From Bacteroidales bacterium (GTDB taxonomy: Bacteria; Bacteroidota; Bacteroidia; Bacteroidales; UBA932), in assembly GCA_028691975.1 (NCBI GenBank), contig JAQUYF010000003.1:1-64000 (forward strand): DNA of 64,000 nt. Direction: 5' to 3'. The position numbers and the translations under genes are program-made. Within the stretch, counting starts at the first letter, position 1. Each line of letters begins with the position of its first letter. Below the pieces are notes generated by a model. That model saw nothing but the letters and a program-made list of their open reading frames with translations, was not told where the DNA came from and made no database searches. Positions 1-64,000 of this stretch are shown piece after piece.

Positions 1-465
1 ACCAAAATTGCGCTCGCAATGAATAAGGCTATCAGAGAGGGGCGTGTAAGTGCCCCAATTGTCCTTGGACGCGACCATCATGATGTTTCAGGGACGGATT
101 CTCCGTACCGTGAGACCTCTAATATATATGACGGTTCTTCTTTTACTGCGGATATGGCTATCCAAAATGTGATAGGTGATTCGTTTAGAGGCGCCACCTG
201 GGTTTCCATTCACAATGGCGGTGGAGTAGGTTGGGGCGAGGTAATTAACGGCGGTTTCGGGATGGTTATAGACGGCTCTGCTCAGGCGGATCAGCGCATT
301 AGGGAGATGTTGCATTGGGATGTAAATAATGGCATTGCAAGACGCAGTTGGGCAAGAAATACTCCTGCTATGTTTGCTATTGCAAGAGAGATGGAGCGTA
401 CTCCCGAATTGAAGGTTACCATGCCTAATATAGCTGATGACAAATTGATAGATGACTGTTTTTAA
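1..465 (+). CDS. hutU: Urocanate hydratase, C-terminal part (5' truncated by window edge)
   Basis: Protein GRDHHDVSGTDSPYRET...GATWVSIHNGGGVGWG...VIDGSAQADQRIREML matches the urocanase C-terminus; frame open from base 1. Confidence 0.9.
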   Translation, partial: TKIALAMNKAIREGRVSAPIVLGRDHHDVSGTDSPYRETSNIYDGSSFTADMAIQNVIGDSFRGATWVSIHNGGGVGWGEVINGGFGMVIDGSAQADQRIREMLHWDVNNGIARRSWARNTPAMFAIAREMERTPELKVTMPNIADDKLIDDCF

Positions 466-1400
466 TGATATATCTCGACGATTTTCTCTCTTACGTTAAA
501 AATCAGAAACGATATTCTTCCCGTACCTCTATTCTTTACGAGGATTCTGTCATGGAGTTTTATGATTTTATCTTTTCTGGGGCGGAACCTGTTCCCGAAG
601 AGTTGCTTTCTGTCCTGACTCCTGTCAATGTACGTGGTTTCATTGCTCAGGGGTTGGAGAAGGGGCTCTCTCCTCGCACGATGAACCTCAAGCTCTCGGC
701 TTTGAGCAGCTATTGTACCTTTTTAGTGAAGAGGGAGATTATCACTTCCAATCCTGTAAAGAAAGTATTTCGGCCGAAGGAGGGCAAAAAATTGCCTGAG
801 TTCTATACGGAGAGGGCGATTGATAACTATTTTGACTTCTCTTTACAGAAAATAGAGGAGGGTGCACCATTCGGAAAATTAAGGGACAGAATGATAATTC
901 TTATTCTTTATGCGACAGGAATGCGCCGTGCAGAGCTGTGTGGCTTAAAAATTGCTGATTTTGACGGTGGAAGGGAGGTCTTTCGCGTGACGGGAAAAGG
1001 AGACAAATTGAGAGAAATACCTGTTCCTTCTTTGATATGTCAGGAAATTACAGTATATTTGAAGAGAAATAATGAGGAGTTTCCAGACAACGTGCAGAGG
1101 TGGTTTTTCTTGACAGACAAGGGTAATCAGTTGTACCTTGCTTTTGTCAATAATGTGGTAAAGAGAGAGTTGTCGCAGGTAGAAGGGTTTACGGGGAGAA
1201 AGTCGCCACACTTGCTGAGGCACTCGCTGGCGACCCACCTGTTGAACAGAGGTGCGGATTTGAACAGTATTAAGGAGATTTTGGGACACTCTTCAATAGC
1301 GGCGACACAGATTTATACACATAATTCTTTTGAACAGCTGAAAAACACATATTTAACTGCTCATCCAAGAGCGAAAAACGGAGGTAAAAATGGAAATTAA
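465..1400 (+). CDS. Tyrosine recombinase XerC/XerD-like
   Basis: 311 aa; N-terminal SAM-like core-binding domain; catalytic motifs ATGMRRAEL, HLLRHSLATHLLNRGADLNSIKEILGHSSIAATQIYTH. Confidence 0.93.
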   Translation: MIYLDDFLSYVKNQKRYSSRTSILYEDSVMEFYDFIFSGAEPVPEELLSVLTPVNVRGFIAQGLEKGLSPRTMNLKLSALSSYCTFLVKREIITSNPVKKVFRPKEGKKLPEFYTERAIDNYFDFSLQKIEEGAPFGKLRDRMIILILYATGMRRAELCGLKIADFDGGREVFRVTGKGDKLREIPVPSLICQEITVYLKRNNEEFPDNVQRWFFLTDKGNQLYLAFVNNVVKRELSQVEGFTGRKSPHLLRHSLATHLLNRGADLNSIKEILGHSSIAATQIYTHNSFEQLKNTYLTAHPRAKNGGKNGN

Positions 1401-1680
1401 TGTTCAATCAATCAAGTTTAATGCAGACCAGAAGCTGCTCGATTTCATCGACAAGAAAGTGGGAAAGATTACAAAGTACTATGAAGACATTGTAAGAACG
1501 GAGGTTGTCCTCTCTCTGCTTGCCGATCCGAATAACAAAAACGTCAAAGTTCGCGTATTGATCCCGGGAAGCGAACTTGTTGTAGAGAGAAATGCAGATA
1601 CTTTTGAAAATGCTGTTGTAGAATGCGTTAGTGTTCTTAAAGATATGCTGGTGACAGCAAAGGAGAAACGATACAAATAA
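1390..1680 (+). CDS. hpf: Ribosome hibernation-promoting factor, short form (HPF/RaiA/YfiA)
   Basis: 96 aa; MEINVQSIKFNADQKLLDFIDKKVGKI; overlaps the recombinase 3' end by 11 nt. Confidence 0.88.
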   Translation: MEINVQSIKFNADQKLLDFIDKKVGKITKYYEDIVRTEVVLSLLADPNNKNVKVRVLIPGSELVVERNADTFENAVVECVSVLKDMLVTAKEKRYK

Positions 1681-1689
1681 TAGATTGAT

Positions 1690-2016
1690 ATGGAAATACT
1701 TGACAACAGGAAACGGCCTCTGCCAAATGCCTCGGCGGTGTTTGTGCTTGGGGTACTGTCTCTCGTATTTACCGGCTTTTCCGGTTTGGTAATGGGAATT
1801 ATAGGAGCATCTCTTGCTTCGCGCAGCTGGAAGTCATACAATGAAGATCCGGATGCTTATTATGGCTACGGACAGCTTAATGCGGGGCGCATAATGTCCA
1901 TCATAGGTATTATCAAAAATGTACTTGTGGTTATCGTCCTTATCGTTGTTTGGATTTTCTTTGGAGCTACATTAGTTGGGCTTATTACCGGCGATGCGGC
2001 AGGTTTGTGCTTTTAG
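1690..2016 (+). CDS. Small membrane protein, DUF4190/CCC-motif-like
   Basis: 108 aa with two hydrophobic segments; family assignment from recognition only. Confidence 0.6.
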   Translation: MEILDNRKRPLPNASAVFVLGVLSLVFTGFSGLVMGIIGASLASRSWKSYNEDPDAYYGYGQLNAGRIMSIIGIIKNVLVVIVLIVVWIFFGATLVGLITGDAAGLCF

Positions 2017-2990
2017 AAGAGCAGATCAACCATTTCTTCAAGACTGATTCCATTGAAATAATCATCGATTGCCAAAGATTTGAGGCGGTCGGTGATTTTT
2101 TCTACAGTATGTGGAGTGCCTGTCAGAGCTTCGCAAAACTCTTCGGTCGGGGCTTTAAAGAAGTAGTCTCCCTTTATCTCTATTTTTGCTATCACCCCTC
2201 TTTTTACATTCATGTAAATCTCGAGCAGTCCGGAGGGCAGTTTGACCACTTTCGTGAAATCGTATTTCGGCGATGAGCCGAAATTCCAGCTATCCTGCCT
2301 GTATCGACTCTGTGCAAGGTCGTTAATCGCACTTATATCCTGTTCACTGTAACGGTATTGCTCCATCTCACTGCCGATATACTCTTTCAGAAAAAGTATA
2401 AATTCCCCGATATCCATATTTTTTGCCAGATGCTCCGAAATATTGGTTACCCTGCTTCGGTTGGATTTGACAGCCTTACCTTTAAACTTTTCAGGCCTGT
2501 TCAGCAGGGCACCGGACAGGTCGTTCATAGATGAGGAAAATAGCAGCGTGCCATGCTGCAAAATTCTATTTTTGTGAATACAAATTGCATTTCCGGAAAA
2601 TTTCCTGCTATCTATTAAAAGGTCATTTCTGCCTTCCAAATATGCTTTTACACCTATTGAGTTGAGGGCAGCAAGTATAGGTGCCGTAAACCTTTTAAAC
2701 ATATTTCCGGTATCTTCACCCTCGATTTTCGTGTCGATAAAAGTAAAATTGATGTTGCCAAGATCGTGAAACACAGCACCCCCGCCGGAGAGTCTTCTCA
2801 CTACGGGAATGTGCTTGCTATGGATGAAGTCGAGATTGATTTCCGCAAGGGTATTCTGGTTTTTGCCTACAATGACTGCTTTGTCATTGCGCCAGAGACG
2901 AAAAACGGGCTGCGAAAAAGAGGTGAGAAGATACTCTTCGGCAGCAAGGTTCCAATATGGATCAGTTGTATTATCTATGATGCAGAGCAT
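2013..2990 (-). CDS. lplA: Lipoate-protein ligase A family
   Basis: MLCIIDNTTDPYWNLAAEEYLL...VIVGKNQNTLAEIN...RRLSGGGAVFHDLGNINFTFI; internal ATG at 2990 preferred over ORF start 3014. Confidence 0.9.
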   Translation of the reverse strand: MLCIIDNTTDPYWNLAAEEYLLTSFSQPVFRLWRNDKAVIVGKNQNTLAEINLDFIHSKHIPVVRRLSGGGAVFHDLGNINFTFIDTKIEGEDTGNMFKRFTAPILAALNSIGVKAYLEGRNDLLIDSRKFSGNAICIHKNRILQHGTLLFSSSMNDLSGALLNRPEKFKGKAVKSNRSRVTNISEHLAKNMDIGEFILFLKEYIGSEMEQYRYSEQDISAINDLAQSRYRQDSWNFGSSPKYDFTKVVKLPSGLLEIYMNVKRGVIAKIEIKGDYFFKAPTEEFCEALTGTPHTVEKITDRLKSLAIDDYFNGISLEEMVDLLF

Positions 2991-3549
2991 ACTTCTTTTG
3001 CAGCAATTTAACAAAGTAACGGAATAGCAGAGACATAACTAACCCAATTAACAGCCCCAGAAGTATCCCGCCGATAATGTCTGCCGGAAAATGTTTGCCT
3101 ACGTAAATTCTGCTGTATGAGACTAAAGTTGCCCAGGCGAAGATGCTGTAAGAAAAAGCCGGTTTTCCCACAAAAATAGAGGTCAGAAGTGCAAAGCAGA
3201 ATGTGTTGGCGGCGTGACCCGATACGAAACCGTAAAGGCTTCCCCTCTTCTCTATGACATGTGCCAGTGTGCCGATCACAGGGTCCTCACACGGCCTTAG
3301 TCGCCCAATCGAGTTCTTGATCAGGACTGAGATCTGGTCGCTTAGCGCAAAGGCTATGATGACTGTAATCAGCATTATAAGCCCCACTTTCCATTTTTTC
3401 TTTATAAATATCCACACAAAAATGGCGATGTAGAGCGGTGCCCACACCCATATCTTTGATAAAAATATCATGACAGGGTCGCAGAATACCGAGTGCAGCC
3501 CATTCAGTATAAGAAACAACTCTCTATCGAAATTAATAAACCACTCCAT
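2971..3549 (-). CDS. PAP2 superfamily phosphatase (undecaprenyl-diphosphatase-like)
   Basis: 192 aa; RLRPCEDP, GFVSGHAANTFCFA, SRIYVGKHFPADIIGG motifs. Confidence 0.9.
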   Translation of the reverse strand: MEWFINFDRELFLILNGLHSVFCDPVMIFLSKIWVWAPLYIAIFVWIFIKKKWKVGLIMLITVIIAFALSDQISVLIKNSIGRLRPCEDPVIGTLAHVIEKRGSLYGFVSGHAANTFCFALLTSIFVGKPAFSYSIFAWATLVSYSRIYVGKHFPADIIGGILLGLLIGLVMSLLFRYFVKLLQKKYALHHR

Positions 3550-4554
3550 TTACTGCTCGCTGTTTAGTGTTTTCCACAAGAGATCTTTCAAGTCGGATAT
3601 GCCTTCACCTGTAAGCGAACTGATAAATATGGTAGGAATCTTGCGTGGCAGGTGCTTGCGTATTTCCTTTTTTAACTCTTCATCCAGCATATCTGACTTT
3701 GTGACAGATAGAACACGTTGTTTGTCAAGAAGTTCCGGATTATATTGCTTTAATTCGTTGAGTAAAATCCGGTATTCTTCCGTGATGTCTTTGCTGTCAG
3801 CCGGCACCATAAACAGGAGCATGGAGTTTCTCTCAATGTGGCGTAAAAATCTGAGACCTATGCCTTTACCTTCATGAGCGCCTTCTATAATCCCCGGAAT
3901 ATCGGCAATCACAAAAGACTTGTCATCATAGTAATTGACAATTCCCAAGTTAGGCTCAAGAGTGGTAAATGCGTAATCGGCTATTTTAGGCTTGGCAGAA
4001 GAGATAACTGAAAGCAGCGTTGACTTACCGGCATTTGGAAAGCCGACAAGCCCCACATCTGCAAGTACCTTCAACTCCAGTACAAACCATCCTTCAACTC
4101 CCGGCTCGCCCGGTTGGGCAAAACGTGGCGTCTGAAGAGTTGGGCTTTTGAAGTTGTCATTGCCAAGACCTCCACGGCCTCCTTTTGCCAAAATTCTTTC
4201 CTCTCCGTCCTCTATAATTTCAAATAATACTTCACCTGTCTCACCGTCCTTTGCTACGGTGCCGAGTGGAACATCAAGTATTACATCTTTTCCGATGGCG
4301 CCGCTTTTAAGTTGTCCGCTTCCGTCCCGACCATCTTCGGCCGTGATGTGCTTCCGGTATTTCAAGTGGATCAGAGTCCAGAATTGGTGACTGCCTCTTA
4401 AAATTATATGTCCTCCGCGACCGCCGTCTCCACCGTCAGGCCCCCCTTTAGGAATATACTTCTCCCTGCGAAGGTGTGTGGAGCCTTTGCCTCCATTTCC
4501 CGACTTGCAGAAAATACGAACATAGTCTATGAAGTTTGAGTTGCCGCTTCTCAT
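3550..4554 (-). CDS. obgE: GTPase ObgE
   Basis: Glycine-rich Obg fold ([14 protein letters not shown]) followed by [15 protein letters not shown] and [10 protein letters not shown]. Confidence 0.97.
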
Positions 4555-4563
4555 CTTAACTGA

Positions 4564-5136
4564 TTACAGGTTGTCGATCAAGGCGCAGACTTCTTTGAAG
4601 ATATCTTCAATTGTGCCGGCACCGTCGATTTCATGGTATTTGTTTTGCTTTTTATAGTAGCCGATAATAGGCTCCGTTTTTTTGTGGTAAGTGGCAATTC
4701 TGTTGGTGATTACTTCATCCTGCATATCGTCACGGCGGTTTTCGAGCATTGCGCGATGTTTAATCCTCTCCTTGACCAGGTCGTCATCTACGATTATGGA
4801 AATGACGGAATCAACCTTTTTACCAAGCTTTGTGAGCATATCGTCAAGTATCTCGGCTTGAGCGGTAGTACGGGGGAACCCGTCGAAAATAAAGCCGGTA
4901 ACATCAGGATGATTGGCTATTTCACTCTTAATCATGGCGACAACCATCTCATCCGGAACAAGATTTCCGGCCTCAATAAGCTCTTTTGCCTTCTTCCCAA
5001 GCTCAGTTTGCTTTGCAATCTCTCCACGAAGCAAATCGCCTGTAGATACATGACGGAGGTTATACTTGTCAACCATCAACTTGGCTTGAGTCCCTTTTCC
5101 TGCCCCCGGAGGGCCAAAAATAATAAAATGTTTCAT
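4564..5136 (-). CDS. adk: Adenylate kinase
   Basis: GPPGAGKGTQAKLM, STGDLLRGEI, GFIFDGFPRTTAQAE. Confidence 0.97.
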   Translation of the reverse strand: MKHFIIFGPPGAGKGTQAKLMVDKYNLRHVSTGDLLRGEIAKQTELGKKAKELIEAGNLVPDEMVVAMIKSEIANHPDVTGFIFDGFPRTTAQAEILDDMLTKLGKKVDSVISIIVDDDLVKERIKHRAMLENRRDDMQDEVITNRIATYHKKTEPIIGYYKKQNKYHEIDGAGTIEDIFKEVCALIDNL

Positions 5137-5137
5137 A

Positions 5138-5701
5138 CTACTCTAATACGTATATATCTTTAAAGTTACGGCCCAACTGGTCGTAATCCAACCCGTATCC
5201 CACAATAAATCTGTTATCTATCTCCATGGCAACATAGTCGAGTTTGACATTTTGCCTGTAAACAGAGGGTTTAAGCAGCATCGTGCAAACTTTGACCTCT
5301 CCGGCTCCTGCTTCAATAAGAAGTTTCTGCAAGTCAACTATGGTGTGTCCGGTATCCACAATATCTTCAATGATAATCACGCATCTGCCGGTAATATCCG
5401 TGCTAAGCCCCATAATCTGCTTTGTTACTCCCGTGGATTGGGTGCCCTGGTACGATGATAGACGGATACTCGTAAGTTCACAAAGAAAATCAAGTCGCTG
5501 CATCAGCTCTCCGGTAAACATGATTGATCCGTTTAACACACAGAGCAGTAGCGGAATATCTTCGCGATTCTTAAAATCATTGTTAATCTTGACAGCTACA
5601 GCATCAATTGCTGCATTGATCTTTTCATTGGAAATGAACGGGACAAAATACTTGTCGTGCAGTTTTATTCGATTCATAGAAGATATTTTTTGAAGTGGCA
5701 A
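5138..5701 (-). CDS. hpt: Hypoxanthine phosphoribosyltransferase
   Basis: VLNGSIMFTGELMQRLD, VIIIEDIVDTGHTIVDL, VGYGLDYDQLGRN. Confidence 0.95.
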   Translation of the reverse strand: MPLQKISSMNRIKLHDKYFVPFISNEKINAAIDAVAVKINNDFKNREDIPLLLCVLNGSIMFTGELMQRLDFLCELTSIRLSSYQGTQSTGVTKQIMGLSTDITGRCVIIIEDIVDTGHTIVDLQKLLIEAGAGEVKVCTMLLKPSVYRQNVKLDYVAMEIDNRFIVGYGLDYDQLGRNFKDIYVLE

Positions 5702-5748
5702 ATTTAATCATTATTTTTGGGTATCATAATTTTATTATTTAAAGACGT

Positions 5749-6261
5749 ATGACTCCAACAGTAAGCATAATAATGGGAAGTACATCGGATATGCCGGTGA
5801 TGTCTCAGGCTGCGGAATTTCTTAATATGATGGAAGTTCCTTTTGAAATAAACGCGCTTTCTGCGCACAGAGTACCTGAGAGGGTGATGGAGTTTGCAAA
5901 GAGTGCTGCCGGTCGCGGTATCAAGGTTATAATTGCAGGCGCAGGAGGAGCTGCTCATCTCCCAGGGGTGATTGCTGCTTACACACCTGTTCCGGTAATA
6001 GGCGTTCCAATCAAGTCAAGTAACTCTATCGACGGATGGGATTCGATATTGTCGATTTTGCAGATGCCGTCAGGTATTCCGGTTGCAACGATGGCATTGG
6101 ATGGTGCTAAGAATGCCGCTATTTTCGCTGTTGAGATTTTGGCCTTGGCCGACAATGGGTTGATGGATAAAATGGTTGATTTTAAGGCCGAACTGGCCAA
6201 AAAGATAGATAAGGCCAACAAGGATTTGAAAGAGATCAAGTATGAATTTAAAACCAATTAA
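5749..6261 (+). CDS. purE: 5-(carboxyamino)imidazole ribonucleotide mutase
   Basis: IIMGSTSDMPVM, SAHRVPERVMEFA, GAGGAAHLPGVIAAYTPVPVIGVPI. Confidence 0.97.
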   Translation: MTPTVSIIMGSTSDMPVMSQAAEFLNMMEVPFEINALSAHRVPERVMEFAKSAAGRGIKVIIAGAGGAAHLPGVIAAYTPVPVIGVPIKSSNSIDGWDSILSILQMPSGIPVATMALDGAKNAAIFAVEILALADNGLMDKMVDFKAELAKKIDKANKDLKEIKYEFKTN

Positions 6262-6287
6262 ATAACATATTTTAAACAATTTACATT

Positions 6288-8165
6288 ATGGAGAGGCGAG
6301 AGATTGTGGGGCATGGAAGTCCTGAGATTGCTATTGCCGTAGCAATCTTTTTTTTATCATTTTTTATAAATGAAAGTTACGCTCAGACACTGTCTGAGAG
6401 CATGGTTTCAATTATTGAACAGTTGGCGGAGAGTGGAAATGAGGCTTCAGTAGAGGAGTTGATGACATATTATGAGTCCCTTCTGATACATCCTCTGGAA
6501 ATAAATTTCGCATCGCGCAGAGATTTGGAGCGCATGGGTATACTTTCTCTCTTTCAGATGGAGAGTATCATCGAATATCGTAAGGAGTATGGGGAGATTC
6601 TTTCAGCAAGCGAGCTCTCTCTTGTAAACGGGATGAACGAGATTTTGGTGGAGCAACTCAAACCATTCCTGTCATTTTCATCAAAAAATGCGATTGGGGC
6701 TCCCGTCAGCAGTCGTGGGGCTTCAAATGCGATCTTGTCTCGAGCCAGGAAGAAGTGGAAAGAAGAGGGAATCCAGCTTGCCTCCAAATACAAGTTTACC
6801 TTTTCGGATTGCTTTGCGGCCGGCATAACTCTCGAAAGCGATGCCGGTGAGAAGCTCTCTAAATGTTACCATCCGGATTTTACCTCATTTTTCGCAGAAT
6901 ACAAGGGAAACAAGGTACTGAAGAGTGTGGTGGTAGGTGACTATGTGGCGCGATTCGGGCAAGGACTGGTAATGTGGAAAGCCTTTCCCATGTCGCTGTT
7001 CGGCTTGCCCTCTGCCGTTGCCAAGCGTGAGAGCGGTATAACCCCTTATACATCTACCTCTGAGGACAATTACTTGCGCGGGGCAGGAGTTGCACTGTCC
7101 TTCAGGGAGATGGAAATATCCCTTTTTGCTTCCGCAAACGCCGTAGATGCCAGGGTAGTAGGGGATACTGCATATACTTCCATCGTGACGGGAGGTCATC
7201 ATGTTACCGAAGCTGAAATAGCCAAACGCAGGACGATGCACGAGTATGTGGTCGGAACTAATATCTCGTATCGTACGGGAAGGTGGAAAATGGGGCTGAC
7301 GGCAGTAGGATATACCTATGATAAAGAGAATGCACGGCGTGTGCAGGATTACAACAGATATACAATGTATGACGGATGGTGGGGGAACGTAGGGTTGGAT
7401 GTGTACGGCAATTACCGTAGCTTCAGGTTTTTTGCCGAGGCAGCAATGGACATGACTCCCTCATTTGCCGCAATAGCGGGGACAATATGGAGCCCTGTCT
7501 ATGAATTGGAAATGAGTCTGTTGGCACGCGGCTATTCGAAAGGGTACATTGCTACACACTTCGGGGCGTATTCGACATCTTCAGCCTCTTCCAATCAGTA
7601 TGGCGGCCTGTTCAGTCTGCGATACTCTCCATTCAGGCAGTGGACTATTCTCGCCAATGCTGATTACACCTATTATCCGTGGAAAAGGTACGGCATAGAT
7701 GATGCTTCCTTTCTGTTCAAGGCGCGTCTGGCCTTGCAGAAAGATTTTAAGGGTGGCTCTTCTATTTTGCTGCAAGGTAACTGCAACTATACCGTTAACG
7801 GTCCTCCCATCTTCAGAGGCAGATTGAATGTTCGTGTAGCACTCTCAAAGAGGTGGCTTCTTGATTCGAGGGTAGAGTATAAAACTCGAGGCTTTGCGAT
7901 CTTTCAGGAGGTTACTTATAAGGCTGCCGGCGGCAAAATAGAGTGTGCGGCGCGAGTGACTTATTACAACACGGAAGATTGGGATTCAAGAGTTTATCTC
8001 TATGAAAAAGGGATGCCTCAGAGCTTTTCGGTTGAGACATATTACGGCAAAGGCTTCGGTATCTATGGTATGGTACGTTATTCCCCTCTCAAAAATCTCG
8101 ATTTATATCTCAAGTGTTCTCAATATTATTCGGCTTTCTTGATACGGATAGTCATACCGGGATAG
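6288..8165 (+). CDS. Helix-hairpin-helix containing secreted/outer-membrane beta-rich protein
   Basis: Signal peptide, ComEA-like INFASRRDLERMGILSLFQMESIIEYRKEYGEI, then a long beta-strand-rich C-terminal region. Confidence 0.75.
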   Translation: MERREIVGHGSPEIAIAVAIFFLSFFINESYAQTLSESMVSIIEQLAESGNEASVEELMTYYESLLIHPLEINFASRRDLERMGILSLFQMESIIEYRKEYGEILSASELSLVNGMNEILVEQLKPFLSFSSKNAIGAPVSSRGASNAILSRARKKWKEEGIQLASKYKFTFSDCFAAGITLESDAGEKLSKCYHPDFTSFFAEYKGNKVLKSVVVGDYVARFGQGLVMWKAFPMSLFGLPSAVAKRESGITPYTSTSEDNYLRGAGVALSFREMEISLFASANAVDARVVGDTAYTSIVTGGHHVTEAEIAKRRTMHEYVVGTNISYRTGRWKMGLTAVGYTYDKENARRVQDYNRYTMYDGWWGNVGLDVYGNYRSFRFFAEAAMDMTPSFAAIAGTIWSPVYELEMSLLARGYSKGYIATHFGAYSTSSASSNQYGGLFSLRYSPFRQWTILANADYTYYPWKRYGIDDASFLFKARLALQKDFKGGSSILLQGNCNYTVNGPPIFRGRLNVRVALSKRWLLDSRVEYKTRGFAIFQEVTYKAAGGKIECAARVTYYNTEDWDSRVYLYEKGMPQSFSVETYYGKGFGIYGMVRYSPLKNLDLYLKCSQYYSAFLIRIVIPG

Positions 8166-9982
8166 ATTTTACTCTTCTTGGTCATGCCGTTTAAAGCCAT
8201 GATATCGTCCAAACTGACTCCGGGGAATTTTTGGGCGATATCCCAAAGTGTGTCATTTTTCTGAACCTCGTATGTTACATAACCATCATTGGACTTAGGT
8301 GCGGTATCTGTCTCCACATCTTTCTTGATCTTGATCTTCATGCCAGGGTAGATCTTACTGCTTGATGTCATACCGTTGATGGTTAAGATATCGTTTAGAG
8401 AGACTCCGCTAAACTTGGAGGCTATGCTGCCCATGGTATCTCCCTTATTTACCGTATATGTGACGTAACCTTCGGAAGATGAGGTCTTTATTGAAGATGA
8501 AGTTGAAGATGTCGACGAGGATGAAGATGACGATGAAGATGTGGAGGCGGATGAGGATGATGAGGATGATGAGCTGCTTCCGTAGATGGACAGCCTCTGA
8601 CCTACACGTATAGTATTACTTCTCAAGTTATTCCATCTCTTGATATTGGCGACGGAAGTGCGGTATTTCATGGCTATGCCACCGAGAGTCTCGCCGCTCC
8701 GGACTCTGTGTACAACTCTCTGGCCGTCACTTCCTCCGGATTCGTTAATTTTTTTGATGGCAACATCATTGAAAAATACCGAGTCTTTGTATTTGTATAT
8801 CTCCTCCTGCCTGTCTACAAACTGCATACTGTATGTGTGAGGAATGCGTAGAATGTATGTTCTTTCCGTTCCGGGAATAATATCGTGAAGATACTGAGGA
8901 TTGACCTCTCTCAACTCATCAACCGTTATGTCGGTATTGTCGGCTATTTGCTGAAAATGCAACATTTTATTAATGTGGAAAGTGTCGGTATGAGCCGGCA
9001 AAGAGATAGGCTTGGGTTGAATGTTATGGTCCGGATAGTACTGCAAAGTGTAGAGCGCAGCAACGAATGCCGGCACGTATCCGCGAGTTTCCCGAGGCAG
9101 GTAGTCGTATATTTCCCAGAAATCTTTCTTTCCGCCGGAGCGTCTTATGGCTTTCAGTACATTGCCTGAGCCGCAATTGTAGGAGGCGATGGCAAGGCTC
9201 CAGTCTCCGAAGATCATATAGGCATCTTTTAGATATTGTGCTGCAGCGCGACACGATACTATCGGGTCATAACGTTCATCCACAAACGATGTCATGTGGA
9301 GACCGTATTTTTTTGCGGTATTGTACATAAATTGCCACATTCCTCTTGCTCTTGCTCTTGATACAGCCTTGGGGTTGAGGGCGGACTCAATGACTGCCAT
9401 AGCCTTCAACTCTTTCGGCAGGTCGTACTCATCAAATATCTCTTCAAAAAGAGGCATGTAATAGGTTGCAAGACTGATTATGTTCTGAGTTGTCGTCGGC
9501 ATTTTTTCAGTATAGAGGATAATGTTGTTTTTAACATATCTGTTGAAAGGCAGGGGGATAAAAGAATTCATCTTTTTTAACCTTGATATATAGACCGAAT
9601 CTGGGATATTGGAAGTTAAAGTATCCCGCTCAATAGTTTCAAAGTCGGTCTTCAAACCTTCGAGTGACTGCTGCAAATACCATATATTCAGAAGCGAATC
9701 TATATTATCGGGGGTATATTCGTTGAAAGTAGGGTCCTGCTCTTCAAACAGCTCTTCATTTACATCGTTGGGAGGCAGGTTGATAGGCTCGGTAGCTGAT
9801 TGATATTCAAACAGTAACGAGTCGTAGGCACGTTGAAGAGAGTCGAGCTTTTGGGTAAGCTCGATGATATATTTTGCCTTGCTGATTCTAACTTTTTTCT
9901 GTGCCGAAAGGTTGGAAGAGGTGAATAATGCTATGGTAAGCAACAGGATAGCTGTAGAGGTTCTTTTTAGGTGCATTGTCAA
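8126..9982 (-). CDS. Membrane-bound lytic murein transglycosylase with three LysM domains and a serine-rich linker (MltD-like)
   Basis: SLT domain (MAVIESALNPKAVSRARARGMWQFMYNTAKKYG) plus three LysM modules; 40-nt convergent 3' overlap with the preceding gene. Confidence 0.93.
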   Translation of the reverse strand: MTMHLKRTSTAILLLTIALFTSSNLSAQKKVRISKAKYIIELTQKLDSLQRAYDSLLFEYQSATEPINLPPNDVNEELFEEQDPTFNEYTPDNIDSLLNIWYLQQSLEGLKTDFETIERDTLTSNIPDSVYISRLKKMNSFIPLPFNRYVKNNIILYTEKMPTTTQNIISLATYYMPLFEEIFDEYDLPKELKAMAVIESALNPKAVSRARARGMWQFMYNTAKKYGLHMTSFVDERYDPIVSCRAAAQYLKDAYMIFGDWSLAIASYNCGSGNVLKAIRRSGGKKDFWEIYDYLPRETRGYVPAFVAALYTLQYYPDHNIQPKPISLPAHTDTFHINKMLHFQQIADNTDITVDELREVNPQYLHDIIPGTERTYILRIPHTYSMQFVDRQEEIYKYKDSVFFNDVAIKKINESGGSDGQRVVHRVRSGETLGGIAMKYRTSVANIKRWNNLRSNTIRVGQRLSIYGSSSSSSSSSSASTSSSSSSSSSTSSTSSSIKTSSSEGYVTYTVNKGDTMGSIASKFSGVSLNDILTINGMTSSSKIYPGMKIKIKKDVETDTAPKSNDGYVTYEVQKNDTLWDIAQKFPGVSLDDIMALNGMTKKSKIYPGMTIRIKKAE

Positions 9983-10929
9983 AAATTTAATTGCATTTGA
10001 AATCCCATGGCAGGGATCGAATTGGAAAGTGTCGCATATTGAATGTTCAACGGAGATATTACAGCCGGCTGAACAGAGAACGATGCAAGATTGTCGCTGA
10101 CATCAAAATCACTCATATATGAAAAGACATTAGCGTCGATGATATTAAGAGCATAGACAAGGACAACCGCAAGAATCGAGTAATCCCGGTATCTTCGGTA
10201 AGTGTCTTTGTACCACTCTGCCTGACTTGCCGTGATATTGCCGTAGTAGCCACTGTCAGGGTCATTGTCCATATTGTAAATATATTTGAATCTGCGATAC
10301 TGCATATCGTTGAGGTGGTAAAAATATCCGCAGGCTATAAAGCCTCCATACCAGATAGGTATTTTCCAGTAGTCCCCATTGTATGCCTGTCCGAGACCCG
10401 GCAGGAGGGCTGAGTAGATAGTTGCTCTTGCAGGAACATGCTTTCTGCCTCCGGTATCGAAAGAGATAGCTCCATCCATAAGCGATCCCCAGTATACGGC
10501 TCCAGCTCCGATATAACTTATCATACGGTATGTCTTATACTTTGGGTCACCAGTTTCCTGATATTTCATATTGTTTCTGATTCCCATGTAAACACCTGCT
10601 CCGATACCTCCGTAAACCACCGGAAGTTTCCAGTAGTCTCTGTTGAAAATCTGACCGCTGCCCGGCATGATGGCCGAACCCAACAGCAGGTAGCCGGGTG
10701 TCAGAGTATCTTTACGGGCAAAGCCTCGAAACATCTTTTTGAATGAAACGCCAGATGTGGTGTCAGACTTGACGTCACTCTCCTTATTTACACCACCGGT
10801 GCTGACGTCGGATCCCGGAGGACCGACAAGAGAACCTGTTTCCGACCCTGTCGTACTCTTCTTAAATTGAGCTTGCAGATTGCAACAAAGCCCAATAAGC
10901 AATAAAACTGATAATATGTAACGGCGCAC
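9979..10929 (-). CDS. DUF5683 domain-containing protein
   Basis: ATIYSALLPGLGQAYNGDYWKIPIWYGGF repeat pattern; conserved Bacteroidales neighbour of parAB. Confidence 0.85.
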   Translation of the reverse strand: MRRYILSVLLLIGLCCNLQAQFKKSTTGSETGSLVGPPGSDVSTGGVNKESDVKSDTTSGVSFKKMFRGFARKDTLTPGYLLLGSAIMPGSGQIFNRDYWKLPVVYGGIGAGVYMGIRNNMKYQETGDPKYKTYRMISYIGAGAVYWGSLMDGAISFDTGGRKHVPARATIYSALLPGLGQAYNGDYWKIPIWYGGFIACGYFYHLNDMQYRRFKYIYNMDNDPDSGYYGNITASQAEWYKDTYRRYRDYSILAVVLVYALNIIDANVFSYMSDFDVSDNLASFSVQPAVISPLNIQYATLSNSIPAMGFQMQLNF

Positions 10930-10940
10930 TATCTTCTTAC

Positions 10941-11837
10941 TTATAAATTCTTCTCTTGAATTGCTTTTAAAAAGTTATCTACCTCTTCTTCAGTATTAAA
11001 CCTGACCGTCATTACTCCGTTGCCCTTGTTGGACCGCTTGATGGAAACATTGTTATTAAAATATTTCCCAACGATTTCTGCGACTTTGTAATAATTGTCC
11101 GGAAGATAACTTTCAGGATTGTCTTCAACGCTCGGTGCTTTTGCCACCTTTTTGACGGTTTCTTCCAATTGGCGAACGGAAAGGTCTTTCCTGATTATAA
11201 GTTCACATAGTGTAAGTTGATTGTCAATGTCCTCTACCGATAGCAGCACTTTCGCATGTCCAACGCTGATCTTCCCAATCTTTACTGCTTTTTGAATCTC
11301 CGCCGGCAACTTGAGCAGGCGCAGATAGTTTGTGACGGTAGCTCTCTTTTTGCCAACTCTGTCAGCCATCTCTTCCTGAGTCAGATCACATTCGTCTATC
11401 AGCCTCTGGAAACTCATAGCAGTCTCAATGGCATCAAGATTTTCCCTTTGTATATTCTCAACGATAGCCATTTCCAGCATCCCGTTGTCATCAGCATGGC
11501 GAATATATGCGGGAACAACTTTCAGTCCCGCAATCTTTGCCGCTCTGAATCGGCGTTCTCCGCTTATGATCTGATATCTGTCATTGGCAATGCGACGCAG
11601 TGTCAGCGGCTGGATAATGCCGATGTTTTTTATGGACTCGGCTAATTCATTCAGAGCCTCTTCATCAAAAGAGACCCTTGGCTGGTATGGATTCGGCTCA
11701 ATCTGATCAAGATATATCTCAGTGGTAGAGACAGGGCTTTCCTCCCTGACACTTTTTACCTCTCTATTGGCCTGAATATCATTGGCTTCAGCCAGTAGGG
11801 CACCCAGACCTTTTCCTAATACAGATTTTTTAGCCAT
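10941..11837 (-). CDS. parB: Chromosome partitioning protein ParB
   Basis: KSVLGKGLGALL; LDQIEPNPYQPR; ISGERRFRAAKIAG; ENIQRENLDAIETA. Confidence 0.97.
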   Translation of the reverse strand: MAKKSVLGKGLGALLAEANDIQANREVKSVREESPVSTTEIYLDQIEPNPYQPRVSFDEEALNELAESIKNIGIIQPLTLRRIANDRYQIISGERRFRAAKIAGLKVVPAYIRHADDNGMLEMAIVENIQRENLDAIETAMSFQRLIDECDLTQEEMADRVGKKRATVTNYLRLLKLPAEIQKAVKIGKISVGHAKVLLSVEDIDNQLTLCELIIRKDLSVRQLEETVKKVAKAPSVEDNPESYLPDNYYKVAEIVGKYFNNNVSIKRSNKGNGVMTVRFNTEEEVDNFLKAIQEKNL

Positions 11838-12604
11838 TACGAATTCTTTTTAATCAATTCCTTTGCCAAATCCAAATATCTGCTTGTACCTGTCGAGATG
11901 GCATCGTATAAAATAGCAGGCTTTCCGAAAGAGGGAGCCTCGCTCAGTTTAATATTTCTTATAATAATCGTATCAAAGACCATGTCCTTGAAATGTGTCT
12001 TAACATCTTCCACTACCTGATTGTGAAGCCTCAATCTGCTGTCAAACATTGTGAACAGGAACCCTTCAATGGATAGGGACGGGTTAAGCCTTGTCTGAAC
12101 TAATGTAATAGTGTTCAGTAGCTTGCCAAGCCCTTCTAGGGCAAAAAATTCCGGTTGCACGGGAATAATTACCGAATCTGCGGCAGTCAGGGCATTGACC
12201 GTAATCAGGCCGAGAGAAGGGGCGCAGTCCATGATGATATAATCGTACTTGTCACGGATGGGGTCTATGGCCTTTTTCAGGACGGATTCTCTGTTTTCCA
12301 TATTAAGCATCTCTATTTCGGCACCGACCAGATTGATGTGAGAAGTGATGATCTTTAGATATTCAAGCTCTGTGTCCATAATAGTCTCTTCAACCTTCCT
12401 CTCACCGATAAGCACCTCGTAGATAGTGTTCATGGTATTTGAATCAGGGTTAAAATTCAGGCCTGATGTAGTGTTGGCTTGAGGATCTGCATCAATGAGC
12501 AGAGTCTTTTTTTCCAGCACAGCCAATGATGCCGCCAAGTTTATAGCGGTAGTCGTTTTGCCTACTCCTCCCTTCTGATTTGCAATAGCGATTACTTTTC
12601 CCAT
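11837..12604 (-). CDS. parA: Chromosome partitioning ATPase ParA
   Basis: [40 protein letters not shown]. Confidence 0.97.
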
Positions 12605-12691
12605 GTTAATAGTTTTATACTAAGCGACAAATTTACGAAATCTTTTTTTTAGTACGATAAATATATTAAATTTGTGGACAAATTATATTCG

Positions 12692-13627
12692 ATGATAGAA
12701 GATTGGAAAGTTATTGTCAGCACCAAGTCCGGTGGCGGCAAAGCGGCTCAGGATTGGCCTAAAATCGCTGCGTTGCTCGATGCAAAAAATATTAAATATT
12801 CAGCAGTCTTTACGGAGCGTCGGTATCATGCTATGGATTTGGCCTCAAAGGCGATAGCTGAAGGATATCGTAAGATAGTATGTGTGGGAGGAGACGGCGC
12901 CGTACATGAAGCACTTAATGGGGTTTGTTCCCAAAAAGAGGTACCGTCAGACGAGGTTACGCTCGCAATCATCCCTGTGGGTTCAGGTAACGACTGGGCC
13001 CGTTTACACAATATTCCTCGCGATTACGCAAAAGATGTTGAGATTATAGCTGCCGAAAATACTGTATATCAGGATGTGGCACTTGTAAACTCTGTCTTCA
13101 AAGGACACTCCTACAAGCGATACATGATCAACATAGGAGGACTTGGCTTTGATGCCAACGTATGCCACCATTTTGACAGACTTAAGCTAAAAGGCAAAGC
13201 CACCGAACGGCAGTACTATAATTGCGTAGTCAAAGGCTTTTTAGGCTATAGTAATCGTCGGTTTAAAGTAATTGCAGACGGGGAGGTTATATACGAAGGG
13301 GATGTGTTTTCGGTAGCTCTAGGTATCGGGAAATATTCTGGGGGAGGCATGCTTCAAACTCCTGCGGCTGTGTATGATGACGGTTTGACGGATGTGACCG
13401 TGATAAAAAGGATGCCTAAATTGAAGATTTTGGTTCACCTTAAAAAGCTGTTTAAAGGCAATATTTACAATATACGCGAAGTTATTCATACCAAAGCCAA
13501 GGTGCTTGTTATTCAGGCCTGGCCTGCGTCACGTGTTGAGGTGGATGGAGAGTATTCGGGAGAAAGTCCTATTTTGGTGGAAACTATTCCTCACGCTATC
13601 AAGGCAATTAGAAATAATCTGACCTAA
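12692..13627 (+). CDS. Diacylglycerol kinase family lipid kinase
   Basis: KSGGGKAAQDW; CVGGDGAVHEALNGV; IPVGSGNDWARL. ATG at 12692 preferred over GTG at 12674. Confidence 0.9.
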   Translation: MIEDWKVIVSTKSGGGKAAQDWPKIAALLDAKNIKYSAVFTERRYHAMDLASKAIAEGYRKIVCVGGDGAVHEALNGVCSQKEVPSDEVTLAIIPVGSGNDWARLHNIPRDYAKDVEIIAAENTVYQDVALVNSVFKGHSYKRYMINIGGLGFDANVCHHFDRLKLKGKATERQYYNCVVKGFLGYSNRRFKVIADGEVIYEGDVFSVALGIGKYSGGGMLQTPAAVYDDGLTDVTVIKRMPKLKILVHLKKLFKGNIYNIREVIHTKAKVLVIQAWPASRVEVDGEYSGESPILVETIPHAIKAIRNNLT

Positions 13628-13638
13628 TCCGACATATC

Positions 13639-14541
13639 ATGCTCTCTATCATCATTTGTACATACAATCGTGATAAGTATATCTACAATGTGCTGGAAAG
13701 TCTCGCTCAAAATGATTACCCTGCGGATTGCTACGAGATAGTTTTGGTTAATAACAACAGTACCGACGAGACCCCTCTGGAGTGCAGTCGGTTTCAGACT
13801 GCTTTTCCGCAGGTTAACTTCAGATACTTTATTGAGACCAGTCAGGGACTTTCTTATGCCCGTAACAGGGGAATCGAGGAGAGTATGGGCGATATACTTG
13901 TCTATGTGGATGATGACGCCCTTGTTAATAGAGAGTATCTCTCCGCTTATGCCGATTTCTTTGAGAAACATTCTGAAATAGATGCTGCCGGAGGTCCGAT
14001 TATTCCTAAATATGAGGTGGAAAAGCCTCGTTGGATGAGTCACTTTACAGAGCAGTTGGTCACTGGAGCCAAAGATTTAGGCAGTAATATGAGAGAGTTC
14101 CCGAAGAATGATTATCCCGGAGGAGGGAATGCAGGATATCGAAAAAGCGTCTTTGACAAAATCGGTCTCTTCAATGTGGAGTTGGGAAGAAAGGGAGACA
14201 GTCTTATCGGTGCCGAAGAAAAAGATATTTTTGATAAGATGGTTAATCTCGGTATGAGATTTTATTATTTGCCTAAAGCTATTCTGTATCATATCATACC
14301 TGCAAAGAAGCTGTCAATGGAGTACTTCGACAGACTGACTTACTCCATAGGAAAAAGTGAAAGGATGAGAACTCTCCATGTTGGTAAGTCAAAATATTAC
14401 AAACGACTTGTTGCCGAAGCAATTAAATGGGCCGCATCAATAGTGTTGTGTTTTTGCTATACTATGGCATTTTCACCTGTAAAAGGAGGCAAGTTGTTGA
14501 GATTCAGACGAAATGTTACAAAAGGGTTGACCGGACATTAA
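13639..14541 (+). CDS. Glycosyltransferase family 2
   Basis: MLSIIICTYNRDKYIYNVLESLAQNDYP...ARNRGIEESMGDILVYVDDDALV. Confidence 0.92.
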   Translation: MLSIIICTYNRDKYIYNVLESLAQNDYPADCYEIVLVNNNSTDETPLECSRFQTAFPQVNFRYFIETSQGLSYARNRGIEESMGDILVYVDDDALVNREYLSAYADFFEKHSEIDAAGGPIIPKYEVEKPRWMSHFTEQLVTGAKDLGSNMREFPKNDYPGGGNAGYRKSVFDKIGLFNVELGRKGDSLIGAEEKDIFDKMVNLGMRFYYLPKAILYHIIPAKKLSMEYFDRLTYSIGKSERMRTLHVGKSKYYKRLVAEAIKWAASIVLCFCYTMAFSPVKGGKLLRFRRNVTKGLTGH

Positions 14542-14548
14542 TTGGGAT

Positions 14549-15427
14549 ATGAGAACATTACTGAAAGACAGGAGGATAAAGATATTTACAAGGTCATTCG
14601 ACCTTAGACTGTACAGCTATGCAAAAGAGTTGTTTGACGGTATTGACGGTATTCAGACAGTGAGACTGACTGATCAGACTGCAGATGGATACTTCTACAC
14701 TATGCTGAAGGACACCTCTTGCGATATAGCGATAAATATTGACGAAGATGCGTTTCTGACGGGGCCGAAAGCTTTACTTGATCTGGTTGAATATGTGATC
14801 CTCAACGGCTATGCAAACGCAGGCTGTCAGGATGGGGGAGCGTATGCTGCAAGAGCGGGTAATCCTTTGGTTACCAATCCTTTTTTTAATGTCTTAAATT
14901 TGGAATTAATTCGTACAAAGTTCAGTCGAGACGCGATTAGGGAGTTTGATTCGGCGGGTGTTATCCCCCGGATGAAAGCCGATTTTCCGCAGGAACTGCT
15001 CACGACTCCATACAACTTTGAATGGGTGGATTATGAGCCTTATTTTAAGTTTTTTATCTGGCTTGCCTATAACTTCAAGACGCTGTATCTTCCGAGTGGC
15101 AGATATAAGGATGGAATAACTACCATATTGTACAACCAGAACCATGAAGAGCTCTGTTATCATACATGGATGGCGAGATTTTATTCTGTTCCCGACTTTT
15201 TTGTCAGGTTCTTTCAGAAAAATACGGGTATGCAGAAACATAGGATTGAGCACGTTATCAGCATGGCGTATGCTGATCGAAATATGCTCAGACCGGACTT
15301 CTCTTTAGTGCAAAAACTCTCTTTTTTCGGCAACAAGATCGCCCGCTGGTGCATAAAAGTGCCTCAGAGAGTTGCCGGATGGCCTCGCAAAATAAGCAAA
15401 AAGTACAAAAAGCTAAGATCTAATTAG
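14549..15427 (+). CDS. Hypothetical protein, possible glycosyltransferase-like, next to GT2
   Basis: 292 aa; DIAINIDEDAF acidic motif; immediately downstream of GT2. Confidence 0.6.
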   Translation: MRTLLKDRRIKIFTRSFDLRLYSYAKELFDGIDGIQTVRLTDQTADGYFYTMLKDTSCDIAINIDEDAFLTGPKALLDLVEYVILNGYANAGCQDGGAYAARAGNPLVTNPFFNVLNLELIRTKFSRDAIREFDSAGVIPRMKADFPQELLTTPYNFEWVDYEPYFKFFIWLAYNFKTLYLPSGRYKDGITTILYNQNHEELCYHTWMARFYSVPDFFVRFFQKNTGMQKHRIEHVISMAYADRNMLRPDFSLVQKLSFFGNKIARWCIKVPQRVAGWPRKISKKYKKLRSN

Positions 15428-17932
15428 CTCATTTCTGCGTTTTTTACAACTGTAAATACCATAAGCAGCGCAACCAATCATGGTTGCGAACATAAGGATT
15501 ATGCAGATTAGTGAGATAGTGTCTCCCTTCTTCACGCTTTCCGGCTCAAACTCAAATTTTATGTGATGTTTTCCTGCCGGAACGTTCAAAGCTCTCAGGG
15601 TATAATTGACTCTAAAATGTTCCACATTCTCTCCATCTATAGTCGCTTTCCATCCGTAAGGATAGTAGATCTCGGAGAAGACAGCTGTATTAGGCTTAGT
15701 TGAAGATGATTGATATTCAACAGATTTAGGAGAGTAATCCGTCAGTGCAATAATTGCCTGACTATCATGCCCTGCAGTTTCCTGCAGTACAAATCTCTCA
15801 AATTGCCTGTCAACGACGGCCGTAGTGTGCAGGTCTATCCGGCTTAGGGCATCGCATTCCTGATTGGCATTGTCGGCCACTTGAAGATTATCTACAAACC
15901 ACGCATTGCCCATGGCGTGAGGGTTCTGTACAGGCAGCTCTTTTCCACCCTGAAGAGGCACAATGACATACTTCATATTCAGCATATTAAGGACAGTGAA
16001 GTTATTTCCGTCACAGGCGGCGAGGTTGCCTCCCGTATTGGCAATATCGGTAAATAGCGGCTGAAGTTCAGGTTGCAGGTGCATATCAATCATGTCCTGA
16101 TAACGGCGCAGCTTGGCAGCCGAATAGCCTCCAATGGATTTCAGATAGTAGGAAGTGCGGGCCTCATTGAAAGTATTGGATGACAGATTGAGCGTTCTGA
16201 AGTAAGACGGGTCCTGCAATATGGTCTTTTCGGCATCCGTCATAATAAAGGCATTGTTTCTGTTTCTGACGGATACAAAATCGTCATTGTTAAAAAATCT
16301 CTTGTCTACGCCCCACATATCTATTACGATCAAAGCGGTTAATGCGACACCGAACCATTTGGTCTTAAGCTTGTCTTTTGCAAACATATAGACCAGAGAA
16401 GCTCCGAGTATTATGAATAGGAAAGATCTCCATGAGTCAGCCTTTAACATGGCCATTCTTTGATGGACAAGCATAGGCTTCAGCCATTCAGGCATTTGTG
16501 CATCGACCGGAGCACTGAAGTCAAAAATAAAACCGCCAAAAAGTGCAAACATTAACGAGACTGCAGCAGTAATAGCGGCAGAAATGTATATGCTCTTGAA
16601 AAGGTGCTTTTTTTCAACCCGTTTTTCGCATATTTCTCTAAGAGCCAAAAATCCCAGCAGAGGCATGGTGATTTCAGCCACAATCAGGATAGAAGAGACG
16701 GCTCTGAATTTGTTGTAAACAGGGAAGTATTTAAAAAACAGCTCAGTGAGCGGCATAAAATTGTGACCTAAAGATAGCAGGATGGAAAATAGAGTCGCTA
16801 CCAGTAATGCCCACTTATAAGGGCCTTTAACTATCAGTAAACCAAGGATAAATAGAAAACAGACGATAGCTCCCATATATACGGGACCGGCAGTGAAAGG
16901 CTGATCTCCCCAATAGGTTGGAGCCTGTTTACAGATTTCCCTGGCATTTGAAGCAGGAACACCACCGGCAACCATTTCTTTATACAAAACGGAATCCGTG
17001 CCAAGTTTCATCCCCGAAGATCCTCCCATAAAGTTTGGAATAAGAAAAGTCATAGTCTCGTCAATCCCGTAACTCCATGCAGTTGCATACTCCAAATCAA
17101 GCCCCGAACTTGGCTGAACTTGAGTATCACCATTCGCTTTGACGAGGTCGGAATGGCCGCCCCTCATAGTCTGAGAGGCATATTCGGAGTTGGCAAAAAT
17201 GTTGGCACTTCCGATGCCCATACCGATTCCGAACGAAACGACAAAGATGGCAGTTGCAATCCAGAAGTCTTTCATTCTCTTCTCTTTAATGTGAGTGTAA
17301 AGCACGGCAAAGAACAGAACTCCAATCAGCATGCAGATGTAGTATGACATTTGCGGGTGGATAAAAAATCCCATCGGAATAAAAAACATGGTAAATATTG
17401 CACCCCAGCCGTATTTCTTCTGATACGTGAGCAAAAAGCCTACAAGTACCATCGTCATCCATGTGATAGCAATACACTTTCCGTGGTGTTGGGCAGCGAT
17501 TATTATAAAGAAATAAGATGAGAAAGCTATGGCAAATGCGCCGGCCATACTGATCCACTTGTCAACTTTAAAAGATCTGAGCAGAATATAAAAGGCTATC
17601 AGATAGAATAACAGAATAAATATCACATTGCGTGCTCCCCATTGAAAGAAGAGATAGAACGGGCGTAATACGACGCTCGACAGGTAACGCCCGCCGCCAA
17701 TCTGATAATTTGGCATTCCGCTGAACATGGCGCCGGTCCACCATGACGCATCTCCGGTCTTCTGTGTGAATTCACGACACTCTTGGGAAGCAGCCATTCC
17801 GTTGATGTTGTCAGGTGCATATACAACCTCGCCACGCATGGCAGGCTCACAATAGATTATTGCCGCTATCGCGAAAATTACTCCAATGATAAGATTGGGA
17901 AGAATGTCCCGTTTGAATTTTATTTTTGTCAT
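15413..17932 (-). CDS. YfhO family multi-spanning membrane protein
   Basis: 839 aa; many TM segments; C-terminal YYPYGWKATIDGENVEHFRVNYTLRALNVPAGKHHIKFEFEP. Confidence 0.88.
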   Translation of the reverse strand: MTKIKFKRDILPNLIIGVIFAIAAIIYCEPAMRGEVVYAPDNINGMAASQECREFTQKTGDASWWTGAMFSGMPNYQIGGGRYLSSVVLRPFYLFFQWGARNVIFILLFYLIAFYILLRSFKVDKWISMAGAFAIAFSSYFFIIIAAQHHGKCIAITWMTMVLVGFLLTYQKKYGWGAIFTMFFIPMGFFIHPQMSYYICMLIGVLFFAVLYTHIKEKRMKDFWIATAIFVVSFGIGMGIGSANIFANSEYASQTMRGGHSDLVKANGDTQVQPSSGLDLEYATAWSYGIDETMTFLIPNFMGGSSGMKLGTDSVLYKEMVAGGVPASNAREICKQAPTYWGDQPFTAGPVYMGAIVCFLFILGLLIVKGPYKWALLVATLFSILLSLGHNFMPLTELFFKYFPVYNKFRAVSSILIVAEITMPLLGFLALREICEKRVEKKHLFKSIYISAAITAAVSLMFALFGGFIFDFSAPVDAQMPEWLKPMLVHQRMAMLKADSWRSFLFIILGASLVYMFAKDKLKTKWFGVALTALIVIDMWGVDKRFFNNDDFVSVRNRNNAFIMTDAEKTILQDPSYFRTLNLSSNTFNEARTSYYLKSIGGYSAAKLRRYQDMIDMHLQPELQPLFTDIANTGGNLAACDGNNFTVLNMLNMKYVIVPLQGGKELPVQNPHAMGNAWFVDNLQVADNANQECDALSRIDLHTTAVVDRQFERFVLQETAGHDSQAIIALTDYSPKSVEYQSSSTKPNTAVFSEIYYPYGWKATIDGENVEHFRVNYTLRALNVPAGKHHIKFEFEPESVKKGDTISLICIILMFATMIGCAAYGIYSCKKRRNELIRS

Positions 17933-17938
17933 ATCTTT

Positions 17939-19450
17939 TTATTTTTTTATTCTGAGAATTTTGTCGGCAATATGGTTGACCTCTTCCGAAATCTTGAGCT
18001 TGTATATTAATGTGCATCCGATTGCTACAACCACAAATGTACGCACAATACCCTCTACTATCTGCAAGAAAAGATAGCTGATGTTACATTGTGATGAGAC
18101 AAATCTTGATATCAGGTAATTGAATGCCAAAAGTAAAATGGCAATGAAGACAACCTTCAGTTGATTGATTGAAAATATGGAGGTTTTGAGCTTGACCCAT
18201 GTCACAGTCAAAATCACTCCGTAGTATATTGCGTATGAAAAAAGTGTCGCGCAAGCCGCTCCGTTCATTCCCCATAGCGGAATGAGCATATTGTTGAGTA
18301 TTATGGCCGTAGTGGTGAGAATTATGGCGAAAAACAGCGACACATAATAATATTTTGAATATCCTACAACTGAATATCCTATCTGGAAGGTAGAATAAAG
18401 CAAACGTGAGATCGACAGTATGCAGACGACAGTTTTTCCGGACATATAGGTCTCTCCGTTAGGTAAGATATTGAAGATCAGGTCTAAATTAATCCAGAGA
18501 CAAATAAAAATCAGTATTCCTGCCAACAGTTGATGAAGTGACACTTTTTTGAGTAGAACGTTTGCCGCTTTGATGTCATTATCCTTGATTGCCTGTGAAA
18601 GTTGGGGTTGAACTATGGTACTTAAAGAACGGGAGGGAATGTCAATTATCGTGGCGATATAAGTTGCGATTGCAAATATGCCGGTGTATTGGAGACCCAT
18701 TTTTGCCGAGACAAAAAAGCTGTTTAGAAGTGGGGTAATGTTGCCCATTAAGGCACTAAGAATCAAAAACAAGGTATAGAATGCAAAGGATCGTTTTATT
18801 TCCGGCGTGATAAACTTGAAATCCGGCTTGAAGGAGACTTTGCCGAAGCTGCAGACATATATTACATTGATTACTGCTGCCAAAAAGTATATTATACAGT
18901 ATGCAATTACAAGGGCATCAAGATCAATAATTTTGAGGCCAAAAAGAATATAACTGACAAGCAGCCCGAGTCTTATTCCCACCTCCCGTATCATTTTAGG
19001 TACGGAAATTCGCATTAAAATGTTTGCATTTGTCTCAAATACAGACAAATACAACATTGAAAAGGAGAGAGGGATGATAAAGTAAAAGTAATTGACAAAT
19101 AAAGGAGAATTATCTGCAAACTGCTTGATAACCATATCTTTAAAGGCAAGGAACAGAATAAGATAAATTAGAAAACCTATGAAAGGAACTATAAGGCTCC
19201 AGAAAAAGATACCGTGATCCTTCGTGTTTTTATCCTTGAAATAGGGAAAAAATCGCAACATTGAAGAATTTGTTCCAAGTTGCGCTAATCCGGCCAGTAG
19301 AACGGATGCATCCACAAGTACCCTTGTAAGGCCTATTTCCTCCTGGGTGAGGTAATGGGTCAGGATAAAAAAAGTAGTAATAAAGCCGATAGCTATACCT
19401 ACATAGTTGGCAATGGTCCCCTTTATGCTTTGTCTAATTACTACTCCCAT
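17939..19450 (-). CDS. Oligosaccharide flippase / polysaccharide biosynthesis protein (Wzx-like)
   Basis: MGVVIRQSIKGTIANYVGIAIGFITTFFILTHYLTQEEIGLTR; many TM helices. Internal ATG at 19450 preferred. Confidence 0.85.
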   Translation of the reverse strand: MGVVIRQSIKGTIANYVGIAIGFITTFFILTHYLTQEEIGLTRVLVDASVLLAGLAQLGTNSSMLRFFPYFKDKNTKDHGIFFWSLIVPFIGFLIYLILFLAFKDMVIKQFADNSPLFVNYFYFIIPLSFSMLYLSVFETNANILMRISVPKMIREVGIRLGLLVSYILFGLKIIDLDALVIAYCIIYFLAAVINVIYVCSFGKVSFKPDFKFITPEIKRSFAFYTLFLILSALMGNITPLLNSFFVSAKMGLQYTGIFAIATYIATIIDIPSRSLSTIVQPQLSQAIKDNDIKAANVLLKKVSLHQLLAGILIFICLWINLDLIFNILPNGETYMSGKTVVCILSISRLLYSTFQIGYSVVGYSKYYYVSLFFAIILTTTAIILNNMLIPLWGMNGAACATLFSYAIYYGVILTVTWVKLKTSIFSINQLKVVFIAILLLAFNYLISRFVSSQCNISYLFLQIVEGIVRTFVVVAIGCTLIYKLKISEEVNHIADKILRIKK

Positions 19451-19607
19451 ATATGGTTTTCTATGTTGCAAATATACTAAAAATGCCGTTATGTGCACTT
19501 TTGCCGCCAAATCATTTTTTCGGATGTCGAAAAAACACTAATTATAATTCCCGGTTTTTATTACTACATTTGCGCCGTATTAAACAAAGGTATAGGAGGA
19601 TATTATT

Positions 19608-21623
19608 ATGAGACGTATTTTTATTTTGTTTACATCAATGGTTTTGGTAGTTACATCATGTGTACGCTATCAGGAGCCGCAGACGGATAAGGACAAACCT
19701 TCCGAAGATCTTGTGCTTGATTTCGCTTTTGAGACCAGGACCGAGAGAACAATAACTGTTACTGCAATTATTGAATTGGGTAAAGGCGCCGCAGGTGTGC
19801 TTTTCATTGTGTTTGTTGAAAACCCTTACGGAGAAGAGGGAGAGAGAAATTCGGAGATATTGCCTATTTATCAAGGCTATACGGAGGCATCCGGAAAGTT
19901 GACAATTCCAATTAACATACCGAACAGTACAGAGAGAATATATGTACTTCCGGAGTATGCAGGCTTTGGCCCAATGCTGGATTTCTCAACCAAGGACTTC
20001 GGTGAATCTCTTTCTCTTGATTTCAAGGGTACGCAGTTGCCTGAAGGGACGAAAACAAAAGCTGCAACAAAGGCATCCGTTGCACCTCGAGATGCGATAA
20101 AGAAGGGTGTCAATTACAATTTTTATACTTACTACACTGAGTCGGAATATAACGCAGCTGACGGAGTGTTGGATTCAGGTTGCGAACTTGTTTCTTATGA
20201 GGCACTCTCTACAGAGTTTAAGTCAATGGTTAATGACTGGTTCCCTGAGTCCGGCTTCAATTATAGTAGCGAGCTTACAACCGATTCCGATCTGTATATT
20301 GCAAGTGACGATACTGAAGTCTGGCTTACTTACATTGGCGATGGCGGTTATAGCAATAATAATCCGAATATTTGGAATTCTTTATATTTTTACACATATA
20401 CGGATGCTACAAAGCCGAATGCCACTTATTTCGAGCCTGGTCTTATAGCAAAGACTAACGCTATTCAACTGACTGCTGCGTTTATCAATACCTATCCGGA
20501 CAAGACCGCCTCAGGTACTAAAGTTCAGCTTTTGTACTGGAATGGCACAAAATACGTTTCTTCTTTCCCTGTAGGTACGTATATAGGATTTGCATTGGTT
20601 AACTTCGGGTACAAGAAGTCTAACGGTACTGTTGGCTTCAATATTGAACGTGGAAAAGAAAAATTCACAACGCATACATTGAATACCGACGGTCAGATTC
20701 ACGGTATTTTCCAATGGAGTGATCTCTATCAATGTTTTGTATTGGGTATGGAAAATTACAACGTGAAAGATGCAGACTTCAATGACCTGCTTCTGAAGAT
20801 TACAACGTCAAAGAAGGCAGACCTTGCAGTTGAGAGACCTACTCCTAATGTTTCGGCTCCGGAATATTCATACGCAGGTACTGTGGCATACGAAGATACA
20901 TGGCCTGACAAGGGAGATTATGATATGAATGATTTTGTGACGGACTATCAATATGACCTGATTAAGGTTGCAGGGACAAACACTATTTCGGGTATCAGGG
21001 TAACTTTCCACCCTCTTGCTGCCGGTGCCTCTCAGGTAAACGGTTTCGGAGTGCAGATACCTATCCTTACCACAAATATTGCAAGTGTTACCGGTGGTAC
21101 CCTTGAAGATGGTCAGACATTAGCTACTACGATTGTATATGATGATGTAAAAAGTGCTTTTGGTGGTGTGGAAGGGTTTGTAAATACGGTACATGGTAAG
21201 CCTGTGATTTCGGCTTCAACTGCTGTTATCGAATACACTTTCGTTACCCCTTTGAATGAGAAAAATGTCTATTTCAGCGGTATCAATCCTTTCCTGTATA
21301 AGGCTGAAGATCGTGGAAGAGAGATACACCTTGTCAATTATGCACCTACTTTAAAGGCCAATATGAACACATTCGGTACATTGTATGACAAGTCAGTTCC
21401 TTCCAGCGGCGTTTATTACAGAATGGATAATACATTCCCTTGGGCTGTAGATATAGCCAAGTCTCATTTGACAGTTTGGAAGTATCCAAGAGAAAAGATT
21501 AACATCAAAGATACTTATACTCACTTCGGCGGATGGGTGGACAATCCTCAGATTGTTTGGTATGATGCTACTGTTGCAGACAACATCGTTCCCGAAAACA
21601 TCTTTGTGAATGTGGAAGAGTAA
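19608..21623 (+). CDS. LruC domain-containing lipoprotein
   Basis: Lipobox VTSCVR; paired GMENYNVKDADFNDLLLKI and WPDKGDYDMNDFVTDYQYDL acidic motifs; 671 aa. Confidence 0.85.
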   Translation: MRRIFILFTSMVLVVTSCVRYQEPQTDKDKPSEDLVLDFAFETRTERTITVTAIIELGKGAAGVLFIVFVENPYGEEGERNSEILPIYQGYTEASGKLTIPINIPNSTERIYVLPEYAGFGPMLDFSTKDFGESLSLDFKGTQLPEGTKTKAATKASVAPRDAIKKGVNYNFYTYYTESEYNAADGVLDSGCELVSYEALSTEFKSMVNDWFPESGFNYSSELTTDSDLYIASDDTEVWLTYIGDGGYSNNNPNIWNSLYFYTYTDATKPNATYFEPGLIAKTNAIQLTAAFINTYPDKTASGTKVQLLYWNGTKYVSSFPVGTYIGFALVNFGYKKSNGTVGFNIERGKEKFTTHTLNTDGQIHGIFQWSDLYQCFVLGMENYNVKDADFNDLLLKITTSKKADLAVERPTPNVSAPEYSYAGTVAYEDTWPDKGDYDMNDFVTDYQYDLIKVAGTNTISGIRVTFHPLAAGASQVNGFGVQIPILTTNIASVTGGTLEDGQTLATTIVYDDVKSAFGGVEGFVNTVHGKPVISASTAVIEYTFVTPLNEKNVYFSGINPFLYKAEDRGREIHLVNYAPTLKANMNTFGTLYDKSVPSSGVYYRMDNTFPWAVDIAKSHLTVWKYPREKINIKDTYTHFGGWVDNPQIVWYDATVADNIVPENIFVNVEE

Positions 21624-21644
21624 GAGTTGATGGATAGTTATATC

Positions 21645-21680
21645 AAAGGGGATGGCTAATAAGTAGTCATCCCCTTTTTT
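21645..21680 (+). terminator. Rho-independent terminator downstream of the LruC gene
   Basis: aaaggggatggctaataagtagtcatcccctttttt: 10-bp perfect stem (21645-21654/21668-21677) followed by T tract. Confidence 0.85.
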
Positions 21681-21700
21681 AGATCCATGGATCACACGGA

Positions 21701-22930
21701 CTATTTGGACAGTGCGGCAATGGCGCTGCCTATAAGGTTTACGTTTTGTGCCTGATTGAAGACAACCTGAGTCTTCGGCATTCCGAAGTCACCTAAAAGA
21801 GCATTGATGCCATCCATCACTATTTCATGGTAATCCTTTCCGAAATCGTATTTGCTCCAAAACAGGCTGCCGTCGGCTGTAACGAGTACTTTCCTGACAG
21901 GTTTCCTGTCTAACGAAGACAGTTTGACTATGAGTCCGGCAAGGGATGCGGCCACAAGCAAAGCAGAACGTCTGTAGATCTGGCATGCAACGGTTACATA
22001 TTGCTCTTCGTGAATGTCAGGATAGTTCATCATGTCTGTCAAGTCCTTGGCATTGAAGTTTTTATCAAATTTGTTCAGGGGAAAAGAGGATTGCATCACC
22101 TCTCCCAAATACATTCCTGATACTGCCTTTTCAAAGCGTTGACGTCCACGGCTGCCAGAGTTGAAATCGACAAATTCATCAATCTTTGTCAGATAAGGAG
22201 GCCTGAAGTTGCCTGACTCAAAGTTAACAGGTATATCAGAACTGAAGTCGACACCTTTCATTCCCTTGATCTTACCTATAGCTGAGGCGGGTATCATGGC
22301 GGCCATATTGGTACCGGTACCTACAATCAGGCCGATGTAGGCATCGTATCCCGGAATGGCCATACCTGCAAACAGACTTGCTACAGTGTCGTTTATGACC
22401 TTGATTCCCGTGAATTTAGGGGTTGTATTTTTATTCAGGTAGTTTAGCAGGTGTTCTCCGACAGGCTTACCCTCCATTTCAGGGATATTCACACCTTTGG
22501 TCCAATATTTTAGCTTAGCGTCTCCATTTTGCAGAGAATCTGCAGGATAGGAGAAGCAATACCCGATAGGCATCTCCTTTTCGCGTACAAGCGAAATAAT
22601 CGGGTCGGCCATAGCCCGGAGCAACTTTTCTTCAGTATAGCCTGGCTCTTTGATCTTTTCAAGATTTTGCTTGATTCCCTGATTATTAGGGTGCACTTCT
22701 GTCTTTCCGTTGAGGATGGTGACTTTTGCCACTCGGTAGTTTGTACCACCAAGGTCCAACACTGTTGCCGTTCCCTCTACCTTGTCGGATTTAGGTTGGA
22801 TAAAAGTAGGAAGGCAGGCTAATTCATTGTTGCTGTCATCATTAGATAGACCTTCGTCAATTCTTCTCTGGAGTTCGTTGGCAATCTCTTTTAACTGTTC
22901 GCAAGAGAGTGCGAATATGTTTTCTGTCAT
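21701..22930 (-). CDS. Hexokinase family protein
   Basis: TATVLDLGGTNYRVAKV; GLIVGTGTNMAA; GSRGRQRFEKAVSGMYLGE. Confidence 0.88.
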   Translation of the reverse strand: MTENIFALSCEQLKEIANELQRRIDEGLSNDDSNNELACLPTFIQPKSDKVEGTATVLDLGGTNYRVAKVTILNGKTEVHPNNQGIKQNLEKIKEPGYTEEKLLRAMADPIISLVREKEMPIGYCFSYPADSLQNGDAKLKYWTKGVNIPEMEGKPVGEHLLNYLNKNTTPKFTGIKVINDTVASLFAGMAIPGYDAYIGLIVGTGTNMAAMIPASAIGKIKGMKGVDFSSDIPVNFESGNFRPPYLTKIDEFVDFNSGSRGRQRFEKAVSGMYLGEVMQSSFPLNKFDKNFNAKDLTDMMNYPDIHEEQYVTVACQIYRRSALLVAASLAGLIVKLSSLDRKPVRKVLVTADGSLFWSKYDFGKDYHEIVMDGINALLGDFGMPKTQVVFNQAQNVNLIGSAIAALSK

Positions 22931-22939
22931 AGTTGTAAG

Positions 22940-24019
22940 TTATTTCGTGTCAAATGAATAGTAAGTCGTGGTAGAATAAGTTTCTCCAGGGCGCAATACC
23001 GGAGAAGGAAACATAAAATGGTTGGGGGCATCGGGAAAATTTTGAGTTTCGAGAGCAACTCCCGTTCTATAGCTGTGCCGGTCTCCATTTCTGCCAACAT
23101 CCTTGCCGTCCATAAAGTTGCCGCTGTAAAACTGAAGTCCCTTTTGATCTGTCATAACCCTCATCGTGATACCGGTAGAAGGCTCATAGAGTTCTGCTGC
23201 AAAAGTCATTGCTTTCGGATTGCCTGAAGGCTTGTTGAGGACCCAGTTGTGGTCATATCCTCCGGCAAATGCTATCTGTTCGTAATCAAGTGTGTTAATT
23301 CTGTCTCCAATGGCAGTCGGGATTCTAAAGTCTAACGGTGTACCTTCAACAGGAATAATGGCACCTGTAGGAATAAGCTCACTGTCAACAGGGGTGAAGC
23401 TATCGGCATTGATAGTAAGTATATGAGTATTGGTAGTGTGTGCGGATGTTCCATGCAGGTTGAAATAGGCATGCGAGGTAAGATTGATAATGGTCGGAGC
23501 ATCTGTAGTAGCTTCATAGCTGATTTCCAATTTATTGTCAGGCAGGAGCGAATAAGTTACGGCAACTTTTAGATTGCCAGGATAACCTTCTTCTCCGTCT
23601 TTTGATAAATACTCCATCTTGACCTTATAGTTGCTCAGTTGCGTAGCTTTCCAAAGTTTTGAACTGAAGCCGTTGGTGCCGCCGTGCAGATGATTCTTTC
23701 CGTCATTGAGGGAGAGATGGTAAGTTGTACCGTCAAGGGTAAATTCTCCTTTTCCGATACGATTGCCGTATCTGCCGACAATCGGGCCGCAATTGATATC
23801 CGAAGAGTTGTAATACTCTTGAACAGTGTCATATCCCCAAACAACTTCGGTAGGAAGGCCGTTGGCTGCAGGGACAACGATGGAAGTGATTCGCGCGCCG
23901 TAATTGGTGACTTTGACCTCCATTCCGTTGCCGTTGTTCATTGTATAGATTTGAGCTGTTTCCTGAGTGCAGGAGAGCGATAAAAACACAATAAGAGTAA
24001 AAAGAGGAAAATTTTTCAT
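22940..24019 (-). CDS. galM: Aldose 1-epimerase
   Basis: NYGARITSIVVP; GRYGNRIGKGEFTLDG; NLTSHAYFNL; DHNWVLN. Confidence 0.95.
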   Translation of the reverse strand: MKNFPLFTLIVFLSLSCTQETAQIYTMNNGNGMEVKVTNYGARITSIVVPAANGLPTEVVWGYDTVQEYYNSSDINCGPIVGRYGNRIGKGEFTLDGTTYHLSLNDGKNHLHGGTNGFSSKLWKATQLSNYKVKMEYLSKDGEEGYPGNLKVAVTYSLLPDNKLEISYEATTDAPTIINLTSHAYFNLHGTSAHTTNTHILTINADSFTPVDSELIPTGAIIPVEGTPLDFRIPTAIGDRINTLDYEQIAFAGGYDHNWVLNKPSGNPKAMTFAAELYEPSTGITMRVMTDQKGLQFYSGNFMDGKDVGRNGDRHSYRTGVALETQNFPDAPNHFMFPSPVLRPGETYSTTTYYSFDTK

Positions 24020-24068
24020 ATATTTATGTCCTAATTATAATTTTCAATAAAAAACAACCTATAAATTT

Positions 24069-25874
24069 ATGAAACATTTTTGGATTACAGCACTTTTAAT
24101 TCTTATATCGGCCACTTCATTTGCTCAATGGCAGCCTGCAGGTGACAGGATTAAGACTCGGTGGGCTGACAACGTTGACCCTCAGAATCCACTTCCCGAG
24201 TATCCACGGCCTATTATGCAACGGGCACAGTGGCAAAATTTGAATGGGCTTTGGGATTATGCAATCCTCCCTGCAGGACAAATTCCTTCAGAATTTCAGG
24301 GTCGGATACTTGTCCCTTTTGCTGTCGAATCGAGTCTTTCGGGAGTAGGGAAAAAGGTGGGTGAGGAGAATGAAATATGGTACACGAGAAGTTTTAATAT
24401 ACCGGGGAAATGGAGTGGAAAGAGAATACTTCTTCACTTTGGAGCAGTTGACTGGAAGGCGGATGTTTGGGTAAATAATATTAAGGTTGGAAGTCATACC
24501 GGTGGATATACTTCGTTTGAGTTTGACATTACGGCTGCTTTGGTCAAGGGCGAGAATACTCTGAAAGTGAAAGTGTGGGATCCAGCAAATAAAAGTTTTC
24601 AACCTCGTGGAAAGCAGGTTGCTGAGCCGAGAGGTATCTGGTACACTTCGGTTACTGGTATCTGGCAGACTGTATGGATAGAACCGGTACCTGAAAAGTA
24701 CATAGTATCTCTAAAGACTACGCCCGATCCGGATAGAAGTCTTTTTAGAGTTGAAGCTATTCTCTCACAATGTGATAAATCCGGCATCATTGAGGTCGTA
24801 TTTTCCGAAGGGGGAAAAGTAGTGGCTTCCGGAAAGTCACTTGTCGGCACTGCAGTGGAGGTATCAATAAAAGATCCTGAACTTTGGAGCCCACAGAAGC
24901 CGTTCCTGTATGATATGGAAGTATCTCTGATCAGCAACGGTACTGTAATAGACAGGGTTACAAGTTATGCGGCAATGCGCAAAATCTCTTACGCAAAAGA
25001 TAAAGACGGTATTATGCGCATGATGCTCAACAATAAAGCACTATTTCAATATGGTCCGCTTGATCAGGGATGGTGGCCTGACGGACTTTACACGGCTCCG
25101 ACAGATGAGGCATTAGCATACGATATTGCCATGACTAAAGAGATGGGATTCAATATGATACGTAAGCATGTGAAGGTGGAGCCTGCCCGCTGGTATTATC
25201 ATTGTGATAAGCTTGGCGTCATTGTCTGGCAGGACATGCCGAGCGGTGACGGTTCTTCCCAATGGGATATGAGAGGTTTCTTTACAGGGACAGAGTATGA
25301 CCGTACTCCGGAGTCGGAAGCTAATTACCGTAAAGAGTGGAAAGAGATAATGGACTATCTTTACAGCTATCCTTGTATTGCAGTATGGGTTCCGTTTAAT
25401 GAGGGATGGGGGCAGTTTAAGACAAAGGAGATTGCGGTATGGACCAAACAATACGACCCTTCAAGACTTGTGAATTCTGCAAGTGGTGGCAATCATTTTG
25501 TATGCGGAGATATTCTCGATCTTCACAATTATCCGAACCCTGATATGTACCTGTATGATACACAGCGTGTAACGGTGTTGGGTGAGTACGGTGGCATCGG
25601 CTATGTCATCAAGGATCATATCTGGGAGCCGGATCGCAATTGGGGTTATGTCAAATTCAATAGTTCAGACGAAGTTACATCCGAGTATATCAAATATGCA
25701 GAGATGCTTAAGTCTATGATTAAGAGAGGCTTTTCGGCTGCTGTTTATACTCAGACCACTGATGTGGAGATAGAAGTTAACGGTCTTATGACATACGATC
25801 GCAAAGTTGTTAAACCTGACCTTGAGAAGATCAAAGAAATAAACACTTCTATATGTAACTCATTGGCAGAGTAA
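24069..25874 (+). CDS. Glycoside hydrolase family 2 (beta-galactosidase/glucuronidase-like)
   Basis: Signal peptide; WQNLNGLWDYAI; IRKHVKVEPARWYYHCDKLGVIVWQDMPSG; WVPFNEGWGQF; LGEYGGIGY. Confidence 0.93.
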   Translation: MKHFWITALLILISATSFAQWQPAGDRIKTRWADNVDPQNPLPEYPRPIMQRAQWQNLNGLWDYAILPAGQIPSEFQGRILVPFAVESSLSGVGKKVGEENEIWYTRSFNIPGKWSGKRILLHFGAVDWKADVWVNNIKVGSHTGGYTSFEFDITAALVKGENTLKVKVWDPANKSFQPRGKQVAEPRGIWYTSVTGIWQTVWIEPVPEKYIVSLKTTPDPDRSLFRVEAILSQCDKSGIIEVVFSEGGKVVASGKSLVGTAVEVSIKDPELWSPQKPFLYDMEVSLISNGTVIDRVTSYAAMRKISYAKDKDGIMRMMLNNKALFQYGPLDQGWWPDGLYTAPTDEALAYDIAMTKEMGFNMIRKHVKVEPARWYYHCDKLGVIVWQDMPSGDGSSQWDMRGFFTGTEYDRTPESEANYRKEWKEIMDYLYSYPCIAVWVPFNEGWGQFKTKEIAVWTKQYDPSRLVNSASGGNHFVCGDILDLHNYPNPDMYLYDTQRVTVLGEYGGIGYVIKDHIWEPDRNWGYVKFNSSDEVTSEYIKYAEMLKSMIKRGFSAAVYTQTTDVEIEVNGLMTYDRKVVKPDLEKIKEINTSICNSLAE

Positions 25875-28800
25875 TCAATAAAGTTCTACGTTGTTGATTA
25901 CGGGACAGGCACGTGAGCGTTTGACGGTGACTTTTACGGCGGTAGCAGGGCATGGCTTCCATCGAAGGATTCGTTTGTAGCCGATGGTCGTTCCCTCTGC
26001 TGTTTCTACCCATGGTTGGTTGTCACTTGAGCGACATTCTACCTTAAAGGATTCTATTCTCTGTCCTAAGGCTATGTATTCTTGCAACATAATAGCACTG
26101 ATTGTTTGAGGTCTGTCCAAGTTTATAGTAAATGAACTTGTTGAGACTTTGTCGTCAGTTGTCCAGTAAGTGTCATACAATCCGTCAGTCAGATGTGCAG
26201 CTGCATATTTGGACTTTCTACTTCTCGTGTTGGACGCGGTTACCGTGGCATTTGCAGCCAAATTATGGCCGAAGGCTTTTTCCCGAGCTGCTCGAAATTC
26301 CATCAGTCGTGCCGAGTCGGCAGGGTGGATGCGTCCGCGGCGGTCAGGTGGTACATTCAATATCAGGTTGGCATTTCTGCCTACTGAATTGCAGTATATC
26401 GTCATAAGTTCATCAACAGACTTTACCTTATCGTCGGTAGAAGAGGAGTAAAACCACCCCGGACGTATGGAAACATCCGCTTCGGCCGGAATCCAGGAGG
26501 CTCCGTCACGATTGCCGTGATTGAGGATTTCAGATGAAGGAGCTTTTAGCCCGGGCTCAAACCCTTCAACATCGAGCCTTGACCAGTTGGTCTCTCCTGC
26601 AAAGCCATTCTCATTGCCTACCCAGTGACATCCTGGCCCTACATCGCTGAATATCACTGCGTATGGAGAGTTGAGATAGACACTGTTGTTGAAAAGTGGC
26701 CAGTCATACTCCTGAATCTTCTCTTTTGAGCCGTTCGCTCCGTCAAACCACTGTTCGAAGAGTGGTCCGTAGCGGGCATGAACTTCTTTAATAGTGTTGG
26801 CAAAGACCTCATTGTACTCAGGTGTTCCGTAAGCAGGGTGATTCTGGTCCCATGGTGAAATATAGACTCCCAATTTAATGCCTTCAGCTTTACAGGCTTC
26901 AGAAAGTTCTTGCAGTACGTCACCCTTGCCGCCTCTCCACTTGCTCTCGCGTACAGTATGGGAGCTGTATTTGCTTGGCCACAGGCAAAATCCGTCATGG
27001 TGCTTTGCCGTGATTATGATTGCAGTCATTCCTGCATTCTTCGCCACTTTTGCCCACTGACGACAGTCAAGTGCTTCAGGAGCAAATACTTCAGGGTTCT
27101 CTTTTCCATCACCCCATTCAACATCCGTAAATGTGTTGGGTCCAAAATGTACGAACATATAGTATTCCATCTTCTGCCACGCTAACTGCTGCGGTGAAGG
27201 TGTGGGTCCGAAAGGAGCTACCGGATCTTCTATAATGCATATCTGATGAGCGTTACCGGATTGGAATGCCACCGGACCTGCCATTTGTACAAGTTTGTTG
27301 TCTTTATCCAGCAGGGAGATTTGCTGCGGCGCAACGGCAAATGTGACAGTGCGGCTATCGCCGGTCGGGATGAAAACCCGCTCATATCCTACAAGGTACT
27401 TGAGAGGTGCCTTTAATTTGCTGTTTGGAAATGAGGCAAAGAGTTGAACAACTTCTTCTCCGTCACAGGATCCTGTGTTAGTGACGTGTACAGTGACCTT
27501 TACAGTGTCACCGACAACCCCTTCTATTTCATCCATCATGCAGTCAAAAGTTGTGTAACTTAGCCCATATCCGAATTCATATAAAGGTTTACCTTTGAAA
27601 TATCGATATGTCCTGCCATCCATACTGTAATCGTCAAATTCAGGTATGTCATCAATATTCCTGTAAAAAGTAACCGGAAGCTTGCCTGAAGGATTGTAGT
27701 CTCCGAAAAGAACGTCGGCCACAGCATTTCCTCCCTCTTGCCCGGGATACCAAACCTCTAAGATAGCAGGTATATTTTCGGCCTCCCAATTGATTGCAAC
27801 AGCACTTCCATTGCATAGAACAAGAGCTGTCGGCTTTCCGAGAGCCATTATTTTACGTGCAAGATTGCTCTGTATTTGTGGTAACTGTATGTCGAGTCTG
27901 TCCCCCTTTTCAAATCCTTTTACCTTGACAGGCATCTCTTCACCTTCAAGTTGAGGGCTTAGCCCCATACATAAAATGACAATATCCGCATCTTCGGCAA
28001 CATCAATGGCTTTCGATTCAAGATCCTCAGGCTTTTCCCATAGAAGTCTTGTCATCGGATATTCAGTATCATTTTGAAAAAAAGTCATTAAGAGGGGATA
28101 TGCTTTACCCCCTTCGAGAGAGACCTTTTCATATCTCTTCTGCGGCTGATGCGAATCGTTGCACTTTGCAATCTCTGTGTTGTCTATGTAAAGTGTAAAG
28201 CCATTAAAACCCTCGCCTCCGATATAGTACTCTCCTGTTACAGGGGGAACAAAATAGCCTGACCATTTTACCGAGAAATGCTCATAATCACCTCCGGCAG
28301 GGGAGCTATTCCACCATCTGAAGTCTACAGTTGAGTCAATTCGAGATAATTGTCGTTTTCCGCTCAGGTCGCTACTTCTGTAGTACTCTCCTATTAATCC
28401 GTTGATAGTCAGTGTGCTGTCCGTGTATAAGTATTTATAATCGATTACTGTCAGATAAGGAAGTGTTTCGGCAAGTCTGCACCCTGGGGCATAAACCACC
28501 TCGGCATCTGTTATCTTTGTCTTAATGCCGTCAAGTAGTGTGATCGGATGTGTCGGAAATCCATTATAGTTGGCAAGCAGCACATCAGTATCATCTCCGT
28601 TAGGGCCTATGACGGCAATTTTTTTTACATCCTTCGAAAAAGGAAGCGTACCGTTGCTGTTTTTAAGTAGAACTATAGATTTTTGTGCCGCTTTACGTGC
28701 AAGAGAGCGATGCTCTTCGCTCTCAACTACGCTGTATGGGATAGAAGAGTATGGCACCTCTGATTCCCTGTCAAACTGACCAAGCTTCATGCGGGCTATA

Positions 28801-29813
28801 ATGATCCTTTTTACTGCCTTGTTTAAGTCATCTTCTGTCAAAAGCCCCTCATTTACGGCATCCACCAAGTACTTGTAGGAGGTGCCGCAATTAAGATCTG
28901 TTCCGGAGCGTACTGCCAGTGCTGCAGCCTCTTTTGGCCCCTCCATCATATTGTGTGCATCTTCGTTGTAAAAGTCTGCAATCGCCCAGCAATCTGAGAC
29001 AATATAGCCGTCAAAGCCCCACTCTTTACGAAGCAGGTCGGAAAGATATTTGTTGCCACAGCAAGGCATACCGTCCAGTCTATTGTATGCACACATGATC
29101 GATGCAACTTTACTTTCCTGCACAACTTTTTTAAACTGAGGCGTGTAGGTCTCCAAAAAGTCATAGTCCGAAGGCTTTACATCAAACGAATGGCGATTGT
29201 ATTCAGGACCGCTGTGAACGGCAAAATGCTTTGCCGTAGCGATGCTCTTGAGGTATTTGGGGTCATCTCCCTGAAGTCCCCTGATATATTGAACGGCAGT
29301 TTCTCCGGTTAGATATGGATCCTCTCCATAGGTCTCCATACCGCGCCCCCATCGAGGGTCACGGACTATGTTTATATTTGGAGTAAAGAATGTTAAACCT
29401 CTGTAAATCCCTCTTTTGTTGTGAGATACGAAGTCGTTATATTTGGCTCTTGCCTCATCTGATACGGCATTCCCTATTTCATGCATCATCTCTCTGTCCC
29501 ACATTGCCGCCATACCTATTGCCTGCGGAAATACTGTGGCCTTACCGGCTCGAGCGACACCGTGCAAACATTCATTCCAGTGGTTGTAAGCAGGGATTCC
29601 AAGCCTTTCAATTGCCGGAGAGTCATATCTTAAGAATGCGACTTTTTCCTCAAGAGTCATTCGTGAGATAAGGTCATCCGCTCTTGTTTCAAAGTCAAGT
29701 GAGCTGTCTCTGTAAGCAGGAGTCTCTCTGCATGAGACTATTGAGACAATTAGTGAGCAAATTGCCGAAGTTCGGATGATAGCACGGCGGAGAGCATGTC
29801 TGTGTTGTTTCAT
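25875..29813 (-). CDS. Fusion glycosidase: GH3 (with PA14 insert and Fn3-like domain) - GH29 alpha-L-fucosidase - F5/8 type C domain
   Basis: N-terminal lipoprotein signal and GH3 motifs (KHFAVHSGPEYNRHSFD, GFDGYIVSDCWAI), PA14-like GLIGEYYRSSDLSGKR...GEYYIGGEGFNGF, then APFGPTPSPQQLAWQKMEYYMFVHFGPNTFTDVEWG and AKHHDGFCLWPSKYS (GH29), then a discoidin-like C-terminus. Confidence 0.92.
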   Translation of the reverse strand: MKQHRHALRRAIIRTSAICSLIVSIVSCRETPAYRDSSLDFETRADDLISRMTLEEKVAFLRYDSPAIERLGIPAYNHWNECLHGVARAGKATVFPQAIGMAAMWDREMMHEIGNAVSDEARAKYNDFVSHNKRGIYRGLTFFTPNINIVRDPRWGRGMETYGEDPYLTGETAVQYIRGLQGDDPKYLKSIATAKHFAVHSGPEYNRHSFDVKPSDYDFLETYTPQFKKVVQESKVASIMCAYNRLDGMPCCGNKYLSDLLRKEWGFDGYIVSDCWAIADFYNEDAHNMMEGPKEAAALAVRSGTDLNCGTSYKYLVDAVNEGLLTEDDLNKAVKRIIIARMKLGQFDRESEVPYSSIPYSVVESEEHRSLARKAAQKSIVLLKNSNGTLPFSKDVKKIAVIGPNGDDTDVLLANYNGFPTHPITLLDGIKTKITDAEVVYAPGCRLAETLPYLTVIDYKYLYTDSTLTINGLIGEYYRSSDLSGKRQLSRIDSTVDFRWWNSSPAGGDYEHFSVKWSGYFVPPVTGEYYIGGEGFNGFTLYIDNTEIAKCNDSHQPQKRYEKVSLEGGKAYPLLMTFFQNDTEYPMTRLLWEKPEDLESKAIDVAEDADIVILCMGLSPQLEGEEMPVKVKGFEKGDRLDIQLPQIQSNLARKIMALGKPTALVLCNGSAVAINWEAENIPAILEVWYPGQEGGNAVADVLFGDYNPSGKLPVTFYRNIDDIPEFDDYSMDGRTYRYFKGKPLYEFGYGLSYTTFDCMMDEIEGVVGDTVKVTVHVTNTGSCDGEEVVQLFASFPNSKLKAPLKYLVGYERVFIPTGDSRTVTFAVAPQQISLLDKDNKLVQMAGPVAFQSGNAHQICIIEDPVAPFGPTPSPQQLAWQKMEYYMFVHFGPNTFTDVEWGDGKENPEVFAPEALDCRQWAKVAKNAGMTAIIITAKHHDGFCLWPSKYSSHTVRESKWRGGKGDVLQELSEACKAEGIKLGVYISPWDQNHPAYGTPEYNEVFANTIKEVHARYGPLFEQWFDGANGSKEKIQEYDWPLFNNSVYLNSPYAVIFSDVGPGCHWVGNENGFAGETNWSRLDVEGFEPGLKAPSSEILNHGNRDGASWIPAEADVSIRPGWFYSSSTDDKVKSVDELMTIYCNSVGRNANLILNVPPDRRGRIHPADSARLMEFRAAREKAFGHNLAANATVTASNTRSRKSKYAAAHLTDGLYDTYWTTDDKVSTSSFTINLDRPQTISAIMLQEYIALGQRIESFKVECRSSDNQPWVETAEGTTIGYKRILRWKPCPATAVKVTVKRSRACPVINNVELY

Positions 29814-32800
29814 TATTCAAGTATGATATTAAGTTTCCGATCGGGTTTTAGCTGATCTTCAGGAATTTCGAGCATGATAATTCTCTCTTCACCCGGGAGC
29901 AGATTGAAATAGCCGTCAGAGAAAAGTGCCGGCAAAATATCATTTACGCTGTGTTGCGTTTTATCAACGGTGACAGCTCTAAGTTTTATTCCCGTAATAA
30001 GTTTGTGGGAAGAGTTGCAAATCTTTATCTTATAACGCATTGCCTGACTTCCTTTCTCATTGTGGTTGCAGCCGTCGTCTTGTGTGCAGTCATTGTGCTG
30101 TGAGTGGATGTCATTCTGTGAGTTATCATTGCGCTTTGTTCGGTCACTGTGCTGTGAGTGGATGTCACTCAGCGTGAGATTATTGCCCTGTGAGTGGTTA
30201 TTGCCCTGTGAGTGGTCGTTGCTATCACTCTGTGTGTAGTTACCACTCGGCGTGAGAATATCATTCTGTGAGTTATCACTGTGCTGTGAGTTGTTACTGC
30301 GCTTTGTTCGGTTACTGTGCTGTGAGTGGATGTCACTCTGTGAGTTATCATTGCGCTTTGTTCGGGCACTGTGCTGTGAGTGGATATCATTCTGTAAGTC
30401 GTCACTGTGCTGTGAGTGGATGTCACTCTGTGAGTTATCATTGCGCTTTGTTCGGTCACTGTGCTGTGAGTGGATATCATTCTGTAAGTCGTCACTGTGC
30501 TGTGGGTGGATGTCACTCAGCGTGAGGGTATTGCCCTGTGATAGATCATTGATATCTCTTTGCGTGCGGTTATCTTTATGTCCGTTGCGAAGGCTTTTAT
30601 GTACCCGATGATTTGCAACGGAGGCGATTTGGATCCTGATAATCGCGTTTAGTCGTTTAGTGTCGTTTCTAAATGTTTTGCCAACGCAATAATCGTTTAA
30701 TGAAAGTCTTTCATTATCACTGTTATACAACTCGAGACGGACTAAATACGCACTGTCGGCAAATGCCGGTTTGCCAATAGTAAAGCACTCCGTCAAGGAG
30801 TTTGCCGGAGCATCAAATAGTTCGAAATCGTTGACGTATTCCACTTTACCGATTAGACTTCCAAAAGTGTTGTAATATGAAACTTCAGCACGAAGATTAC
30901 TTAGTGTGTCACGTGTTGTGTTGATTATCACCACTTTATTATCTGGATTCATCTGGATGTGAATTGGTTCACAAGCCTTTTTCGCTCCAAAATACGACCC
31001 TGGTGTTTCGTAGTCAAATGTATAAGTTTGCCAGATCATACTTGGCCATGCAGGGTGCGACATCCAGAGTATCAGACCGGTAGTGTTGTTCCACATCTTC
31101 GAGTTCCACCCTTCAAGCATCGCTCTCCACGCATCGTAGCAAATGCCCTGTGACGCTTCTGCAAATTGCTTCATCATTGCATTAGCCACGTTTGAGGCTG
31201 TTTCTGTGGCCGAGCTGTTGAATTTCTCTCCGCCGGCCATGTTTGAGGCTGTTTCTGTCGCCGAGTCGTCGAGTTTTTTGCCGCCGGCCACGTTTAAGGC
31301 GGTTTCTGTGGCCGAGCTGTCGAGTTTCTCTTCGCCGGCCACGTTTAATGCGGTTTCTGTGGCCGAGCTGTTGAGTCTCTCTTCGCCGGCCACGTTTGAG
31401 GCGGTTTTTGTGGCTGAGTCGTTGATTTTCTCTTCGCCGGCCACGTTTAATGCGGTTTCTGTGGCCGAGCTGTTGAGTCTCTCTCCTCCGGCCACGTTTA
31501 GGGCTGTTTCTGTGGCCGAGCTGTCGAGTTTCTCTTCGCCGGCCACGTTTGAGGCGGTTTTTGTGGCCGAGCTGTTGAGTCTCTCTTCGCCGGCCACGAA
31601 TGAGGCGGTTTTTGTGGCTGAGTCGTTGATTTTCTCTTCGCCGGCCACGTTTAATGCGGTTTCTGTGGCCGAGCTGTTGAGTTTCTCTCCGCCGGCCATG
31701 TTTGAGGCTGTTTCTGTGGCCGAGTCGTCGAGTCTCTCTCCTCCGGCCACGTTTAGGGCTGTTTCTGTGGCTGATCTGTGTGAAGAAGTGAATGATGATA
31801 AGTCCATTTTGCCGGCAGCGGCAACATCTTTCAGGAATGCTTCCGAATTTTGAGATGTGAAGTGCAGGTCGTGATAGGCCCAGACGTCATTTAGCGGCCA
31901 GCGGTCCTCCGGGGCAATAAATTTGCGAAGAGTGGTAGCAGTAGGAATCGCAAAGGATCCCATCTCAGTGTTGAAGCCGTCAGCTCGGATAAGGGCATAA
32001 TAAGAGGCATCTTCAAAGTAGTTCCATGGGCCGCTTGTCCCCATATTCAAGAATCTTGACTGACCGTGATAATGACGTGCAGGATCTTCATTTGCAATTA
32101 GTTCGGCAAATCTGTCTTCCAAGCCGGCAGGCGCAAATCCCTCATTGCGGGCACCCCAGACTGCGATGGAAGGGTGGTAGCGGAAGCGTTTGACCACATC
32201 CTCGACATTGATGAGGAAGAGATTTTGATCCAGAGGATCTACAGTATCTTCCCCTGTCATCCAGAAGTCATTCCATACAAGCATGCCGTATTCGTCTGCA
32301 AGAGTGTAGAACGTTTCCTCTGTAGATTCACCTGTCCAGTTGCGGATTATGTTGAAGTTAAGATCTTTGTGCAAAGCAAAAAAAGGTTCGAGTCGTGCCC
32401 TTGACGAGCGTTTCATGGCATCGTCCATGCCCCAGTTCCCACCTCTGCAGAAGATCCTTACACCGTTTACTACTATTACAAGGTTCTCTCCGACAGGATC
32501 ATTTTGACTGATTGGCTCTATGCCGGCAAGATTGTGGCTCGCGAGAGTCGGGATATAGATATTTTTTTCTTTGGAAAACAAAACTCTCCGTTCATTATCG
32601 AATAGCGGCTCACGCTTGCCGTAAGTTGAGCCATAAATTCTCTCTGTCGGATTGAAATTAACTCTTACAGCGCGGCCTGCAGTTGTATCGCTCTGCAGTA
32701 AACTGACGGAATCGGAGATTATAATGCCTTCAGGATCATCGACCATCAATTCGTAGGATATTTCGCGAATGCCGAAGCGGAAGGATTTACTGTCGGAAAG

Positions 32801-34105
32801 GGTGCCCCTGTTACTATTGTCACAGCTTCCCTCACTACTGCGAGAGTTTCTTGCTCCAGCTCCAAGGCTCCCTTCCACTGCTCCAAAGCTCCCTGCTCCA
32901 GCTCCAAGGCTTCTCGCTCCAGTGCCAAGGTCTCCTGCTCCAGCTCCAAGGCTCCCTTCCACTGCTCCAAGGCTTCCTGCTCCAGCTCCAAAGCTTCTCG
33001 CTCCATCGTCCATGTCTCCTGCTCCTTTGTCAAAGGTCTCAAGCCGGAGCTTATAAAGATTTTGAGCGCCATAACCATTTGGCCACCACAGCTTTGGATT
33101 ATCAATAATAAGTTCAGGATGCTCTTCGCATGATAATACGATATTCTTGACCTCATCAGGATAGAGATAGTAAGAGTGCCTTACAGTAATTTCCTGATCT
33201 CCATTTGTAATAGTGGCTACCAACTCACCGTTAATTACCTCTCCGGATACGTTCTCAATGGGCGTTTCAATGTAAATTGCCGCTTTGGAAGTGTCCGGAA
33301 GTGGCAGGTCTGTGGCGATGATGGGATTTTCTATCCTCAGATACCCTCCGGAAATAAGCCTGACATCTTGCCATATACCTATGTTTCGATCCCGTATGGC
33401 AGGCATCCAGTCCCAGCCGACACTTGCTATGAAAGTAGGGCCGTCAAGGCTGGTGGCTCCCCCGTTAAGTCCCTGCCCCTCAGACATACTCTGTTCGTGT
33501 GGAATACCGGGATGTTCAAGTGGAAAGACAGTAACTTCAAGTAAATTATCTTTTTCGCGGAGAATGGAACTTACCTCAAAAATGGCTCTGTGAAAGGCTC
33601 CGGCCGTTGCACCTATCTTTGTGCCGTTTAGTGAGATAGATGATTTATAATTGATTCCGTAAAAAGTCAGGTACATATTCTCATCAGCAAATCCTGTGGG
33701 AGAGTCAAAAGAGATGCTGTATCTCCAACTCATCTTTGAGAGAGAGTCGGGAATGGCCAAGTTATTCAGCCCGTAATATGGATTGGGGTAGAGGCCTGAA
33801 GCTACAAGTGTAGTCAGGACGGTCCCCGGTACGATGGCGTTATATCTCTCATTGTCAGAGCTATGCAGTACCCATCCGTCGCAAAGAACCCACTCGCGTA
33901 CTTTATCGGTACTGCCTTGGTAGACCTGTTCCAGTCGAGAGGGGATCTCTCTGAATGGAACTATTTCGGACTTTTGGAATGGGGCGTTGCCTACAGGAAG
34001 CACTTTCTGTGGCTCTTTAAGACCGGCCCATACCTCCTGAGCCTGAAGGTTGCAACTGCACAAAGCCGCAAATGCAGTGATGATGGAAAGCAGGCGACGT
34101 GACAT
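29813..34105 (-). CDS. Glycoside hydrolase family 2 (beta-mannosidase/exo-glucosaminidase-like) with three internal tandem-repeat insertions
   Basis: Signal peptide; PNPYYGLNNLAIPD; LWWPNGYGAQNLYKLRLE; NFNIIRNWTGESTEETFYTLADEYGMLVWNDFW; IAVWGARNEGFAP; WMSHPAWPSMIWQTYTFDYETPGSYFGAKKACEP. Stop/start overlap (TAATG) with the downstream GH3-GH29 gene. Confidence 0.9.
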   Translation of the reverse strand: MSRRLLSIITAFAALCSCNLQAQEVWAGLKEPQKVLPVGNAPFQKSEIVPFREIPSRLEQVYQGSTDKVREWVLCDGWVLHSSDNERYNAIVPGTVLTTLVASGLYPNPYYGLNNLAIPDSLSKMSWRYSISFDSPTGFADENMYLTFYGINYKSSISLNGTKIGATAGAFHRAIFEVSSILREKDNLLEVTVFPLEHPGIPHEQSMSEGQGLNGGATSLDGPTFIASVGWDWMPAIRDRNIGIWQDVRLISGGYLRIENPIIATDLPLPDTSKAAIYIETPIENVSGEVINGELVATITNGDQEITVRHSYYLYPDEVKNIVLSCEEHPELIIDNPKLWWPNGYGAQNLYKLRLETFDKGAGDMDDGARSFGAGAGSLGAVEGSLGAGAGDLGTGARSLGAGAGSFGAVEGSLGAGARNSRSSEGSCDNSNRGTLSDSKSFRFGIREISYELMVDDPEGIIISDSVSLLQSDTTAGRAVRVNFNPTERIYGSTYGKREPLFDNERRVLFSKEKNIYIPTLASHNLAGIEPISQNDPVGENLVIVVNGVRIFCRGGNWGMDDAMKRSSRARLEPFFALHKDLNFNIIRNWTGESTEETFYTLADEYGMLVWNDFWMTGEDTVDPLDQNLFLINVEDVVKRFRYHPSIAVWGARNEGFAPAGLEDRFAELIANEDPARHYHGQSRFLNMGTSGPWNYFEDASYYALIRADGFNTEMGSFAIPTATTLRKFIAPEDRWPLNDVWAYHDLHFTSQNSEAFLKDVAAAGKMDLSSFTSSHRSATETALNVAGGERLDDSATETASNMAGGEKLNSSATETALNVAGEEKINDSATKTASFVAGEERLNSSATKTASNVAGEEKLDSSATETALNVAGGERLNSSATETALNVAGEEKINDSATKTASNVAGEERLNSSATETALNVAGEEKLDSSATETALNVAGGKKLDDSATETASNMAGGEKFNSSATETASNVANAMMKQFAEASQGICYDAWRAMLEGWNSKMWNNTTGLILWMSHPAWPSMIWQTYTFDYETPGSYFGAKKACEPIHIQMNPDNKVVIINTTRDTLSNLRAEVSYYNTFGSLIGKVEYVNDFELFDAPANSLTECFTIGKPAFADSAYLVRLELYNSDNERLSLNDYCVGKTFRNDTKRLNAIIRIQIASVANHRVHKSLRNGHKDNRTQRDINDLSQGNTLTLSDIHPQHSDDLQNDIHSQHSDRTKRNDNSQSDIHSQHSDDLQNDIHSQHSARTKRNDNSQSDIHSQHSNRTKRSNNSQHSDNSQNDILTPSGNYTQSDSNDHSQGNNHSQGNNLTLSDIHSQHSDRTKRNDNSQNDIHSQHNDCTQDDGCNHNEKGSQAMRYKIKICNSSHKLITGIKLRAVTVDKTQHSVNDILPALFSDGYFNLLPGEERIIMLEIPEDQLKPDRKLNIILE
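30083..30540 (-). repeat. Intragenic tandem repeat block 3 of the GH2 gene (HSQHSDRTKRNDNSQSD-type, ~90-bp higher-order unit)
   Basis: Translation ...DIHSQHSDDLQNDIHSQHSDRTKRNDNSQSDIHSQHSDDLQNDIHSQHSARTKRNDNSQSD...; repeated gtgctgtgagtggatgtcactctgtgagttatcattgcgctttgttcgg on + strand. Confidence 0.92.
31176..31780 (-). repeat. Intragenic tandem repeat block 2 of the GH2 gene (51-bp unit, about 11 full copies plus a partial copy)
   Basis: 17-aa unit SATETALNVAGGERLDD repeated; + strand unit gccggccacgtttgaggcggtttttgtggccgagctgttgagtctctcttc. Confidence 0.95.
32845..33025 (-). repeat. Intragenic tandem repeat block 1 of the GH2 gene (21-bp / 7-aa units)
   Basis: SFGAGAGSLGAVEGSLGAGAGDLGTGARSLGAGAGSFGAVEGSLGAGAR; + strand ctccaaggctcccttccactg-type units. 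Confidence 0.92.
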
Positions 34106-34110
34106 ATCTG

Positions 34111-34797
34111 TTATTGTTTAGTTAAAAATTGATCGACAGCACGATTAAAGTCCACAGGGTTTCCGTTAGCTATAAAGTGGTCACCTTTAATTAGTTTTAT
34201 CTCAGCATCCGGAATAGATCTGCCGATCAGCAATGTATGCTTTCTCTTTATCATATCCCTGCTCCCCGCCATTACAAGAGTTTTGGACTTAATCTTTTTC
34301 AGTTCAGCGACTGCAATATCAGGGTCATTAACCATCAGACCGAGCAGCTCCGCTTCCTTCAGTGCCTGAGTATCTTGGGATGCCTTGCGCATAGCTTTTT
34401 TGTAGCAACACCGGATCTCAACCCGGTATTTTAGTTTTTCTCCGCGAGGGGAGAGGTTGGCTCCGTCAACTATCAGTCGGTCAACTTTTTCCGGATATTT
34501 GATCGCAAACAGCAGGGCTATGTTACCTCCGTCTGAAAAACCGAGAATATGAGCTTTTTCCAGATGAAGCTGTTCATTCATAAAGTAAAGCAGATCATCT
34601 GCAAACTGACGGATGGTAAATGGTGCTGTTCCTCGAGGGGTAAGTCCGTGTCCGCGAGTATCTACGGCAATAACGCGGTATTTTTCTGTGAAATAATCGA
34701 TTTGATTGGTAAAATAGGAGCTTTCTTCTCCGTTTCCATGAAGCAAAATTAACGGTTCTCCGCTTCCTTTCTCTTCGTAATGAAGTTCAATATCCAT
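34111..34797 (-). CDS. Alpha/beta hydrolase
   Basis: LILLHGNGEESSYF; VIAVDTRGHGLT; ILGFSDGGNIALLFA. Confidence 0.92.
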   Translation of the reverse strand: MDIELHYEEKGSGEPLILLHGNGEESSYFTNQIDYFTEKYRVIAVDTRGHGLTPRGTAPFTIRQFADDLLYFMNEQLHLEKAHILGFSDGGNIALLFAIKYPEKVDRLIVDGANLSPRGEKLKYRVEIRCCYKKAMRKASQDTQALKEAELLGLMVNDPDIAVAELKKIKSKTLVMAGSRDMIKRKHTLLIGRSIPDAEIKLIKGDHFIANGNPVDFNRAVDQFLTKQ

Positions 34798-34892
34798 GTT
34801 AAGTCACTTTTCTTCTCCAAAGTTATCTATTTTTATTTGAAGATAAGCTATTTGGGCACATTCTTGATTCAGAATTAGTATATTTGTAAAAA

Positions 34893-36335
34893 TTGATGAA
34901 TAGTATGTCTGTTTTTTATGCCGTATCGATTGTAGGAGCTTTTATTATGCCCCATCCGCCTCTTATTATCCCGCAAGTGGGAAATGGCGAAGAAAAAATA
35001 ATCCAAAAAACCGTGGATGCCTGTACCGAAGTGGCTGAACGGGTAGCTCAACTCAAGCCTGAGACGATCGTGGTATTGTCTCCGCATACGGTGATGTATG
35101 CCGATTATTTCCACATTTCCCCCGGATCTTCAGCTCACGGCAGTTTTGCCGATTATCGTGCGCCGGAGGTGCAAATAGATGTTGAATATGATACTGAGTT
35201 TGTCAAAGAGCTTTGCTCGGAGGCAAAAGAGTCTGATTTGCGTGCGGGCACGCTGGGAGAAAAGGATAGATCTTTGGACCATGCTACCATGATACCTCTT
35301 TACTTTATCGGACAGAAGTATTCAGGTTACAAGGTAGTGCGCATCGGGCTTTCAGGTCAGTCGGCCACTGAGCATTATAAACTCGGAAAGTTGATTGCGC
35401 AGACGGCTGAGAAGCTGGGCAGGAGAGTTGTTATCATCGCGAGTGGGGATCTTTCTCACAAGTTGAAGGATGACGGGCCTTACGGCTTTTCTCCCGACGG
35501 ACCAAAGTTTGATTCGCAGGTGACTGAAGCTATGGCCGACGGTGATTTTCTGCAATTCTTGAGCTTTGACGAGGATTTTTGCGAATCTGCAGCCGAGTGT
35601 GGCTTGCGTTCTTTCAGGATTATGGCCGGAGCCTTTGACGGGATTTCAGTCGGGTCAGAGCTGCTTTCATACGAAGGGCCATTTGGCGTCGGGTATGGTG
35701 TGGCTGCTTTTTTGCCGAAAGGTGTTGATGAGTCGCGTCATTTTGATCTCCGGTTTGAGGAGAATGAACGCAGAAGGCTTGCCTCTATCAAGGCAGGGGA
35801 GGATGAGTATGTGCGATTGGCTCGTTACAGTGTGGAGACTTTCGTCAAAACGGGGAAGAGAGGCTCTGTAGCCGACTTTCTTATAACGGAAGATGTGGTA
35901 GACCGAGAAAAAGGAGAGATGCTTGGATCCCGTGCAGGAGTATTTGTCTCTATGAAGATAAACGGTATCTTGCGAGGCTGTATAGGCACTGTTTCGCCGG
36001 TGACCGGCTCTGTAGCCGAGGAGATATTGCGCAATGGCGTTTCAGCCTGTTCGGAAGATCCGCGTTTTGAGCCTGTTGAGGAGAGTGAACTCTCAAAGAT
36101 TGTCTATGATGTGGATGTGCTTGGTGAGATCGAAGATATTCCAGATGAGTCGTATCTCGATGTAAGGAGGTATGGTGTGATAGTAAGCAGTGGTGGACGC
36201 AGAGGCTTGCTGTTGCCTGATCTTGAGGGTGTTAATTCTGTAGATCAGCAGATTGACATTGCTCGACAAAAGGCCGGTATTCCAAAGGGGCAAAAACTGA
36301 AGTTACAGAGATTTGAAGTAATTAGACATAAATAA
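34893..36335 (+). CDS. AmmeMemoRadiSam system proteins B and A fused (MEMO1-like + AMMECR1-like)
   Basis: N-terminal MPHPPLIIPQVGNGEEKII...SPHTVMYADYFHIS (MEMO), C-terminal GVFVSMKINGILRGCIGTVSPVTGSVAEEILRNGVSACSEDPRFEPV (AMMECR1). Confidence 0.93.
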   Translation: MMNSMSVFYAVSIVGAFIMPHPPLIIPQVGNGEEKIIQKTVDACTEVAERVAQLKPETIVVLSPHTVMYADYFHISPGSSAHGSFADYRAPEVQIDVEYDTEFVKELCSEAKESDLRAGTLGEKDRSLDHATMIPLYFIGQKYSGYKVVRIGLSGQSATEHYKLGKLIAQTAEKLGRRVVIIASGDLSHKLKDDGPYGFSPDGPKFDSQVTEAMADGDFLQFLSFDEDFCESAAECGLRSFRIMAGAFDGISVGSELLSYEGPFGVGYGVAAFLPKGVDESRHFDLRFEENERRRLASIKAGEDEYVRLARYSVETFVKTGKRGSVADFLITEDVVDREKGEMLGSRAGVFVSMKINGILRGCIGTVSPVTGSVAEEILRNGVSACSEDPRFEPVEESELSKIVYDVDVLGEIEDIPDESYLDVRRYGVIVSSGGRRGLLLPDLEGVNSVDQQIDIARQKAGIPKGQKLKLQRFEVIRHK

Positions 36336-36336
36336 T

Positions 36337-37158
36337 ATGGAAGCAATCTGCAAAATATGTCCGCGGCATTGTAACTTGTCCGAAGGACAGCCCGGTGCAT
36401 GTCTCGGAAGGGTATGCAAAGATGGGGTAGTGGTCTGCAAAAATTACGGACATCTAACCGCCATAGCTTTGGACCCGATAGAAAAGAAGCCCTTGATGCA
36501 TTTCCATCCGGGAAGTAAGATCCTTTCCGTGGGGAGCTACGGCTGTAATATGCATTGCCCTTTCTGTCAGAATTACGATATTTCCACGACAGATAAGGTC
36601 GAGACTTGGATGGTCTCTCCCAAAATGCTGGCAAAAAAGGCGCAGGAACTGACTGCAGAAGGCAATATAGGTGTAGCCTATACTTACAATGAACCTTTTA
36701 TAAGTTACGAATACGTAATGGATTGTGCTGCAGAGGTTCACAAATTGCAGCTGCAAAATGTCGTAGTCACCAACGGAATGATTTGCGATGAGCCTTTGCA
36801 ACAGATTTTACCTCTGATTGATGCGATGAATATCGATTTGAAGGCTTTTACCGACAAGTTTTACAAGATGGCAGGCGGTGACCTTGCAACCGTTAAAAAC
36901 ACAATTGCGGTTGCATCCGAGGTGTGTCATGTCGAAGTTACAACCCTGATTATTCCTGATTTGAACGACTCCGTCCAAGAGATGGAAGAGATATCACAGT
37001 GGATTGCTTCCATAAATGAAAATATACCATTTCACGTAAGTAGATTCTTCCCGTGTTACAAGATGGCAGACAGCAAACCTACTCCTGTAAAGATGGTCTA
37101 TGATTTAGCAGATATAGCACGTAAATATCTCAAACACGTCTATACCGGCAATTGTTAA
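36337..37158 (+). CDS. amrS: AmmeMemoRadiSam system radical SAM enzyme
   Basis: GCNMHCPFCQNYDIST CxxxCxxC motif; CKICPRHCNLSEGQPGACLGR N-terminus; adjacent to the MEMO-AMMECR1 fusion. Confidence 0.93.
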   Translation: MEAICKICPRHCNLSEGQPGACLGRVCKDGVVVCKNYGHLTAIALDPIEKKPLMHFHPGSKILSVGSYGCNMHCPFCQNYDISTTDKVETWMVSPKMLAKKAQELTAEGNIGVAYTYNEPFISYEYVMDCAAEVHKLQLQNVVVTNGMICDEPLQQILPLIDAMNIDLKAFTDKFYKMAGGDLATVKNTIAVASEVCHVEVTTLIIPDLNDSVQEMEEISQWIASINENIPFHVSRFFPCYKMADSKPTPVKMVYDLADIARKYLKHVYTGNC

Positions 37159-37173
37159 ACAGATATAAACTAA

Positions 37174-38226
37174 ATGATAATGATGAAACGCTTTCTTCTG
37201 TGCGGTGTAATGGCCGTTACTTTTTCCATTTCCGCATTGGCGGGAAAGCCGCATATAGCAGTAATCGCAACCGGAGGCACGATTGCAGGGACGGCAACAA
37301 GCTCTACAATGGCAGGATATACTCCGGCTCAACTTACTGTCGAATCGATCCTCACTTCCGCCCCGCAAGTACGTGAACTTGCAGATATTACCCCAATACA
37401 ACTATGCAATATGGCAAGTCAGGCGATGAACAACGAGACTTGGCTTCGGCTTGCGCGTACAATTGATTCTCTGTTTGCAACGGGAAGTTATGATGGAGTG
37501 GTTGTTACACATGGAACTGATACAATGGAAGAGACAGCCTACTTCCTTCATCTTACAATTAAATACCCCAATCCGGTAGTGATTACGGGGGCGATGCGTC
37601 CCGCAACCGGATTGAGTGCTGACGGGCCTGTTAATCTTTTCAACTCAGTTGCCCTGGCCTCAAGTCCGTCTGCACGACACAAGGGTGTAATGATTGTAAT
37701 GAATGATTATATTTTGTCGGCAGATGATGTCATAAAAAGCAATTCCGTTAATACCAATGCCTTTGAATCACCTAATTACGGAGCATTAGGGGTGATGCGT
37801 GGAGGTGTGCCCGAGTTCTTCAGGGAGCCGCTTCTTTGCCATACTGAAAATACTGATTTCTCGATATCTCAAATTGCAGAACTTCCTGTTGTCGATATTG
37901 TTTATTCTTATGCTAATGCAGATGCAACTGCGTTTAATGCGCTTGTTGAGCATGGAGCCAAGGGTATTGTCATTGCCGGGGTCGGCCACGGCAATTATAC
38001 ACCGTCAATTGGTGTGGCTGCCCGAAATGCTGTAAAGCAGGGGGTAGCCGTGGTGCGTTCAACGCGAATAATCGAGGGCGGGGTCTCTTTCGAATTAGAG
38101 GAGCCTTTTGAAGGTCAGATTTCGGCATTCTACAAGTCGCCGCAAAAAGCCCGCATCCTGTTGATGCTTGCTCTTACCCGAACTACGTCTCCTGCCGAGA
38201 TTCAGGAGATTTTCCTGAAGTATTAG
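37174..38226 (+). CDS. L-asparaginase, type II-like (signal peptide)
   Basis: VIATGGTIAGTATSS; VVTHGTDTMEETAYFL; GAMRPATGLSADGPVNLFNS. Confidence 0.94.
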   Translation: MIMMKRFLLCGVMAVTFSISALAGKPHIAVIATGGTIAGTATSSTMAGYTPAQLTVESILTSAPQVRELADITPIQLCNMASQAMNNETWLRLARTIDSLFATGSYDGVVVTHGTDTMEETAYFLHLTIKYPNPVVITGAMRPATGLSADGPVNLFNSVALASSPSARHKGVMIVMNDYILSADDVIKSNSVNTNAFESPNYGALGVMRGGVPEFFREPLLCHTENTDFSISQIAELPVVDIVYSYANADATAFNALVEHGAKGIVIAGVGHGNYTPSIGVAARNAVKQGVAVVRSTRIIEGGVSFELEEPFEGQISAFYKSPQKARILLMLALTRTTSPAEIQEIFLKY

Positions 38227-38298
38227 CTTGGTATAATTCATTATTCTTGCAATTTCAGCGAATAACCGATAACTTTGGCACCTGCAAAACGAATTAAC

Positions 38299-39522
38299 AT
38301 GATTGCTTTAGATTATTCCAAGCGTAATCCCGCTATTGATATTTTACGTGCCTTGACAATGGTCCTGATGGTGTTTGTCAACGATTTTTGGACTGTTAAG
38401 GGCGTTCCTTCATGGATGGCTCATGCGGCTTATGACCAGGACATGCTCGGTCTCTCGGATATTGTATTCCCATGCTTTTTATTTGCTGTGGGGATGTCTA
38501 TTCCTTATGCTCTTGAAAATGCCTTTGCAAAGGGGCGCAGTGGCGTTCAGATTGTCGGACATATCTTGAAGCGGACATTGGCTCTGCTGATTATGGGAGT
38601 CTATCTGGTGAACACTGAAGGTGGAGTATCAAAAGAGTTGGGCATGAGTTCAAGCATATACAAGATCCTGCTTATAGCCTCATTTTTCCTGATATGGAAT
38701 GTTTATCCTAAGAGTGAAAAGCCTTCCCGCAAGCGTCTCTACATCATTTTGCAGATAGTAGGAGTCCTGCTTTTAATCTATCTTGGTGTTATCTTCAGGG
38801 ACGGTCAGGGCAACTTTTTGAGGCCCAAATGGTGGGGAATTCTCGGTTTGATAGGATGGACCTATCTGGTATGTGCATTTGTCTATTTCTTTACAAGGGA
38901 CAAGTTGAAATATCTTGTACCTGTATGGGCTATCTTCTTAATTTGGAGTATGTTGCGCTGTAACTTAAAATCGACTGGCGTGCCGTTGCTCAATTTGCCG
39001 CAAGGCAATGCTCTTGACGCCTTCGTGGGAATCCTGCATATTGACGGTGCTTCCTGCGCGCTGACGATGGGGGGAGCGTTACTCTCTGTCATCGATATGA
39101 GATGCAGAAGGCTGACAAACAGGAAGAGAGTTGTGACAGCTTTGGCACTGGTTGCCGCTCTTATTTTGCTTGGTTTGGCAACTAACCGTTTCTGGATTAT
39201 CTCCAAGTTGCAATCTACCGTACCTTGGGCTCTATTCTGCTCCGCTATTTCGACAGGTGTCTATTTTCTTTTGGTCTGGGCGACCGAAAATGGAAAGGAG
39301 AAATGGTTCGATATTGTACGACCTGCCGGTACGGCTACCTTAACTTGCTATATGGTGCCGCATATCCTGTATGCCATTCTGATTCTTACAGGCATAGGGA
39401 CCATGCGGCCTGCCTGGTGCGCAAGTGGCCTCCCTGGTCTGCTGACCTGCCTGATCTTCTCACTGGCGTGTGTGGGCTTTACATGGTGCCTTGGTAAGCT
39501 GCATATTAAACTGAAGGTATAG
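38299..39522 (+). CDS. DUF5009 / heparan-alpha-glucosaminide N-acetyltransferase-like membrane acyltransferase
   Basis: RNPAIDILRALTMVLMVFVNDFWTVKGVPSWMAHAAYDQDMLGLSDIVFPCFLFAVGMSIPYAL. Confidence 0.85.
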   Translation: MIALDYSKRNPAIDILRALTMVLMVFVNDFWTVKGVPSWMAHAAYDQDMLGLSDIVFPCFLFAVGMSIPYALENAFAKGRSGVQIVGHILKRTLALLIMGVYLVNTEGGVSKELGMSSSIYKILLIASFFLIWNVYPKSEKPSRKRLYIILQIVGVLLLIYLGVIFRDGQGNFLRPKWWGILGLIGWTYLVCAFVYFFTRDKLKYLVPVWAIFLIWSMLRCNLKSTGVPLLNLPQGNALDAFVGILHIDGASCALTMGGALLSVIDMRCRRLTNRKRVVTALALVAALILLGLATNRFWIISKLQSTVPWALFCSAISTGVYFLLVWATENGKEKWFDIVRPAGTATLTCYMVPHILYAILILTGIGTMRPAWCASGLPGLLTCLIFSLACVGFTWCLGKLHIKLKV

Positions 39523-40428
39523 ATGTTGCGTCACAGAAGTTTAGTCTTTCCTATTGCGATTGTCTTGGGGGTGCTTTTTCACCGATACCTGGTGGTATTG
39601 AAGTTCCTGACACCGTGCTTTATCTTTTGTATCTTACTGTTGTCTTTTTCTGCTTTTCAGATTAAGAACCTGAAATTCAAAGGATTAAATATGTGGCTAC
39701 TGATCTTTCAGATAGTAGTGAGCATATCCGCTTATTACCTCTTTAGAAGACGCAGTGAGCTGTTGGCGCAGGGATTTCTTATTGGAATCATTTGCCCTGT
39801 TGCGGCTTCAGTCTCTGTTGTGGCCTGTATTTTAGGCGCAAACAGAGAGACAATCACATCTTACACGTTGATCGGTAATTTAGCGGTAGCAATAGTGGCT
39901 CCACTCTATTTTACCATCATTGGAGTCCATCCGGAATATACGTTCTGGTACTCATTTTTGATGATTTTAGCCAAATTGGCACCGATCCTGGTTCTTCCGC
40001 TCATTGTGGCCCTGCTGTTGCAGAGATTTGCCCCAAAGGTTACCAACGTGCTTGTGCGCTACAATTGGATCTCTTTTTATATTTGGGCAGTCACCCTTAC
40101 GATAGTAATAGGACAGACAATTGATTATATTTTCAACTCAAGCAGGGATCAAACTGTTACCATCCTGGTGCTTGCAGCAGCCTCTATGATAACGTGCTTT
40201 ATCCAATTTGCCGTAGGAAGATGGATAGGTAAAAAATATGGAGACACAGTGTCGGGAGGTCAGGGCCTTGCTCAGAAAAATGCAGCGATGGGGGTATGGA
40301 TGGCGACAATATACCTCAACCCGCTGGCCTCGGTATTTCCGGCCTGTTACTCAGTGTGGCAGAATGTCTTTAACAGCTGGCAGATCTATCGTCACGACAA
40401 GAAAGAAAGAGAGAAAAAGAAATTGTAA
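39523..40428 (+). CDS. Bile acid:sodium symporter (BASS)-like transporter
   Basis: 301 aa; about nine TM segments; GIICPVAASVSVVACILG; GQGLAQKNAAMGVWMA. Confidence 0.7.
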   Translation: MLRHRSLVFPIAIVLGVLFHRYLVVLKFLTPCFIFCILLLSFSAFQIKNLKFKGLNMWLLIFQIVVSISAYYLFRRRSELLAQGFLIGIICPVAASVSVVACILGANRETITSYTLIGNLAVAIVAPLYFTIIGVHPEYTFWYSFLMILAKLAPILVLPLIVALLLQRFAPKVTNVLVRYNWISFYIWAVTLTIVIGQTIDYIFNSSRDQTVTILVLAAASMITCFIQFAVGRWIGKKYGDTVSGGQGLAQKNAAMGVWMATIYLNPLASVFPACYSVWQNVFNSWQIYRHDKKEREKKKL

Positions 40429-40432
40429 AGAG

Positions 40433-41716
40433 ATGAAACATACTTTTATGATAATAGCCTTTACCGGTTTACTTTTGACCGTTTGTACTTCTGCATTCGG
40501 ACAAAGTAAATCAGAGGTTAAGCAGTATAATTCCGCTTTAAAGAAAGGGACTGTAAAGGCTTACGACAAATTTTTAAAGAGGTACGATAAGTCGATTTAT
40601 TATCCGGCAATACTTTATAAGCGTGACTCTATTTTGTATGCTTCATGCGACCACAGTGATGTACTTAGCGTTATGCAATTTGTAGATCAGAATCCTAATT
40701 CCCCATTGCTTGAGGAGGCTGAAGAGCTTATTACAAGGCTGAATACAAGCTCTCTCTCCGTTGAGGAAGCATCGTCTGTTTTCAGCTCCTTTTTTCATGC
40801 GGCAGCTGAAGATCAGACTCCGCAACTTTTGGCTGTCGGGCGACGTCATCTGAATGTGGATTATATTACAGGCATTGCTCTTGGTGAGTCAGGAGTACCT
40901 GCATCTCATTACAGGATATATACCTTGCGTGATAATCAGGGTATTTGGCTTGTAGATACGGTTGCCGACTATGCAAAGCATTCGTTCGGGGAAGGTATGG
41001 TCTCTTCCGAGTTTGCTGATGATATAGGCTATGTTTCTGTTGTAGATCGTATATTATTGTCATTCAGCTATCTTAACCATGATGCCTATGGCCGTAAAAT
41101 TGAGTATGTCACTAATCTGCTGGATCTCGAGAGTGGACATGTGATGTCTGCCGGCTTCAATGGCAACAATATTCTTCTTGCAAAGGAAAGTAGTGCTGAT
41201 ACTGTTAACCATCAGTATCTTATTGAAGGTCAGAGTCCTGATCTGCTTTCAAGTGGAATGACAATTCCGGAAACAGCTTTTCTTCTCAATAAAATCAACA
41301 TTAACCCCGGACTGGTAATGATATCAAAGTCCAATGCCATTACTGACAAGGCCGTTGAATGGTGGTACTCTAAAAATCCCAAAGCGGAGACATCTGCGCG
41401 AAGTATCAATTTTGGAATTATTTCAACAGAGAGCAGCCTTGTGGCACAATATCTACAGGAGAGCAAGGAAAAATCCCGGACCTATAATGCTGCTTTGTTC
41501 AATATTCGCGGTAATACAGTCATTTGTGCATACAGCAAGCGCAGCAAAGAGTATCTGCTTGTATGGTGTGAACCTCAGGCTCAAGATAAAAGAACTGACA
41601 AACTGCTCAACACAATCTATTTTGAGGGTGACAATGTGCTTAATCTTTTCTATTACAAAGGCAATCAGACCTTCAAAATCCGTATTAATCTTGCCAATAA
41701 ATCTGTGCGGCGATAA
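40433..41716 (+). CDS. Hypothetical secreted protein
   Basis: Signal peptide MKHTFMIIAFTGLLLTVCTSAFGQ; ATG at 40433 preferred over the longer overlapping ORF start. Confidence 0.75.
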   Translation: MKHTFMIIAFTGLLLTVCTSAFGQSKSEVKQYNSALKKGTVKAYDKFLKRYDKSIYYPAILYKRDSILYASCDHSDVLSVMQFVDQNPNSPLLEEAEELITRLNTSSLSVEEASSVFSSFFHAAAEDQTPQLLAVGRRHLNVDYITGIALGESGVPASHYRIYTLRDNQGIWLVDTVADYAKHSFGEGMVSSEFADDIGYVSVVDRILLSFSYLNHDAYGRKIEYVTNLLDLESGHVMSAGFNGNNILLAKESSADTVNHQYLIEGQSPDLLSSGMTIPETAFLLNKININPGLVMISKSNAITDKAVEWWYSKNPKAETSARSINFGIISTESSLVAQYLQESKEKSRTYNAALFNIRGNTVICAYSKRSKEYLLVWCEPQAQDKRTDKLLNTIYFEGDNVLNLFYYKGNQTFKIRINLANKSVRR

Positions 41717-41729
41717 GCTCCGACTGAAA

Positions 41730-42545
41730 CTAAGAATACATTAGTCCGACTATCCAAAGGATCAGCCTGTTCGGCAGAATCCTTCCGAGCAGACCAAACA
41801 ACTTGTAGGTAAAGCCTGGAATGACCATGGTCGCCATCCTGCGACGGGAAAGTTGCCTTGTTATGGCTTTAGCAATTGCATCGGGCGACATTCCATTCTG
41901 CTCGTCATGCTCCATCTTCTTGAGGGAAGCGGTACATTTGTCATAGTAGGCTGAGTTGGTGTCCATGGCAGCAGCAGTATATTTGCGGTTTGCCGTAAAT
42001 CCTGTTTTTGTATCGCCCGGAAGCACTGCACAACAATCAATTCCGAATGGACGAAGCTCAATCTTCATTACTTTGGTGGTCTGCAGCAAGGCAGCTTTTA
42101 CTGCTGAATAGAAGCCTTGATAAGGAATCGGGATAATGCCGGCTACTGAAGAGAGCGTCACAATCTTTCCGGCACCTTGCTTTCGCATTACAGGTATGAC
42201 AGCCTCAATGGTCTTCATTGCTCCGAAGTAGTTTGTCTCAAACTGGTAGCGAATTTCCTCTACTGAGGTATCCTCTATTGAACCTCCTATGCCGTTTCCG
42301 GCATTGCAGACAAGTGCATATATCCGCTGATTGTCGCGAACTATGGTCTCAACAACCGATTTGATCTCTTCCTCTTTGTTTACATCCATTTTTATGGAAA
42401 TAACCCTGCCTCCGGAAATATCTTCGGTTATGCTGCCATTTCCACTGCGTGAAGCAGAATAAACGACGTAACCGGCCTTCATCAGCATATTGCAGGTAGC
42501 CAAGCCTATACCGGAACTGCCCCCTGTAACGAGAACTGTGCGCAT
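41730..42545 (-). CDS. Short-chain dehydrogenase/reductase, candidate 3-ketodihydrosphingosine reductase
   Basis: MRTVLVTGGSSGIGLATCNML; YSAVKAALLQTTKVM (YxxxK); directly downstream of spt on the same strand. Confidence 0.85.
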   Translation of the reverse strand: MRTVLVTGGSSGIGLATCNMLMKAGYVVYSASRSGNGSITEDISGGRVISIKMDVNKEEEIKSVVETIVRDNQRIYALVCNAGNGIGGSIEDTSVEEIRYQFETNYFGAMKTIEAVIPVMRKQGAGKIVTLSSVAGIIPIPYQGFYSAVKAALLQTTKVMKIELRPFGIDCCAVLPGDTKTGFTANRKYTAAAMDTNSAYYDKCTASLKKMEHDEQNGMSPDAIAKAITRQLSRRRMATMVIPGFTYKLFGLLGRILPNRLILWIVGLMYS

Positions 42546-42555
42546 GATATATTTA

Positions 42556-43740
42556 TTAGAGGACACCGTCAGCCTTGAATACTTTCTCAATGGCAGTCAT
42601 AGCTCTGTCCAGCTGCTCTTTGGTGTGAGTTGCCATGAGTGAAAACCTTATCAGGCATGCATCAGGTGGTACTGCAGGAGCGATCACAGGGTTGACAAAT
42701 ACACCTTCGTTAAACAGATCGGTAGTAACCTTGAATGTCTTTTCTACATCTCTGATGAATAGAGGGATGATAGGCGTGCTCGTATTACCGATTTCGCACC
42801 CCATCTTTCTGAAGCCGTCTAAAGCATAATTTGTAAGATCCCAAAGATGCTTAATTCTTTCAGGCTCATTCTGCATAATATCAAGAGCGGCATTTGCAGC
42901 GCCTATGGCAGCAGGAGTAGCACTTGCGCTGAATATGAACGAGCGGGCTGTGTGGCGAATATAATTAGCTGTTATTGAATCTGTTGCGATGAATCCTCCC
43001 AAAGATGCGAATGATTTACTGAAAGTTCCCATGACAAGGTCAATCTTATCGTTAAGACCTAACGACTTGCAAAGACCCTCTCCGTGCTCTCCAAAGACTC
43101 CCATGCTGTGAGCTTCATCGACCATAATGGCAGCTTTGTACTTCTCGGCAAGAGCGACAATGTCATTTAACTTGGCAACGTCTCCTTCCATACTGAATAC
43201 GCCGTCTACTACAATAAGTTTGATTCTCTCACGAGGGCAGCGTCTAAGCACCTTTTCAAGAGAGTCCATATCATTGTGCTTAAATTTGAAAGGCTTGGCG
43301 TATGAGAGCCTCCTTCCTTCGATGATTGAAGCGTGCACCAACTCGTCGTAAATAATATAATCGTTACGACTTAAAAGGCAAGAGATTACACCTAAGTTTA
43401 CTTGAAAGCCGGTAGAGAAGACGATAGCCTCATCTTTGCCTACAAATTTAGCGATTCTCTTTTCCAGATCTTCGTGAATCTGGAGAGTTCCGTTGAGAAA
43501 ACGGGATCCGGCACATCCTGTGCCGTATTTGCGGGTAGCGTCTATAGCTGCCTCTATAACCTGTTTGTTGTCGGTAAGTCCAAGATAGCTGTTTGATCCG
43601 AACATCAGGATCTTCTTGCCATTAATGATAACTTCACTGCTCTGCTCACTTGAAACGGCCCTGAAATAGGGATATACTCCCGCATCTTTCATTTCTTGCG
43701 GGTAAGTGAACTCAGATAATTTTTTCTGTAATAATTTCAT
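42556..43740 (-). CDS. spt: Serine palmitoyltransferase-like alpha-oxoamine synthase
   Basis: MKLLQKKLSEF..GVYPYFRAVSSEQSSEVIINGKKILMFGSNSYLGLTDNK; GSRFLNGTLQIHEDLE; VDEAHSMGVFGEHGEG; GTFSKSFASLGGFIA, close to recognised Bacteroides Spt. Confidence 0.85.
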   Translation of the reverse strand: MKLLQKKLSEFTYPQEMKDAGVYPYFRAVSSEQSSEVIINGKKILMFGSNSYLGLTDNKQVIEAAIDATRKYGTGCAGSRFLNGTLQIHEDLEKRIAKFVGKDEAIVFSTGFQVNLGVISCLLSRNDYIIYDELVHASIIEGRRLSYAKPFKFKHNDMDSLEKVLRRCPRERIKLIVVDGVFSMEGDVAKLNDIVALAEKYKAAIMVDEAHSMGVFGEHGEGLCKSLGLNDKIDLVMGTFSKSFASLGGFIATDSITANYIRHTARSFIFSASATPAAIGAANAALDIMQNEPERIKHLWDLTNYALDGFRKMGCEIGNTSTPIIPLFIRDVEKTFKVTTDLFNEGVFVNPVIAPAVPPDACLIRFSLMATHTKEQLDRAMTAIEKVFKADGVL

Positions 43741-43745
43741 TGGTT

Positions 43746-45458
43746 TTAGTATTTCGATGCAAATATAATATTTTTCATCCTTTCGTTGGATATTATTTCG
43801 TAATCAGTTTGAAAGCCAACAACTTCGTGAAGGCAGTCAGTTAGCTCCGTACGTATGTAGGCGGGGACATATCCCTCTCCGGTAATGTTGAAAAAATATA
43901 ATTGTTGCAAGGTACCGATAATTTCCTGAAATGTGTACTTATACTCCAAAGATGCCTCCATTACGCGAAATATGGTCAACGAGAGAAAGCATACAAGGAA
44001 GTGTGCCTTTATCCGTTCTCCGCGTTGCAGAAGTGATGAAGCCTCTTTATATTCCGGTTTCAAACTGCCGAACATTTCATCTATTTTGCTTCTTCCCTTT
44101 TTTATTCTGAGAATAGATGGCACATCATCAAGCAGATTAGTCCTAACTGCCGAGAAACCGTCATATTGCATCTGCTGCTTCAACTGCCTTTGGCCTACCG
44201 ACAACACAATGGTAGCGGAGATCTCTCCGTCAGCAGAGTTGTACTGGTGTCGGACAAAGCGTCTGTTATCGTCTCTGCGTCTTGGATGGATCTGCATTGA
44301 GCCTGAGGCGATCAGTTGTCTTGCACGGTCTATCTGATCCTGTCTGAGCGCCTGAATCGCCTCTTTTTCCTTTATGGAAAATGTGTTGATCAATCTCTGT
44401 TCAATACCTCTCTTTTCGATTTTTCTCTCTTTATAGAAGATCTTTTCGTAATCGGTCGAGTAGTTTAAGTTTCTCAAATCATATACTTCACCTGAGCCGG
44501 CGAGCGACCATCCTGTCGGATCACAGGCCCAGTCTCTCAGACGTATGCCGAGTGTTTTGATTGACTGGTTTGTAATAAAATATGCAGGGCTATCTTCATT
44601 TCCCTTAAAGTTTCTTGGCGAAAATAGTGACTCGTCAGTGCAGACTACAAATTTGGACTCAGCCAAGTTCTCCGAGATCTTTTTTTCAATGGATTTTATG
44701 GTTGATCTTCCCTTGGACTCTCGTTGACTGATCGTAAATCCCATTGGCAGAGAGTTGTTGTCCACATAAAGCCCGATTTGCGACACGGGCCCCGTACTGC
44801 CCTCTTTTATTGCCTTTCTACGCTTGTATTTATCGCTCAGCTCAAGTTTGAGGTAGAAGTTAGAGCTACTGTAAAATACTTCATCTACTTTACGCTTAAA
44901 TAATTGCTTGCTGTTTTGATAAAGTTCGGCCTGGATATTATCCATTTCTCTTGAGAGAATCGACAGGGCTCTGTTAATCTGAGATTGTGTGAAGTATGAT
45001 TGCTCGATGAATAGTCTTGAATATTCTAATGTACCTATATCGGGTGATGGTTCGAGCATTTTGCAGTAGATAAGTCGAGACAGGATCTCGCTCAAATCGA
45101 AATCCGTTTCATATCGTGTCTCAATCTCTCTGCATATTTTATCAATTCCGAGGTTATAGTATATGCGCTGGAGAAACAGATATCCTCCTCCATAGAAAAC
45201 TTTTCGGTCTTTCTTAATCTGCTTTAATGTGGAAAATTTTGCAGAAATCTCTCTCTGCTGCTTTCTCTCTTTTTCATTAAGTTCTTCAATATATTGTTTT
45301 GCCCATTCGACCGGATCCAATTCGCCGATTCTCTCTTTGATCTCATCATAACTCCCCAGTCGCTCGACTATTTTGGAAGTACTTTTCCCATTTTTGCGAA
45401 AAGACTTGATAACATATAAGGTCTTGGAATTTTTTGATTCACTTATGTAAAGTCTCAT
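43746..45458 (-). mobile_element. IS1634-like (IS4 group) transposase, 570 aa, apparently intact ORF
   Basis: MRLYISESKNSKTLYVIKSFRKNGKSTSKIVERLGSYDEIKER...; DEVFYSSSNFYLKLE; FFNITGEGYVPAYIRTELTDCLHE C-terminus. Clear terminal inverted repeats not identified by eye. Confidence 0.85.
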
Positions 45459-45600
45459 ATTTTCTCGTATTACTACATATTACGACACAAATCTAAGGAC
45501 ATTTTTTTGAAAAAAGGTCATAAAAATGCAATTATGGTATTTTTTTTTTACATTTGTAGATAGTTATTCAGACCATAAACTAATTACTTTCTATCCTAAA

Positions 45601-46602
45601 ATGAAAATTCAATTACCGCGTTTTACTGCAATTTTGGTTTTACTGTCGTTATCGTATGCCATTTTTGCACAAGAGGGGATTAAACCCCCAAAACTTTCAG
45701 GCTATGCCCAAACTCAGTACACATACAGCGATGACGGTACTAACACTTTCCAGATCCGCCGTGCGCGTATAGATCTTAAAGGAGATCTTGGCAGCAAGAT
45801 CGATTATCGTTTTCAAGGTGATCTTGCATCAAGTCCTAAATTAGTGGATGCGTATGTGAGATTTAAGCTGTGTCCATATTTTAACATCCAGTTGGGAGAG
45901 CAGAAAGTTGTCTTTTCCCTGGAAAATATGATGGGACCTCTTACGTGGGAGACCATTGAACTGGCACAAGGTATCAGCAAACTTTCAGGCTACAGCGATA
46001 TTTCCGGAGAAGGCTCAAACGGCCGTGACATAGGTATTTCCGCATACGGAGGTTTTCTTAAAAAGGAAGGTTACAATATCATCGATTATTCGGTAGGTAT
46101 ATATAATGGTAACGGTATCAATCTTAAGGATAACAATTCTCATAAGAATTTTGCAGGCAAGTTGGAGATACACCCGATTAAGCCGATTACTTTGGCTGCT
46201 TCGGTTTATCTCGGTAAGATCAATGGTGCGCTCAATGCCGATGAGCTTATGCCTAAAAACAGATATGCTTTTTCTGCAAGATATGATGACAAAAAACTTA
46301 TTGTACGTGCCGAGTATTTACGTGGCAAGACCAATATAAGCGGGACCGATGTGACAACTACTGATGCTTATTACGTATTTTTGGGTTACACATTCAAGGG
46401 AGGTATCCAGCCTCTTTTCCGCTTTGATTCATACCGTAAGGATGTTACGGCAGCCAACGGCCGTTCCAATCATTACGTCATCGGTATCAACTACAAGCCT
46501 TGGAAATATACCATCGTACAACTAAACTATACTATCAAAGATGTTCAGTCTGCCGGCAAACTTGTCAACCAGATTGCAGCTATGGTAACATTTGCATTCT
46601 AA
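45601..46602 (+). CDS. Porin (phosphate-selective porin O/P-like beta barrel)
   Basis: KLSGYAQTQYTYSDDGTNTFQIRRARIDLKGDLGSKIDYRFQGDLASSPKLVDAYVRFKLCPYFNIQLGEQK. Confidence 0.88.
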   Translation: MKIQLPRFTAILVLLSLSYAIFAQEGIKPPKLSGYAQTQYTYSDDGTNTFQIRRARIDLKGDLGSKIDYRFQGDLASSPKLVDAYVRFKLCPYFNIQLGEQKVVFSLENMMGPLTWETIELAQGISKLSGYSDISGEGSNGRDIGISAYGGFLKKEGYNIIDYSVGIYNGNGINLKDNNSHKNFAGKLEIHPIKPITLAASVYLGKINGALNADELMPKNRYAFSARYDDKKLIVRAEYLRGKTNISGTDVTTTDAYYVFLGYTFKGGIQPLFRFDSYRKDVTAANGRSNHYVIGINYKPWKYTIVQLNYTIKDVQSAGKLVNQIAAMVTFAF

Positions 46603-46615
46603 AAACTTCAATCGT

Positions 46616-47857
46616 ATGAAACAGTGGATTAAAAATCTAAAGGGTGAAGACTGGGTGATTGTATTTGCCGGGTTCGTCATCTTGGCGTTATGCCTTATCT
46701 TTCCCTCATTTATGGGCATTTTCAAGATGCCTAAACTCCTCGCAACCGGAGCTGACTGGCTGAGTGCCTTATATATGTTCCTGTTTGTTCTTGTCTTGAC
46801 ATACCTTACATCTCTGGTTTTAAATAAGCCGGTAAAGGGTGTATTTCTTTCTTTATTGATTATTTTCATACTTGCCCTGTGCGCACAGCTGCTTTCAAAT
46901 ATCCCTATTTGCAAGAAGTATGGCCTTGAGCCGGTATTTTTTGCAGTTATACTCGGACTTATAATAAGTAACTGCTTCAAGGTTCCAAAATTCTTGAAGC
47001 CCGGCATACAGAGTGAATTTTTTATTAAAATAGGTATTATCTGCCTGGGATCTACCATTCTTTTCAGGGAAATTCTAAAATCGGGAGCTTTCGGCCTTGC
47101 ACAGGCTTTGATTGTCGTTTTTACCGTATGGTATTTTGCATTCTGGATCTCCAAGAAGTTTAAGGTTGACCCTGAAATGGGTACGATGCTTTCGAGTGCG
47201 GTCTCTATCTGCGGAGTCTCTGCGGCTATTGCAACCTGCGGTGTTATCAAGGGCGATAACAAAAAGCTTTCATACATCATTTCGCTTGTGCTGGTTGTTG
47301 CTATTCCGATGATGTATCTCATGCCTTGGTTGTCAAACCTGCTCGGCTTGAGTGAAGAGGTTGCCGGTGCATGGATGGGAGGCACAATCGATACGACAGG
47401 TGCTGTTGCGGCCTCAGGTACACTTCTCGGTGAGACGGCTGCTCAGACTGCTATTATCGTTAAGTCTTCACAAAATGTACTGTTGGGCCTTGCTGCCTTC
47501 CTGATTTCGCTGTTCTGGTCATACAGAGGTGATAAAAAGCAGGAAGCGCCTACTGCAAAAGTTATTTGGGACCGTTTTCCCAAATTCGTTGTCGGCTTCA
47601 TTATCGCATCTTTAGTCTTCAGTTTCTGCTTCGCTCCGGATGTGGCAAAGTCAGTCGGCAAGATTACAAAGGGTTTCAGCACGACTTTGTTCAGCATTGC
47701 ATTTGTATGCATTGGACTCGAAACCAAGTTTAAAGAGATATTCAGCAAGGAAAATCGCAAAGTACTGTGGGCATTTTTGACGGCGCAGACTTTCAACATC
47801 ATAGTTACATTAATAGTAGCTTACTTACTGTTCGGCGTATTAAAGCCGATGCTGTAA
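46616..47857 (+). CDS. YeiH family putative sulfate exporter
   Basis: KLLATGADWLSALYMFLFVLVLTYL; LGLIISN; PGIQSEFFIKIGIICLGSTILFREILKSG; GGTIDTTGAVAASG. Confidence 0.88.
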   Translation: MKQWIKNLKGEDWVIVFAGFVILALCLIFPSFMGIFKMPKLLATGADWLSALYMFLFVLVLTYLTSLVLNKPVKGVFLSLLIIFILALCAQLLSNIPICKKYGLEPVFFAVILGLIISNCFKVPKFLKPGIQSEFFIKIGIICLGSTILFREILKSGAFGLAQALIVVFTVWYFAFWISKKFKVDPEMGTMLSSAVSICGVSAAIATCGVIKGDNKKLSYIISLVLVVAIPMMYLMPWLSNLLGLSEEVAGAWMGGTIDTTGAVAASGTLLGETAAQTAIIVKSSQNVLLGLAAFLISLFWSYRGDKKQEAPTAKVIWDRFPKFVVGFIIASLVFSFCFAPDVAKSVGKITKGFSTTLFSIAFVCIGLETKFKEIFSKENRKVLWAFLTAQTFNIIVTLIVAYLLFGVLKPML

Positions 47858-48034
47858 TATCTTTCTTTAGTCAATAATAGGAGTAGTGGGCCAAGTTCAT
47901 GTTGTACACGAAACAGGCGGTCACCTGTTCCCTGTATAGTATGGGCTTATCGCTGATAATCAAGGTGATAATCAGTATGGTGAAGGTAATCAGAGTGGTG
48001 CGGGCAAAAACACCGTGATCAAATTCAAACAAAG

Positions 48035-48065
48035 AGGGTGACCAAATTTACTTTTTAGTCACCCT
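48035..48065. terminator. Bidirectional-type hairpin between convergent genes
   Basis: agggtgaccaaatttactttttagtcaccct: 8-bp stem agggtgac/gtcaccct. Confidence 0.6.
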
Positions 48066-48097
48066 TTAGTTACCCTATAATTTAATAATTATTAGTG

Positions 48098-48676
48098 TTA
48101 TTGATTCTCTTTCCACGATTTCATGGTTTGAGCATCTTCACGTATAGCTCTGACATTGTTGAGGACCCGATTGTTGAGCAACATTCCGATAATTAGACCT
48201 ATAACGCCGCCTATAGCCCCTGCTACCACTAAGTATGACATCTCAAAACCTTTTATCAAACTCCACACAATGCACACTAAAAGCAGAATCAATCCAAAAT
48301 AGATGTTTGCAATATAGACCTTTCTGAACTTCATCATCTTGTCCTGAAAAGCGACAGGATCAATCGAAGCATCCGATGCCTTAGGCAATATCAGCGTGTT
48401 GTAAACATGAAGCACAACCTCCAACACCATTCCAATCGTGAGGAAGATGGCCACATCTTTGAAGAAACCATAAGAATATACAAGAAGCCAAATGCATGGA
48501 ATGGACACAAATAGCGCCACTATGGCCATTATCCACATAAAGTTTGATAATTTATTGACATTAGATGTCACTGTACGTGAGAGAAGCTGTTGATTGATAA
48601 TTTGTTGCTGGTTGAGTTTATTTTGTAAAAGAGTCCATTGCTCTTTCATTTCATCGATATTATCCATAATTTTCAT
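48098..48676 (-). CDS. Membrane protein co-encoded with sigma factor (possible anti-sigma regulator)
   Basis: 192 aa; four hydrophobic helices; starts 2 nt after the sigma factor stop. Confidence 0.65.
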   Translation of the reverse strand: MKIMDNIDEMKEQWTLLQNKLNQQQIINQQLLSRTVTSNVNKLSNFMWIMAIVALFVSIPCIWLLVYSYGFFKDVAIFLTIGMVLEVVLHVYNTLILPKASDASIDPVAFQDKMMKFRKVYIANIYFGLILLLVCIVWSLIKGFEMSYLVVAGAIGGVIGLIIGMLLNNRVLNNVRAIREDAQTMKSWKENQ

Positions 48677-48677
48677 T

Positions 48678-49157
48678 TTAATCGTTTGACATTTGTTTTA
48701 ATTTATCTTTAATGCGCACTAATCGAGTAGAAACACTTGGAACGGTCATTCCCATGACTGAAGCAATATCGTCATAGCTCATATTTTCCAGCCACAGCAG
48801 CACCATTGCCTTTTCAAGTTTGTCGAGTTTGTTGATACGCTGATAAAGCTTTGCAACCTGCTTCCCCTCATGGTCATCACTTTCAATCTGATTAATATTG
48901 ACTGAAAGAGGAATAGTATCCAACTTCCTTTTATCCTTTCGGATAAATGAAATACAGGTATTAATGCTCACCCTCCAGATCCATGTGGATATGCTGCTCT
49001 CACCCCTGAATTTGGCATAACCTAACAACAGATTGATCAATATCTCCTGGTAATAATCGTCGATCTCGCTCTTATCCTTTGCGTACATATAGCAAATGGA
49101 GTAGATCGTGCTCTTATTGTCCGTTACTATTTTCGCGAACTCCTTTTCCTTTTCCAT
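48678..49157 (-). CDS. ECF-type RNA polymerase sigma-70 factor
   Basis: YYQEILINLLLGYAKFRGESSISTWIWRVSINTCISFIRK; MSYDDIASVMGMTVPSVSTRLVRIKDKL. Start uncertain (49157, 49175 or 49196). Confidence 0.92.
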   Translation of the reverse strand: MEKEKEFAKIVTDNKSTIYSICYMYAKDKSEIDDYYQEILINLLLGYAKFRGESSISTWIWRVSINTCISFIRKDKRKLDTIPLSVNINQIESDDHEGKQVAKLYQRINKLDKLEKAMVLLWLENMSYDDIASVMGMTVPSVSTRLVRIKDKLKQMSND

Positions 49158-49258
49158 TGTTTTTACAATTTGCATTATTAGACGCAAATATGTCAAAAAA
49201 ACTGCAAAAAACGACTATCGGGTGAAAATAAAGGTAAACAAGCTGTAATAGACAAAAA

Positions 49259-49287
49259 GAGGATGGCTAATTATATTAGTCACCCTC
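49259..49287 (-). terminator. Minus-strand rho-independent terminator
   Basis: Minus strand gagggtgactaatataattagccatcctctttttgtc: 12-bp near-perfect stem followed by T5. Confidence 0.75.
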
Positions 49288-49323
49288 ATTGTTATATGCC
49301 GAACTCTTTCGCGGATGTTCAGA

Positions 49324-49407
49324 TTACAGGATACTGCATAATACACAGATAATGCTGGTAGCGATGCAGAGTGTAAAAAGGCCGTAGGCGATAGTAACTG
49401 TTATCAT
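49324..49407 (-). CDS. Candidate 27-aa single-TM small protein
   Basis: ATG...TAA encodes MITVTIAYGLFTLCIATSIICVLCSIL; followed 37 nt later by a minus-strand terminator; lies between divergent genes. Confidence 0.5.
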   Translation of the reverse strand: MITVTIAYGLFTLCIATSIICVLCSIL

Positions 49408-49502
49408 TGTTGTATGTTTTTAATTTGTTTTCTAATAATTAGACGATAAGGTTGCCGATTCGTTGCAAAATTTCGAAATTTTTATAGAAATTTGCACATA
49501 TT

Positions 49503-51305
49503 ATGCGGTACGTTGTAAAAGCCAATTTGCGTAGAATGGTTCAGGCCCTTACTGCGATGATCAATGTAATTGTATTGATTTGTTCTGTTGTTGGCATTAT
49601 TTTGTGCGGATATCTTGTCGGATTTGATGTAGAGCAGTTTTACATTCCTACTATTTCCCGCTATCTGAGCATATTGTTGGTATTGTTTTTTGTGTTGATA
49701 TCCCTGAGGTCCGTAATCGGAAGATTGGATAAAAAGAAAAATATCGCGCCGTACAGGCCTCCTATGTGGATAATGACATTTCTGTTTATCGCAATTCTCG
49801 TCGAAATCGATATGCGCTACTATCCAATATTCGATATCCCGTCGAAGGCCGGCATGATATATATTGCCTGCGCTATCTTTTTGACATCGATTTTGGAGCT
49901 ATCCAAGATGGCTATACGCATCATGACACGTGTCGTCAATCCTATGGCGGTATTTGTAATCAGTTTCTTGATCATCATTGCCATAGGTACTGTGCTTCTT
50001 TCTGTTCCCAACTCTACATACGAGGAGGGAAGCAACTTGCCTTTCGTCGATGCCCTGTTCGTCAGTACTTCTGCCACCTGTGTCACAGGCCTGTGTACGG
50101 TCGATTTTATGAATACATTCACCCTTTACGGTCAAATAGTTGTGTTGGTGCTGATTCAAATTGGGGGACTCGGAGTTGTGACGCTGACTTCTTTTTTCGC
50201 TCTTTCTCTGATTGGAGCACTTCCTTTCAACAGCAGTATGATGCTTAAAGATTTGATATCCGAGGACAGTACCACAAATATCCGAGGGGTAGTAATCAGG
50301 ATTGTGACAACCACTTTTACCTTAGAAGCGATAGGTGCTGCAGCCATTTTCTTTTCACTCGGCTATTATCCGATTGCATCATTCTGGGATAAGATATATT
50401 TCTCTGTATTTCACGCTATATCAGCGTTTTGCAACGCCGGATTCAGTAACTATCCGGATGGACTCGGCTCACCGACCCTCACGGGAAATAATACCCTTTA
50501 TTATGTCATATCTCTGCTTGTTATTATGGGTGGAATCGGCTTTCCGGTCTTTACCAACTTCTTCAAGATTATAGCAATACGCTGCTCTCAGTTTATTCGC
50601 AGACTTGAGAAAAAGAGAGTTAAGCGATACCTCCATTCGTGGGGTCTTAATTCCATGATTGTCATCAAAATGACACTACTGCTTTTAATCTTCGGTACGG
50701 CTTATTTTCTTATTTTCGAGTGGAACGGGATGCTGTCCGGTTACTCTGTATGGGGAAAGATAGCGCAGGCTTTTTACAATGCGGTGCTTCCACGCACGGC
50801 AGGATTCGGCAGTCAGGATATCAGCAGTGTTAAACCACTTACGTACATAGTTATTGTTCTGTTGATGTGGATTGGCGGTGCTCCGCAGTCGACTGCAGGC
50901 GGTATTAAAGTCACCACCATCTGGATAATGTTCAAAAATGCATATTGTCAGGTTAGAGGCCTGAATCATGTCGAAACTCACAAAAGAGAGATTTCCGCTT
51001 TTTCTGTCAATAGAGCCTTCGCTACGGTTACCATTACGGTTGGGATGATATTCGTTTCATACGTAGCCCTGATGTTTACAGAGGCCGGTGTCGAGCCGCG
51101 CAAATTGCTTTTTGAAGTCGTTTCAGCCATCAGTACTGTCGGATCGAGCATGGGTATTACGGCGGATTTGTCGGTTGCCGGTAAATATATAATAACCTTC
51201 ATAATGTTTGCAGGGCGTATCGGGGTAATTACACTGGTGTCATCTTTTTTAAGCCACAAGGATTTACCGCAGTACCGTTACCCAAGCGAACATGTTTTAA
51301 TGTAA
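49503..51305 (+). CDS. trkH: Potassium uptake protein TrkH/KtrB family
   Basis: VSTSATCVTGLCTVD; FHAISAFCNAGFSNYPDGLG; RTAGFGSQDISSVKPLTYIVIVLLMWIGGAPQSTAGGIKVTT. Confidence 0.95.
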   Translation: MRYVVKANLRRMVQALTAMINVIVLICSVVGIILCGYLVGFDVEQFYIPTISRYLSILLVLFFVLISLRSVIGRLDKKKNIAPYRPPMWIMTFLFIAILVEIDMRYYPIFDIPSKAGMIYIACAIFLTSILELSKMAIRIMTRVVNPMAVFVISFLIIIAIGTVLLSVPNSTYEEGSNLPFVDALFVSTSATCVTGLCTVDFMNTFTLYGQIVVLVLIQIGGLGVVTLTSFFALSLIGALPFNSSMMLKDLISEDSTTNIRGVVIRIVTTTFTLEAIGAAAIFFSLGYYPIASFWDKIYFSVFHAISAFCNAGFSNYPDGLGSPTLTGNNTLYYVISLLVIMGGIGFPVFTNFFKIIAIRCSQFIRRLEKKRVKRYLHSWGLNSMIVIKMTLLLLIFGTAYFLIFEWNGMLSGYSVWGKIAQAFYNAVLPRTAGFGSQDISSVKPLTYIVIVLLMWIGGAPQSTAGGIKVTTIWIMFKNAYCQVRGLNHVETHKREISAFSVNRAFATVTITVGMIFVSYVALMFTEAGVEPRKLLFEVVSAISTVGSSMGITADLSVAGKYIITFIMFAGRIGVITLVSSFLSHKDLPQYRYPSEHVLM

Positions 51306-51320
51306 ATAATACTTATAATT

Positions 51321-52001
51321 ATGAGATACATAGTAGTAGGATTAGGAAAATTAGGCTCGTCAATGGCCAAAGAACTTACCCAGATGGGCAACGAAGTCAT
51401 CGGGGTTGATAAAAATATTGACTGCGTAGAGAGGCTGAAGGCTAAAATAGCAACAGCTATCTGTCTTAATATCACAGATGCAAGTTGTCTTAGCGTGCTT
51501 CCGCAAAATGGAATTAATGCCATTATCATCACAGTTCGTGAAGATATCGGCAGATGCCTTACAGTTTATACTGTTATGAAGCAGATCAAAGCTTCCAGAA
51601 TTTACGTCTGTGTGGCTGATGCCATACAGTACGCCATAGTTAATTCGCTAGGAATTACCAATATCATATACCCTGAAAAGGATGTCGCCAAGAAGTATGC
51701 CATGGCTTTGGAAATGCCTGAATACCAGACTTCATACAGAGTAGATGATGATCATTTTGTGGTTGAGATGAAGGCTCCGAAATGGATGGTTGGCAACAGA
51801 ATAGATGAAGATACGATTATGGATAAGTTTCACCTGCGCCTTCTTGCCGTCAAAAGGCGTGTAGAGATTAGGAATGAAGTAGGTGTACCGTATTCTGATT
51901 TTGTTGTCCTGAATCCGCTCGGCCCGTCTGAAAACAGAAAAATAATGGATAACGACCTGATTGTTGTTTACGGGCATTATAAAGATATTAAAGAGCTGTA
52001 A
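51321..52001 (+). CDS. trkA: TrkA/KtrA family NAD-binding K+ uptake regulator
   Basis: MRYIVVGLGKLGSSMAKELTQMGNEVIGVDKN; RCK_N and RCK_C organisation. Confidence 0.94.
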   Translation: MRYIVVGLGKLGSSMAKELTQMGNEVIGVDKNIDCVERLKAKIATAICLNITDASCLSVLPQNGINAIIITVREDIGRCLTVYTVMKQIKASRIYVCVADAIQYAIVNSLGITNIIYPEKDVAKKYAMALEMPEYQTSYRVDDDHFVVEMKAPKWMVGNRIDEDTIMDKFHLRLLAVKRRVEIRNEVGVPYSDFVVLNPLGPSENRKIMDNDLIVVYGHYKDIKEL

Positions 52002-52128
52002 AATAATTTTTTGCAGCAGAAGTTGCACAATTGAAAGGAAAATATTATCTTTGGTGGTACAAGTACATGAGACTCTGCATGATCCGTGTCATGCTGTGTT
52101 GTACATGTATATAATCAATTATTGGCGT

Positions 52129-53193
52129 ATGAAAAAGATTGTCATTGCATTATTTGCACTGCTTATTATCACCGAACTATCGGCACAGTCGGCTCAGACT
52201 GAAGATTTCCTGTATGCTATCAAGGATACCGATACACTCTATCTTACAAAATATGAGTGTGCAAGTGCTCAGAGAAAGATAGAAGGAGCCAGGCCGGCTG
52301 TAATTTTCGTTTTTGGAGGAGGTTTCTTTACCGGCTCGAGAAATGCGGAATACTTCCAGGATTACATAACACACTTGACTGAAGGGGGATACACGCTCTT
52401 TACCATCGATTATAGATTGGGGTTGAAGAAGTACTACGAGGCGATCGATGCAGAAAAGATTGCAACGGGAAAGGCCCCAAAGAAGAGTTATGTTGATTTT
52501 ATAAAAGCTCTTAAGCTTTCGGTAGATATGGCTGTTGAGGATCTTTTTTCGGCTACGGCCTTTATCCTGTCACGAGCACAGGAGTGGAATATCGATACTG
52601 CTTCAATAGTTGTTTCCGGATCAAGTGCAGGTGCGATCACCGCATTGCAGAGCGAATATTACATCTGTAATTGGCGGAGTGGAGGCAAGACACAGCCTTG
52701 GGATGAAATGGTAGCTATCCTGCCGGAAAATTTCAATTACGCAGGAGTTGTCTCGTATGCGGGGGCTATTATGAATATTGACAGCAAGCTGGAATGGAAC
52801 ACTCCTTCGGCACCAATGGCCCTTTTCCACGGGGATATAGATCCTACGGTGCCCTACAATCGTATCTGGGTTCCGATGGTGGGTAAGTTGAACGGTTCGA
52901 AGAAGGTGGCTGAGTCTCTTGACAAGGCCGGTACGCCATATATGTTCTTTACTTACAACAAACAGAAGCATAACATTGCATCCGAACCCATGAATTCCGA
53001 TTTGGAGCTTTTGGATTTTTTTCTGCACAAATTGGTTAAGGAAAAGAAGCCGCTTGTGGTTAATTCATCAATAAATGACCTTTCTATAAAGAAAATGTCG
53101 AAAAGGCAGGCCAAAAGGGATGCCAAAAAGGAGAATGAGGCTTACCAGAGCGGTGAACATTCATTCGGCAGGGGAAATAAAGAGAAGAAATAA
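52129..53193 (+). CDS. Alpha/beta hydrolase (carboxylesterase-like), secreted
   Basis: Signal MKKIVIALFALLIITELSAQ; PAVIFVFGGGFFTGSRN; IVVSGSSAGAITALQ. Confidence 0.85.
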   Translation: MKKIVIALFALLIITELSAQSAQTEDFLYAIKDTDTLYLTKYECASAQRKIEGARPAVIFVFGGGFFTGSRNAEYFQDYITHLTEGGYTLFTIDYRLGLKKYYEAIDAEKIATGKAPKKSYVDFIKALKLSVDMAVEDLFSATAFILSRAQEWNIDTASIVVSGSSAGAITALQSEYYICNWRSGGKTQPWDEMVAILPENFNYAGVVSYAGAIMNIDSKLEWNTPSAPMALFHGDIDPTVPYNRIWVPMVGKLNGSKKVAESLDKAGTPYMFFTYNKQKHNIASEPMNSDLELLDFFLHKLVKEKKPLVVNSSINDLSIKKMSKRQAKRDAKKENEAYQSGEHSFGRGNKEKK

Positions 53194-53195
53194 TC

Positions 53196-54518
53196 ATGGA
53201 GAAGAGTGTGCGAAACGTACTGTCGGTCGCTTTGGGAGTGATGGTACTTTGTTGCTTAATCTCCTGCAACAATGACGAGAGTGACAGTGCCGTTGCAAGT
53301 CGCTGCTTTAACGATCTTAAAAGGGAGTTGAAACGTGATAACGGCGATCTTTGGGGACGTCAGTTATATGCTCCTACCTTTGTGGTTAATACAGAGACAG
53401 GAGAGATAATCGCTGACCGGCAGGATTCTTCAGGGCTGTTTCGCCCGGGAGAAAATGGTATCTATTGCGGTGTTATGCCTGCCGAGTGCAATCCTGCCAA
53501 TTCCGTGATAGACCTTGGTGGAATGCGCTGGGTAATGGTTTTGTGGCCATTGCCTGATACTAAGTTTGAACGGAATGTTCTGCTTACCCATGAAACTTTC
53601 CATTACTGGCAGCCTGCTTTGGGTTTGAATCCTCATACGGATTTGTGCAGCCATCTTGACTCGGAGACGAGCCGTATATACCTTAAACTTGAATGGAATG
53701 CTTTGGAAGCGGCTGTTCAAGCCGAAACTGAGGAAAGTACGGAAATTGCTGTTTCACATGCTCTTGCATTTCGGAGGGCTCGATTTTGTGCAACTTCTGA
53801 CAGTAATAAGACTATGGAAGATGAAAGGGCGATGCTTTTGTTGGAGGGGCTGCCCGAATACACTGCCTATAAAATATGTTGTCACTCTGACGGCCAGATG
53901 AAAGAGAGTATATTGAAAAGTCGCCAAAATCATTGGAACAACGATTCTTATGTGTACTCATTTGCTTATCATACAGGTTTGGCGTATGGCTATCTGCTTG
54001 ATAAATTGGGTTTGGACTGGAGAGAAGGTCTTGACGAATCCTCATCTCTTACTGACATTGCAGCAGAAGCAATCCACGCTACACCTTCGGTAAATACCGA
54101 TAGTATAGCGCAGTTGTATGGTCAGGACACAATAGAGGCGTATGAGCATATTCGTGCACTGAATATGGCTAAAGTTAAAGAAGCATATTGTCATTTGTTT
54201 ACGGGCGATACTATAATGTCACTGACGTTTGGTAATGTCAGTATGGGTTTTCACCCTGCCAAAGTGATTGATCTTGCAGGGTTTGGTACAGTCTATCCTA
54301 ATATTCGTTTGACAGGAGATTTCGGTATTTTGGATGTCCGTGACGGTGGATGTCTGATGCATCCTAACTGGGATGCTGCTGATGTGTCTGCCAAAGGAAT
54401 AACAATCACAGCCGATTCGCTATATACGGCAAACTGGACATTCTATCCGGCAGAAGGCATCTCGGTGGTCGCACCTGATGCTCAGCATCCGCCCCAATAT
54501 CAAGTGAAATACAAGTAA
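53196..54518 (+). CDS. Uncharacterised lipoprotein with HExxH motif
   Basis: Lipobox CLISCNN; NVLLTHETFHYWQPALGLNP contains HETFH. Confidence 0.65.
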   Translation: MEKSVRNVLSVALGVMVLCCLISCNNDESDSAVASRCFNDLKRELKRDNGDLWGRQLYAPTFVVNTETGEIIADRQDSSGLFRPGENGIYCGVMPAECNPANSVIDLGGMRWVMVLWPLPDTKFERNVLLTHETFHYWQPALGLNPHTDLCSHLDSETSRIYLKLEWNALEAAVQAETEESTEIAVSHALAFRRARFCATSDSNKTMEDERAMLLLEGLPEYTAYKICCHSDGQMKESILKSRQNHWNNDSYVYSFAYHTGLAYGYLLDKLGLDWREGLDESSSLTDIAAEAIHATPSVNTDSIAQLYGQDTIEAYEHIRALNMAKVKEAYCHLFTGDTIMSLTFGNVSMGFHPAKVIDLAGFGTVYPNIRLTGDFGILDVRDGGCLMHPNWDAADVSAKGITITADSLYTANWTFYPAEGISVVAPDAQHPPQYQVKYK

Positions 54519-54537
54519 ATTTAATAAGAACAAGGCT

Positions 54538-57381
54538 ATGAATAATATTCCGCAGGAACATTACGCAAAGATTCTGATAAGTGCCGGCATAGGGGTATGG
54601 AAAGTTGATCTGGAAGACAGATATCTCTATTTTTACAATTATGAGATTGTTGGGCTGAAGTTTGACAGAATATCCATAGATGACTGGTATCAGACAGTCA
54701 GGGATGACTCTCGTGAAGTGGCTCACGATGAGGTGAGAATTTTTTGTGAAATAGGTACATACGAGATGACATACCCTGTTGTAATCAGTGGAGAGGAATT
54801 TTGGCTGCACTCTAAATCTTTTTTGCGAGAGAGTGATGAAAATGGACATGATGTAGTATGGGGCATATTTCACCGCGTGGTTGATCCTAAGGAGATAGAT
54901 GTTGCGAGGGTGAAAAACGATATGATCAACATAATCCACAAGCAGAACAACATTGCTAAAAATTTTGTCTCTTTTTTGGGAAAGACCAATATAGAAAGCA
55001 ATATTAATCTCATTTTAAAGGAAGTTGTCGATTATTTTAATGCTTCTCGATGCGTTGTATTTGAATTTGACAATATCCGTGGAACGAGAAGTTGTGTATA
55101 TGAAGTTACGGCAAATGGTGCCGATTCTGTAAAGCATCTCTATCAGAATGAGCCGATGGATACGGACACATGGATGAACAGGAAGCTTATTCTTGGAGCG
55201 CCTATTTTGGTCGATGATGTGGCCGGCATGGCAGACGCAGCCGGTGTAGAGAAAGCAATGTTTCTCAAAACCGGAGTGAAATCAATTATGGTGGTATCAC
55301 TTCCGAGCAAGAACGGGATTTTGGGTTATGTCGCTGTAGAGATTAATGACAGGATACACAAGTGGTCCAATCTTGACTATCAGTGGATCTCTGCCGTAGC
55401 CAATATGATGGGCGTGTGCATAGAGCTTTATAAAAGTGAAGGTTTAACCAATATTGCCCTTTCAACTCAGGCCTCAAAAGATCGGATGTTGATGCAGGTG
55501 TTCAACAATTCGCCAGTCGGAGTGGAGATATATGATGATAACGGGACTCTAATTATGCTAAACAGAGCGACTGCATCAATATACGGTTTGACCGGGGATA
55601 TAGATGATGTTATAGGTATCAATTTGTTTGAGAGTCCAAACATTTCCGAAGATGTAAAAGATCAGATTAGAAGACATGAAGATGTTCATTTTAGGATAAA
55701 CTATGATGCTTCTACGTGCAAAGAATATTGGGAGACAAATCTCACCGAGCCGAGAGATATCATCATGCGTGTCACCAATTCTTTCGACGAGAATGGCGTT
55801 TTCCTCTACTATATGGTAATATCCGTTGATAATACCGAGCTCTCTTCCATAGCCTCCAAGATGGAAGATTTTGAGAATATATTCTCTGTTATCTCCGAAT
55901 ATGCAAAAGTGGGTTATTCGAAGTGGGATGTCCTCAAACAGGATGGGTTTGCGACTAAGCAGTGGTTTAACAATTTCGGAGAGGATGAAGACAGTAATAT
56001 GCGTGATGTGGCACTTGCCTGCGTGCATGTACACCCTGATGACAGAGTCAGACTGATGTCATTTGTAAAGAATGTCAAACGAAAAGAGAGTACTCAATAT
56101 ATCGATGATCTTCGTGTTGACAACGGTAATGGTGGCTGGAAGTGGGTGCACGTCTATATCACTACGGATGAGAGAAACGGACGACTGGAGCTGCTAAGTG
56201 TTACGATGGATAGTACAGCCATGAAAGAGAGTGAAATGGCTTTGATTGAGGCAAAGAACAAAGCCGAGACAATGGACAGGCTGAAGTCTGCCTTCCTGGC
56301 AAATATGAGCCATGAAATACGTACTCCTCTTAATGCCATTATCGGCTTTGCAGGCTTAATTACCGCGCCTGATTTTGATTCGGCGGACGCAGCTGAAAGG
56401 GAGTACTACGGTACAATTATCAAGGATAATTCCGATCTGCTGTTGCAGTTGATTTCGGATATTCTCGATATCTCGAAAATTGAGGCCGGTACCCTTGACT
56501 TCTCATACGACTCGGTGGACATCAATGAGATGTGTACAAATTTGTATAATATTCACAAAGATAAGGTACATGACGGAGTCGTAATGCGGATGGTGCTACC
56601 TCAGGACAAGTGTATCATGAGAAGTGATAAGAATCGCCTGATGCAGGTACTGATTAATTTTCTGACCAATGCAGTCAAATTTACACAGGAGGGGTCTATC
56701 TTTCTTGGATATAAAATAGTCAAAGAGGAGATAGAATTTTTCGTACAGGATACGGGCATCGGGATATCTGAGGTTAATACTAAACTTGTGTTTGACAGCT
56801 TTGTCAAGTTGAATAATTCGATCAAAGGCACAGGACTCGGGTTAGCCATCAGCAAGAGCATTATCAGCCAGATGGGCGGCACCATAGGGGTTAGTTCAAA
56901 GATTGGAGAGGGATCACGCTTCTGGTTTCGACTGCCTTACATCAAAGCGGAAATGAATGTGCCGTCTGAAGAACTGACCTTCACTTCATCCACAGATACA
57001 CAGGGAACAGAGAAGAATACCGTGCTGATAGCTGAGGATGACGAGAACAGTTACATACTCATTTCCACTATTTTGAAAAAGAAATATAAACTGTTGTGGG
57101 CGAAAGATGGTGATTCAGCGGTCGAAATGTGGCGACAAAAGCATCCGGACATAATCTTGATGGACTTGAGAATGCAAAATATGGATGGGCTTTCAGCTAC
57201 CCGTGAGATACGAAAGGATGATAAAAAGACGCCGATAGTGTGTATTACCGCTTATGCTTTCAATTCCGATCACGAGGCGGCTACCAAAGCAGGATGCAAT
57301 GCCTTTCTTACTAAACCTATTTCGGGGACCTTGCTTAAAGAGACGATAAGTTATCTGCTCTCACTTCGGACAACAGGTTGA
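54538..57381 (+). CDS. Hybrid sensor histidine kinase/response regulator (GAF, PAS, HisKA, HATPase_c, REC)
   Basis: AFLANMSHEIRTPLNAIIGFAGL; FVQDTGIGIS; GTGLGLAISKSIISQMGG; LIAEDDENSYILIS...PDIILMDLRMQNMDG. Confidence 0.95.
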   Translation: MNNIPQEHYAKILISAGIGVWKVDLEDRYLYFYNYEIVGLKFDRISIDDWYQTVRDDSREVAHDEVRIFCEIGTYEMTYPVVISGEEFWLHSKSFLRESDENGHDVVWGIFHRVVDPKEIDVARVKNDMINIIHKQNNIAKNFVSFLGKTNIESNINLILKEVVDYFNASRCVVFEFDNIRGTRSCVYEVTANGADSVKHLYQNEPMDTDTWMNRKLILGAPILVDDVAGMADAAGVEKAMFLKTGVKSIMVVSLPSKNGILGYVAVEINDRIHKWSNLDYQWISAVANMMGVCIELYKSEGLTNIALSTQASKDRMLMQVFNNSPVGVEIYDDNGTLIMLNRATASIYGLTGDIDDVIGINLFESPNISEDVKDQIRRHEDVHFRINYDASTCKEYWETNLTEPRDIIMRVTNSFDENGVFLYYMVISVDNTELSSIASKMEDFENIFSVISEYAKVGYSKWDVLKQDGFATKQWFNNFGEDEDSNMRDVALACVHVHPDDRVRLMSFVKNVKRKESTQYIDDLRVDNGNGGWKWVHVYITTDERNGRLELLSVTMDSTAMKESEMALIEAKNKAETMDRLKSAFLANMSHEIRTPLNAIIGFAGLITAPDFDSADAAEREYYGTIIKDNSDLLLQLISDILDISKIEAGTLDFSYDSVDINEMCTNLYNIHKDKVHDGVVMRMVLPQDKCIMRSDKNRLMQVLINFLTNAVKFTQEGSIFLGYKIVKEEIEFFVQDTGIGISEVNTKLVFDSFVKLNNSIKGTGLGLAISKSIISQMGGTIGVSSKIGEGSRFWFRLPYIKAEMNVPSEELTFTSSTDTQGTEKNTVLIAEDDENSYILISTILKKKYKLLWAKDGDSAVEMWRQKHPDIILMDLRMQNMDGLSATREIRKDDKKTPIVCITAYAFNSDHEAATKAGCNAFLTKPISGTLLKETISYLLSLRTTG

Positions 57382-57499
57382 GGCACATTCATGCTTTTTA
57401 CAGCGCCCTGAAGACAAAATTGCATTAATTGCTAAAAGGTTGACACAATGTGACGAAATTATTCTCATATTTGTATGGAAAATTTAACTTAAGAATTGT

Positions 57500-57880
57500 A
57501 TTAAAAGAAAATTACTGACATTGATTGGCATTATCTGCCTTGTGCTTGCCGCTTCTTCTTGTAGTGACAACATCTCTATTGATTCAGCTTATGGCTGTGG
57601 AGTATATGGATACAAGTCAAGTGTTCCTGCGGATCTTGGCCTGATTACCAACTACATTCAGAAACAAGGTGCTCCTTATGGCACTGTTATCATCCGCGGA
57701 GGCAAGAGCGAAAAGGCAAATGACGCTACAATCAAGGCTCAGTTTGAGGCAGCTGTTGCAAAAATGGACTTCAGCAAATTGGGATTGGATGCATCCACCA
57801 GTTTTACCTACTCAGTGCAAAGTACATATACTGAGGGCGGATCCTCTAAGACTATTGCATCATACTCATGGCCTAAATAA
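57500..57880 (+). CDS. Small lipoprotein, apparent ATT start codon
   Basis: In-frame (I/M)KRKLLTLIGIICLVLAASSCSDNI... signal/lipobox begins at an ATT at 57500; the only listed alternative is TTG at 57521. Confidence 0.6.
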   Translation: MKRKLLTLIGIICLVLAASSCSDNISIDSAYGCGVYGYKSSVPADLGLITNYIQKQGAPYGTVIIRGGKSEKANDATIKAQFEAAVAKMDFSKLGLDASTSFTYSVQSTYTEGGSSKTIASYSWPK

Positions 57881-57909
57881 CGGCTGAGAGTACTGAGATG
57901 AAAAATTGT

Positions 57910-57943
57910 TGAGGGCGGCTAAAATGTCTTTTAGCTGCCCTCA
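57910..57943 (+). terminator. Strong hairpin downstream of the small lipoprotein gene
   Basis: tgagggcggctaaaa-tgtc-ttttagctgccctca: 15-bp stem with one G.U; weak T tract. Confidence 0.65.
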
Positions 57944-57958
57944 CTTATTGTGTGGGGA

Positions 57959-57990
57959 TTTGGTTTTAAAAAATGTACAATATATCTTTG
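57959..57990 (+). promoter_or_regulatory. Bacteroidetes-type promoter (-33 TTTG / -7 TAnnTTTG) for the LD-carboxypeptidase gene
   Basis: tttgg-N19-tatctttg, ATG at 58010. Confidence 0.6.
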
Positions 57991-58009
57991 CCTGTCAAAA
58001 TAATACAAG

Positions 58010-59140
58010 ATGAAACAGATCTATAATTATTGTATCGGAGTGCTTTTTGTTTTTTCAAGTACTTGTGTTACAGTATTTTCACAAAATGATCAAATTACTC
58101 AAACTTTAATTTCAGAGAGTAATTGTCCTACGACACAAGCTATTTACAAAACGGACAGTATTGCTCGAAGTGAGGCTGAAATTCAGATTTGCAGGGAGCT
58201 TGAGAAGATGCACAAACGCATGAGAACTATCCATCCCGACTATTTGAAGGTGGGGGACAGTGTCGGTATTATGACAGTATCTTCTCCTGTATCGCAAAGT
58301 CGCGAAAAGGCGGATTCGCTTATAGACATTGTGCGTTCATGGGGGCTGAAAGTTCGTCTCGGTGAAAATCTGTTTAAGCATGAAGACGGAGCATTTTCTG
58401 TTTCAGACATGGAACGTGGTGAAGAACTGCAGCGGATGATTGATAACGATAATCTTAAAGCAATTATCTTTTACAGAGGAGGTTATGGTGCTATTCGCAC
58501 GCTCGACTATGTCGATTTCAGCAGATTGAAAAAGCATCCGAAGTGGATGCTTGGTTTTAGCGACTTAACTACTTATTTATCAATATTTTGCAATATGAAT
58601 TTGGAGAGCATTCACTGTGCAATGTTAAATTCATTCAGTCTTGCCAATCCTGTTATGGACATTGACACAAGGACTACGCGAGCAGCTCTTTTCGGTGAGA
58701 TACAAAGATATGACGTTGAGCCTAATGAATATAATCAATCTGGTGAGGTTGAGGGAGTTATAGTTGGCGGTAATATGTCTCTTATGGCTGTTTCACACGG
58801 CACTCCGTATGATCTGAAGATAGGAGAGAACAACATTCTTTATATAGAAGAGGTTGATGAGAATATGAATACCATTGACCGCTTCATGCAGCAGTTGAAA
58901 AAATCAGGCAAACTGAGCAAAGTTAAAGGCATGATTATCGGCAATTTTGTGCGGGCAAAAGACACCGGTGGCTGGGATGTAAGCATATATGACCTAATCA
59001 AAACTTACACTCAAGAGCTTGATATCCCTGTTTTGTACGGTCTAAGAAGCGGACACGGTAAAATCAACCACGCTTTGTACTTCGGTCAGCCTGTCAAAAT
59101 GATAGTCTCTCCGGAAGGCAGTTCCATAATATTTGAATAA
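58010..59140 (+). CDS. LD-carboxypeptidase (S66 family)
   Basis: LKVGDSVGIMTVSSPVSQSREKADSLIDIVRSWGLKVRLGENLF; FYRGGYGAIRTLDYVDF; MLGFSDLTTYL. Confidence 0.93.
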   Translation: MKQIYNYCIGVLFVFSSTCVTVFSQNDQITQTLISESNCPTTQAIYKTDSIARSEAEIQICRELEKMHKRMRTIHPDYLKVGDSVGIMTVSSPVSQSREKADSLIDIVRSWGLKVRLGENLFKHEDGAFSVSDMERGEELQRMIDNDNLKAIIFYRGGYGAIRTLDYVDFSRLKKHPKWMLGFSDLTTYLSIFCNMNLESIHCAMLNSFSLANPVMDIDTRTTRAALFGEIQRYDVEPNEYNQSGEVEGVIVGGNMSLMAVSHGTPYDLKIGENNILYIEEVDENMNTIDRFMQQLKKSGKLSKVKGMIIGNFVRAKDTGGWDVSIYDLIKTYTQELDIPVLYGLRSGHGKINHALYFGQPVKMIVSPEGSSIIFE

Positions 59141-59157
59141 ATATATAGTTACGTCCA

Positions 59158-60051
59158 ATGCATATTCATAATCACAACCGCGAAACAAATTCACTGAGTA
59201 CGGCATTTATAGTCGGTACGTTGCTGAACCTTATCTTTGTAATTGTAGAGGGTGGGGCAGGGTTTATGTCAAATTCAATGGGCCTGCTTTCGGATGCAGG
59301 GCACAATCTGAGCGATACGGTCTCTCTTTTGTTGGCATGGCTTGCCTTTGGTCTGGCAAAGAAAACAGCCAACAAGCGTTTTACCTACGGGTATGGAAAA
59401 AGCACAATCCTTGCCTCCTTAATAAATGCATGTATCCTTTTGGTCGCCATCGGAATGATAGTGGTTGAAAGCATCCGCAAGTTTTCCAACCCTCAGCCGG
59501 TGGACGGAAATACCATTATCTGGGTGGCTGCCATAGGTATCGTTATTAATTTTGCTACGGCACTGCTCTTCATGAAAGATCGTAAAAAAGACCTGAACAT
59601 CAAAGGAGCGTTCCTGCACATGACCATGGATGCCCTCGTCTCGTTGGGTGTGGTTATCTCCGGTATCGTCATCAAATATACGGGATGGACAGTCATTGAC
59701 CCCATTATCGGCCTGGTCATAGCTGTCATTATCTTCATTTCAACGTGGAACCTGTTGAAAGAAAGTTTGCGGTTGTCATTGGATGCCGTACCTGAAAGCA
59801 TTGATGTGGACGAGATAGAAAAAGAGATATTGGCGGTAAATGGAGTTACCGGCATACACCACATTCATATCTGGGCATTGGGAACATCCAAAAACGCAAT
59901 TACCATACATGTTGCCGTATGTGACGTAGCCGATGGCGAGCGTATCAAATCCGACTTGCGACACCTGCTTGCCGAACACAACATTGCCCACGCTACAATC
60001 GAAATAGAGCCTTCGGACCACGCCTGCGAAGAGTGTGACTGCCATATCTGA
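59158..60051 (+). CDS. Cation diffusion facilitator family transporter
   Basis: NSMGLLSDAGHNLSDTVSLLLAWLAFGLA; FLHMTMDALVSLGVV; HHIHIWALG; C-terminal HACEECDCHI. Confidence 0.94.
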   Translation: MHIHNHNRETNSLSTAFIVGTLLNLIFVIVEGGAGFMSNSMGLLSDAGHNLSDTVSLLLAWLAFGLAKKTANKRFTYGYGKSTILASLINACILLVAIGMIVVESIRKFSNPQPVDGNTIIWVAAIGIVINFATALLFMKDRKKDLNIKGAFLHMTMDALVSLGVVISGIVIKYTGWTVIDPIIGLVIAVIIFISTWNLLKESLRLSLDAVPESIDVDEIEKEILAVNGVTGIHHIHIWALGTSKNAITIHVAVCDVADGERIKSDLRHLLAEHNIAHATIEIEPSDHACEECDCHI

Positions 60052-60065
60052 TCCGGCAGTCACTT

Positions 60066-60713
60066 TTACTTGAACAAGTCGCTGCCTGCAAGGTCGTTAG
60101 GATTGTTGCCGAGTTCTCCCTCCGGTATAGGAATCCCCAAGTCGGCATAATAATCTATCCACGTTTGTGGAAACGTTCCGGTATCGGGATTTTTGAAAGT
60201 CATTGGATGGAATGGAAACAACTTTGCATCCCTGCCTGACCCTCTTGCCGCCTCATTGAAAGCTTCTGCCAAAAGTTCGCTGCAATACCATTTTCCATTA
60301 TTAGGAAGATATTCAATATCATAGAGTTGTCCGCGTTTTGACATGGCAAAAGATACGGCCGAAGGTATGTATTTTCTATATTCACGCTTGAGCCTTTTTG
60401 CGACAACATTACAGGAATCGCCACTTCTGGCGTAGAACTCTGCAAATGAAGTAACCTGCACCGAATCCCCTATTGCCTCAATTATTGCCAGAGAATCAGC
60501 AACCTTTATGACCATTGCACAGTGGGCAAAACTCGGCTTTCCACTCACTGCAGTAACCTCAGTGATAGCGCTGTCAAGAGCCTCTCCATTCAGTACCTGA
60601 AAAAGAAAGTCCCCCTCGGCAAAGTTCCGTCTCTCACGCATCCCACCATTACAGCCGCTGCACAAGACAACAACTGCCGATAATAATAATAAGTTTAGCG
60701 ATCTCAATTTCAT
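60066..60713 (-). CDS. YiiX/YebB-like NlpC/P60-type cysteine hydrolase lipoprotein
   Basis: Lipobox VVLCSGCNGG; FAHCAMVIKVADSLAIIEAIG; GQLYDIEYLPNNGKWYCSELLAEAF. Confidence 0.85.
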   Translation of the reverse strand: MKLRSLNLLLLSAVVVLCSGCNGGMRERRNFAEGDFLFQVLNGEALDSAITEVTAVSGKPSFAHCAMVIKVADSLAIIEAIGDSVQVTSFAEFYARSGDSCNVVAKRLKREYRKYIPSAVSFAMSKRGQLYDIEYLPNNGKWYCSELLAEAFNEAARGSGRDAKLFPFHPMTFKNPDTGTFPQTWIDYYADLGIPIPEGELGNNPNDLAGSDLFK

Positions 60714-60831
60714 ATTGCAAAAATATACAGATTTGCAACCTTGTGCAATAGAAAATGTATGTTGGAGATTGTGACTTGTTCGATTTTGGCAGTTCCTGAC
60801 GATGAGCGTATTGGATAGATCTGCTGACTTC

Positions 60832-60904
60832 GGACATAGGGATTGACTTGTATAATAACAAACTGTGGAACATGGCTTTACATAAAGTGCCAATCCCTAT
60901 GTCC
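60832..60904. repeat. Inverted repeat element A
   Basis: ggacatagggattg (60832-60845) / caatccctatgtcc (60891-60904), 14 bp perfect. Confidence 0.9.
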
Positions 60905-60967
60905 AAATACCGATATTTTGCATAGTGCCTTTAGAGCAGGTATAACGTCGATTCTGATTATTGGCGT

Positions 60968-61046
60968 CATGGAGATAGGGATTAACTTTTCGTGTAAAAT
61001 GTTGATAAATAAGATATTGCGCTCATGACTAATCCCTATCTCCATG
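60968..61046. repeat. Inverted repeat element B, related to element A
   Basis: catggagatagggatta (60968-60984) / taatccctatctccatg (61030-61046), 17 bp perfect. Confidence 0.92.
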
Positions 61047-61204
61047 AAAATGGCACATTCAGCCACGTCCGTGTGTTCTTATGCCAAACATTGTTTTGAA
61101 ACCTGTGTTGATAGAATTGTCCACCGTGCAGTGAGAATTGAATTTCAAGGAGATACACTACGTAAACAATATTGATATATCTTTGCGCTAACAAAAAAAA
61201 TTGT

Positions 61205-61681
61205 CTAACAAGGTGGCCGACTATCGACTGGAATACGTAAACTCGATAAAGTAATAAAGATTTGCGCGATTTCCTCTTTCGTGAACCCAAATAATTTACA
61301 TATTGATAATTCATTGTCATTTACTGTTATATTATGAGAAATAGAAGCGTTATTATGGAATGATGTCAATAGCGTTTCTTTTTGAGAATATGATAATTTC
61401 GGTAACGGAAGGTTCATTATATATTGGCTTAACCATCTAAGACCGCTATCTCCGAGAGAAATGGAATAAAACAGTCTAAAGCAATATTCAATTACCCTCG
61501 AATTAAGCATATGAATGATGTACTCTATATCGTTTCCTGTAATCAAATAACCAGTATTTGAAACGAAGTACTCACCTTCTTCATCCAGCGCAAAAGAACT
61601 ACCTTGAGATAATTCTTGATATACTATTTTTGGCTTATCAAATTCCTCCATATTATTAGAAATATATGCGTATTTACGCAA
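61205..61681 (-). pseudogene. C-terminal fragment of an Eco57I/TaqI-type restriction-modification enzyme (target-recognition domain)
   Basis: MEEFDKPKIVYQELSQGSSFALDEEGEYFVSNTGYLITGND..YIIHMLNSRVIEYCFRLFYSISLGDSGLRWLSQYIMNLPLPKL; no methylase domain present. Confidence 0.75.
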
Positions 61682-61755
61682 TTATTCCCAATAATATAGT
61701 TGCTTTTCTGTTATTTATCATATCTTTGCAGTCGAATAATATGCGTATTTACGCA
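61667..61755. promoter_or_regulatory. Duplicated palindromic operator TGCGTATTTACGCA flanking a TATCTTTG promoter
   Basis: Palindrome at 61667-61680 and 61742-61755 within larger mutually inverted attagaaatat... arms; tatctttg at 61721-61728. Confidence 0.7.
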
Positions 61756-61779
61756 AATATTTCTAATTAAAAACCAAAT

Positions 61780-63039
61780 ATGAAGATACCTCGAGATTTA
61801 TATCTGCAAAAATTAATCAGCAGGCGACACAATGGAATGATAAAAATAATTACCGGCATGCGACGTTGTGGCAAATCTTATTTGTTGTTTACCATTTTTG
61901 CCGACTTTCTAAAAAGCGAGAGTGTGCCGAATGACCACATTATAAAAATCAATTTGGAAGATCGTCACAACAAAGCTTTGCGCGATCCTGATGCTCTGCT
62001 TGCATATATAGACTCTCATATCAAGGACAAAAATATGCACTACATCCTTTTGGATGAAGTGCAAATGGTGCAGGAATTTGAAGATGTCCTAAACAGTTAT
62101 CTGAATGTGGAAAATGTAGATGTGTACGTAACGGGGAGCAATGCCAAATTTCTTTCTAAAGATGTGATAACTGAGTTTCGAGGACGTGGAGATGAGGTAC
62201 GGATACATCCATTGAACTTTAGAGAATTTGCTTCAGTAATGCCACTTGGAAGTGACCGTTATAAACTCTTGGATGAGTATATGACGTATGGTGGTTTGCC
62301 GCAAACTGCGTCTATGACTACAGTAGAACAAAAGAGAGAGTATTTAAAAGGCCTGTTTGCACATACTTATCTTAAAGATATTAAAGATAGATATGGAGTC
62401 AGAAATGATAGCGATTTAGAAGAACTAATTGATGTAATAGCCTCTTCAATAGGTGGACTTACTAATCCGCTGAAACTGCAAAACACATTTAATACGGTAA
62501 AAAAGAGTTCCTTAACGAATGATACCATCAAAATGTATTTAGAGTATTTGCAAGACGCCTTTTTGATAGAGAAATCTGTTAGATATGACATAAAAGGGCG
62601 AAAGTATATTTCCACTCCATCTAAATACTATTTCGAAGATTTGGGATTGCGTAATGCACGTCTTAATTTCCGACAAGGAGAACAAACACATCTGATGGAA
62701 AATCTCATCTACAACGAATTGCGATTTCGCGGCCTTTCTGTCGATGTTGGACAAGTGATATTGAACACCAAAAATGAAAATGACATTAGTCAGCGCCGAA
62801 AATTAGAAGTTGATTTTGTTTGTAATCAGGGATTTAAGCGTTATTATATTCAATCGGCATTGGCACTTCCTACTCAAGAAAAAATAGATCAGGAATTTAA
62901 ATCTTTGCTTCAAATAAAAGATAGTTTTGCAAAAATTGTTATTGTGGGCGGTATGCAACCGACCTATCAGAATGACAACGGCATACTGATACTTAATATC
63001 TTGGATTTTCTAATGAATGAGAATAGTTTGATAATATAA
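61780..63039 (+). CDS. AAA ATPase with DUF4143 domain
   Basis: MIKIITGMRRCGKSYLLFTIFADFL; HYILLDEVQMVQEFEDVLNSYL; VDVYVTGSNAKFLSKDVITEFRGRGDE; LEVDFVCNQGFKRYYIQSALALP. Confidence 0.93.
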   Translation: MKIPRDLYLQKLISRRHNGMIKIITGMRRCGKSYLLFTIFADFLKSESVPNDHIIKINLEDRHNKALRDPDALLAYIDSHIKDKNMHYILLDEVQMVQEFEDVLNSYLNVENVDVYVTGSNAKFLSKDVITEFRGRGDEVRIHPLNFREFASVMPLGSDRYKLLDEYMTYGGLPQTASMTTVEQKREYLKGLFAHTYLKDIKDRYGVRNDSDLEELIDVIASSIGGLTNPLKLQNTFNTVKKSSLTNDTIKMYLEYLQDAFLIEKSVRYDIKGRKYISTPSKYYFEDLGLRNARLNFRQGEQTHLMENLIYNELRFRGLSVDVGQVILNTKNENDISQRRKLEVDFVCNQGFKRYYIQSALALPTQEKIDQEFKSLLQIKDSFAKIVIVGGMQPTYQNDNGILILNILDFLMNENSLII

Positions 63040-63084
63040 CGGACATATCGTTGCAGCGCACGAAGACATGAAAATTTATAGTCA

Positions 63085-63224
63085 ATGATCGCCGCAGATC
63101 AGATTTCGCTTCCGGCCACGTTTGATGGCATTTTTGTGGCCAAGCCGGGGACGTATTTGAAGAACATCGAGAATGGAAGAGTTTACAAATTGACCTCAAA
63201 GGACACGCTATTGTTATTATAAGA
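63085..63224 (+). pseudogene. Possible decayed gene 3' end with frameshift
   Basis: MIAADQISLPATFDGIFVAKPGTYLKNIENGR then, in a shifted frame, VYKLTSKDTLLLL*. Confidence 0.35.
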
Positions 63225-63327
63225 TAAAGATGTATTATACAATCCATTGTATTTTCAGGTAAATATTGGGGATAAATGCACATCACATAGTTATTTTTTT
63301 TTACTTTTTTGATTGTCGTAAAATAAG

Positions 63328-63343
63328 CGCTATCTTTATAGCG
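63328..63343. promoter_or_regulatory. Palindrome overlapping the -7 element upstream of XRE (candidate autoregulatory operator)
   Basis: cgctat-cttt-atagcg, containing tatcttta. Confidence 0.5.
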
Positions 63344-63359
63344 TGATGACATTAAAATC

Positions 63360-63563
63360 GTGAACCTTAATCGAATCAAAGAAGTATTAGAAGAAAGAGG
63401 AATTTCTCAAACATGGTTGGCTAAAAAAACAGGAAAGAGTTTCAGCACAATCAATGCTTATTGTTGCAATAGAAAGCAGCCAGGATTGGAAGTGTTGTCA
63501 GATATTGCTAATCTTTTGCAGGTGGATATTAAAGATTTGATTACCGATAAGGATAAAAGATAA
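63360..63563 (+). CDS. XRE family helix-turn-helix regulator (GTG start)
   Basis: MNLNRIKEVLEERGISQTWLAKKTGKSFSTINAYCCNRKQPGLEVLSDIANLLQVDIKDLI. Confidence 0.93.
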   Translation: MNLNRIKEVLEERGISQTWLAKKTGKSFSTINAYCCNRKQPGLEVLSDIANLLQVDIKDLITDKDKR

Positions 63564-63571
63564 AGCACTGT

Positions 63572-64000
63572 ATGGGACAAGAACTAAATATAAATCAAGG
63601 TATTTCGTTTGAGCAGCTGGCTCAGAATATTATCATCATTGATAATTCTCTGCGTGATATGGCTGTCAAAGCAATTAATAGAGCGGCCACTTTACGAAAT
63701 TGGATTATCGGCGGATATATTGTCGAATATGAGCAAAACGGCAGCGATAGAGCAAAATATGGAGACGGCCTATTGAAGAAACTTGAAGAAAGAATAGCTC
63801 AAAAGGGAATGTCAGTAACGTCGTTTCAATATTCTCGTTTATTCTATCGTTCTTATCCACAAATGATTAGCCTTATCACCTCAAATTATGCGACATTGCC
63901 GCATAATTTGCCTATCGCAGAGAATTATGCAACAGTGTCGCATAATTCTAATGAATATATGACTTCGGCTGAAACAGTGGTTTCTCATTTATCGTTCTCA
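63572..64000 (+). CDS. DUF1016 (YhcG-like) PDDEXK nuclease, N-terminal part, truncated by window end
   Basis: Own translation: MGQELNINQGISFEQLAQNIIIIDNSLRDMAVKAINRAATLRNWIIGGYIVEYEQNGSDRAKYGDGLLKKLEERIAQKGMSVTSFQYSRLFYRSYPQ; no stop before 64000. Confidence 0.85.
   Translation, partial: MGQELNINQGISFEQLAQNIIIIDNSLRDMAVKAINRAATLRNWIIGGYIVEYEQNGSDRAKYGDGLLKKLEERIAQKGMSVTSFQYSRLFYRSYPQMISLITSNYATLPHNLPIAENYATVSHNSNEYMTSAETVVSHLSFS

What the first reader, a model, noticed from the sequence alone, without database searches (positions are those of the whole stretch)
60832..61046. Two adjacent inverted repeats with compensatory differences
Element A arms ggacatagggattg/caatccctatgtcc and element B arms catggagatagggatta/taatccctatctccatg are paralogous (gga[c/g]atagggatt[g/a]actt on the left). 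Both differences are matched on the opposite arm, so pairing is preserved. Spacers (~45 nt each) are unrelated. This pattern argues for selection or a mechanism acting on the hairpin: mobile palindromic element, recombinase site or structured RNA. It marks the boundary of the accessory region.
Basis: seen in the sequence. Interest (0 to 1): 0.7.

Follow-up and report, generated by a model that had tools for sequence, protein, structure and literature searches.

The report
Paired transposase-linked DNA hairpin repeats
The two hairpin-forming repeats are one pair from a scattered family of short DNA elements in a Bacteroidales-type bacterium, of a kind that in related bacteria sits on both sides of a single-strand DNA transposase gene, so they are most likely small passenger elements spread around the genome by such an enzyme.

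Summary
In detail: elements A (60829-60907) and B (60967-61047) have the stated arms, 45-nt spacers and matched differences. One claim fails: the spacers are not unrelated. Both are centred on the same mirror motif (GTAA-N4-TTG-N5-CAA-N4-TTAC), and A and B are the only places in 64 kb with stem plus centre.

At least 12 copies lie in the genome, always in pairs, several inside mosaics of related hairpins. None of 39 congeners has one. Another genus of the family has dispersed pairs with the same frame and centre but other stems; all 14 outer-stem pairs show compensated changes.

The same double hairpins flank genes of one clade of RAYT-like (HuH/Y1, REP-associated) transposases: 10 hits in 22 kb at six such loci against 2 in 292 kb of controls, and 17 of 20 further loci of the clade (36 hits, 0.4 expected), mostly pairs about 83 bp apart.

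So A and B are most likely a non-autonomous REP/REPIN-like double hairpin mobilised in trans by a RAYT. The RAYT of this particular family was not found (assembly 87% complete), and movement itself is inferred. A new variant of a known kind.

The parts
60829..60907 (+). Element A: whole palindromic hairpin unit (perfect core of the stem 60832-60845 / 60891-60904)
   Evidence: Inverted repeat I3; covariance model R1 84.2 bits on + (56.6 on -), E 4e-16; aligns with ten other copies
60832..60845 (+). Element A left stem arm GGACATAGGGATTG
60855..60881 (+). Element A mirror core (GTAA-N4-TTG-N5-CAA-N4-TTAC, 11 of 14 positions matched, centre 60868)
60891..60904 (+). Element A right stem arm CAATCCCTATGTCC
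60967..61047 (-). Element B: whole palindromic hairpin unit, better model score in the orientation opposite to A
   Evidence: Inverted repeat I2; covariance model R1 73.9 bits on - (57.0 on +)
60967..60984 (+). Element B left stem arm TCATGGAGATAGGGATTA
60994..61020 (+). Element B mirror core (12 of 14 positions matched, centre 61007)
61030..61047 (+). Element B right stem arm TAATCCCTATCTCCATGA
60908..60966 (.). Linker between the two hairpins (centre-to-centre 139 bp here, 107 bp in the other own pairs, about 83 bp at the RAYT genes of related genomes)

Best explanation
A and B are the two halves of one non-autonomous double-hairpin element of the REP/REPIN kind. Each half is a palindrome of about 75 nt: a 13-18 bp outer stem whose sequence is family-specific, a 9x9 internal loop, then a conserved mirror core (GTAA, 4x4 loop, TTG, 5-nt loop, CAA, TTAC). 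SHOWN: the anatomy, its dispersal in pairs, the compensated stem changes between families, and the specific occurrence of such pairs beside, often on both sides of, genes of one clade of RAYT-like HuH/Y1 transposases in Bacteroidales. INFERRED: when the DNA is single-stranded (for example on the lagging strand at replication) the hairpins form, a RAYT recognises core plus cognate stem, cuts and rejoins, and the pair is copied or moved to other intergenic sites; stem and RAYT co-diverge, so each species has its own stems. In this genome the family is probably orphaned, or its RAYT lies in the unassembled 13%.
For: At least 12 copies in the own genome, always in pairs, 0 of 39 congeners. Same frame and core with different, base-paired stems in another genus of the family; 84% of cells paired against 30-47% when slid on 15 units; on 32 units 81% against 29-50%, 118 double changes against 49 in shuffles, all 14 outer-stem pairs compensated. 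RAYT gene of G414 flanked on both sides. Signature fixed beforehand: 10 hits in 21.9 kb at six clade loci, 1 in 66 kb unrelated loci, 1 in 85 kb other RAYT loci of that genus, 0 in 103 kb own-genus RAYT loci, 0 in 38 kb own RAYT loci (Fisher p about 1.6e-10). Replication on 20 new clade loci from named Bacteroidales MAGs: 17 with hits, 36 hits against 0.4 expected, mostly pairs 82-85 bp apart. Gene-flanking stem also found elsewhere in the same genome: GGACCTTCCATC (G262), GGTCTGCGGA (G401). Catalytic HuH and Tyr invariant in the clade; NCBIfam RAYT model E=3e-5.
Against: No RAYT of that clade was found in the own assembly, and none of the five own RAYT loci carries the signature. No empty site could be shown, because congeners are too distant. 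NCBIfam RAYT scores are below the curated cut-off, and Pfam gives no hit for the clade protein. A-B spacing (139 bp) and opposite orientation differ from the other own pairs (107 bp, direct). The relatives were found with models that include the structure, so pair counts lean towards it.
Confidence: 0.82

Rival explanations
1. Structured RNA: the hairpins act in transcripts (mRNA 3'-end stabiliser, terminator or small RNA), and stem pairing is kept by selection on the RNA.
For: Compensated stem changes and intergenic position. REPs are known to be transcribed and to have secondary RNA roles (PMC3733652).
Against: No Rfam match; the specific link to RAYT genes with family-specific stems is not explained; not in 39 congeners; both strands fit the model almost equally in A and B.
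Confidence: 0.06
2. A MITE with terminal inverted repeats moved by an ordinary double-strand (DDE) transposase, or remnants of an insertion sequence.
For: Short inverted repeats around a fixed-length interior, dispersed copies.
Against: The conserved part is the centre and the ends vary with pairing kept, the opposite of TIR recognition; direct tandem pairs and mosaics; linkage to HuH/Y1 genes. Target duplications could not be tested without empty sites.
Confidence: 0.06
3. A protein-binding double-strand site (operator, nucleoid-protein site or recombinase site) made of mirrored half-sites.
For: Mirror symmetry of the core and its fixed spacing.
Against: The outer stem changes freely while pairing is kept, which fits a single-strand hairpin better than a double-strand site; located at RAYT genes rather than at integrases or a fixed regulon; absent from congeners.
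Confidence: 0.04

Closest known systems
REP / REPIN (BIME) elements with their RAYT (TnpA-REP) transposases, REPtrons (PMC6006769, PMC3116915, PMC3733652)
   Same: Short intergenic palindromes in pairs and clusters, species-specific, same repeats flanking a single-copy HuH/Y1 gene and dispersed in the genome, several families and RAYTs per genome, mosaics of repeat types.
   Different: Each palindrome is about 75 nt with a 45-nt interior carrying a mirror core, instead of a 20-40 nt hairpin; no GTAG/GTGG foot; the paired unit is two long hairpins about 83-107 bp apart; the RAYTs are about 295-350 aa with a long C-terminal part.
TnpAY1 subclass 2.6 of Bacteroidetes with 'atypical secondary structures' (PMC6006769)
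   Same: Bacteroidetes; gene flanked by non-GTAG structures with copies elsewhere in the genome; NH[LIV]H and Y-x-x-x-N-P type motifs similar.
   Different: Subclass 2.6 median length is 179 aa and its Y motif YIH[QN]NP; the clade here is about 295 aa with YxxRN. The paper's structures were not available for comparison.
TIRYT / TIRtrons (PMC3733652)
   Same: RAYT-like genes flanked by longer inverted repeats that form moderately abundant families, many in dimers.
   Different: No fixed mirror core is described in the text read; described mainly from other phyla.

Membership tests
REP/REPIN-like elements (broad sense) | Short palindromes dispersed in several intergenic copies, often as pairs or clusters | tested here: met
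   12 copies in pairs; mosaics
REP/REPIN-like elements (broad sense) | Same class of palindrome flanks a RAYT gene (REPtron) | tested here: met
   Met for the class in related genomes; for the own stem family no RAYT was found
REP/REPIN-like elements (broad sense) | Gene-flanking repeat family also dispersed elsewhere in the same genome | tested here: met
   G262 GGACCTTCCATC at C71 and C9; G401 GGTCTGCGGA at C65 and C59
REP/REPIN-like elements (broad sense) | Mobilised by the RAYT | not testable with these tools
   No strain collection of the species, no experiment
Canonical GTAG REP | GT[AG]G tetranucleotide at the foot of the hairpin | tested here: not met
   No conserved bases 5' of the stem in 32 aligned units
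Canonical GTAG REP | 20-40 nt hairpin with short loop | tested here: not met
   About 75 nt with 45-nt interior
RAYT protein family (the linked genes) | HuH motif and single catalytic Tyr | tested here: met
   H63-L-H65 and Y122 invariant in six clade proteins; H-I-H and Tyr invariant in the five own RAYTs
RAYT protein family (the linked genes) | Score over the NCBIfam NF047646 cut-off (80 bits) | tested here: not met
   23.9 bits, E=3.2e-5; own C8 44.5 bits, E=1.4e-11: related, not equivalog
TnpAY1 subclass 2.6 | Subclass profile, about 179 aa, YIH[QN]NP | tested here: inconclusive
   Length about 295 aa, YxxRN; published profiles not held
Known Rfam RNA | Match to any of 4227 families | tested here: not met

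The most novel reading that the evidence does not exclude
A distinct class of transposase-linked double hairpin in which a fixed mirror core and a freely varying but base-paired stem are read together: a two-part recognition code (core for the clade, stem for the individual enzyme) without the GTAG guide, letting many RAYTs coexist in one lineage, each with its private hairpin population.
Probability: 0.4. Interest if true: 0.6.

Novelty: new variant of a known kind. Interest (0 to 1): 0.5.

Why it matters
It gives a concrete, testable form to RAYT-linked 'atypical' structures reported from Bacteroidetes: stem, core and pair spacing are defined, and dozens of natural enzyme/hairpin pairs with different stems are at hand, so RAYT specificity and co-divergence can be tested by swapping stems. 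It also cautions that matched changes in the two arms of a repeat need not mean an RNA.

Tried and rejected
Rfam at gathering and lax thresholds: nothing meaningful. Exact stem pattern in the GTDB and IMG/VR collections: 0 matches, the own genome being possibly left out there. Empty site through the neighbouring C92 gene: best congener 37% identical, no synteny shown. Own C8 RAYT as partner: its flanking repeats have CAATTCTTTATGTG-type arms resembling the second own subfamily (GACATAAAGAATG), but the profile search gave only E=3.5; left open. Own C37 RAYT as partner: contigs C101 and C37 share exactly 127 identical end bases, which suggests adjacency in the assembly graph and would put a RAYT about 1 kb from two copies, but the repeats next to that gene are a different short hairpin and it lies outside the linked clade; left open. 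Integron attC: set aside because the arm orientation is opposite to the attC core motifs (own knowledge). R2 model on 30 RAYT loci of the own genome and genus: no match, so the link holds for one clade, not for RAYTs in general. Structure prediction was not attempted because proteins from these loci are not on the tool's list of allowed inputs.

Full report
Check of the observation. A and B are in the sequence as described: arms of 17 and 18 nt around 45-nt spacers. No shuffled window had exact inverted repeats with 13-nt arms at that distance. The statement that the spacers are unrelated is wrong in an informative way: both are centred on GTAA-N4-TTG-N5-CAA-N4-TTAC, and a scan for stem plus centre finds only A and B in 64 kb.

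Copies in the own genome. The stem pattern with up to 3 mismatches gives ten sites and none for the reversed control; a covariance model gives twelve. They come in pairs: C9 (A and B), C27 twice, C51, C91 and C101. Spacing within pairs is about 107 bp in direct orientation, except C9 with 139 bp and opposite orientation (strand scores). At C27 (both), C91 and C101 the pair lies beside arrays of a second, diverged hairpin subfamily with GACATAAAGAATG arms, which also occurs on C28 and C93. No match was found in 39 congeners.

The same anatomy elsewhere. Among 399 genomes of the family, two of another genus gave weak hits. Both turned out to be pairs in the same 83-column frame, with different but base-paired stems and the same core. 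A model of both groups found matches in 10 of 41 genomes of that genus, multi-copy in two. On 32 units the structure pairs in 81% of cells against 29-50% when slid, with 118 double changes against 49 in shuffles, and all 14 outer-stem pairs show compensated changes. Most of those units were found with a model that includes the structure, so this count leans towards it; the stems at the G262 and G401 RAYT genes were also found by a plain inverted-repeat search.

Link to a transposase clade. One of the hits (G414) lies about 150 bp from a RAYT-like gene that has hits on both sides. Relatives of that protein were fetched. A signature taken from the own copies and the first two relatives was then counted: 10 hits in 21.9 kb at six loci of the clade, 1 in 66 kb of unrelated loci, 1 in 85 kb of other RAYT loci of that genus, none in 103 kb of own-genus RAYT loci and none in 38 kb at the own RAYT loci (Fisher p about 1.6e-10, treating positions as independent). 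The G414 locus was found through a model hit and is not independent. The replication is: twenty new clade loci from named Bacteroidales MAGs, mostly from ruminants, gave 17 loci with hits, 36 hits, 0.4 expected from shuffles, mostly in pairs 82-85 bp apart and in several loci on both sides of the gene. Other Y1 loci gave 13 hits in 214 kb, 9 of them at more distant Bacteroidales relatives with yet another stem. In G262 and G401 the stem that flanks the gene also occurs elsewhere in the genome; one G401 copy (contig C7) is probably next to the RAYT contig, as 99 end bases are shared, but the C59 pair is not known to be.

The proteins. The HuH motif and the tyrosine are invariant in the clade. 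The NCBIfam RAYT model matches at E=3e-5 for the clade protein and at 1.4e-11 for an own-genome RAYT, both below the curated cut-off. A tree puts the clade next to a group that holds the own C37 and C86 RAYTs, joint support 98/98. RAYT-like genes are common in the own genus (31 of 40 genomes), and their flanks are rich in inverted repeats of other designs.

Mechanism. Shown: anatomy, dispersal, compensated stems, linkage to a RAYT clade. Inferred from the biology of TnpA-REP (PMC6006769 and works cited there): single-strand hairpin recognition, cutting and rejoining, spread in trans. Not shown: mobility itself, the partner of this particular stem family, any effect on the neighbouring genes. 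Matched arm changes are expected for a DNA hairpin under such recognition, or through hairpin-templated correction, and do not require an RNA.

Relation to known systems. It works like a REP/REPIN with its RAYT. It is not a canonical GTAG REP, since that feature and the hairpin size were tested and not met. Atypical structures beside Bacteroidetes Y1 genes have been reported (subclass 2.6, PMC6006769), so the kind is known; the double hairpin with a fixed mirror core, variable stem and regular pairing is, as far as the open-access papers read here show, a new variant.

Noticed in passing
61655-61680 and 61742-61767: 26-nt inverted repeat (88%) with TGCGTATTTACGCA cores, 61 nt apart, between the TaqI_C-domain ORF and the AAA_14 ATPase gene; looks like a divergent promoter/operator region.
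   Followed up: no
63884-63949: Two short near-identical palindromes (AATTATGCGACATTGCCGCATAATT). They lie inside an open reading frame of 374 aa that starts just after the HTH gene, so they are an in-frame coding repeat rather than a regulatory hairpin.
   Followed up: partly
61205-61681 (-): 158-aa ORF matching only a TaqI-like C-terminal specificity domain (PF12950), probably a fragment of a larger restriction-modification gene.
   Followed up: no
L038, L039, L040, L041 (own genome contigs C8, C6, C90, C37): Four of five RAYT-like genes of the own genome are each flanked by their own, different tandem repeat arrays (periods 302/172/130, about 127, 168 and 52 bp); RAYT-like genes occur in 31 of 40 genomes of the genus, up to 10 per genome.
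   Followed up: partly
L036, L034, L032, L035, L176, L177 (own contigs C27, C91, C101, C28, C93): Mosaic arrays of a second hairpin subfamily (arms GACATAAAGAATG/CATTCTTTATGTC, about 148-bp period) and a third palindrome (GACGAGAATGTCCTTT/AAAGGACATTCTCGTC) beside the type described here.
   Followed up: partly
L206-L210: More distant Bacteroidales Y1 relatives (24-27% identity) carry paired hairpins of similar frame with GAGCGTGAGGCG stems and a TTCATTATCAA centre, a possible sister class.
   Followed up: no
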